Origin: Candidatus Nitrosopumilus sp.
GTDB taxonomy: Archaea > Thermoproteota > Nitrososphaeria > Nitrososphaerales > Nitrosopumilaceae
Length of the DNA: 33,072 nucleotides
Assembly (NCBI GenBank): GCA_029881195.1
Contig: JAOUNB010000010.1
Coordinates: 1 to 33,072, forward strand
Reading direction: 5' to 3'
Shown: positions 1-33,072 of the stretch, one piece after another
How the letters are laid out: every line of letters begins with the position of its first letter
Numbering within the stretch: position 1 is the first letter of the stretch
Program-made: the position numbers and the translations under genes
The notes under the pieces: generated by a model
The model's input: only the letters and a program-made list of their open reading frames with translations
Database searches by the model: none
What the model was told of the DNA's origin: nothing

Positions 1-595
1 TGATGGTTCCAGCTAGAATACCAATAGTAAATCCTAATTGATAAAGAAAATACAAAAGAACTTCAAATGTACTAGGAGTGAGATCTGTGAATCTACTCAA
101 ACCAGTCAGTAGAAGTAAAAGAACACTGGAGGACAAAACAAGTATTTTTGTTAATCCGTTAAGATGTGTAAATTGTAAAAGAACAAAAGTCATCACAGTA
201 ACAGAAATTGCTAAAATAGTAAGAAATCCAGTATTCATTCCAAAAATCAAGAAAAAGGACGAAGCAATCTCACCAGTAGTCGATGCAGGCAAATTGAAGG
301 GATCAATTTTTTCAGGAGATGCAAATCTAGGAACACTTAGAATAGCATTTACTAAAAATAAAAAAAACAATGTCACAGATACTTTCTTTAGATGGTTTTG
401 AAGGCGTGGAAATCTCACAAGAAAAGAACGTCCAAGAATTATCCCTTGAATAAGACCAATACCAAAAACTGCTAATACAGCAATTATTTGGATTATAGGA
501 TCATTGAAAGCATCAACAAGAAAAGGAATTAACGCCATTACCAGATAGATTATTGTAATAATAAGAATATTATCTAATAGATATAATTTTTTCAT
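1..595 (-). CDS. Polytopic membrane protein, 3' end outside the window
   Basis: The minus strand is open from an ATG at 595 to the window edge (198 codons, no stop reached). It begins MKKLYLLDNILIITIIYLVM and shows about five hydrophobic segments separated by short charged loops, such as GIILGRSFLVRFPRLQNHLKK. No catalytic motif is visible. It resembles the membrane protein at 13350-14036. The shared layout includes a basic loop before a helix, a central N..GG/NT.GF turn, and a late segment reading PSTFEVLLYFLYQLGF here and PTSSGVFLYTFYQAGI there. The two are probably paralogues of a thaumarchaeal membrane family of unknown function. The C-terminus is unseen. Confidence is high that it is coding and low on role. 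Confidence 0.8.
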   Translation of the reverse strand, partial: MKKLYLLDNILIITIIYLVMALIPFLVDAFNDPIIQIIAVLAVFGIGLIQGIILGRSFLVRFPRLQNHLKKVSVTLFFLFLVNAILSVPRFASPEKIDPFNLPASTTGEIASSFFLIFGMNTGFLTILAISVTVMTFVLLQFTHLNGLTKILVLSSSVLLLLLTGLSRFTDLTPSTFEVLLYFLYQLGFTIGILAGTI

Positions 596-642
596 AAGAA
601 ATATCTAATTATGATGTTTGAAGTGTGTAAATAGGAGTAAAT

Positions 643-650
643 TTTATAAT
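643..650 (+). promoter_or_regulatory. TATA-like box for the 672 gene
   Basis: The sequence tttataat is centred about 25 nt before the ATG at 672. That spacing predicts transcription starting at or very near the start codon (leaderless mRNA), and it supports 672 over the in-frame ATG at 618, which lies upstream of the box. Confidence 0.5.
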
Positions 651-671
651 TTCCTCATTATTTGGGACACC

Positions 672-1829
672 ATGCAAAAATTTGTTTTTTCATTTGTTTT
701 AGTTGTATTAATTGGAATTTCAGGGACTTATGTATATGCACAAGAAATGAGTCTTGCAACTTTTCAAGAAACTGCTCAAGTAATCATAGACAAAAACATA
801 TCTCAAAATGTTACTGCGTCAATTACATTGCAAAGTACAAGTATTCAAGAGATCAAAATTCCTGCAGAATTAGAACAGAGAATTCGAGAAAATGAAAATA
901 TTTCAGCGATAACTTTGACAAATCAGAATCAGTGTGTATTAGGAGTGAATAATGAATCATGTATTTTGATTAACGTAAAGAGAAATCCTGATGATAGAAA
1001 TTTCTTACAGGTTCAAAATAGGACTCTTCATATTGCAGGGGAATTCATTGATGAAATAAATAGGGTTTTTGATACAAAAGCTGAACTTCACTCTACATTT
1101 ATTCATGTTAATGATGATACAAGTGCTGCCCTGGAAACATCAGGAGTGATTTCAGGCAGAGGAACCATTTCTGCAGTATATACAATGCCGATGGAAGATA
1201 CAGATTCAATGTATGAAAAAATGTCTTCCATATTAATCCCTAAAATCATCAGAGAGGCAGGAGGGTTTTACGATGTTGCAAAAAACCTTTCATCTCAAGA
1301 TTATTCAAAAATGACGTTTTCAATCATACCAACTGAAAACAAATCATTGCTTCAGCTAAGATTATCAGTGGATTACCCTCAAAAGGCATCAGAAATTAAC
1401 AAAGTTAGTCCATTAGAATTTTTGAAAACAAATGAGTTAAAAAGATCAGATTATTTTTCATCAGGGTTTTATCCTCTGAATTCAATTATTCAAGTAGTAA
1501 TTCTAGATTCTGAAGATGTAAAGATTTCAGATGTAAAAGGAAACATTACACCTACACAAATTATAGGAGATGAAAAAATCCCGACAGATGTTACAGAGAA
1601 AGGATGGGTTTTTGATCCACATGAAGGAAAAAGTATTCAAGGGAAATATATTTTTGGTAAAGATACAACAATCTATAAAAAAGAATTAGAATTTTTAGTT
1701 GAAAAATTGCAATTACAAATCAAACAACCAGAAAAAACAGAATTTGATGAATCAATCACAGTTGCAATTGTCATCACCATTATTGCAATTGTTGCTGCAA
1801 TGTTTTATCTTAAAGGATATAAGAAATAG
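672..1829 (+). CDS. Secreted, C-terminally membrane-anchored protein of unknown function
   Basis: This is a 385-residue protein starting at ATG 672. An in-frame ATG at 618 would bury the signal peptide behind 18 extra residues and lies upstream of the TATA-like box, so I reject it. The N-terminus (MQKFVFSFVLVVLIGISGTY) is a typical Sec signal peptide, with likely cleavage near the VYA/Q junction. The mature part is a mixed alpha/beta ectodomain with no recognised catalytic motif. It has two cysteines close together (QCVLGVNNESC), which could form a disulphide. The C-terminal 25 residues form one transmembrane helix followed by KGYKK, so the protein probably faces the outside, held by its tail. 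It converges on the arginine decarboxylase gene with no gap. Confidence 0.8.
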   Translation: MQKFVFSFVLVVLIGISGTYVYAQEMSLATFQETAQVIIDKNISQNVTASITLQSTSIQEIKIPAELEQRIRENENISAITLTNQNQCVLGVNNESCILINVKRNPDDRNFLQVQNRTLHIAGEFIDEINRVFDTKAELHSTFIHVNDDTSAALETSGVISGRGTISAVYTMPMEDTDSMYEKMSSILIPKIIREAGGFYDVAKNLSSQDYSKMTFSIIPTENKSLLQLRLSVDYPQKASEINKVSPLEFLKTNELKRSDYFSSGFYPLNSIIQVVILDSEDVKISDVKGNITPTQIIGDEKIPTDVTEKGWVFDPHEGKSIQGKYIFGKDTTIYKKELEFLVEKLQLQIKQPEKTEFDESITVAIVITIIAIVAAMFYLKGYKK

Positions 1830-2393
1830 CTACAACAAAAGAACAGCTGCTGCAAAGACAGTAGTCCATTTTCCATCTTTATCGCCTTTTGTGGATTGGG
1901 TAATATTTTTTGTATGATAAATTTTGCCTGAAATAGACCATTGTTGCCTTTTTTCATCCCAGTTTTTATCAACATCAAATGGAATTCCTAATGAAGACGC
2001 CAACATTTGTGCTGCAATATCCTCAGCATAATCTCCAGCTTGAGTCTCATTTTGACCAAAAGATTCATACTCAGAAAGATAACCATACCTACTGTTATCT
2101 TTAGGCAGTGCAATGCCCACAGATGCGGCACACATTCTATGCGGCTCTCTAGTCTGATTTTTTGAATAAATTGTAAACAGTATCTGCCCAGGACTGATTT
2201 GTTTGAGACCATCTTTTCTTGAAATCAATTTTGCTTTAGGTGGAAATATACTTGAAATTAGTACAAGATTGGTTCCAGCAATTCCTGCATCCCTTAATGC
2301 ATATTCAAAACTGGTCAGCCTATCTTCATGTACGCCTTTTCCTTTTGTAAGAAATAATTTTTTAGCAACTAGATCAAGCATTTCTGAATTCAT
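1830..2393 (-). CDS. pdaD: Pyruvoyl-dependent arginine decarboxylase
   Basis: The 187-residue protein matches the PvlArgDC family, which converts arginine to agmatine and CO2. It is made as a proenzyme that cleaves itself at a Ser-Ser bond; the second serine becomes the pyruvoyl cofactor at the new N-terminus of the large subunit. The expected cleavage site is visible as LVLISSIFPP, Ser47-Ser48. The family block EPHRMCAASVGIALP and the closing WTTVFAAAVLLL strand are also present. In archaea agmatine feeds polyamine synthesis and agmatidine modification of tRNA-Ile. Start: ATG at 2393 is used. A TATA-like element at 2409-2414 (minus) is slightly close, so Met5 at 2381 remains possible. The AdoMet decarboxylase activity known for some crenarchaeal relatives cannot be excluded from sequence alone. 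Confidence 0.9.
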   Translation of the reverse strand: MNSEMLDLVAKKLFLTKGKGVHEDRLTSFEYALRDAGIAGTNLVLISSIFPPKAKLISRKDGLKQISPGQILFTIYSKNQTREPHRMCAASVGIALPKDNSRYGYLSEYESFGQNETQAGDYAEDIAAQMLASSLGIPFDVDKNWDEKRQQWSISGKIYHTKNITQSTKGDKDGKWTTVFAAAVLLL

Positions 2394-2470
2394 GAAAGAT
2401 AGTTATTATTTATACTTTAATTGAGAAAGAAAGTTTTTTAAAATCAATATCAAAAATCTTCAAACTCTAT

Positions 2471-2698
2471 CTAGTCACTTTTTTTTTTCTTCTTTCTTTT
2501 ATCAGTAGACTTTTGCACTTGTGTCAAAAAGATGAATGTAAAAAATGCTCCCAGACCAACATTGATGACACCCAGAAAAGTAAGCATCATCGTCATTGAA
2601 GGAGGCGCAACAAATAATCCCATAATAATTCCCACCCCTCCAGTAGCATAAAACATCATCATCAGAACCTTAACCCTTGTTGGTTTGATATATCTCAT
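2471..2698 (-). CDS. Small two-helix membrane protein
   Basis: A 75-residue protein starting at MRYIKPTRVK. An ATG four codons upstream (2710) is possible. However, a TATA-like element at 2721-2727 on this strand sits about 26 nt from 2698, favouring a leaderless start there. It has two hydrophobic segments (roughly residues 13-30 and 37-57) joined by a short loop, and a strongly basic tail (STDKRKKKKKSD) expected on the cytoplasmic side. No family is recognised. It stands alone between arginine decarboxylase and tRNA-Thr. Confidence 0.65.
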   Translation of the reverse strand: MRYIKPTRVKVLMMMFYATGGVGIIMGLFVAPPSMTMMLTFLGVINVGLGAFFTFIFLTQVQKSTDKRKKKKKSD

Positions 2699-2801
2699 AA
2701 GAGAAATCAAAATACGACATTATTATAAACTGACGGTCAAAACAAAGAGATCAGTACACATTACAGTCTATCGAATAGTTTATCGAATAATCTCGGTAAC
2801 A

Positions 2802-2808
2802 TTTTAAA
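2802..2808 (+). promoter_or_regulatory. TATA box for tRNA-Thr
   Basis: The sequence ttttaaa is centred about 29 nt upstream of the mature tRNA 5' end, the standard place for an archaeal TATA box. Just upstream is a near-direct repeat, tatcgaatagtttatcgaataat (2769 region), which might add to the promoter; that part is speculative. Confidence 0.55.
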
Positions 2809-2833
2809 CCTGAAAAATTTCATTTTACTTTAT

Positions 2834-2908
2834 GCCAATGTAGCTCAGCCTGGTTAGAGCAGCTGATTTGTAATCAGCAGGTCGTGGGTTCGGATCCCGT
2901 CATTGGCT
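2834..2908 (+). tRNA. tRNA-Thr, anticodon TGT
   Basis: A full cloverleaf can be drawn. The acceptor stem is GCCAATG/CATTGGC (2834-2840 with 2901-2907). The D-stem is GCTC/GAGC. The anticodon stem is GCTGA/TCAGC with loop TTTGTAA, placing anticodon TGT at 2869-2871. The T-stem is GTGGG/CCCGT with loop TTCGGAT. The base after the acceptor is T, and U is the usual archaeal tRNA-Thr discriminator. CCA is not encoded. No intron is seen. Confidence 0.95.
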
Positions 2909-2913
2909 TTTTT
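2908..2913 (+). terminator. Oligo-T terminator after tRNA-Thr
   Basis: A run of six T residues directly follows the tRNA, with a second T-rich patch (tctttc) just behind. Archaeal RNA polymerase terminates at such runs without needing a hairpin. Confidence 0.5.
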
Positions 2914-2982
2914 ATCTTTCTAGAATAACAGAGTCACATTTGGCAATACGAATAAGTATGCTGAATCTTGAAATAAATTAAA

Positions 2983-3789
2983 ATGAGCGATGAGAATTCC
3001 AGATTTAACCAAAATAATAAAGAAAATGTAGTTGTAAAAAAGTCAACATTTAATGTATTAATAATCAGCCTAATCGTAATAGTTGGAATTGCAGCGTTTT
3101 TTGCTGGATCATATGTTTCAAATCTAAACTCTAATCAAATTTCAGATCAAGATCTTGATGATGCAATTGCCAAATTAGAACTCAAGATATTACAAAATCA
3201 GCTACCTACAAAACAACCAACGCCTCAAGTAAAAATTTCAGCGGATAATGACCCAGTTATTGGAAATCCCGATGCTCCAATCACAATAATTGAATTTTCA
3301 GATTTTCAATGTCCGTTTTGTGCTAGATTCCATATCCAAACACTTCCGTTAATTCTGGAACAATATATCGAGCAAGGAAAGGTAAAATTAGTTTTTAGAG
3401 ATTTTCCTATTCAAAGCATCCATCCTAATGCATTACCTGCATCTATTGCAGCAGAATGTGCAAATGAGCAAGGAAAATTCAAAGAAATGCATGACATGTT
3501 ATTTGACAATCAAAATCAATGGAATAAACAAGAAACTTCGGATGCACTTTCATTGTTTAGTAGTTATGCTATCAAGATTCAATTAGATCAAGAAACGTTT
3601 GATTCTTGCCTTACTAGTGGAAAATATATCGAAGAGATTAGAAAAGATCTTGATGATGGAAGAAATTACGGGGTTTCTGGCACACCTGGATTTTTTGTAG
3701 GAAATGAAAGGATAGGATTTGTTGAACTCAAAGGTGCACAACCATTTGATAGTTTTAAAAAAATTATTGATGCTCAGCTAGAGGCGTAA
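2983..3789 (+). CDS. Membrane-anchored DsbA-like thiol-disulfide oxidoreductase
   Basis: A 268-residue protein with a hydrophilic start, one transmembrane anchor at about residues 23-45, a linker to about residue 90, and a DsbA-type thioredoxin fold. The active site is FQCPFC, with cysteines 110 and 113. The conserved cis-proline loop appears late as GTPGFFVG. The fold should face the extracytoplasmic side and make or reshuffle disulfides in exported proteins. Its substrates are unknown, although several predicted surface proteins in this window contain cysteine pairs. It follows tRNA-Thr and is apparently monocistronic. The family call is firm; whether it acts as oxidase, isomerase or reductase is not decided by sequence. 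Confidence 0.9.
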   Translation: MSDENSRFNQNNKENVVVKKSTFNVLIISLIVIVGIAAFFAGSYVSNLNSNQISDQDLDDAIAKLELKILQNQLPTKQPTPQVKISADNDPVIGNPDAPITIIEFSDFQCPFCARFHIQTLPLILEQYIEQGKVKLVFRDFPIQSIHPNALPASIAAECANEQGKFKEMHDMLFDNQNQWNKQETSDALSLFSSYAIKIQLDQETFDSCLTSGKYIEEIRKDLDDGRNYGVSGTPGFFVGNERIGFVELKGAQPFDSFKKIIDAQLEA

Positions 3790-3802
3790 AAAATAACAAG
3801 CG

Positions 3803-3809
3803 TTTATTA
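3803..3809 (+). promoter_or_regulatory. TATA-like box of the DEAD-box helicase gene
   Basis: The sequence tttatta is the best TATA candidate between 3789 and 3892. Counting about 26 nt on puts the transcript start near 3832, which would leave a leader of about 60 nt before the ATG at 3892. A leader of that length is unlike the neighbours that appear leaderless. Confidence 0.35.
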
Positions 3810-3839
3810 GACCATCAGAGGTAATGCAACTATCGGAAT

Positions 3840-3876
3840 AATGACGTCTAAGCAATGAGCTTTTCGTCATTGCTTA
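3840..3876 (+). promoter_or_regulatory. Competing hairpins in the helicase 5' leader
   Basis: Two inverted repeats overlap here. Stem B is perfect over 10 bp: taagcaatga (3849-3858) pairs with tcattgctta (3867-3876) around an 8-nt loop. Stem A is perfect over 7 bp: aatgacg (3840-3846) pairs with cgtcatt (3865-3871). They share 3867-3871, so only one can form at a time. The 3' arm of stem B ends 15 nt before the helicase ATG. The element looks like a post-transcriptional switch or a helicase-sensed autoregulatory structure. A DNA operator is the alternative reading. Confidence 0.5.
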
Positions 3877-3891
3877 AGAGAAGAAAACAAA

Positions 3892-5205
3892 ATGACAAAA
3901 TTTACAGAATTAGGATTAAAAGATGAGATACTAAAAGGAATTACTGATCTGGGATTTGATGATGCATTTCCAATTCAAGAGGCAGTTATTCCCGTACTTC
4001 TTTCAGGGAGAGATGTTGTAGGTCAAGCACATACAGGTTCTGGAAAAACTGCAGCCTTTGCATTATCAATGTTGCAACAGATACAACCAAAAAAAGGCAT
4101 TCAAGGATTGATTATGGCACCTACAAGAGAACTTGCAATGCAAATTAGTGATGAAATTAAAAAATTCGGAAAATATACAGGAATCAGAATAGCAACAGTT
4201 TACGGAGGACAAGGAATGGGCATTCAGCTTGACGCTCTTCATAGAGGAGTAGAAATTGTGGTAGCAACTCCAGGAAGACTAATTGATCATCTCAAAAGGG
4301 GTTCAATTGAACTTAGAGATATTACTCATATTGTTCTTGATGAGGCAGATACAATGCTGGACATGGGATTTGTAGATGATATTTCATTTATTCTAGACTT
4401 AGCGCCAGAAGATAGAGTGATGTCATTATTTTCAGCAACAATGCCTACGGAAATCCTAAGATTATCAGAGGAATATCTCAATAATCCAAAACAATTCCTT
4501 TTGGACGCAGATGATCTCAGTGGAGAAGGAATTGATCAATCGTATTTGGTAATTAAAGACCGAGACAAATTCGAGTACCTAATTGATTTTATTAAACAAA
4601 CAAAAGGTCAATCGATTGTATTTTGTTCAACAAAGTATAGAACTAGAGATGTAGCAAAATTTCTGCATCAAGAAAAATACAATGCAGTAGCAATTGAGGG
4701 AGATATGTCTCAGCATAGAAGGGAGCAATCTATGGGTAAATTTAGAAGTGGAAAAGCAGACATTCTTGTTGCAACAGATGTAGCATCAAGAGGGATTGAT
4801 GTTCCAAGAGTAGAATTAGTAGTAAATTATGATGTACCAAATCAAGAAATGGCATACTTCCATAGAATTGGAAGAACAGCTAGAGCAGGGGCTCTTGGTA
4901 AAGCAATTACATTTGTTTCATATTCATCAGTAGGAGATTGGAATCTAATTAAACGTCAAATCAAAGTTCCTCTTAGAGATTTAAATCAAGAAATGGGAAT
5001 TCAAATATCTATCCCTGATCCTCTAAAAAGACAAACACCTTCAAGAAGATATGGTGGTCAATCAAGATCTAATTATTCCAGAGGAGGACGTTCTGGAGGA
5101 TACGGAAGATCCGATAGAAGTAGAAACCCTAGAGACAACAGAGATGAAAGAGGGAGACATGGGGGCGATAATAAAAACAGCTACGGTGGACGTAGTAGAT
5201 GGTAA
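3892..5205 (+). CDS. DEAD-box ATP-dependent RNA helicase with Arg/Gly-rich tail
   Basis: The 437-residue protein carries all superfamily-2 DEAD-box motifs in order: Q motif FPIQ (26-29), motif I AHTGSGKT (46-53), PTRELA (77), TPGR (126), DEAD (150-153), SAT (181-183), IVFCST, ATDVASRGID (294-303) and HRIGRTARAG (324-333). After about residue 384 comes a low-complexity Arg/Gly/Ser tail (for example SRGGRSGGYGRSDRS), typical of an RNA-binding extension. The role is unwinding of structured RNA in ribosome assembly, mRNA turnover or cold adaptation; the sequence does not say which. The leader contains competing hairpins that may regulate it. The gene is complete and not obviously in an operon. 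Confidence 0.95.
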   Translation: MTKFTELGLKDEILKGITDLGFDDAFPIQEAVIPVLLSGRDVVGQAHTGSGKTAAFALSMLQQIQPKKGIQGLIMAPTRELAMQISDEIKKFGKYTGIRIATVYGGQGMGIQLDALHRGVEIVVATPGRLIDHLKRGSIELRDITHIVLDEADTMLDMGFVDDISFILDLAPEDRVMSLFSATMPTEILRLSEEYLNNPKQFLLDADDLSGEGIDQSYLVIKDRDKFEYLIDFIKQTKGQSIVFCSTKYRTRDVAKFLHQEKYNAVAIEGDMSQHRREQSMGKFRSGKADILVATDVASRGIDVPRVELVVNYDVPNQEMAYFHRIGRTARAGALGKAITFVSYSSVGDWNLIKRQIKVPLRDLNQEMGIQISIPDPLKRQTPSRRYGGQSRSNYSRGGRSGGYGRSDRSRNPRDNRDERGRHGGDNKNSYGGRSRW

Positions 5206-5257
5206 TCACTGTAAAACTTAAAGACCTGAACTTCATTGGTTATTACAAGGTATAGTA

Positions 5258-5491
5258 ATGTACAAAGGGTTCATTTTACTAAATTGTGATCTTGGCGCCG
5301 AAGAATATATCGTAGAGGAATTAAAACAGATGCAAAATGTCAATAATGCATACCTTACTTTTGGAGCATATGATGTAGTGGCAGAAGTGCAGACATTGAA
5401 ACAAGATGAATTTGAAAAAGTAATTGCGTCAATCAGGAAATTATCAAGAGTGGTTAGTACCATGACACTAAATATAATTCAGCCAGAATAA
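5258..5491 (+). CDS. Stand-alone Lrp/AsnC ligand-binding (RAM) domain protein
   Basis: This 77-residue protein is just the C-terminal effector-binding domain of Lrp/AsnC regulators: an alpha/beta ferredoxin-like fold with the usual GAYDVVAEVQ strand and a closing STMTLNII strand. The N-terminal helix-turn-helix DNA-binding domain is absent, and no room for one exists upstream in frame. Such single-domain forms are common in thaumarchaea and are thought to bind small ligands or co-assemble with full-length Lrp proteins. It lies 52 nt after the helicase. The domain call is firm; ligand and partner are unknown. Confidence 0.85.
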   Translation: MYKGFILLNCDLGAEEYIVEELKQMQNVNNAYLTFGAYDVVAEVQTLKQDEFEKVIASIRKLSRVVSTMTLNIIQPE

Positions 5492-5712
5492 TTGGTCCAA
5501 TCTAGATTATTCACCATTCTTTTGTAAAACTATCAAATTGTAATTACTCTAGAAAAGAATTCCTAAAATATCCAATCTACAAAAAATGGAGAGAAATGAC
5601 TCACAGACCAAATAGAGTTTTGTGAATATTAGTTAATTGGTATCCTTTCGAAAAAAATTAAAGAATCATAGACGCATAATTGTTATAGGAGTTAAATTGG
5701 AATTATTTCAAA

Positions 5713-6003
5713 TTGCAAAAAATTGATTATGAAGCACCAGTTTGGGTATTAAATTACAACAATCCAAAACCGCTATTAGATCACGCTATTCACATGCTAG
5801 AAAGGCACGGAATTAAACGAGAAGACATGGTAATTACAGAAACACCCACTGCAAAGGTAGGAGCGATAGTAGTTGAGATTTGGCCATACGAGTTAGTCAT
5901 AGGAAGAGTCAGAACAACGCGTAATGATTCGTTTATCAGCGGTACAGAATTTACAGTAGAGTTAAAGTTAGACGAAGATGGAAATTATATAGATTATCTT
6001 TGA
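5713..6003 (+). CDS. Conserved-looking small soluble protein, unknown function
   Basis: A 96-residue protein from a TTG start at 5713. The only in-frame upstream sequence, back to the stop at 5686, has no ATG, GTG or TTG. The protein is compact alpha/beta with a striking middle strand (KVGAIVVEIWPYELVIGRVRTT) and an acidic C-terminus, suggesting a small globular fold. No family is recognised. Its stop codon overlaps the start of the next gene (6000), so the two are almost certainly co-translated. The 220 nt upstream contain no other gene that I can support. Confidence 0.65.
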   Translation: MQKIDYEAPVWVLNYNNPKPLLDHAIHMLERHGIKREDMVITETPTAKVGAIVVEIWPYELVIGRVRTTRNDSFISGTEFTVELKLDEDGNYIDYL

Positions 6004-6689
6004 AGAAAAAGAAAATTCAAAATATAATAATTGCAGTAATAGCAATACTCATCATAGTCGTAATTGTAGCTTATAATTTTTCAGTAGAACAGACCAAACA
6101 GAAAGGCCTTCAATTCGGAATAGAATTAGAAAAAATTCAAGAAGATGTCAAAGAATTGCAAACAAAATTCTATTCTGAAAAAACAAGATGGGAAGAAGGA
6201 GATATTACAAAAGAAGAATTATCAGAATTCTATGAAAAACATTTAAAAGATTTTGAAAAGATTATTTCAAGATACAATGAATTGTCACCTCCAGAGATTT
6301 TCAAGAGTTCAGTAGAGTTGTTAAAATTATCATCCGAGACTCAACTCAGAAGTGATTCCCAGTTTATCGAATGGATTAAAACAGGAGATGAGTCAGCAAA
6401 AATTCGTTCAGACACACAGATTCAGGAATCATTGGAATATGAAATGCTAGGTTTGGTTGAATTTTATTCAGCTAAAACAGGTGTAAAAAACTATGATGAG
6501 TCAGAAAAATTTGAAGCCCCGCAAACAGGACTCACACAAAAAGTAATTCAGATTTCAGAAAATATGAAAAATGAATGTGACAAAAAATATAGAAACGAAT
6601 TAGGAGAATTTGATTCAGATCAAACAGAAATTGAGTGGTTCAATTGTCTTAATGAGGCTAAAAAATGGAAAATAGAACACTTGCCATAA
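6000..6689 (+). CDS. Membrane-anchored helical protein, unknown function
   Basis: A 229-residue protein beginning with TTG at 6000; its TTGA overlaps the previous gene's TGA stop, implying translational coupling. It has a basic N-terminus (MKKKKIQN) and one transmembrane helix at about residues 8-26. The rest is a long charged, mostly helical region rich in Glu and Lys, likely a coiled coil on one side of the membrane. Two cysteines near the C-terminus (NEC and FNC, about 25 residues apart) could form a disulfide if exported. No catalytic motif is visible. It probably works with the 96-residue protein upstream. Confidence 0.75.
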   Translation: MKKKKIQNIIIAVIAILIIVVIVAYNFSVEQTKQKGLQFGIELEKIQEDVKELQTKFYSEKTRWEEGDITKEELSEFYEKHLKDFEKIISRYNELSPPEIFKSSVELLKLSSETQLRSDSQFIEWIKTGDESAKIRSDTQIQESLEYEMLGLVEFYSAKTGVKNYDESEKFEAPQTGLTQKVIQISENMKNECDKKYRNELGEFDSDQTEIEWFNCLNEAKKWKIEHLP

Positions 6690-6752
6690 TTAGGAAAAAA
6701 TAATTTTTCTGTAAATGACGTTCTAAAGCGTTAAAACAATTCAAAAAATTAA

Positions 6753-7141
6753 GTAATCGATGTCACTGAATCAAAATTATCAACGAATAGATACAACAAC
6801 CTAACGATTACTGGAGTTGTTAAAAATAAAGGATGCATTACAACAAACACCATATAGAGATAGTTGCAATACTGTCGATATAGAAGGTAATGTAGTTGCG
6901 GTCTCCAGAGATGGACTATTTGAAAGTAAATGAAAATGCATTATTTTTGGTTACAATACAAGACAAAATTCAAAATGATCAGATAAAATACTACACATTG
7001 ATTGCTGAATCAGAAGAATATGCAGTAGTTACAGAATTTCCCATAGGAGTACTTGTAGTTACGTTATCTGCGTATATTGGAATTACAAGGTATTCAAGCA
7101 ATATTATAACAAACCTAATTTTTGCAACAAATCTAAAGTAA
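6753..7141 (+). pseudogene. Decayed FxLyD-like surface protein gene
   Basis: Coding-like pieces of one protein follow each other in different frames. From 6753 one frame reads ...NRYNNLTITGVVKNKG and then hits a stop. A second frame reads DIEGNVVAVSRDGLFESK and stops after 6930. A third continues with LVTIQDKIQNDQIKYYTL and then EEYAVVTEFPIGVLVV plus a hydrophobic end. The order matches thaumarchaeal FxLyD-type ectodomains (a novel-strand/GVVKN piece, then GNVV, then a KI.YYTL strand) followed by a PEFP-like C-terminal membrane anchor. At least two frame changes are needed, and no signal peptide is found upstream. The 3' end overlaps the gene on the other strand (7104-7562). Confidence 0.6.
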
Positions 7142-7562
7142 TAAAAAGTTCTTCAAGCAAGCAATTTTTTTCAAGAGGAGTTGGTTTTGAAAATTTAACT
7201 TCAAATGTTATTGTCAGCATGTCTTGATCTGTGTGAGATATTCTAATAGAGTGTTTTTGACGATTAGTTTCAGATAGAAAATCTTTCCATTTTTGTAGAT
7301 GTGTATTTACTCGAGTTACATTTTGTTCTACTTTAGAGATATCAGTATCCAAGTCAACATCAAATAAACCAAATTTTACTAGGGGGACCATCATCGCACC
7401 ACTTGAAATTTTATCATGATTTTTTAACATTAACGAAATAGTATTTTCTGAATTTTCTTTGGGGAAAATATTGCCATAATCTGGAACAAAGTATCCAGCA
7501 AGCATTTTTTTTGCATCATATATTCGAAAGAATTCTTCGTCAGATTCTAATTTCCACAACAT
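7104..7562 (-). CDS. Soluble protein of unknown function
   Basis: A 152-residue protein with an ATG start at 7562. It has no transmembrane helix or signal peptide. Predicted secondary structure is mixed: a beta-rich start (FRIYDAKKMLAGYFVPDYG), a middle with many Asp residues (LFDVDLDTDISKVEQNVTRV) and a helical C-terminus (LLEELFITLDLLQKLGLL). No motif is recognised. Its last 38 nt overlap the decayed gene on the plus strand, consistent with that gene no longer being constrained. Confidence 0.6.
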   Translation of the reverse strand: MLWKLESDEEFFRIYDAKKMLAGYFVPDYGNIFPKENSENTISLMLKNHDKISSGAMMVPLVKFGLFDVDLDTDISKVEQNVTRVNTHLQKWKDFLSETNRQKHSIRISHTDQDMLTITFEVKFSKPTPLEKNCLLEELFITLDLLQKLGLL

Positions 7563-7637
7563 CTAAAAAAATAATTCGTGAATAAATAAACGATTAATCA
7601 AAGACAATTAAATAAACTAGGAAATAGAGAAAAAATT

Positions 7638-7955
7638 ATGGTAATTTCTAAAGAGAATAAAGATTTTGTTGGGAGTTTGATCGATTATTACATTAATGAA
7701 TCGGAGTCATACAAACAGATTGCAGAGAACTTTGTACCAGAAATAGAATCTGTTCCAGATACGGCGTTTGGGATTATTACAGGATGTGTGTATTCAGGAT
7801 TTTTGCAGGCATATCAAAACCAACAACAAACTCCAAGTTTGGAAGATATGAAAGAATTCAATCAGATCATAAAAGAAAGAGCTGCACTAATCAAAAAATC
7901 CATTTTAGAGCCCCATAGATTTGAAATTAATAAAAAAGAGACAGACGAGGATTAA
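7638..7955 (+). CDS. Small helical protein, unknown function
   Basis: A 105-residue protein starting at ATG 7638. A TATA-like ttaaataaa at 7609-7617 is centred about 26 nt upstream, pointing to a leaderless transcript. The sequence is helical with a short Gly/Ala-rich centre (AFGIITGCVYSGFLQAY) that could pack as a helix pair, and an acidic-basic tail ending KKETDED. No family is recognised. It diverges from the 7562 gene. Confidence 0.65.
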   Translation: MVISKENKDFVGSLIDYYINESESYKQIAENFVPEIESVPDTAFGIITGCVYSGFLQAYQNQQQTPSLEDMKEFNQIIKERAALIKKSILEPHRFEINKKETDED

Positions 7956-8120
7956 TATCCAATACCAATAATTTATAATTTTAATTGTAAAAAGTTCCTA
8001 ATCAAGCATTTCTTGACTCTTCTGATGGAAGGATTGTTCCACGTAGTATGAACATATGTATCTAACCGATATTAACAAAAAATAGTATTTTCAATGAAAA
8101 TACCCAGGTAGAAATTATCG

Positions 8121-8276
8121 GTGAGTAGAGTTAGAAAAATCAAAAACCAGTACAGTTTAATTCTAATTGAACAAAATAAAGTTATGAAGGTCGATGGTAG
8201 TAAAATCATCTTTGGATTAGGTGTTAGTGCATCTGTAACGACGGCAATAATTGTACTATATTTCTCAATTCGTTAA
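8121..8276 (+). CDS. Putative small single-helix membrane protein
   Basis: An open frame of 51 codons from GTG 8121 (VSRVRKIKNQYSLILIEQNK) to TAA 8274. A shorter form would start at ATG 8184. The first half is basic, and residues about 29-48 (KIIFGLGVSASVTTAIIVLY) form one clear transmembrane helix ending FSIR. The coherent basic-then-hydrophobic design argues for a real gene, although it is short and has no recognised homologue. It lies 31 nt upstream of the next gene, so the two may share a transcript. Confidence 0.45.
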   Translation: MSRVRKIKNQYSLILIEQNKVMKVDGSKIIFGLGVSASVTTAIIVLYFSIR

Positions 8277-8307
8277 AGATAAATCATCATAGAAGGTGGA
8301 TAAAGCG

Positions 8308-8628
8308 TTGTCAGCAACAAATGAATTCAAGGTTACACAGATAGTAGATAATGGACAAATGATTCAGTTGACATTAATTGAAAACGTTTCAACTGAACCA
8401 ATATCACAAAAACAAATGATCATAGAAAATGTTTCAAAGAAGCTTGATTCTGAGACAAAAGAACAAGTAATGCCATTACTTGAAGCTATCTTACAAGCAC
8501 AGCCAACGGTTAATATTAAATCATATCAACAAACACAAATTACAATAGCAATGCCAAAATCAAGATATGACAACATGGGAAGACCACAAGTTGGAAGTAT
8601 GATTGAAGTGAACTTGAAAAAATTCTAA
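8308..8628 (+). CDS. Conserved-looking small protein, unknown function
   Basis: A 106-residue protein. I place the start at TTG 8308 because aggtgga (8294-8300), close to the archaeal Shine-Dalgarno consensus, lies about 8 nt upstream; a GTG at 8296 would sit inside that ribosome site. The fold looks alpha/beta: a strand pair ([20 protein letters not shown]), a helix ([20 protein letters not shown]), and two further strands ([10 protein letters not shown] and [10 protein letters not shown]). No catalytic residues stand out. The 3' end overlaps the convergent gene by 4 nt. Confidence 0.65.
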
Positions 8629-10652
8629 AGATGTGAATTTATTTCATCTAGTGTGTATAACGGCAAAGAACAAGCAAAATCCTTACAAATAAAAACGACA
8701 GATTTATCTTCAAAAGTTTTTCCAGCAAATATAGAATATTCGGAAAGAGTGTTTAATTGAGAAGAACTTTGCATAGTTATAATAAATGAGTTGGGCAAAT
8801 AATTCGTAAGAATAGAATTACACAGTTCAGAATTTTCGGTGTTGATAATCATAATTTCCAAAGGTTTTTCAATATAATAAAAAATGGTATTGAGCAAATA
8901 TCCAAATCCAAAAGGATTTTCGGCAGCAACCTGCGCCTGAGATTCCATTATTTTTGTGGAAATTTCAAGGAAATTTTGGTTTTGAGATAGATGAAATAGT
9001 CTGAGCATTATAAAAGCAGACACGGAGTTTCCAGAGGGTAATGACAAATCATAGTTACTTTTTGGCCGAATGATTAGGTTTTCATGATTATCAGAAGTCA
9101 TAAAGAAGCTGTTGGTATTTGAGTCCCAAAAATGATTTATCAAATGATGGCCCAGTTTTAAGGCTAATTCAAGATATTTTTTTTCAGGTTCAATTTCAAA
9201 TACATCTAACAATGCATTTACAAAATATGAATAATCTTCTAGGTATCCATCAATTTTTGCTTTTCCATTTTTGTAAGTACGCAATAATGTACCATTTTTA
9301 AAAAGATTACTTTCAATAAAAGAAATATTGTTTTTTGCTGCGTCAAGATATCTAACATCATTAGTAACACGATATCCTTTTGCAAATGCTGTAATCATCA
9401 AAGAATTCCATGAAACTAAAATCTTATCATCCAAACCTGGTGGAATTCGTTGAGATCTAACTCTTAATAATTTTTCAGAACACGAATTTATTATTTCTTG
9501 AGATTTTTGTTCAGTGATTCCAAAATTAAATGCCACTGTTGAAAGATTGAGGTTATTACACAGAATATTATTTCCTTCCCAGTTTCCTCCATCAGTAACA
9601 TCAAAGTAAAGACAAAATAGATCAGCATCATTACCGAGAATTTCTTTGATTTCACTTTTCTTCCAAACATAGAATTTTCCTTCAACACCTTCTGAATCCG
9701 CATCATATGCAGAATAAAATCCACCTTCAGGAGAAGTCATTTCACGTAAAACAAAATCAAGCGTTTTTTTCATTACATCAAGATAGAAAGGATCTTTTGT
9801 AATTTGATACGCCTCGACATAGTTAACAGGTATTAGTGCATTATCGTATAACATCTTTTCAAAATGAGGAACTAACCACTTTGCATCTGTAGAATATCTA
9901 GAAAAACCACCACCTATTTGATCAAAAATGCCACCCTTTGCCATTTTTTTGAGTGTTTTAAGTGCAAATTCATCGAATTTTGAGATGCCTGAAAGTTTTG
10001 CGTAACGAAATAGAAAGGAAATATTTGCGGCGTTAGGAAACTTCGGGGCAGAACCAAATCCACCGTGTATAGGATCCCCTATTTGAAATAAATTCATGGC
10101 GGCCTCATCAAGAATTGCTCGTTCTAGTTTTGTTGGAATTGTAGTGCTTTCTGTTTTTTGAAGGGCATCAAGAAATTTTTCAGACGATTTTTCAATATCT
10201 TTTGGTTTTTCATCCCATGCTTGGGATAACTGCCTGCAGATACTTCCAAAGCCAGGTCGTCCGTCAGAATCCAAAACAGGAAAGTATGTACCAACATAGA
10301 ATGGTTTTTGATCAGGCGTAAGAAAAACACTCAACGGCCAACCACCTTGACCTGTTGCGATCTGACAAACTTTTTGATAAATATCATCAATGTCAGGTCT
10401 TTCTTCTCGATCAACCTTAATGTTTACAAAATGTTCATTCATGAATTTTGCAACTTCTTCATTTTCAAATGATTCATGAGCCATCACATGACACCAATGG
10501 CAAGAGCTATAACCAATGCTAAGAAAAATGGGCTTGTTTTCATCTTTTGCTTTTTTTAATGCGGTTTCATTCCAACCGTACCACTCAACGGGATTATGCA
10601 CATGTTGAAGCAAATATGGACTGGTTTCATGAATGAGATTATTTTCTACCAC
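8625..10652 (-). CDS. Thioredoxin-domain protein of the YyaL/SPATA20 (DUF255) family
   Basis: A 675-residue protein with a GTG start. The N-terminal 160 residues are a thioredoxin-like DUF255 domain with the family signatures HNPVEWYGW and [13 protein letters not shown]; Cys51 and Cys54 form the CHWC redox motif. The remaining 500 residues form an (alpha/alpha)6 barrel like N-acylglucosamine epimerases and glycosidases, with typical blocks [20 protein letters not shown] and [14 protein letters not shown]. Family length is usually 650-700, so this one is complete. The biochemical reaction is not established for the family; redox or sugar-related roles are suggested. It is transcribed alone and converges on the small gene at 8308. 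Confidence 0.93.
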
Positions 10653-10695
10653 GTTTAATCAAAGTTTTTTCAATATTAGTAGTTAATTGGTCATA

Positions 10696-10929
10696 TTATC
10701 CCCAAATTCCTCTACCTTCAGTTAATTCATAAATTCTAACATTGATTTTTCCTAGTAATTTTACTTTTGATTTGTGAGCCTTTTTATCATGACTATAATC
10801 TTTCTTTTCAACTAGTTCTTGGAGTCTCTGTAATTGTTCTAAGGATAATTTCTGAAATTCATTTTTGGAGAAAGTGATTTGCTGTAACAATTTTACTCTT
10901 TCACGATCTTCATCAGTAATTTCGACCAT
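10696..10929 (-). CDS. Small charged helical protein
   Basis: A 77-residue protein beginning MVEITDEDRERVKLLQQITF. It is rich in Glu, Lys and Gln and probably forms a helical hairpin over residues 5-45, followed by a basic stretch (DKKAHKSKVKLLGKINVRIY) and the tail GRGIWG. The basic patch would suit nucleic-acid or ribosome binding, but that is a guess. It lies 43 nt upstream of the DUF255 gene on the same strand and may share a transcript with it. Confidence 0.6.
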   Translation of the reverse strand: MVEITDEDRERVKLLQQITFSKNEFQKLSLEQLQRLQELVEKKDYSHDKKAHKSKVKLLGKINVRIYELTEGRGIWG

Positions 10930-10972
10930 GGTGAGATTGAATATTGGTCCTTTATTTTTCTAGTGAGAGAAT

Positions 10973-10980
10973 CTTAAAAT
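10973..10980 (+). promoter_or_regulatory. TATA-like box of the alcohol dehydrogenase gene
   Basis: The sequence cttaaaat is centred about 27 nt before the ATG at 11003, the expected distance for a leaderless transcript that begins at the start codon. Confidence 0.5.
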
Positions 10981-11002
10981 TTCGCGCTTTATTGTCTAGA
11001 TT

Positions 11003-12037
11003 ATGGAAAAAATGCGTGCTATGGTACTTTCTGAATGTGCTAAAATTGAAACAAAACCATTGAAACTAACCGAAATTGATAGACATGAAATTCAAAGATC
11101 AAATGAGGTTTTAATAAAGATTGAGGCATGCGGGGTTTGCCATTCTCAACTTCATGGAATTGAGGGAGATTGGAAAAACATTGGAATTCCACCAATTCTT
11201 CCTACAGTTCCAGGTCATGAGATTGTTGGAAAAATAATTCAAATTGGAGATTCAGTTTCAAAATTCAAAATAGGGGACAGAGTAGGTATTACACCACTAT
11301 TAGAGGCATGTAAAGAATGCCAATATTGTAGAGAAGGTAAAGAGTACCTTTGTGAATCATCAACAATTACAGGTGAATCATTCAAAGGAGGCTATACAGA
11401 ATACATTACAGTTACAGAAGATTTTGCAACTAAAGTTCCAGAAAGTATGAAGCCAGAGTATGCTGCACCATTGTTTTGTGCAGGCATTACAGCATACAAA
11501 GCAGTAAAAGCAGTAGAACCAAAATCACATAAAAAAATTGGAATTTTTGGAATTGGTGGAGTTGGACATATGGCAGTACAATTTGCCAAAGTTGAAAATT
11601 GTGATGTGATAGCATTTTCTAGAACCCAAAAACACCTTGATATTGCAAAGAAATTGGGAGTAATTGATACCATGGTATTTTCTGAAGATCAAGAAAAATT
11701 TCTCGGTAAATTAAAAGAAAAACATGGAATGCTAGATGGAGCCATAGTTTTTGCACCTTCTGATATCGTAACAGATACTGCAATAAAATCAGTAAAGAAA
11801 GGAGGCCTGATTGTTATTGCTACAGTTGGGAAAAATCCTTCATTTATGGCATTTGAGGAAAAGACAATCAGAGGAACTTTGATAGGTTCTACAAAAGACA
11901 TGGAACAAGTAATCAAAATATGTGATGAAAATAATATAGAAGTTATTTCTCAGGCATTCTCATTAGAAAGTGCAAATGAAGTACTCAAAAAATTAAAAAA
12001 CTCAGAAATAGAAGCAAGAGCGGTTTTAATACCTTGA
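11003..12037 (+). CDS. Zinc-dependent alcohol dehydrogenase (MDR family)
   Basis: A 344-residue medium-chain dehydrogenase/reductase. The catalytic zinc ligands are visible in CGVCHS (Cys46), GHE (His72) and PLFCAG (Cys159). The structural zinc site is complete: Cys103, Cys106, Cys109 and Cys117 in CKECQYCREGKEYLC. The nucleotide-binding Rossmann turn is FGIGGVGHMA (about residues 182-191). It oxidises alcohols or reduces aldehydes with NAD(P)(H). In an autotroph using the 3-hydroxypropionate/4-hydroxybutyrate cycle a semialdehyde reductase role is conceivable, but nothing here fixes the substrate. A preceding TATA-like box suggests its own promoter. Confidence 0.92.
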   Translation: MEKMRAMVLSECAKIETKPLKLTEIDRHEIQRSNEVLIKIEACGVCHSQLHGIEGDWKNIGIPPILPTVPGHEIVGKIIQIGDSVSKFKIGDRVGITPLLEACKECQYCREGKEYLCESSTITGESFKGGYTEYITVTEDFATKVPESMKPEYAAPLFCAGITAYKAVKAVEPKSHKKIGIFGIGGVGHMAVQFAKVENCDVIAFSRTQKHLDIAKKLGVIDTMVFSEDQEKFLGKLKEKHGMLDGAIVFAPSDIVTDTAIKSVKKGGLIVIATVGKNPSFMAFEEKTIRGTLIGSTKDMEQVIKICDENNIEVISQAFSLESANEVLKKLKNSEIEARAVLIP

Positions 12038-12071
12038 TTTGTAAAAATATTGGAGAATCTAACTTTTCAAC

Positions 12072-12224
12072 ATGAATTGTAATAGATGTCACCATACAGA
12101 TGAAGCACACTCCCAAAATGAGAACAGTAATTCCATCATCAAGGTAGGGAAATGTCAAATTCCTACTTGTACATGTCAGCAATACTTGGATCCAATTCAA
12201 AAGATTGATGAAGATTTATTGTAA
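12072..12224 (+). CDS. 50-residue zinc-binding-type mini protein
   Basis: An ATG at 12072 opens a 50-codon frame beginning MNCNRCHHTDEAH and ending PIQKIDEDLL. The N-terminus has a CxxC pair (Cys3, Cys6) with two His directly after. The middle has CQIPTCTCQQY, giving three more cysteines, so one zinc site can be built from the two clusters. The protein-like composition and paired Cys clusters argue that it is real despite its length. It lies 34 nt after the alcohol dehydrogenase stop on the same strand, so co-transcription is possible. Function unknown. Confidence 0.7.
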   Translation: MNCNRCHHTDEAHSQNENSNSIIKVGKCQIPTCTCQQYLDPIQKIDEDLL

Positions 12225-12257
12225 CGATTCATATACTAAAATTAATTAAAAATAATC

Positions 12258-12491
12258 ATGGACAGACATAAACCATCTGATGAGATGATTAAAGATTTAG
12301 ATAACATGCTATCAAAAATTAATGCAATGGAGATTGTTGCATCAGATGATTATCAAAAAAATTCAATCAAAATTTTGAGAGCACTAGTTGAAGGTCAAAT
12401 GCATTCTATCAACGAATTTCAACATTTGAAAAAAGCAATTGATTTACTTACGTTACAACTGTTTAAAGTCCAAAACAAAGTCAACAGTTAA
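12258..12491 (+). CDS. Small helical protein, unknown function
   Basis: A 77-residue protein with an ATG start at 12258. It is predicted nearly all helical with amphipathic heptads (SDEMIKDLDNMLSKINAMEI; FQHLKKAIDLLTLQLFKVQN), so a helical hairpin or coiled-coil dimer is likely. There are no cysteines or membrane segments. It follows the mini zinc protein by 33 nt and overlaps the convergent gene by 11 nt. No family is recognised. Confidence 0.65.
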   Translation: MDRHKPSDEMIKDLDNMLSKINAMEIVASDDYQKNSIKILRALVEGQMHSINEFQHLKKAIDLLTLQLFKVQNKVNS

Positions 12492-13026
12492 GTTTTGTGT
12501 CGCTTAATCCACAACTAGCACAACGATAAACAGTGGATTTTTCAAGAATTTGTTCGGCCTTCATTTCAGAGCCACAACACAAGCAAATAATTTTTTGGGG
12601 TAGTGAAATTTCCTCAGATTTTCGAATATTATATTCAGGTTCTGTTTTTGAAGCATTTACAGAATTACATGGAGGTTTGTAACGTGACAATATCTTATTG
12701 CGTACATTTTGTCTCTGATCCTTGCTTGATTCAAACATTGGCAATATTGCAAGATATAATGATTTTTCAGATCCAGATTTCTGAATCCAGCATTTAAAAT
12801 CTGGGTGTTGGATAAAAAAAGACTTATCATCAGTCTTTTCACAATCATCAACATAGAGAATATTGAATTTGTCTTGGTCTTTGGATAGGATAAGATACAC
12901 CAATTTTTCCATAGGGGGTCCCCATTCATCAAGAAGGATGGGTCCAAGAAACTCATATTGGAGAATTTGAATACTCAATATAGAGCATTTAGAGTTACTT
13001 TCTTTTCTTTTTTTCCCAAAAAACAT
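12481..13026 (-). CDS. Protein with C-terminal zinc ribbon, unknown function
   Basis: A 181-residue protein. Residues 1-135 form an unrecognised domain with a conserved-looking core (EFLGPILLDEWGPPMEKLVY) and no membrane segment. The last 40 residues are a zinc ribbon: two CxxC knuckles, CLCCGSEM and CASCGLS, about 20 residues apart. Ribbons of this kind bind nucleic acid or mediate protein contacts. It converges with the 12258 gene, overlapping it by 11 nt. Confidence 0.7.
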   Translation of the reverse strand: MFFGKKRKESNSKCSILSIQILQYEFLGPILLDEWGPPMEKLVYLILSKDQDKFNILYVDDCEKTDDKSFFIQHPDFKCWIQKSGSEKSLYLAILPMFESSKDQRQNVRNKILSRYKPPCNSVNASKTEPEYNIRKSEEISLPQKIICLCCGSEMKAEQILEKSTVYRCASCGLSDTKLNC

Positions 13027-13099
13027 ACTAATGACATCAAATTGATCGTAAAATCCAAACTTGAAAAGATTAAATTCAAGAGTTTTTGATTTTTAGTGA

Positions 13100-13348
13100 A
13101 TGAAAGAGCCTCACAATTATGCTAAAGTTGGATATGCAATGATTTTAGTTTCAGCTAGTCTTGCTGCAATAGGTCTTTTAGCATTAGCAATTGGTTCAGA
13201 TGTTCTTTTTGCAGATAATATGCAAAGAGAAAACACACAACATTTCAATGAATGTAAATTAAATGATTTTAAAACAGAAGGTTGTGAAAAATATTGGGAT
13301 AGAATTAATAGTGAAATTTCAGGAATTTATGTAGATCTAGACAAATAA
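13100..13348 (+). CDS. Small single-span membrane protein with a cysteine pair
   Basis: An 82-residue protein with a TATA-like attaaatt (13069-13076) about 28 nt before the ATG. One hydrophobic helix covers about residues 10-32 (VGYAMILVSASLAAIGLLAL). The C-terminal 45 residues are hydrophilic with Cys52 and Cys62 (NECKLNDFKTEGCEKYW), likely disulfide-bonded outside the cell. It ends 2 nt from the convergent membrane-protein gene. No family is recognised. Confidence 0.7.
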   Translation: MKEPHNYAKVGYAMILVSASLAAIGLLALAIGSDVLFADNMQRENTQHFNECKLNDFKTEGCEKYWDRINSEISGIYVDLDK

Positions 13349-13349
13349 C

Positions 13350-14036
13350 TTAGTAACCATTTGCAAAATCTTCAAACATGTTTTGATTTTTTGTTAGTTT
13401 GTTCATTGCATAAAATGCACCACCAACGATACCAGCTTGATAAAAAGTATACAAGAAAACTCCTGAAGATGTAGGGTCAGATTTTGTAAAACTCAAAACA
13501 AGAATTGTCATAAATACAAATGTTCCAACAAATGTTACCACCCGATTCAAAAAACCAGAATTCATTCCAACAATTCGTTTAGTTGCAGATGCCATTAATG
13601 TAATACTTGCAATAATCAGAAATGTGGCTCCGCCATTTGCGGTGACAAATTCATTTACCCAGAGCAAGAGCCCATCATCTAAAATTGAAACATCAGGCAT
13701 AATACTACCACCATTTATTGCAAAGTTAACAGCACTAAACATTCCACCTATAACAAAAAAGAATAAGAAGATTTTTACAATAGATCTTTTAAATGGACTG
13801 CGAATTTCTGATGGACTAACAGCTCTTTCTGTAATTCTTACTCCATAAAGAAATCCAACTGCCATAGCAGGAAGGAACATAATATTAATCAAAATTGGAG
13901 ATTCTTTATTGATGGATTCAATTTGAGGATAAAAGACTAGAAACAGGATTATTGCTAGAGATGCTGAAGATGCAAATAATATAATACCAAGATATTTGTG
14001 GTTGTTTGACTCATAGGTTGCATCCCAATCATACAT
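13350..14036 (-). CDS. Polytopic membrane protein, paralogue of the 1-595 gene
   Basis: A 228-residue protein from ATG 14036 (MYDWDATYESNNHKYLG). A TTG 13 codons upstream (14075) is open too, but a TATA-like ctttaattg (14057-14065, minus) is about 25 nt from 14036 and supports the ATG. Six or seven hydrophobic segments alternate with short loops; the basic loop SEIRSPFKRSIVKI sits before the third or fourth span. Layout and several short matches agree with the partial gene at the left edge of the window. No catalytic residues are visible, and function is unknown. Confidence 0.75.
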   Translation of the reverse strand: MYDWDATYESNNHKYLGIILFASSASLAIILFLVFYPQIESINKESPILINIMFLPAMAVGFLYGVRITERAVSPSEIRSPFKRSIVKIFLFFFVIGGMFSAVNFAINGGSIMPDVSILDDGLLLWVNEFVTANGGATFLIIASITLMASATKRIVGMNSGFLNRVVTFVGTFVFMTILVLSFTKSDPTSSGVFLYTFYQAGIVGGAFYAMNKLTKNQNMFEDFANGY

Positions 14037-14139
14037 TTTATGGACTCTTATGAATGCAATTAAAGGCCAAATCAAAAAATCATTTGGTCAAATTATCAAT
14101 TCTGTTTACCCTTTTTACTGGCAACAGCCAGGATATTTT

Positions 14140-14348
14140 GTGAAAAAAGGCATTCCCGTGTTGGGATAGGTGGAATTATTGGAATATTAGGCATTATTTT
14201 TCATCTTCAAGGGTACTCTGTAGTAGGACCTGAATCGTCATTTATGTATTCCAACCCTGATTGGATAACTTATGGAATCCAAATCACATTAGTTGGATTG
14301 GTCATAATAGGGATAGGCGCAACACTAGGCATTATGAAAAAAGGTTAG
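14140..14348 (+). pseudogene. Small two-helix membrane protein gene with a start-proximal frameshift
   Basis: From 14151 a clean frame encodes HSRVGIGGIIGILGIIFHLQ, then the motif GPESSFMYSNPDWITYGIQ, a second helix (TLVGLVIIGIGATLGI) and MKKG before the stop at 14346. No start codon lies early in that frame. GTG 14140, preceded by the ribosome site agga (14129-14132), runs into six A residues (14143-14148) in a different frame and stops at once. One extra A would give MKKRHSRVGIGG, a natural N-terminus. So either a 1-nt deletion broke the gene, or the assembly lost one A, or the cell slips on the run. The protein is about 69 residues if intact. Confidence 0.6.
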
Positions 14349-14626
14349 TTTTTACAAAGTGCCATACCGTTTGGTTTTTAGATTTTTTTTATTTTGATTG
14401 CCATCATCTCGTTTATTTGTACAGAAGAACGTATAGCATATTTTGCAATTATTAATCGCGATAAGTAATGAAATAATTTTGCTCTAGAATTTCGTTAATT
14501 GTGAGTAAACTGATCGTTTTTATCAATTTTACAACTAATTTGCATTTAGATAGAAAAAAGATACGTCATGTTTTTGAAAAAACATCAATCTAAAGACATC
14601 AGAACAATACCTTTATGAAAATAATG

Positions 14627-15823
14627 TTAAAATCCTGCAACCATAGGATCTTCAGGTTTCATTATCTCTCTTAACAAAATTGTTGCAAACATACCTCTTG
14701 ATAATGAGAACTCCACAGTATTTTCATAAGATGAGCAATCAAAGCAATTTATTGCGGCTTGTCTGAAACCACCCTCACTACTAACTTCCTGCATCTCTTT
14801 GATGAAAAAGTCTTTTGGTGTGACCTCTTCTTGTTTTAGTATTTTTGATATTTGATAGTCAAATCTTGTTTTTTTATAATATGAATATCCAACAAAAGGC
14901 AATGCCAGTCTTTGATCTAAACCAGATACATACTTTCCAATAGTACCATGAAAATCAAAACAAACATCACTTGGTTGAGTCTCAAAAAGATTTTCGCCAT
15001 CTAAAAAAGATAAACTTAGAGAACGATTAAAGATAAAAGATTGGTAGGCTTGAACATAAAATCGTCTCAAAGATAATGGAATAGCTCGAATTGCAGTAAG
15101 ATAGTCATCATGCTCAATCATTTCCTTAAGAACAGTTCTTTCAACATCCATTTGGCTTGGAACTTGATCAAGATACTGTTCATAATTTGCCTTATCTGAA
15201 AGTTTTTCACGAATCTCAGTATTTTCCTTTGAATCATAAATTGAGGTGAAAGACAATATGAGTTCAACAGCTTTTTTGAAATTCCGCTGTAAAATTGCCT
15301 TACCAATAAGATGTGTCACAGGTCTTTTTGAGCCAAAACGTTGGTAACCATAAAAATTCAATATTTTATCATAATCAATAAAAGAAGACAATTCGTTTGA
15401 ACATCCAGAAATTTTAATTTTGAAATGATTTGCTATCATTTGTTTTTTTGACAAAGGTTTTTTCACATATCCGATTCCTTCCAAAGAATATTTCTCAGTT
15501 GAAAAAGTTTCAATTGCTTTTCCTTTATTTCCAGAGCATACATATTGTTCTGTGATAGCAGACGCATCTTTTAATCCGAGAGATTTTAAACGAATTCCTT
15601 TTTTTCTAAAAATATTAGATAGAGCATGATTTGTGTCAATTTTTTTCTTTTTTAGTTTGTATACAGCATATCCCTGTTGATCGCTTATGGAATTTTTTGC
15701 TTTTTCGGAAATTACTTCAGTCACATAAAAATCCTCAGGGATTACTCGGATTTTTCCTCCAATTCCAGAAAAATCAGTACTGTAAACAGCAATACCAATT
15801 TGTGAATCTAAATTTGGAATCAC
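14627..15823 (-). CDS. truD: tRNA pseudouridine(13) synthase
   Basis: A 398-residue TruD-family enzyme that converts U13 of tRNA-Glu (and related positions) to pseudouridine. The catalytic aspartate sits in the family block LGLKDASAITEQ (Asp86), preceded by the N-terminal RVIPEDFYVTEVIS signature. Downstream are NFYGYQRFG and SLSRGMFATILLREIMKP, also typical. An insertion between the two halves of the catalytic domain (about residues 170-260) is normal for archaeal TruD. Its ATG overlaps the stop of the upstream propeller gene by 4 nt, so the two are translationally coupled, although their functions look unrelated. Confidence 0.93.
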   Translation of the reverse strand: MIPNLDSQIGIAVYSTDFSGIGGKIRVIPEDFYVTEVISEKAKNSISDQQGYAVYKLKKKKIDTNHALSNIFRKKGIRLKSLGLKDASAITEQYVCSGNKGKAIETFSTEKYSLEGIGYVKKPLSKKQMIANHFKIKISGCSNELSSFIDYDKILNFYGYQRFGSKRPVTHLIGKAILQRNFKKAVELILSFTSIYDSKENTEIREKLSDKANYEQYLDQVPSQMDVERTVLKEMIEHDDYLTAIRAIPLSLRRFYVQAYQSFIFNRSLSLSFLDGENLFETQPSDVCFDFHGTIGKYVSGLDQRLALPFVGYSYYKKTRFDYQISKILKQEEVTPKDFFIKEMQEVSSEGGFRQAAINCFDCSSYENTVEFSLSRGMFATILLREIMKPEDPMVAGF

Positions 15824-17421
15824 TTTATTGTCACTGTAACAAATTTACTGATTGCAACATCAGTAGATTGTGCACCAAGCAATATTTTGTAAATTCCAGG
15901 AACCGAATCTTCTGCAGCATGAATAGAAGTGAGGATTGGACGTGGAGTGTTAGAGTCTAATTGAAATGTTTTAGGAGAATTGTTGACAAGTTCAACATTC
16001 AGAAAGTCGTGAGTAGGAGACATAATTAATGAAACACCCAACAGATCTTTTTGTGATTTTGGCGATACAATAAAATTGAAATGTTTAGTATCACCAGGTG
16101 TAAGTTCAATAGAATCAGATTCAAATTGAATTTCAAGGGGTAATGAAACTGAGGTATCAACAACACCTATGTTATTTTCAACCCATTCAGTAAACCAAAT
16201 TTTTTCGCCATCTATTGCAAAATCGAATATTTGTGCCAAACCACAATCAGATAACATAAAACCAGTTCCAGGATCACAATCTCCCCAGTAAGGATTCTTT
16301 GAAGGCACATGATATTCTATAAGAGATTGGGATTTTGGATCCATCACAGAGATATTGTTTGCGTTTTGTGTATTAAATACAAGCCTACCTTGTTGATCAA
16401 TATCAATCCAATATGGTCTAGAAATAGGAGTTTTGACAATTCCAGTTTGATTTCCATATGTCGCAGGTAAAGGGTCGGATGTAATGTATTGAATAAATTT
16501 TTCAGTTACCGGATCAAAATTAAAGAAATATGATGATGTTGTATCTGCCAACCAAATAGTTCCATCATCAGCAACTACGGAACCATTTGGAGTAAGTAGT
16601 TCTGGAGGTAACGAATATATTTCAACAAAGTCAAGGAGGGGAAGCAATTTTTCATTGGAGTTTGAAACAGAATCAAAATAATCATTTTGATTAAATTTAA
16701 CTAAAACTCCTCCTTGTTGGAATAGCCAATTTGTAAACCAGACATTGTTATTTGCATCTATTGCAAAATCAGCAGTTACAGAATCATCAATAGGTGAAGG
16801 GATACTAAGATAATTAACATCTTCTTCAGATTGATTTGGATCTAGAAATGTAATTTTGTTTCCAGTGAAATCATTAACTATTATTTGAGAACCATGAATT
16901 TGGAGTTTTTGAGGTAAAGAATTTCCTTCAGAGGGATAAGGTAGTCGCCCATATTTTTCGTTTATAGTTGAAAATTTCCACACAGAATCATATGTTTCAT
17001 CAGTGTACCATACAGTTCCATCAGGTGCATAATCAATACCCCACATCATAGAACGTCCACCTTGTGGCCAAGAAGGATTGTCATATTCAACAAATGTTTC
17101 AGTAGTGGGATCAAATTTTGCTAGATTTCCAGTATTTGTTTCAGTAAACCAAACATTTCCATCATAATCAGTTACAATTGCTAAAGGATTAGTACACAAT
17201 GTCGGAATAGAAAACTCTCGAACATAATCAGTGGATTTTGCATTACTTGAACCACAAAATTGAGCACGTTGATCATCAGGGAAGTTGTCAGCTGGAGTAC
17301 CTGTAACGGTCAAATTAGGATTATTTTCCTCAGGATCGACTCCTGGAAATGCAATAAATATTGTAGAGGATAATAAAATAAAACCAAAAAAAATAGTCAC
17401 AAGAATCCCTTTTTTCTTCAC
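15820..17421 (-). CDS. Secreted Vgb-like beta-propeller protein
   Basis: A 533-residue protein with a GTG start and an N-terminal signal peptide or anchor (GILVTIFFGFILLSSTIFIA). Residues about 65-430 contain at least six repeats of the virginiamycin B lyase-like propeller pattern: (G/N)xxWFT, then a strand ending KFDP. Examples are GNVWFTETNTGNLAKFDP, GTVWYTDETYDSVWKFS, NNVWFTNW, GTIWLADT and EKIWFTEW. After about residue 430 follows an Ig-like beta domain (LTPGDTKHFNFIVSP to the end). The protein should lie outside the membrane. Lyase activity is proven only for true Vgb; here a binding or structural role is as likely. The 3' end overlaps truD by 4 nt. Confidence 0.88.
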   Translation of the reverse strand: MKKKGILVTIFFGFILLSSTIFIAFPGVDPEENNPNLTVTGTPADNFPDDQRAQFCGSSNAKSTDYVREFSIPTLCTNPLAIVTDYDGNVWFTETNTGNLAKFDPTTETFVEYDNPSWPQGGRSMMWGIDYAPDGTVWYTDETYDSVWKFSTINEKYGRLPYPSEGNSLPQKLQIHGSQIIVNDFTGNKITFLDPNQSEEDVNYLSIPSPIDDSVTADFAIDANNNVWFTNWLFQQGGVLVKFNQNDYFDSVSNSNEKLLPLLDFVEIYSLPPELLTPNGSVVADDGTIWLADTTSSYFFNFDPVTEKFIQYITSDPLPATYGNQTGIVKTPISRPYWIDIDQQGRLVFNTQNANNISVMDPKSQSLIEYHVPSKNPYWGDCDPGTGFMLSDCGLAQIFDFAIDGEKIWFTEWVENNIGVVDTSVSLPLEIQFESDSIELTPGDTKHFNFIVSPKSQKDLLGVSLIMSPTHDFLNVELVNNSPKTFQLDSNTPRPILTSIHAAEDSVPGIYKILLGAQSTDVAISKFVTVTIK

Positions 17422-17470
17422 ACTTAAAAAATATGAAAGCCTTGTTATATCTCATTCTCAGTTGCTGTAA

Positions 17471-17824
17471 CTATAATAATTTTAAATCACCAGTTATCTT
17501 ATCAATCAAATTTTCAGGTGCAGGTCCAATTGAAATACAGGTTGTAGTTCCAGGGGCTATCTGAGTATGTCCAGCATCAGTAACTTCAGACCATGGAAGG
17601 TTCAAATCAATAGCATGAATTTTTATTTGTTGTAAATCCGTCATACCTGAGACTTTGAGAACGACTTTTTCTTGTCCATCCCACCATTCTTGATACCATT
17701 CGGGATGAGACTTGCGTACATGTTCTGCGCCTAGAACACATGCATGACCCACTTGAGCTGCTATCTTTCCTTTTCCCATTTTAAGATCAGTTCTAACAAC
17801 AATTACTTGTTTGACGCTACCCAT
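17471..17824 (-). CDS. pth2: Peptidyl-tRNA hydrolase, archaeal/eukaryotic type
   Basis: A 117-residue Pth2. It frees tRNAs from peptidyl-tRNAs that drop off the ribosome. The family signatures are clear: KQVIVVRTDLKMGKGKIAAQ with VGHACVLGA at the N-terminus, the central VVLKVS strand, and the C-terminal DAGHTQIAPGTTTCISIGPA block containing the conserved substrate-binding loop. Length matches the family (115-125). The start is ATG 17824. It is 49 nt upstream of the propeller gene on the same strand, so it may head that transcript. Confidence 0.95.
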   Translation of the reverse strand: MGSVKQVIVVRTDLKMGKGKIAAQVGHACVLGAEHVRKSHPEWYQEWWDGQEKVVLKVSGMTDLQQIKIHAIDLNLPWSEVTDAGHTQIAPGTTTCISIGPAPENLIDKITGDLKLL

Positions 17825-17890
17825 AATCTAATCAAATACAGACATAATGAAAAACTTTTGAATTAAATAATTGACAAAGAAACGAAAAAT

Positions 17891-19027
17891 ATGTACTTTG
17901 ATGTAGTAGTTGCTGGTGGAAGTGTTGCAGGGCTATTATGTGCAAGAGAAATTGCTTCAAAAGAATTTTCAGTACTTGTGATTGAAGAAGATTATGAAAT
18001 AGGCACCCCTGAGCATTGTGGAGGTCTAGTCAGTATTGCAGGCTTGAAAGAACTTGGAATAATTCCATTTAGAAAAACATTTGAGCATATGATAGAATCA
18101 GCTGAAATTACATCACCCAACGGAAATAGTTTTACAATTAATTCAAAGAAACAAAAAGTAGCTGAAATCAACAGAAGGGAATTAGATAAGCAAATAGCTT
18201 TTCAAGCTCAGAATAAAGGAGCAGTGATTAAAGTCAGAACAAGTTTTCAAGAAATTACAAATACAGGAATTAGAACAAAAGATAAGAAAATAGATTGTAA
18301 AATTTTTGTTGATGCAAGAGGAGTTTCATCTCTGATTCATAGAGATAGAACGGGGATTTTATCATCAGCTCAATATGAAATTTATTCTGATTGGATAAAG
18401 AAAGGAAAGGTTGGAGTAGCATTTGATCAGGAAAAATTTCCGGGATTTTTTGCATGGGTTATTCCATCAGGAGAAGGTAAAGGAAAGGTTGGAGTAGCAG
18501 GAAGAGGAATTAAAGTATCTGAAACATTAGATAAGATTCTAGAAGGAAAGAGAAAGTATTCAATAATTAGAAAAATTTTTGCACCAATTTGGATTAAAGG
18601 TCCAATTGATAATTTTGTTGAAGGAAAAACGGTAATTATAGGAGATGCTGCAGGACAAGCAAAACCAACAACAGCAGGAGGTATTTTTACTAGTGGCATG
18701 GGAGGGGTTTATGCAGGACAAGCAATTTCAAAATTTTTAGAGACAAATAACAAATCAGATCTGTATGAATATCAAAAAAAATGGATGGATAGATTCGGTA
18801 AAGAATTTGAAAGACAATCACTTGCTAGAAAAATTTTGGAACGAATGGATAACAATACAATCGATAAATTATTTGAAACGATTACACCAGAAATCATAAA
18901 AGAGATTTCCGAAAGAGAGGATTTTGATTTCCACACTAGTTCAATTATCAAATTACTAGGAGTAAAGGGTTCACTGAAAACAGCTCAGACCTTAATTGAT
19001 GGGGAACTCAAAAAATTATGGAGTTAA
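17891..19027 (+). CDS. Geranylgeranyl reductase-family FAD oxidoreductase
   Basis: A 378-residue flavoprotein. The N-terminus holds the FAD dinucleotide-binding turn VVVAGGSVAGLL with a following acidic end VLVIEEDYEIG, then the family's EHCGGLVS motif. The second FAD block is IGDAAGQAKPTTAGGIFTSG. In archaea these enzymes saturate the geranylgeranyl chains of membrane ether lipids; others in the family act on quinone side chains or isoprenoid diphosphates. The sequence alone does not choose between them. A TATA-like ttaaata (17863-17869) about 25 nt before the ATG suggests a leaderless transcript. Confidence 0.88.
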   Translation: MYFDVVVAGGSVAGLLCAREIASKEFSVLVIEEDYEIGTPEHCGGLVSIAGLKELGIIPFRKTFEHMIESAEITSPNGNSFTINSKKQKVAEINRRELDKQIAFQAQNKGAVIKVRTSFQEITNTGIRTKDKKIDCKIFVDARGVSSLIHRDRTGILSSAQYEIYSDWIKKGKVGVAFDQEKFPGFFAWVIPSGEGKGKVGVAGRGIKVSETLDKILEGKRKYSIIRKIFAPIWIKGPIDNFVEGKTVIIGDAAGQAKPTTAGGIFTSGMGGVYAGQAISKFLETNNKSDLYEYQKKWMDRFGKEFERQSLARKILERMDNNTIDKLFETITPEIIKEISEREDFDFHTSSIIKLLGVKGSLKTAQTLIDGELKKLWS

Positions 19028-19051
19028 AACGTGCTCAATTTCTAAGCAAGG

Positions 19052-19058
19052 TATAAAT
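19052..19058 (+). promoter_or_regulatory. TATA box of the zinc-ribbon/EF-1beta/Cdc48 cluster
   Basis: The sequence tataaat is centred 27 nt before the ATG at 19082. It is the cleanest TATA match in the window and predicts a leaderless mRNA that would carry the next four genes. Confidence 0.6.
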
Positions 19059-19081
19059 GATGTTTACAGAAATTTGGGGGT

Positions 19082-19261
19082 ATGTCGTCTACTATTTCAT
19101 TACCAACATGTAGTTGTTGTCATAGACCCATTATGCCTAATGATAAATGTGTAAAATTCAATTGTCCCAATTGTGGTGCAGATTTAATTTGGAGATGTCA
19201 AAGTTGCAGAGAGGCAGCAAGAAACTATACTTGTTCTTCATGTAATTTTCAGGGGCCTTAG
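19082..19261 (+). CDS. Small zinc-ribbon protein upstream of EF-1beta
   Basis: A 59-residue protein starting at ATG 19082, 27 nt after a strong TATA box. It carries four cysteine pairs: TCSCCHRP, NCPNCGAD, RCQSCREA and TCSSCNFQ, enough for two zinc ribbons. It matches the archaeal small zinc-finger family (often annotated as a Zn-ribbon RNA-binding protein) usually encoded directly upstream of EF-1beta. The stop is 3 nt from the EF-1beta ATG, so the two are one translation unit. A translation-linked RNA- or ribosome-binding role is inferred from this context. Confidence 0.85.
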   Translation: MSSTISLPTCSCCHRPIMPNDKCVKFNCPNCGADLIWRCQSCREAARNYTCSSCNFQGP

Positions 19262-19264
19262 GAA

Positions 19265-19546
19265 ATGACCCAATTACTATTAATTACAAAAATTCTTCCT
19301 GATGGAACTGAAACAGATCTTGATGAATTAGCAAAGACTATCAAAAGTTCACTAAAAGAAGGAATTTCAATGAAAAGACATGCCAAAGAACCGTTGGCCT
19401 TTGGATTAGAATTTCTAAAAGTAGAATTTATTCTGGAAGATGAAGAAGGGCAAATGGATTCATTGGAAGATGCAGTCAGATCGGTACAAGGTGTAAGTGA
19501 ATTCGAAGTACTCAATATGAGTCGAATGTCAGTTGACATGAAATAG
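19265..19546 (+). CDS. ef1b: Translation elongation factor 1-beta
   Basis: A 93-residue archaeal EF-1beta, the guanine-nucleotide exchange factor that recharges EF-1alpha with GTP. It is the single ferredoxin-like domain expected for archaea (usual length about 90). Recognisable blocks are [20 protein letters not shown], the central [19 protein letters not shown] and the closing [17 protein letters not shown]. It lies between the mini zinc-ribbon (3 nt gap) and Cdc48 (8 nt gap). Confidence 0.95.
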
Positions 19547-19554
19547 GTGATATT

Positions 19555-21723
19555 TTGGCACGCAAAGAGGAACCTTTGCAAATGAGAATCGGGGAAGCAA
19601 AACAAAGAGATGTAGGTAAAAAGCGTGCTAGAATTGGACCAGAAGCTATGGATTTTCTTAGGGTCACACCAGGAGATACAATTGAAGTGATGGGTTCAAG
19701 AACTAGTTGTGCAGTAGTTTGGCCAGTTGATGAAGATGAGAAAATTTCAGATATCATAAGAATTGATGGACAAACCAGAAAAAATGTTGGTGGCTCGCTA
19801 AACGATTTTGTAAAGATTAGAAAGGTTTCAACAAAATTTGCAAAAACAGTTTCCCTAACGCCAGTAAATGATTCAGTTACCGTAGACAAAGAATTCACTG
19901 ATTTTGTGAAAAATAGATTGAAAGGATTACCAATTACACATGGAGATGAAATATCTGTTATGATTTTAGGGAATTCTATGGATTTTAAAATTACAAAGAC
20001 CAGTCCAAAAGGAGTAGTAAAGATAGATCGTAGTACAAATCTTGTAATTTCAGCTGAATCTACAGTAGATAGAAAAGTTAGAGTAACATATGAAGAAGTA
20101 GGAGGACTAAGAAATGAAGTCAAGGCAATGAGAGAAATTGTGGAATTACCATTAAAACATCCAGAACTATTTACAAGATTGGGAATTGAGCCACATAGTG
20201 GAATTCTACTTTATGGTCCTCCCGGATGTGGAAAAACACTATTAGCTAAAGTCATGGCCAGTGAATCAGAAGCTAATATGTTTTCAATTAATGGTCCAGA
20301 AATTATGAACAAGTACTATGGTGAGACAGAAGCTAAACTAAGAGAGATTTTCAAGGAAGCAAAAGACAATTCTCCTAGCATAATTTTCATTGATGAAATT
20401 GACGCAATTGCGCCAAAAAGAGAAGAAGTGTATGGAGATGTTGAGAAAAGAGTTGTTGCTCAACTGTTAGCACTAATGGATGGCCTTACAGATAGAGGAA
20501 ATGTCATTGTACTGGGGGCGACAAATCGACCAGATAGTGTTGATCCCGCACTAAGAAGGCCAGGTAGATTCGATAGAGAATTTGAAATTTCTGTTCCTAA
20601 CGAAGATGGAAGATTAGAAGTGCTGGAAATTCACACAAGAGGTATGCCAATTAGTGAAGATGTTGATTTAAAAGATTTATCATCAGAATTGCATGGATAT
20701 ACAGGTGCAGATATCAAATCTCTTTGTAGAGAAGCTGCACTAAAATCAATCAGAAGATATCTACCAGAAATAGATCTTGAAACAGAAAAAATTCCTTCTG
20801 AAGTATTACAATCCATGCAGATTAAACTAATTGACTTTTATGATGCAATGCATGATGTAGTCCCCACAGCTATGAGAGAATTTTATGTTGAGAGACCAAA
20901 AGTGTGGTGGCAAGATGTAGGAGGATTAGACGATATCAAAAAAGCATTAACAGATAATTTAATCATTGCAATGAAAGAGCCAAGTAAATTTACAAAGATG
21001 GGAATCAGACCACCAAAAGGTGCTTTGATTTATGGACCTCCAGGATGTGGAAAAACATTACTTGGAAGAGCACTCGCTACAGAAACTGGTGCAAATATGA
21101 TTTTAGTTAGGGGTCCTGAAATTCTTTCCAAATGGATGGGTGAATCAGAAAAAGCAATTAGAGAAATATTCAGAAAAGCAAAAGCGTCGTCACCATGTGT
21201 TGTTATTTTTGATGAGTTAGATTCACTAGCACGATTCAAATCAGGAGAAGGTAGTGTAGGCGAAACTATTCTAAGTCAACTATTAACAGAAATTGAAGAA
21301 GGTATTTCTTCAAGAGTCGTGGTCATTGGAATTACAAATAGACCAGATGTTGTAGATAATTCTTTGTTAAGAACAGGAAGACTAGATCTGGTTCTGTATG
21401 TTGCACCTCCAGATGAAAAGGGAAGATTAGAAATTATTAAGATATTAACAAAAAAAATGCCTTTGACAAATGATGTGAAATTACAAGAGATAGCAGTTGC
21501 TACTCAAAACTACACAGGTGCAGATTTAGCTGCACTTTGTAGAGAAGCAGCAGTTCTTGCAATGCGAGATAATTCGGTGAAAATATCCAGTCAGCATTTT
21601 GGAAATAGTTTAAAGCAAATCAGACCATCTATTACCAAAGAAGTGGATCAGTGGTACAATACTATCAAGGAAAGTATATCTAACATTGTACCGAAGACAG
21701 GGGATAGAACATTCTACGGATAA
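19555..21723 (+). CDS. Cdc48/VCP-type AAA+ ATPase with HbYX-like C-terminus
   Basis: A 722-residue double-ring AAA+ unfoldase. The N domain (1-175) opens with [15 protein letters not shown]1 has Walker A GPPGCGKT (221-228), Walker B IIFIDE (276-281) and the LRRPGRFD arginine-finger region. D2 has Walker A GPPGCGKT (494-501), Walker B VVIFDE (549-554) and LLRTGRLD. The last three residues, FYG, fit the hydrophobic-Tyr-any (HbYX) pattern by which archaeal Cdc48 docks on the 20S proteasome. It therefore likely unfolds proteins for degradation and remodels complexes. The start is TTG 19555 behind a Shine-Dalgarno aggtgat, although spacing is short; Met10 (19582) is the alternative. Confidence 0.95.
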
Positions 21724-21725
21724 AA

Positions 21726-22022
21726 ATGACAATTCCCCTACGAAATACAGTATATGAGAAAATTAAGGATTCTGTTTCATTAACGGATGTTGAGCTTTAC
21801 AAAAGCATGACAAAAGATGGATTAGTTATTCCAGAAGATAAATTCAATAAACTTCTTTTAGATTTAGAGATTCTTGGTCTCATTACTGTTGTATGGATTA
21901 CAAAAGATGAGCGCAGAATAGAGGCAACAGTGATTGAAACAGAAGTAGATAGGGTAGAAGAACAAAATAAAGAAATGATGGAAAAAGACTATGAAGCTAG
22001 TTTCCCAGGTTTTGAAAAATAA
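21726..22022 (+). CDS. Small protein downstream of Cdc48, winged-helix-like
   Basis: A 98-residue protein whose ATG lies 2 nt after the Cdc48 stop. Residues 1-60 alternate helices and a beta pair (YEKIKDSVSLTDVELYKSM; LLLDLEILGLITVVWITKDE), resembling a winged-helix domain. The C-terminus is acidic and helical (VDRVEEQNKEMMEKDYEAS). The tight linkage suggests it works with Cdc48 or is a regulator made alongside it. No family name can be given with confidence. Confidence 0.7.
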   Translation: MTIPLRNTVYEKIKDSVSLTDVELYKSMTKDGLVIPEDKFNKLLLDLEILGLITVVWITKDERRIEATVIETEVDRVEEQNKEMMEKDYEASFPGFEK

Positions 22023-22025
22023 TTA

Positions 22026-22913
22026 TTAAAACAACGGAAAGTGAAACGCCGCATCTAATGCAACTGCAACAAAAATAATTGTAAGATAAGGTGCTGTAAC
22101 TTTGTATGCTTTCCAAGCAAAGTCGGATGTAGGATTCTTTGTTAGTTTATAATGATATACAAGCATCAGTCCACCAGAAACTATTGCAATAATGGTGTAA
22201 ACAATTCCCATTCCATCAGGAATTAACGAGAGGATCAGAGAATAAGGAATTAAAATTAAAGTATTTCCTAAGATATACTTTGATGTTTTTTGCATTCCAA
22301 TTACAACAGGCAACATTGGAACTTTAGCTTGTGCGTATTCATCTTTGATTTTCATTGCAAGACACCAAAAGTGAGACGGAGTCCAAACAAATACCAAAAA
22401 GCCAACTAAGAATCCTAATAAATCCATACTACCAGTAGCTGCTGCCCATCCAGCCCAAGCTGCTGCACTACCAGCTATTCCACCGATTACGATATTAGAA
22501 GTGTTTCTACGTTTTAACCAAACTGTATAGATTATCACATATGAAAATATTCCAACAGCGATAAAGAATGCAGATACTGCGTTTAATGCAAAATATCCAT
22601 AAATCACAGAAATGCAGCTTATAGTAATTCCATATATCAACACATTTGATGCTGCCATTCGTCCTGACGGAATAGGTCTAGTACTAGTTCGGGTCATTTT
22701 TGGATCAATATCTTTATCATAATAATGATTCAGGGCACTAGATCCTGCAGATGCCAATGCACCTGCAACAATTATGTGCAAATATGACCAATAATCAAGA
22801 TCAGGCGCTCCTGAAACCAGTTTACTTGCAGCATACATGGATGTAACTGCAGTTATTACTAAAAGTACAACAATTCTGGGTTTTGATATCTCCAGTATTT
22901 CATTAAATCCCAA
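22026..22913 (-). CDS. ctaB: Protohaem IX farnesyltransferase (haem o synthase)
   Basis: A 295-residue UbiA-family prenyltransferase with about nine transmembrane helices. It attaches a farnesyl-type chain to haem b, giving haem o for haem-copper oxidases. The first Asp-rich motif, NHYYDKDID (Asn62, Asp66, Asp70), and the following MTRTSTRPIPSG block are diagnostic. The second polar site reads DEYAQAKVPMLPVV after FVWTPSHFWCLAMKIK. The start is TTG 22913. It diverges from the cupredoxin gene at 23012, and both fit the aerobic respiratory chain. Confidence 0.95.
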   Translation of the reverse strand: MGFNEILEISKPRIVVLLVITAVTSMYAASKLVSGAPDLDYWSYLHIIVAGALASAGSSALNHYYDKDIDPKMTRTSTRPIPSGRMAASNVLIYGITISCISVIYGYFALNAVSAFFIAVGIFSYVIIYTVWLKRRNTSNIVIGGIAGSAAAWAGWAAATGSMDLLGFLVGFLVFVWTPSHFWCLAMKIKDEYAQAKVPMLPVVIGMQKTSKYILGNTLILIPYSLILSLIPDGMGIVYTIIAIVSGGLMLVYHYKLTKNPTSDFAWKAYKVTAPYLTIIFVAVALDAAFHFPLF

Positions 22914-23011
22914 TTGACTCTATCCTCTTCCAAAGCCATTTAATTTCTTCGTCTACGTGATCTGCAATATTTCAAAAGGAATAAGTATCTCAGCTCTATC
23001 AGCTATCTTAA

Positions 23012-24103
23012 ATGAGTAATTGGGACCTCATGATGCCTGGAATGGGACTTACAGCTATAGGCTTGGCTGGTCTTACATTGTCTTATGCAGGTATCGCTCA
23101 TACATTCATAGATGGAATGCATGCCTTAACTGGTCTTACTATGTTTGTGGGATTAATTTTCTTATCAGCAGGTATTCTTGACGGAGGAATTTCAACCAGC
23201 AATAGAGCCAAGGCAACGACTTTGGTAATTCTTTCAATAGCCTTAGGATTTGGAATGTTTGCATTTACAATGAACACATCAAACTATACAGTTACAATTG
23301 CAGGAATTTTAATGGCAATTGCCTTCCCAGCAATCATCATTGCGTATCTAGCAATGAAACATCCTGCAGTTGTAAAACCTGTTGGTTCAATTGTTGGCAT
23401 AGCAGCTGCAACAGGAATTATAATGTGGGTATCTTTTGGATTTGTCAGCCCTGATACATATATGATACCCCAACAAGTTGGAGTTGAAGAACTCACTGAG
23501 GAAATAATACCAACAGGACCAATCTTTGTAATATCAATTTTAGAAGATTCAGTTATAGAAGGAAATCCAGATTATGATCCAGATGTTGCAATAGTCACAC
23601 AAGGACACATAGTAGAATGGACAAATGCGGATTCTGTTGCACATACTGTAACTAGTGCAGTTGACTTTGGAGAAACATTTGATTCTAGTTTGATGAATGC
23701 AGGAGAAGTATTTACATTAGATACTAATAATTTAGAAGTTGGCGATTATGAATATTTGTGTATTGTACATCCATGGATGGTTGCAACATTAGTGATTGAA
23801 GCCGCAAAAGAACCAACAAAAATTGTAATTCCAGAAGGGGCAGCAATTCCAGAAGAAGGACAAATTTTTTACGATCCAGAAATAATTGATGTTACAGTTG
23901 GGACTACAATACTTTGGGAAAATGTAGATAGCACAATGCACACTGCGACTTCAGGAAATCCAGATTCAGGAGCAGACGGAGTGTTTGATTCAGACATTCT
24001 ATCAACAGGAGATACTTTTGAATTTACATTTACGGATGCAGGAAATTATGAATACTATTGTATTTTACATCCATGGATGGTAGGAACAGTTAACGTAGAA
24101 TAG
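23012..24103 (+). CDS. Membrane protein with two cupredoxin (blue copper) domains
   Basis: A 363-residue protein. Residues 1-145 form about five transmembrane helices. Two plastocyanin-like domains follow. Domain 1 (about 170-262) has type-1 copper ligands His211 (AHTV), Cys250, His253 and Met256 (CIVHPWM). Domain 2 (about 270-363) has His310 (MHTA), Cys350, His353 and Met356 (CILHPWM). Both sets are complete. The domains should face outside and pass single electrons, as expected in copper-rich thaumarchaeal ammonia-oxidising respiration. The partner redox proteins are not identified here. It is divergent from haem o synthase, and the next gene starts 2 nt after it. Confidence 0.93.
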   Translation: MSNWDLMMPGMGLTAIGLAGLTLSYAGIAHTFIDGMHALTGLTMFVGLIFLSAGILDGGISTSNRAKATTLVILSIALGFGMFAFTMNTSNYTVTIAGILMAIAFPAIIIAYLAMKHPAVVKPVGSIVGIAAATGIIMWVSFGFVSPDTYMIPQQVGVEELTEEIIPTGPIFVISILEDSVIEGNPDYDPDVAIVTQGHIVEWTNADSVAHTVTSAVDFGETFDSSLMNAGEVFTLDTNNLEVGDYEYLCIVHPWMVATLVIEAAKEPTKIVIPEGAAIPEEGQIFYDPEIIDVTVGTTILWENVDSTMHTATSGNPDSGADGVFDSDILSTGDTFEFTFTDAGNYEYYCILHPWMVGTVNVE

Positions 24104-24105
24104 AT

Positions 24106-24498
24106 TTGCAGAAGATCAAAATATCACAATCAGATAAAAAAATTCTATCTGAACATTCAGAAAATCAGAAACCCAATGAATCATGTGCCATATTATTTGG
24201 GAAAAAGGATCAGGTATCAGACTTGTTTTTAACAAAGAATGTTGAAGAATCACCAACAAATTTCACAATTTCAAATGATCAATTAATTGAAGGTTACAAG
24301 ATGGCAGAAGAAAAAGAGCTTGATGTAGTAGGAATTTTTCACTCTCATCCAAATTCTGATGCATTTCCATCAAACACAGATAAAAAATTTATGCAAAGTA
24401 ATCCAGCAGTATGGATAATTTATTCTGGAGTTAACAAAAATTTTAGAGCATTCATACTTGAATCAGACATTATAGAAATTCCAATTGAAGAGAATTAA
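24106..24498 (+). CDS. JAMM/MPN-domain metalloprotease
   Basis: A 130-residue stand-alone MPN domain with an intact zinc-isopeptidase signature: Glu25 in NESCAILFG, then FHSHPNSDAFPSNTD with His79, His81, Ser89 and Asp92 (HxH-x7-S-x2-D). Archaeal members remove ubiquitin-like SAMP modifiers or process related sulfur carriers; bacterial relatives cut sulfur carriers in cysteine and thiamine pathways. The start is TTG 24106, 2 nt after the cupredoxin stop, so the two share a transcript despite no clear functional link. No ubiquitin-like gene is visible in the window. The active-site call is firm; substrate unknown. Confidence 0.9.
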   Translation: MQKIKISQSDKKILSEHSENQKPNESCAILFGKKDQVSDLFLTKNVEESPTNFTISNDQLIEGYKMAEEKELDVVGIFHSHPNSDAFPSNTDKKFMQSNPAVWIIYSGVNKNFRAFILESDIIEIPIEEN

Positions 24499-24499
24499 T

Positions 24500-24889
24500 T
24501 TAAGATTTCAAGGAAAATGTAGCACGTTTACTGTCAACATCGTTTAAAATTGATTTATTGGGCGAAATTATTTTTCCAATGACATTCACAGGTGAAGCAG
24601 GAATAATTTCCCCAGGCTTGCTAATTGGTGTGGGGCCATAAAACAAACATATGGCTTTTCCAGTTGGCCAAAAGGCAACATCATTTAGTTGAACAGGTGA
24701 CTTTGCATTTTCTTCTGATTGTGATATTGGTGATTTTGAAGTATAGATTTCATCACCCCACACATTAAGATCAACGGTAAACGGTAATTTTTTAAGAAAC
24801 TCATTGACAGTTTTTGGTGAATATTCATCATCTAATTCTAAAAGTATGGTTGATGAGTTTGGAATTTTAATTTCAACGACATATTTCAT
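24500..24889 (-). CDS. Cyclophilin-like fold protein (TM1367-type)
   Basis: A 129-residue beta-barrel protein. The block VAFWPTGKAICLFYGPTPIS matches the cyclophilin-like family typified by Thermotoga TM1367, as do the N-terminal strand-helix (ILLELDDEYSPKTVNEFLKK) and the central VWGDEIYTS. It lacks an obvious prolyl-isomerase active-site arginine/phenylalanine set, so enzymatic activity is doubtful; relatives are mostly uncharacterised. It is convergent with the JAMM gene, 1 nt apart. Confidence 0.75.
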   Translation of the reverse strand: MKYVVEIKIPNSSTILLELDDEYSPKTVNEFLKKLPFTVDLNVWGDEIYTSKSPISQSEENAKSPVQLNDVAFWPTGKAICLFYGPTPISKPGEIIPASPVNVIGKIISPNKSILNDVDSKRATFSLKS

Positions 24890-24937
24890 GAATTATGATG
24901 ATCTTTGAATTAAATATCCCTTTTTTTGATTATAATT

Positions 24938-25195
24938 ATGGAAATTCACGTATACGACACTTATGTCAAAGCAGCCGATGGTCATACCATGCACTTTGAT
25001 GTAATTACTGGTGAAAAAGATCATGATAAAGCCATTGCATATGGTAAAGAATGGTTAGAATCAATCGGTGAAGGAAAAGCAGAGATGACAACAAATGAAT
25101 GCCAATTCTGCCATTCACAAGGTGCACCAGAGCCTGTAGAGCAGGCAATTAAGGAAAAAGGCTACTTTATCCAAAAAATGGAAGGCTGTCCTTAA
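24938..25195 (+). CDS. DUF2024-family small protein
   Basis: An 85-residue protein. I start at ATG 24938 (MEIHVYDTYVK), since a TATA-like ttaaata (24910-24916) is about 25 nt away; an ATG at 24926 would add four residues. The sequence matches the DUF2024 pattern: HVYDTYVKAADGHTMHFDVI, KAIAYGKEWLESIGEG, then a metal-site-like ECQFCHSQGAPEPVEQAI and the ending KMEGCP. The CxxCH cluster could hold a metal. No function is established for the family. Confidence 0.8.
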   Translation: MEIHVYDTYVKAADGHTMHFDVITGEKDHDKAIAYGKEWLESIGEGKAEMTTNECQFCHSQGAPEPVEQAIKEKGYFIQKMEGCP

Positions 25196-25249
25196 ACATT
25201 TTTTTCCTTTTTCTACAAGACTTTTTAGATTAATCATTTTACAAATAAC

Positions 25250-25438
25250 ATGTCAGAAAACAAGTATTCAAAGTGGACAGTAGAAGGAGATAAGAAGACT
25301 AAATGGATTTGTGGATGTTTTCAAACGGCAGATAATTATTTTAAATTCTGTGATACTCACAATACAACTTTACAAAAAGCAATTCAAGCTCAAATTGATG
25401 AATTGGATATGACACTAATTGTTGAAAATAAAGATTAG
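25250..25438 (+). CDS. Small Cys/His protein, unknown function
   Basis: A 62-residue protein starting at ATG 25250, about 24 nt after a TATA-like tttttaga. It contains WICGCF and, 14 residues on, FCDTH, so CxC plus CxxH could bind one zinc. The tail is helical and acidic. Its stop overlaps the convergent pyrophosphatase gene by 4 nt. It probably belongs with the other small metal-site proteins of the window, but no family is recognised. Confidence 0.65.
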   Translation: MSENKYSKWTVEGDKKTKWICGCFQTADNYFKFCDTHNTTLQKAIQAQIDELDMTLIVENKD

Positions 25439-27513
25439 ATTGCAAGTATTGCAACAAATGCAGATACAAAGACGATTGCAATTGTGTTAAGTAATTTAAT
25501 TACAGTATTGAGTGCTGGTCCCGCAGTATCTTTGTAAGGGTCACCAATGATGTCTCCAACTATTGCAACTTTGTGTACTTCAGAACCTTTCTCACCTTTC
25601 ATCTCTACTAGTTTCTTTGCGTTATCCCATGCACCACCAGTGTTTGCTAAGTGATATGCCAGTAAAATTCCAGTTACAACTGCACCCATTAACAATCCGG
25701 CAACTGCAGTTGGACCTAACAAAATTCCTAAAATTATTGGGGCAAGGATTGCAACAATTGCAGGTTTCCAGAGTTCTTTAATGGAAGCAACAGTCGCAAT
25801 ATCTACACATTTAGCATAATCAGGTTTTGATGTTCCGGCAAGAATTCCAGAATCTGCTTTGAATTGTCTTCTTACTTCATCTACCATTTTTCCTGCAGCT
25901 CTAGACACACCATTAATGAGTTGGCCTGTAATGATAAATGGGATTAATCCACCAATTAACAATCCAACTATAATAGATGGATTAGTTAAACTATAATCCA
26001 AAACCAAAATCCCTGCAAAGATATGAGATGCTTCAAATTGAAATGCTTGAATCATAGCCAAAGCAGCTAAAGCAGCACTAGCAATAGCAAATCCCTTTGT
26101 AACTGCCTTTGTAGTATTTCCAACTGCATCAATTTCATCAGTAACTTTACGATTTTCTTCCCCCATTCCAGTCATTTCAACTATTCCGCCCGCGTTATCG
26201 GCAATTGGTCCAAATGCATCAATACTTAGAACAATTCCTGCAAGACTCAACATTGCCATGGCAGTCAAAGAAGTACCAAAGATTCCATAAAGTACAGGAT
26301 CTTCTCCTTCAGGCGCAGATCCAGAAGTAATAGTATAAGATAGAATAATTGCAATTACTAGTGCAATCATAAAGGGTCCAGTAGATTGCATCCCTTTGAT
26401 AATTCCCATTAATGTTAATGATGCATAACCCCATTTTGCAGAATCTGCAATTTCTTTTACTGGACTTTGTTTGTAACTAGTATAGAAATCAGTAATTTTT
26501 TGAATTATGGGAACTAGAATGACACCGATTACGGTGGATCCAAATAAAGCATATGCTGCAGTTGATTCACCAATAAATTGTGTAATGAACACAAAGTTTA
26601 ACCCTATTGCAATTGCAGCTGAAACATAAAATGAACGATTGAGAGGCTTCATTACATCTGTGATATTCTTAGAGCCAACAATTATTACACCTATAATGGA
26701 TGCAATCATTCCAGAAGAGCCAATCAAAATTGGATAAAGGAAAAAGTTGGGCGCTCCAATTAAAGCTGCAATTAACAATGCTGCAAGAATTGTTACAATA
26801 TATGATTCGTAAACATCAGAACCCATTCCTGCCGCATCGCCTACATTATCTCCCACATTATCTGCAATTGTTGCAGGATTTCTAGGGTCATCCTCAGGAA
26901 TATTGGCTTCAACTTTTCCTACAAGATCAGCACCCATATCTGCTGCTTTTGTAAAAATACCCCCACCAATTCTAATGAATAGGGCTATGAGACTTGCACC
27001 TATACCAACACCTGCGATGGTGATCGGATCTGGATAAATAACATAGAGACCAGTAATTGCCAAAAGAGCCATTGCCGGAACTGCTAGTCCAACTGTAGCG
27101 CCACCTCTAAAAGCCATGGCAAATGTTTTTCCTAGTCCACTACTACTAAGTTGAGCTGCTCTGACTGCTGCTTTCACTGTAATTTTTAATGAAATAACTC
27201 CTGCAACTGCAGATAATGTTGCACCCACCGCAAATGCAATGCCATTTGATGGTTGAAGAAATACACCAATGATAACGGATAGTGCTATGGCAACTGGAAC
27301 AATAATCTTCATCTCTCTTTTTAGAAATGCTGCAGCACCTTCTTTGACAGCATTGGAAATGTCCATCATTTCTTTTGTTCCTGTCGGTTGTTTTGTAATC
27401 CATGCAACTAAACCTCCGGCTACTAAAAACGATGCAATTCCTGCTGCAAATGGCAGAATTTCTGAGATTTCCACATTATACACAGCTTGAACAAGTCTAT
27501 AAGTGTAAATCAA
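25435..27513 (-). CDS. hppA: Membrane H+-translocating pyrophosphatase, K+-independent type
   Basis: A 692-residue integral membrane pump with about 16 helices, the usual family length. It couples hydrolysis of pyrophosphate to proton export. The substrate-binding loop DMGADLVGKVE (192-202) and the metal-binding DNVGDNVGD are intact. In the diagnostic segment GNTTKAVTKG, Lys469 and Thr472 occupy the positions that are Ala and Gly/Ala in K+-dependent enzymes, so this is the K+-independent, H+-pumping class. The start is TTG 27513, overlapping the stop of the upstream HELIH gene by 4 nt. Confidence 0.95.
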   Translation of the reverse strand: MIYTYRLVQAVYNVEISEILPFAAGIASFLVAGGLVAWITKQPTGTKEMMDISNAVKEGAAAFLKREMKIIVPVAIALSVIIGVFLQPSNGIAFAVGATLSAVAGVISLKITVKAAVRAAQLSSSGLGKTFAMAFRGGATVGLAVPAMALLAITGLYVIYPDPITIAGVGIGASLIALFIRIGGGIFTKAADMGADLVGKVEANIPEDDPRNPATIADNVGDNVGDAAGMGSDVYESYIVTILAALLIAALIGAPNFFLYPILIGSSGMIASIIGVIIVGSKNITDVMKPLNRSFYVSAAIAIGLNFVFITQFIGESTAAYALFGSTVIGVILVPIIQKITDFYTSYKQSPVKEIADSAKWGYASLTLMGIIKGMQSTGPFMIALVIAIILSYTITSGSAPEGEDPVLYGIFGTSLTAMAMLSLAGIVLSIDAFGPIADNAGGIVEMTGMGEENRKVTDEIDAVGNTTKAVTKGFAIASAALAALAMIQAFQFEASHIFAGILVLDYSLTNPSIIVGLLIGGLIPFIITGQLINGVSRAAGKMVDEVRRQFKADSGILAGTSKPDYAKCVDIATVASIKELWKPAIVAILAPIILGILLGPTAVAGLLMGAVVTGILLAYHLANTGGAWDNAKKLVEMKGEKGSEVHKVAIVGDIIGDPYKDTAGPALNTVIKLLNTIAIVFVSAFVAILAI

Positions 27514-27887
27514 ATAGTAGGGATCTTACTTCTCTTTCTATAGGGCAAAAATGTTTTTCCTTTAAGTCCTTGCCTAACTAACTTGTTGAATCTTTTACCA
27601 TGAGCGAGATAGGGGAATCTCATATGAATTAATTCATGGACCAAGGTGTTTTCGAGAGTCTTCTCATCAGGAATTTTTCGAACATTGATGAAGACTAGAT
27701 TATGTTGAAGATATGAAACTCCATAATACTTGTAAGCAGAAGTACGTCTACCTTCAGTCATTTCTTTTGGAGCATCAAGAACTTCTTTTGTGGATAATAA
27801 AATTTGGGGTTCTGAAATTGAGAAACGATTTGAATAGATGCCGATTTTTTCTAAAATTTGTAATCTTAATTCAGGATCAAGTTTCAC
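27510..27887 (-). CDS. HELIH zinc-metalloprotein (SprT/YgjP-like)
   Basis: A 125-residue protein, GTG start at 27887. It has an HExxH zinc motif, His84-Glu85-xx-His88 in LVHELIHMRF, followed by AHGKRFNKLV, where His96 is a likely third ligand; this H-G-xx-F pattern is shared by SprT and YgjP/DUF45 minimal metallopeptidases. The N-terminal half is unrecognised (STKEVLDAPKEM). The C-terminal tail is strongly basic (KGKTFLPYRKRSK), so nucleic-acid or ribosome contact is possible. It overlaps hppA by 4 nt and is presumably co-transcribed. Peptidase activity is inferred only. Confidence 0.75.
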   Translation of the reverse strand: MKLDPELRLQILEKIGIYSNRFSISEPQILLSTKEVLDAPKEMTEGRRTSAYKYYGVSYLQHNLVFINVRKIPDEKTLENTLVHELIHMRFPYLAHGKRFNKLVRQGLKGKTFLPYRKRSKIPTI

Positions 27888-27896
27888 AATTCTTTC

Positions 27897-28013
27897 TCAA
27901 ACAATTTGAGTATATCTTGAAATGTCAGTATTTTGTATAGGCGCAATTAAACACATTTGACCATTGAAATAGTTGTATTGGTCTGACAGGTTACTCATGA
28001 TTAATAATTCCAT
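27897..28013 (-). CDS. Possible 38-residue leader or mini protein
   Basis: ATG 28013 opens 38 codons (MELLIMSNLSDQYNYFNGQM, then CLIAPIQNTDISRYTQIV). A TATA-like tttattta sits about 25 nt upstream, so the ATG may be the first base of the transcript that also carries the HELIH protease and hppA; the stop lies 9 nt before the protease GTG. It could be a small protein or a regulatory leader peptide. A second ATG at 27998 would give 33 residues. Its reality is uncertain. Confidence 0.3.
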   Translation of the reverse strand: MELLIMSNLSDQYNYFNGQMCLIAPIQNTDISRYTQIV

Positions 28014-28418
28014 TTGAATCCAACTAAACAAAACATAAATAAAATTCAGTTAATTATTTGTTCTCGATCCAATTCCATAAGAAAGTTCACTATCAAGATA
28101 AAAGATTAGAATTATGAGGATATGAAGGGTTAAAAAACATCAGTGTCACATATCTTTTTACGTAGTAAAAGATCTTGTAGATCAAGATTAATGATTGTTT
28201 TTGAAATGTTAAAACTTATTAGTTATTATAAAATAGACAGAAATCAAAACCACTTTGTTGCATATAGCAACTAATCATTACAACTGAGTTGTTACCTTTG
28301 TAATGTTTGGAATTACTTGATTGCTGTCATGTACAGTACGTGATTGTGAAATAAAAGGAGATTGGTGGAAATGTTTAACATTTGTTTATTTTTCAGTTAA
28401 TTTGCAAATGAAATTAAA
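28014..28418. other. Gene-poor stretch with dense inverted repeats; possible structured RNA
   Basis: No convincing protein frame is seen. Several inverted repeats are packed together. The arm 28152-28161 pairs with 28165-28173 (9 bp with one bulge). The arm 28172-28177 pairs with 28183-28188 (6 bp). Further on are gttgc/gcaac with loop atata (about 28257-28271), acaac/gttgt with loop tga, and an outer attaca/tgtaat. A TATA-like tataaaa occurs at 28227-28233, which would start a plus-strand transcript near 28256, at the gttgc hairpin. A T-rich patch, ttgtttattttt, near 28382-28394 could end it. This is a candidate ncRNA of about 135 nt and not a firm call. Confidence 0.3.
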
Positions 28419-28610
28419 TTAGTTCTGTTCTTCCAAATCTTTCATTTGTTTTCTAAGTTTTCCTTTATTTCTTTGCCAAATTTCTATCATTTTTTCATTG
28501 AAGGAAATTTCTTCTCTGATCTTGTTTGATTCAGTATATTCTATCTCCCTTAATTTTTGTTCAGCCTGTTTTTTTATATTGATAGAATTGTATTTTTGAG
28601 AGTATTTCAT
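28419..28610 (-). CDS. Small coiled-coil protein
   Basis: A 63-residue protein with ATG at 28610. Nearly the whole sequence is charged helix (KKQAEQKLREIEYTESNKIR; MIEIWQRNKGKLRKQMKDLE), predicting a coiled coil. It has no cysteine or membrane segment. The composition is low in complexity and AT-driven, so a chance open frame cannot be excluded, but the heptad spacing of hydrophobics is regular. A copy of a 17-bp repeat lies 60 nt upstream on this strand. Confidence 0.5.
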   Translation of the reverse strand: MKYSQKYNSINIKKQAEQKLREIEYTESNKIREEISFNEKMIEIWQRNKGKLRKQMKDLEEQN

Positions 28611-28669
28611 CTAGTTTCTATTCTTGAAATTGCCTTATTCTTTTTTTTAAAAAAATCCAAGATATATTT

Positions 28670-28686
28670 AAAATAAAACTAAACGT
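28670..28686. repeat. 17-bp direct repeat, copy 1
   Basis: The sequence aaaataaaactaaacgt occurs here and again, perfectly, at 28805-28821. On the minus strand each copy precedes a short gene (starts 28610 and 28800). The two copies also bracket the 34-residue zinc gene. It may be a shared promoter or operator element or the trace of a small duplication. Confidence 0.6.
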
Positions 28687-28695
28687 CCTAAAAAA

Positions 28696-28800
28696 TTATT
28701 CTTTTTTGGATTGGCATAAACCTGCAAACCCACAATCTTTACACCCTTTAACATTGTCATAGTTTTTGCTTTTACACATAGGACATTCTTTATCATTCAT
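28696..28800 (-). CDS. 34-residue zinc-knuckle mini protein
   Basis: ATG 28800 opens a complete 34-codon frame: MNDKECPMCKSKNYDNVKGC, then KDCGFAGLCQSKKE. Two CxxC pairs (CPMC and CKDC) lie 10 residues apart, plus one more cysteine, the ideal layout for a single zinc ribbon. The strict Cys spacing makes coding very likely despite the length. It sits between two copies of a 17-bp repeat, the nearer ending 4 nt upstream of the start codon. Partner and function are unknown. Confidence 0.7.
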   Translation of the reverse strand: MNDKECPMCKSKNYDNVKGCKDCGFAGLCQSKKE

Positions 28801-28804
28801 TAAG

Positions 28805-28821
28805 AAAATAAAACTAAACGT
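28805..28821. repeat. 17-bp direct repeat, copy 2
   Basis: This is an identical copy of 28670-28686, separated from it by 118 bp. On the minus strand it ends 4 nt before the ATG of the 34-residue zinc protein, so it would fall in that gene's promoter or 5' leader. Confidence 0.6.
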
Positions 28822-29208
28822 TAGATTAATTTCATTTGTATTAGAAAAAAGAAAAAAAGAAGTTTATGGCATAGGCAACATATTACAGATTCGAGAACCA
28901 ATGCATATTGAGTCTTCAAATGTTTCAGTGAGATTAGCTGCAAATAGAGTTACACCACGAGATGTGCATTAGTCAAGGCAGTATTTTTGAAATTAGCACT
29001 AAGATTAGCCCTAAAGATTAGTTCTGATAATGTCAGTATCATGGAATTTCATCGAAAAAAGTTCCATATACTAACATCAGTGCACGCTTTGAAATTCAAT
29101 TGTTGTGAAAAGTTTGGCATCTTCATTCTTTAAAAAATGAATTAATAGGGTCAGAAGGTTTAGTAGAGTAATCATCAATCATACAGCCACCGTCTCATCA
29201 TACCCCAA
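28822..29208. other. Intergenic stretch without a supported gene
   Basis: A plus-strand open frame ends at 28972 with protein-like text (NILQIREPMHIESSNVSVRL), but it has no good start or ribosome site, so I do not call it. A nested hairpin lies at 29041-29067: atggaa pairs with ttccat, and tttc with gaaa inside. Short repeats of aagattag occur near 29000. I see nothing else; it may be decayed sequence. Confidence 0.4.
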
Positions 29209-29703
29209 TTATTCCATTAAATCAAGTAATGATTGCACTTTATTTCTAATTTCGGGAGTAATCTTCACTATTACAAGTCCTTCATTTGGCTGACCATACA
29301 AAACAATTGCATTTTCAGGAGCATAAATGCAAACTGGAAGCACTAAAAGATCTTCTTCCCCATCAACAAAAAGTCTGACAGGAGGTTGCATCGTTAAGGC
29401 ATTCTTAATCATTTCAATACTTTGAGAAGTTATTTCTGCAGCAGGGTTTTGAACAGTCAATTCAATAGCATTTGCCAATTTCGGTGGTTCTTTTTTTTCT
29501 CTTTTTTCCTGACCATCAATGATTTGTAATGAGGGAATAAGACCAAATTCAATCATCTTTTTAGTTGTTCTATCACCAACAGTGATAATATAGGAATTTT
29601 TTGAAAGATGTTTTTGAATATTTTTTTTATCAGTTTGATTTTCAGGTAAAAGTAATCCTAAAGGAATTTTCAATTGGTTTCTTAAAGCATAAGGTAATTT
29701 CAC
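29209..29703 (-). CDS. GTP-dependent dephospho-CoA kinase (DUF359)
   Basis: A 164-residue member of the archaeal DUF359 family, which carries out the last step of coenzyme A synthesis using GTP instead of ATP. Recognisable blocks are IITVGDRTTKKM (39-50), QIIDGQEKR (60-68), ELTVQNPAAEIT, VDGEEDLLVLP and LYGQPNEGLVIVKI, all in the family's usual order and at its usual length (about 160-190). It starts at ATG 29703, 11 nt after the stop of the Mrp gene, so the two are one operon. CoA supply is central to an autotroph fixing carbon through CoA thioesters. Confidence 0.9.
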   Translation of the reverse strand: MKLPYALRNQLKIPLGLLLPENQTDKKNIQKHLSKNSYIITVGDRTTKKMIEFGLIPSLQIIDGQEKREKKEPPKLANAIELTVQNPAAEITSQSIEMIKNALTMQPPVRLFVDGEEDLLVLPVCIYAPENAIVLYGQPNEGLVIVKITPEIRNKVQSLLDLME

Positions 29704-29714
29704 ATTAATCGTGA

Positions 29715-30827
29715 CTAACTAGTACTTGCCTCAGGCATAGATTCTTCATTGGAACTTTCAGAGGTCATTTCATCTTGTAGTTTTGCTGCAAGAATACTAC
29801 ATTGTGCTGCAATATTTTTTGCACTCTTTCTAAAAGCATCTGCACTTGGAGAATCAGGATTTGTAATCATTATTGGTTTTCCCAAATCAGAGCCTGCCAT
29901 AATTCCAGAGTTTAATGGAATTTCACCCAAGAAAGGCATGTTAAATTGTTCACTGATTTTTTTTGCGCCACCATCACCAAAGATATAATGTTTTTCATCA
30001 CAGTTTGGACAAATAAAATGGCTCATGTTTTCAACAACACCAATAATTGGAACATTTAGTTTTTCAAACATTGATACAGCTTTAACTGCAACATTACTGG
30101 CAACATCTTGTGGAGTTGTAACAACAAGAATTCCAGTGATCGGAATTGTTTGAGCAAGGGTGAGTGGAATGTCACCAGTTCCAGGAGGAAGATCTACAAT
30201 TAGATAATCCAAGTCAGACCAATTAGTATCTACCAAAAATTGTTTTAAAATTCCAGAAATGATAGGGCCACGGTAAATTGCTGCTTGATTAGATTGATCT
30301 GCAAAGAAACCAAAGGAGACAACTTTTAATCCATGAGAATCAGCAGGTTGAAGTTTGTTATCTTCAACCTCCATGAATCCATCTTTCATACCCAACATTA
30401 ACGGAATGCTAGGACCATAGATATCAGCATCCAGCAAGCCAACTTTAGCTCCTGATTCAGATAATGCCAATGCTAAGTTTAATGAAACAGTCGATTTTCC
30501 AACACCACCCTTTCCACTTGCAACACCAATAATATTTTTGACAGATGCCATTCCAGTATCTGCATCAAGTGAACGACCCTCCATTACTTTAGCAGTTACT
30601 TTCAGATCAAAATTTTTTAAATCAGTTATCTCACCAATTACTTTTCTCACATCATCCTCAATTTCGACATTGAAAGGACATGCAGGTGTTGTTAATTCCA
30701 AAGTAAACTTAAGATTTCCATCATTCAGTTCCAAGTCTTTTATCATACCCATAGATACAATGTCTTTTTTCAAATCAGGATCAATGACAGTACTTAGTTT
30801 TTCAAGAACTTGATCTATTCCAACCAT
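29715..30827 (-). CDS. Mrp/Nbp35-type Fe-S cluster carrier ATPase
   Basis: A 370-residue protein. The N-terminal DUF59 domain (1-85) carries TTPACPFN. The P-loop ATPase starts with a deviant Walker A GKGGVGKST (105-113), followed by LLDADIYGPS and DLPPGTGD. The bridging cluster motif CPNC (Cys273, Cys276), which binds a [4Fe-4S] cluster between two subunits, is present. Its role is assembly and delivery of Fe-S clusters. Start: I choose ATG 30827, because tgtttaaata (30851-30860, minus) is a TATA-like box about 28 nt away; an ATG at 30878 would add 17 residues. It is followed by the dephospho-CoA kinase. Confidence 0.93.
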   Translation of the reverse strand: MVGIDQVLEKLSTVIDPDLKKDIVSMGMIKDLELNDGNLKFTLELTTPACPFNVEIEDDVRKVIGEITDLKNFDLKVTAKVMEGRSLDADTGMASVKNIIGVASGKGGVGKSTVSLNLALALSESGAKVGLLDADIYGPSIPLMLGMKDGFMEVEDNKLQPADSHGLKVVSFGFFADQSNQAAIYRGPIISGILKQFLVDTNWSDLDYLIVDLPPGTGDIPLTLAQTIPITGILVVTTPQDVASNVAVKAVSMFEKLNVPIIGVVENMSHFICPNCDEKHYIFGDGGAKKISEQFNMPFLGEIPLNSGIMAGSDLGKPIMITNPDSPSADAFRKSAKNIAAQCSILAAKLQDEMTSESSNEESMPEASTS

Positions 30828-31069
30828 AGCCTCAAAAAGTCGGTTTACATTATTTAAACATAGGTTAGAGAATTGCATTCTTTATTAGATTATATGTAAT
30901 TTTGTTGCCTATTTGATTTCATTATCAAAAAGAATTATGCCTAATCTTTAATTTTCCAAAAATCTCTCATCAAAAAAATGTCATTTTTTGAAAAATTAAC
31001 AAAATTTTTGGAAAACTATGAATAAATCACCCAAAGATTCATAAATTGAAATTCAAGAAAAACACATAA

Positions 31070-31666
31070 TTGTTTTCTATATCTACCCTAGTTGATGTCG
31101 TAAGGATTCCTCCTAGCTTGTTTGGAACTACTCTAAAAAAGGCTGCTGTGAATATCCTCAAAGAAAAATACGAGAGCATGATTAATGCAGACTTGGGATA
31201 CATCATTATGATTTTAGATGCTAAAGTTGATGAAATGGGAAAAATGATTGCCGGAGACGGGGGCACATTCCATAAAGTTCAGTTTGAAGCATTAACATTT
31301 TATCCAAAATTACAAGAAATCGTTCAAGGGGAAATTGTAGATATCACAGACTTTGGAGCATTTGTCAGAATTGGTCCAACCGATGCATTACTTCACTTAT
31401 CACAAGTGATGGATGATTATCTTAAAAGTGATGTAAAGTCTGGAATGATTTTAGCTAATCAAAGTGGCAGAACATTAAAAGTTGGTTCTACACTTCGTGC
31501 AAGAATTACTGCTGTGTCATTGGGAAAAGCTGCTGCAATGGGTAAGATTGGAATCACATGTAGGCAACCATTCTTAGGAGCAGATGACTGGATCGCAGAA
31601 GAAATTAAAAAATCCACAGGGGATTCAGATAAACCTGCAAAAGAAGCTGAAGTAGAGGCAAATTAA
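31070..31666 (+). CDS. rpo7: RNA polymerase subunit Rpo7 (RpoE)
   Basis: A 198-residue Rpo7, the stalk subunit that pairs with Rpo4 and binds emerging RNA. The N-terminal RNP-like half reads STLVDVVRIPPSLFG and INADLGYIIMILDA. The C-terminal S1 fold contains VQGEIVDITDFGAFVRIGP. The tail (SDKPAKEAEVEAN) is disordered. The start is TTG 31070. A TATA-like cataaattg (31040-31048) about 26 nt upstream agrees with a leaderless start there. One nt separates it from spt4. Confidence 0.95.
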   Translation: MFSISTLVDVVRIPPSLFGTTLKKAAVNILKEKYESMINADLGYIIMILDAKVDEMGKMIAGDGGTFHKVQFEALTFYPKLQEIVQGEIVDITDFGAFVRIGPTDALLHLSQVMDDYLKSDVKSGMILANQSGRTLKVGSTLRARITAVSLGKAAAMGKIGITCRQPFLGADDWIAEEIKKSTGDSDKPAKEAEVEAN

Positions 31667-31667
31667 G

Positions 31668-31856
31668 ATGGTACGAGAGATGGCATGTCGAAAATGTAAA
31701 TTTGTTACAACAGGTAAAGTTTGTCCAGGTTGCAAGTCATCGGATTTAACACCGGATTGGAGTGGAATTGTATTGGTAGTTGATCCAACAAATTCAGAGA
31801 TTTCAAAAACCCTAGGCATTACTCAAAAGGGCAAATATGCAATAAAAGTAACATAG
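31668..31856 (+). CDS. spt4: Transcription elongation factor Spt4
   Basis: A 62-residue Spt4 (RpoE''). Its zinc knuckle is complete: Cys7, Cys10, Cys19 and Cys22 in CRKC and CPGC. The body KSSDLTPDWSGIVLVVDP is the conserved Spt5-binding part. With Spt5 it clamps RNA polymerase and raises processivity. It is directly behind rpo7 (1-nt gap), the standard archaeal pairing, and the stop is 43 nt before nadC. Confidence 0.95.
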   Translation: MVREMACRKCKFVTTGKVCPGCKSSDLTPDWSGIVLVVDPTNSEISKTLGITQKGKYAIKVT

Positions 31857-31899
31857 CATATTTCTAAATCTTTAAAATCACAATAATATTTTAACAATA

Positions 31900-32718
31900 A
31901 TGTTGTCAATTAATTCTAAAAAACAATTATTGCAATTTCTTGCAGAAGATATTGGATCTGGAGATATTACTAGTGCTCTTTTACCAAAGAAGAAGATATC
32001 AGCTAAAATAATTTCAAGAGAAAATGCAATTGTTGCAGGAGCAGTTTATGCAAAAAATATTTTCAAATTAAAAGGATGTAATGTAAAAATTGTTAAAAAA
32101 GATGGTTCTAAAATAAAACCTAATCAAACTATAATGACAATTCGTGGAGATGCAGGAAAAATCCTAACATGTGAGAGGACTGCATTAAACATCCTTACAA
32201 GAATGAGTGGAATTGCAACTCAAACAAACGAACTTGTAAAAAAGATTCCAACAAAAACAAAATTGTATGCAACTAGAAAAACTGCTCCAGGACTCAGATA
32301 TTTTGATAAAGAAGCAGTAGCTATTGGCGGGGGTAAAAAACACCGACTAAGGCTAGATGAAATGGTGATGATCAAAGACAACCACATTGCAATTGAAGGA
32401 TCGTTATCATCACTAATTAAAAAAGCAAAGAGAAAATACAAAAAATTTGAAGTAGAAGTTGAAAATACACCGGATGCAGTTCATGCAGCAAAAGAAGGTG
32501 CAACGATAATCATGCTAGATAATTTCTCACCTGCACAAATCAAAAAAACAATACAAGTACTCAAAAATCAAAGATTGCGAAATAAAATAATGCTTGAAGC
32601 ATCAGGTGGAATTAATTCTAAGAATATTGTGAATTATGGAAAAACTGGGGTAGACATCATATCAGTTGGGAGTATTACAAATTCTGTCAAAGGAATTGAC
32701 ATGAGTTTAGAAATTTAA
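31900..32718 (+). CDS. nadC: Nicotinate-nucleotide pyrophosphorylase (carboxylating)
   Basis: A 272-residue quinolinate phosphoribosyltransferase. It joins quinolinate and PRPP to give nicotinate mononucleotide, CO2 and pyrophosphate in NAD synthesis. Family blocks are ALNILTRMSGIATQT, ATRKTAPGLRYFDKEAVAIG, GGKKHRLRLDEMVMIKDNH, VEVENTPDA, IMLDNFSP and EASGGINSKNI, all intact. The start is ATG 31900, with its own TATA-like ctttaaaat (31869-31877). It overlaps the convergent TPR gene by 4 nt. Confidence 0.95.
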   Translation: MLSINSKKQLLQFLAEDIGSGDITSALLPKKKISAKIISRENAIVAGAVYAKNIFKLKGCNVKIVKKDGSKIKPNQTIMTIRGDAGKILTCERTALNILTRMSGIATQTNELVKKIPTKTKLYATRKTAPGLRYFDKEAVAIGGGKKHRLRLDEMVMIKDNHIAIEGSLSSLIKKAKRKYKKFEVEVENTPDAVHAAKEGATIIMLDNFSPAQIKKTIQVLKNQRLRNKIMLEASGGINSKNIVNYGKTGVDIISVGSITNSVKGIDMSLEI

Positions 32719-33072
32719 GAATTCAATTCCAGTAATAATGCAAGAACCGCTTTGTTTTTTGGATCAACTTCTTGAATTTTTTCACAGCACTGAATTGCCC
32801 TTTTGTATTCAGCTATTTTTTGATGAGAATATGCTTTAAGCAGTAAGATCTCAACATCATAAGAAGCAATTTCTAGGGCTTTATCAAAATAAGATATTGC
32901 AGTCTTGTATTTCTTTTGTAAATAGTAAATTCCACCCATAGTAAACAAAACATCATGATGATATGGTACTTTGTATAAAAAATCTTTACCTGATTTTAAG
33001 GCAGAATCATATTTTTTTTCTTTAACTAGTTTTTTTATTTCTTTAAGTTTTTCAACATGTTTTTTCTTTAGA
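32715..33072 (-). CDS. TPR-repeat protein, 5' end outside the window
   Basis: The minus strand is open from the stop at 32715 to the window edge (119 codons); a TTG at 32948 is not the true start, since good coding text continues upstream (KLKEIKKLVKEKKYDSALKS). Three tetratricopeptide repeats can be read: one around EKKYDSALKSGKDFLYKVPY, then GIYYLQKKYKTAISYFDKAL, then AYSHQKIAEYKRAIQCCEKI followed by DPKNKAVL. TPR proteins are scaffolds for protein-protein contacts; nothing indicates the partner. N-terminal domains, if any, lie beyond the window. Confidence 0.85.
   Translation of the reverse strand, partial: LKKKHVEKLKEIKKLVKEKKYDSALKSGKDFLYKVPYHHDVLFTMGGIYYLQKKYKTAISYFDKALEIASYDVEILLLKAYSHQKIAEYKRAIQCCEKIQEVDPKNKAVLALLLELNS

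Follow-up and report, generated by a model that had tools for sequence, protein, structure and literature searches.

We asked whether the short region in front of a DEAD-box RNA helicase gene in a Candidatus Nitrosopumilus genome encodes an RNA structure that controls the gene. An earlier note on the same DNA had described two mutually exclusive hairpins there and suggested a switch worked by temperature or by the helicase itself. We studied the locus in the window (the whole stretch of DNA analyzed, 33,072 nt) and in related genomes. The full statement that we favor, with confidence slightly short of even, is that positions 3832–3891 hold a conserved cis-acting leader that serves to gauge RNA-unwinding capacity.

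The helicase gene and its predicted leader

The open reading frame behind the region matches the Pfam families DEAD (1.1e-50) and Helicase_C (1.1e-32), in line with the identity first proposed for it. Its closest solved chain is CshA (5ivl; E 6.7e-95), and the archaeal MJ0669 (1hv8) matches it at E 2.8e-87. The window's own genome has eight DEAD domain matches. Because the other seven lie in open frames of 498–917 aa and the best full-protein match elsewhere in that genome is poor (1e-18, 24% identity), the window helicase is probably the sole short, canonical DEAD-box gene of its genome.

A TATA-box-like motif lies within a conserved block, AACAAGCGTTTATTAGACC, upstream of the gene and recurs in 84 out of 84 close-relative leaders, 35–39 nt 5' of segment 1 (3840 in the window). 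With the motif starting at 3803, 29 nt before A3832, the predicted leader is 60 nt long, as the earlier note had estimated. Column information across the 84 leaders averaged 0.42 bits in the spacer after the TATA box, 1.66 in the leader head and 1.9 in segment 1; a variable spacer therefore separates the box from the leader, and conservation returns at the predicted start. A start downstream of 3870, a case that the earlier note had raised against its own proposal, is contradicted by this placement, though by prediction only. The features of the locus are as follows.

3803..3809, + strand: TATA-box-like TTTATTA inside the conserved block
3832, + strand: predicted transcription start, the A of ATCGG, 29 nt past the TATA start
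3832..3891, + strand: predicted 5' leader of the helicase mRNA
3837..3846, + strand: 5' arm of stem A (segment 1), picked by RNAalifold on both model-fitted alignments, with its changes counted on a tree
3865..3875, + strand: 3' arm of stem A (segment 3), C3873 bulged, on the same basis as the 5' arm and on the window fold
3850..3862, + strand: hairpin C, AAGC-AATGA-GCTT, nested within the stem A loop in the minimum-energy fold
3849..3858, + strand: 5' arm of stem B (segment 2), perfect 10 bp in the window
3867..3876, + strand: 3' arm of stem B, 3867–3871 common to stem A
3841..3858, + strand: five-codon upstream open reading frame, ATG...TGA, probably incidental
3877..3891, + strand: purine-rich stretch from the hairpins to the start codon, AGAGAAGAAAACAAA, alike in the alignment of close relatives
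3892..5205, + strand: open reading frame of the DEAD-box RNA helicase (437 aa; RGG/RS-rich tail)

Both competing stems were confirmed at the positions originally reported: a perfect 10-bp stem (B; 3849–3858/3867–3876) and a perfect 7-bp stem (the core of A; 3840–3846/3865–3871) that share 3867–3871. Stem A extends past its 7-bp core, pairing 3837–3846 with 3865–3872 and 3874–3875. Hairpin C (3850–3853/3859–3862) is weak alone, since only 14 of 129 leaders have an inner loop that outperforms its shuffled versions at p ≤ 0.1; the mean energy of the inner loops is −3.26 kcal/mol versus −2.52 kcal/mol for shuffled loops. We dropped the hairpin as an independent element and retained it solely as part of the predicted fold.

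A 10-bp stem alone, even with a competitor, is ordinary as a bare pattern in the window. The window's + strand has three perfect 10-bp stems within 60 nt (100 shuffles average 4.2), of which two have a 7-bp competitor, and at least one such case arises in 25 out of 100 shuffles. The joint stability of the two folds exceeds what chance would give: the leader's best fold at 28°C has −16.6 kcal/mol, the best one that uses none of its pairs has −15.7 kcal/mol, and among 300 dinucleotide shuffles the first was matched by six, the second by none and both together by none. The overall stability of the piece 3790–3930 at 37°C was no greater than that of shuffles (z −0.91). A pseudoknot between the loop U-run and the purine-rich stretch was considered by eye and is not claimed. 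Inspection of the window by eye revealed no terminator hairpin or U-run at the leader end of the kind a transcription attenuator would have; the bases 3' of stem B are AGAGAAGAAAAC, and the U-run (UUUU; UUUUU in many relatives) sits in the loop.

The upstream open reading frame (ATG ACG ... TGA across segments 1 and 2) was rejected as the main function because its frame is altered by small indels while the stems persist. Across 129 leaders, its stop falls at least 25 nt before the main start in 80, near or over that start in 24 and in between in nine; two frames run on in frame, and 14 leaders have no upstream ATG.

Farther upstream in the window lie a gene for a DsbA/thioredoxin-like protein that has a hydrophobic stretch at its N terminus (2983–3789; Pfam Thioredoxin_4, 2.5e-37) and a tRNA-Thr (2834–2908, anticodon TGT), the sole RNA family match of Rfam 15 in the whole window at the gathering score. 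The thioredoxin-like gene is the upstream neighbor in 75 out of 80 named loci. Since L060, L094 and L112 lack it with ∼1500 nt of upstream sequence present, the leader goes with the helicase.

Conservation of the two stems

Our comparison drew on 182 sequences upstream of helicase orthologues in family f1, 131 of them distinct, from 18 genus groups (some genomes enter twice, from two collections). Genus and family labels (g, f) are GTDB group numbers, and we read f1 as Nitrosopumilaceae. The group called g1 comprises all loci L001–L116 lacking a family-row replacement, some other genera included. The leader precedes helicase orthologues in this family (Nitrosopumilus, Nitrosarchaeum and relatives): segments 1 and 3, which form stem A, could be placed in 129 of the 131 distinct leaders. 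The exceptions, L142 and L143 of genus g7, have no recognizable segment 1; by eye, both have an upstream hairpin, GTGTGATG/CGTCGCAC. Placement partly weighted pairing itself, which biases the share of kept pairs upward, and anchors were set by hand in L178, L189, L150, L067 and L070.

A covariance model of stem A matched 156 of 400 genomes of the class, all listed as f1 and spanning 18 of 82 genera, with a single match in 154 of the 156. The two others are G431, which has two helicase copies with the leader on each, and G010, whose second match is weak (E 0.009). A strong match (E below 1e-12) was present in 10 of 21 genomes, one each, ending just past the start of the helicase gene; the next-best matches in those 21 had E 0.15 or worse. 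All 12 genomes of the genus listed without a model match were also without a helicase orthologue (best E 6e-8 to 7e-19). In G331 the element is present with no helicase match, and its contig stops 124 nt beyond the element, which probably truncates the gene. The model fails on divergent g7, g8 and g11 genomes among those listed; stem A was located by anchors, some set by hand, in g8 and g11 and in one of three g7 leaders. Searches with the models R1 and R2 were given 100 sources, of which 79 and 77 matches, respectively, were aligned.

Two of the loci, L039 and L072, belong to one metagenome-assembled genome (JAJCXK01, isolate OFTM383) with two helicase copies and a leader on each. G068 has matches of the same kind and a listed contamination of 8%; the genome with two helicase copies may therefore be a mixture of two organisms.

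Pair conservation was assessed on alignment A1, which covers 104 of the 131 distinct leaders (left out were all 19 of g8, three of g7, two of g11, one of g19 and two of g9) and in which some g2 rows are shifted. In stem A, 97.3% of cells were paired, and two-sided changes occurred in four of seven pairs, a count equally high in one out of 500 shuffles. Slid versions of the stem scored lower on every measure (covariation score 0.149 vs. at most 0.054). RNAalifold chose stem A on the A-fitted alignment (−5.3 kcal/mol) and, marginally, on the B-fitted one (−0.2 kcal/mol, covariation part −0.4).

We also counted changes by parsimony on a single midpoint-rooted helicase protein tree without support filtering. 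For the six core pairs of stem A in 129 leaders (L142 and L143 left out), single changes comprised 25 to G-U, five to A-C and four to other mismatches, alongside six double Watson-Crick changes. Of these leaders, 110 retain all six pairs, 16 retain five and three retain four. Matched changes include T-A to C-G in L067 and L070 and G-C to A-T in L072 and L081, and L072 has coordinated changes in all three segments, including a matching one in segment 2. These changes, mostly G·U wobbles or matched doubles, look as expected of an RNA; high sequence conservation has left few varying pairs in the leader.

Could the repeats instead act as DNA, as an operator bound by a transcription factor? Inverted repeats near a promoter would suit one, yet the excess of G-U over A-C (25:5 for stem A and 27:3 for stem B, two stems that share bases) is not predicted for a double-stranded site, and conservation returns at the predicted transcript start. 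Moreover, substitution bias in the same direction is just 122:89 in unpaired and spacer columns; against it, p = 0.003 for stem A and 0.0001 for stem B, values that are not independent because bases are shared. We regard an operator as extremely unlikely. The locus has a fixed gene context, a predicted transcript and pairs retained through compensatory or wobble changes, as cis-acting structured mRNA leaders do. On this comparative evidence, the leader is very likely a conserved functional RNA structure, and it probably controls the helicase gene.

Stem B has a narrower range. The compensatory changes that the earlier note proposed looking for did appear, as pairing-preserving changes in both stems, with limits in B. 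Its tree counts in 118 leaders were 32 G-U, 12 A-C and 22 other changes; with g7, g8, g9 and g11 removed (100 leaders), they were 27, three and nine, with two double changes, and all seven core pairs were intact in 86 of the 100. The 3' bases of pairs 1–5 are common to stem A. At pairs 6–8, outside A, eight changes led to G-U, 17 converted G-U to Watson-Crick, one was double and three broke pairing. Pair 8 was A-U in 38 leaders, G·U in 41, G-C in 20, U-U in one and never A·C (Fisher p 1.7e-5, uncorrected for relatedness). Over all 104 aligned leaders, double changes in stem B showed no excess over shuffles (two pairs; 437 of 500 shuffles reached as many), and slid versions had two to four double-change pairs, equal or more; this is partly because G-U is the commonest state at the most variable pair.

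A B-like hairpin surpassed 95% of loop shuffles in 86 of 103 leaders outside g8 and g9 (related, not independent) and in two of 26 inside. It did not rise above the shuffles in the remaining 24 of these 26, nor in four leaders of g7, g11 and g13, so switching cannot be universal. By these counts, stem B competes with A in most genera and not in g8 and g9. Both stems are kept in close relatives, where the first proposal had named their loss as a point against it; the loss that did occur is of stem B only, in the distant genera g8 and g9. Viewed as a bistable leader, the element has a second fold that is conserved in most genera, absent from g8 and g9 and, by prediction, rarely populated.

We further inspected 24 helicase upstream regions (L191–L196, L300–L317) from the sister family f8, which we infer to be Nitrososphaera-like; the f1-type leader was not seen by eye in these 24. 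With the near-duplicates L309 and L317 and the differing L305, L311, L193 and L196 left out, 18 regions align around a conserved ACGG.GGA / TC.TCCGT stem with seven consensus pairs, one double change and −3.2 kcal/mol, and 14 of the 24 fold, by eye, into one long interrupted hairpin around that stem. The hairpin is built on CAAAAG...ACGGCGGAT...ATCTTCCGT...CTTTTG. A separate structured leader appears to precede the helicase in family f8, suggesting that RNA-level control of the helicase may be widespread in the group.

Predicted fold balance and mechanism

We compared the folds by nearest-neighbor energies, which are free of proteins and co-transcriptional folding. Among the 114 leaders able to form at least five of the seven B core pairs, A with hairpin C was predicted to be more stable than B at 25°C in 107, by a median of 5.5 kcal/mol, owing to the nested hairpin and the longer reach of A. 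This reverses the weighting in the earlier note, where A was the minor stem: A with nested C is the conserved fold. The window is nearer balance than the median: its lead of A is 4.0 kcal/mol at 4°C and shrinks to 1.8 kcal/mol at 25°C and 0.1 kcal/mol at 37°C. The 60-nt piece alone folds as B at 37°C, which may explain the earlier emphasis. Computation supports a default fold in which hairpin A encloses the small hairpin C, while B can claim the same 3' strand in most genera.

Temperature fared poorly as a conserved signal. An RNA thermometer exchanging A for B would fit the window itself, where the share of A is predicted to be 1.00 at 4°C but just 0.30 at 37°C, and L030, where it goes from 0.85 to 0.49. 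However, these two are the only leaders of 12 to shift appreciably; in the other 10 the share stays at least 0.96 up to 37°C. In seven leaders, moreover, the start codon is predicted to be almost equally exposed in both folds, so that conserved temperature-dependent opening of the start region was not found by prediction. We consider a thermometer very unlikely. In all seven leaders, bases −15 to −9 relative to the start codon are more accessible in B than in A, by 0.05–0.32; with near-equal start-codon access and so modest an upstream difference, the predictions reveal no obvious on/off device.

The main rival is a hairpin that does not switch: stem A would block decay from the 5' end or, as a ribosome-standby structure, fix the translation rate, and B would be a by-product of the shared AAUGA sequence. 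The predicted dominance of A, its retention in g8 and g9 where B is not kept, and the equally open start codon all agree with such a constitutive element. Against it, B's own pairs 6–8 vary compatibly with only three breaking changes, the B-like hairpin stands out from loop shuffles in most leaders outside g8 and g9, and a plain stabilizer would not seem to require such sequence conservation. We judge it unlikely, if less so than the other alternatives weighed here.

The AAUGA loop and the pyrimidine-rich stretch are, in many aligned leaders, conserved beyond what stem A needs, which could point to a candidate site for another RNA-binding protein, such as a TRAM chaperone or a ribosomal protein, controlling the helicase. 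A precedent comes from Methanococcus maripaludis: according to the available excerpt of PMC6705878, a DEAD helicase mRNA whose 5' UTR is 223 nt long is bound by the chaperone TRAM0076 and rises when TRAM0076 is deleted. That precedent concerns a different leader in a different organism, and we hold this possibility improbable.

Control by the helicase itself, also suggested in the earlier note, is plausible and the best remaining mechanism; we put forward feedback of this kind tentatively. While helicase activity is scarce, the leader would remain in A. Plentiful helicase would load on the adjacent purine-rich stretch and open A, and the leader would then refold into B or remain open, altering translation or decay of the helicase's own mRNA. 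As to its sign, we lean tentatively toward the negative. DEAD-box proteins unwind short duplexes. The helicase is our candidate for the reader, in preference to nucleases, the ribosome or other RNA-binding proteins, on account of the identity of the gene, of short hairpins that a DEAD-box enzyme could open beside a purine-rich strand, of the slightly more open upstream bases in B and of precedents of 5'-region feedback among RNA enzymes. Local unwinding by eIF4A1 is activated by AG-rich 5' UTR motifs (PMC9976904, available excerpt). More doubtful is a two-state gauge in which the enzyme would use ATP to turn the leader from the stable A into the conserved, rarely populated B. If true, it would let the cell measure its unwinding capacity directly and would make the leader an ATP-driven, non-equilibrium archaeal riboregulator.

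Relation to known systems

Rfam 15 searched at a relaxed threshold over 3780–3960 gave a best E of 0.5, all hits far below gathering scores, and we found no published work on this helicase leader in the open-access literature. We regard it as a new family of structured RNA leaders, unusual in having two mutually exclusive folds. To our knowledge, only a few archaeal 5' leaders have an established regulatory role. The host group, marine ammonia-oxidizing archaea, has cultured members and is a driver of ocean nitrification, and a short conserved helicase leader makes self-sensing by archaeal RNA-remodeling enzymes testable.

Long leaders on genes for RNA-remodeling proteins are familiar from Methanococcoides burtonii deaD and the bacterial cold-shock genes cspA and csdA, and the window helicase resembles them in this respect. 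Unlike those cold-shock leaders, the window leader shows no conserved thermometer behavior in its predicted equilibrium. Feedback on the own gene through its 5' region, as proposed here for the helicase, has been suggested for the activity of Helicobacter pylori RNase J and, as cited there, Escherichia coli RNase E (PMC5874925, available excerpt). These are nucleases, not helicases, and differ in structure and organism; in that excerpt, promoter-region activity was measured for RNase J.

The nearest likenesses in gene kind are archaeal. In the excerpts available, the DEAD-box helicase mRNA of Thermococcus kodakarensis TK0306 has a 159-nt 5' UTR holding tRNA-Lys (PMC4247193), and that of M. maripaludis MMP0457 has a 223-nt 5' UTR (PMC6705878); as in the window, both leaders are long for archaeal mRNAs. 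Compared by description, those two are much longer, whereas the window leader, at ∼60 nt, combines two exclusive hairpins with compatible changes.
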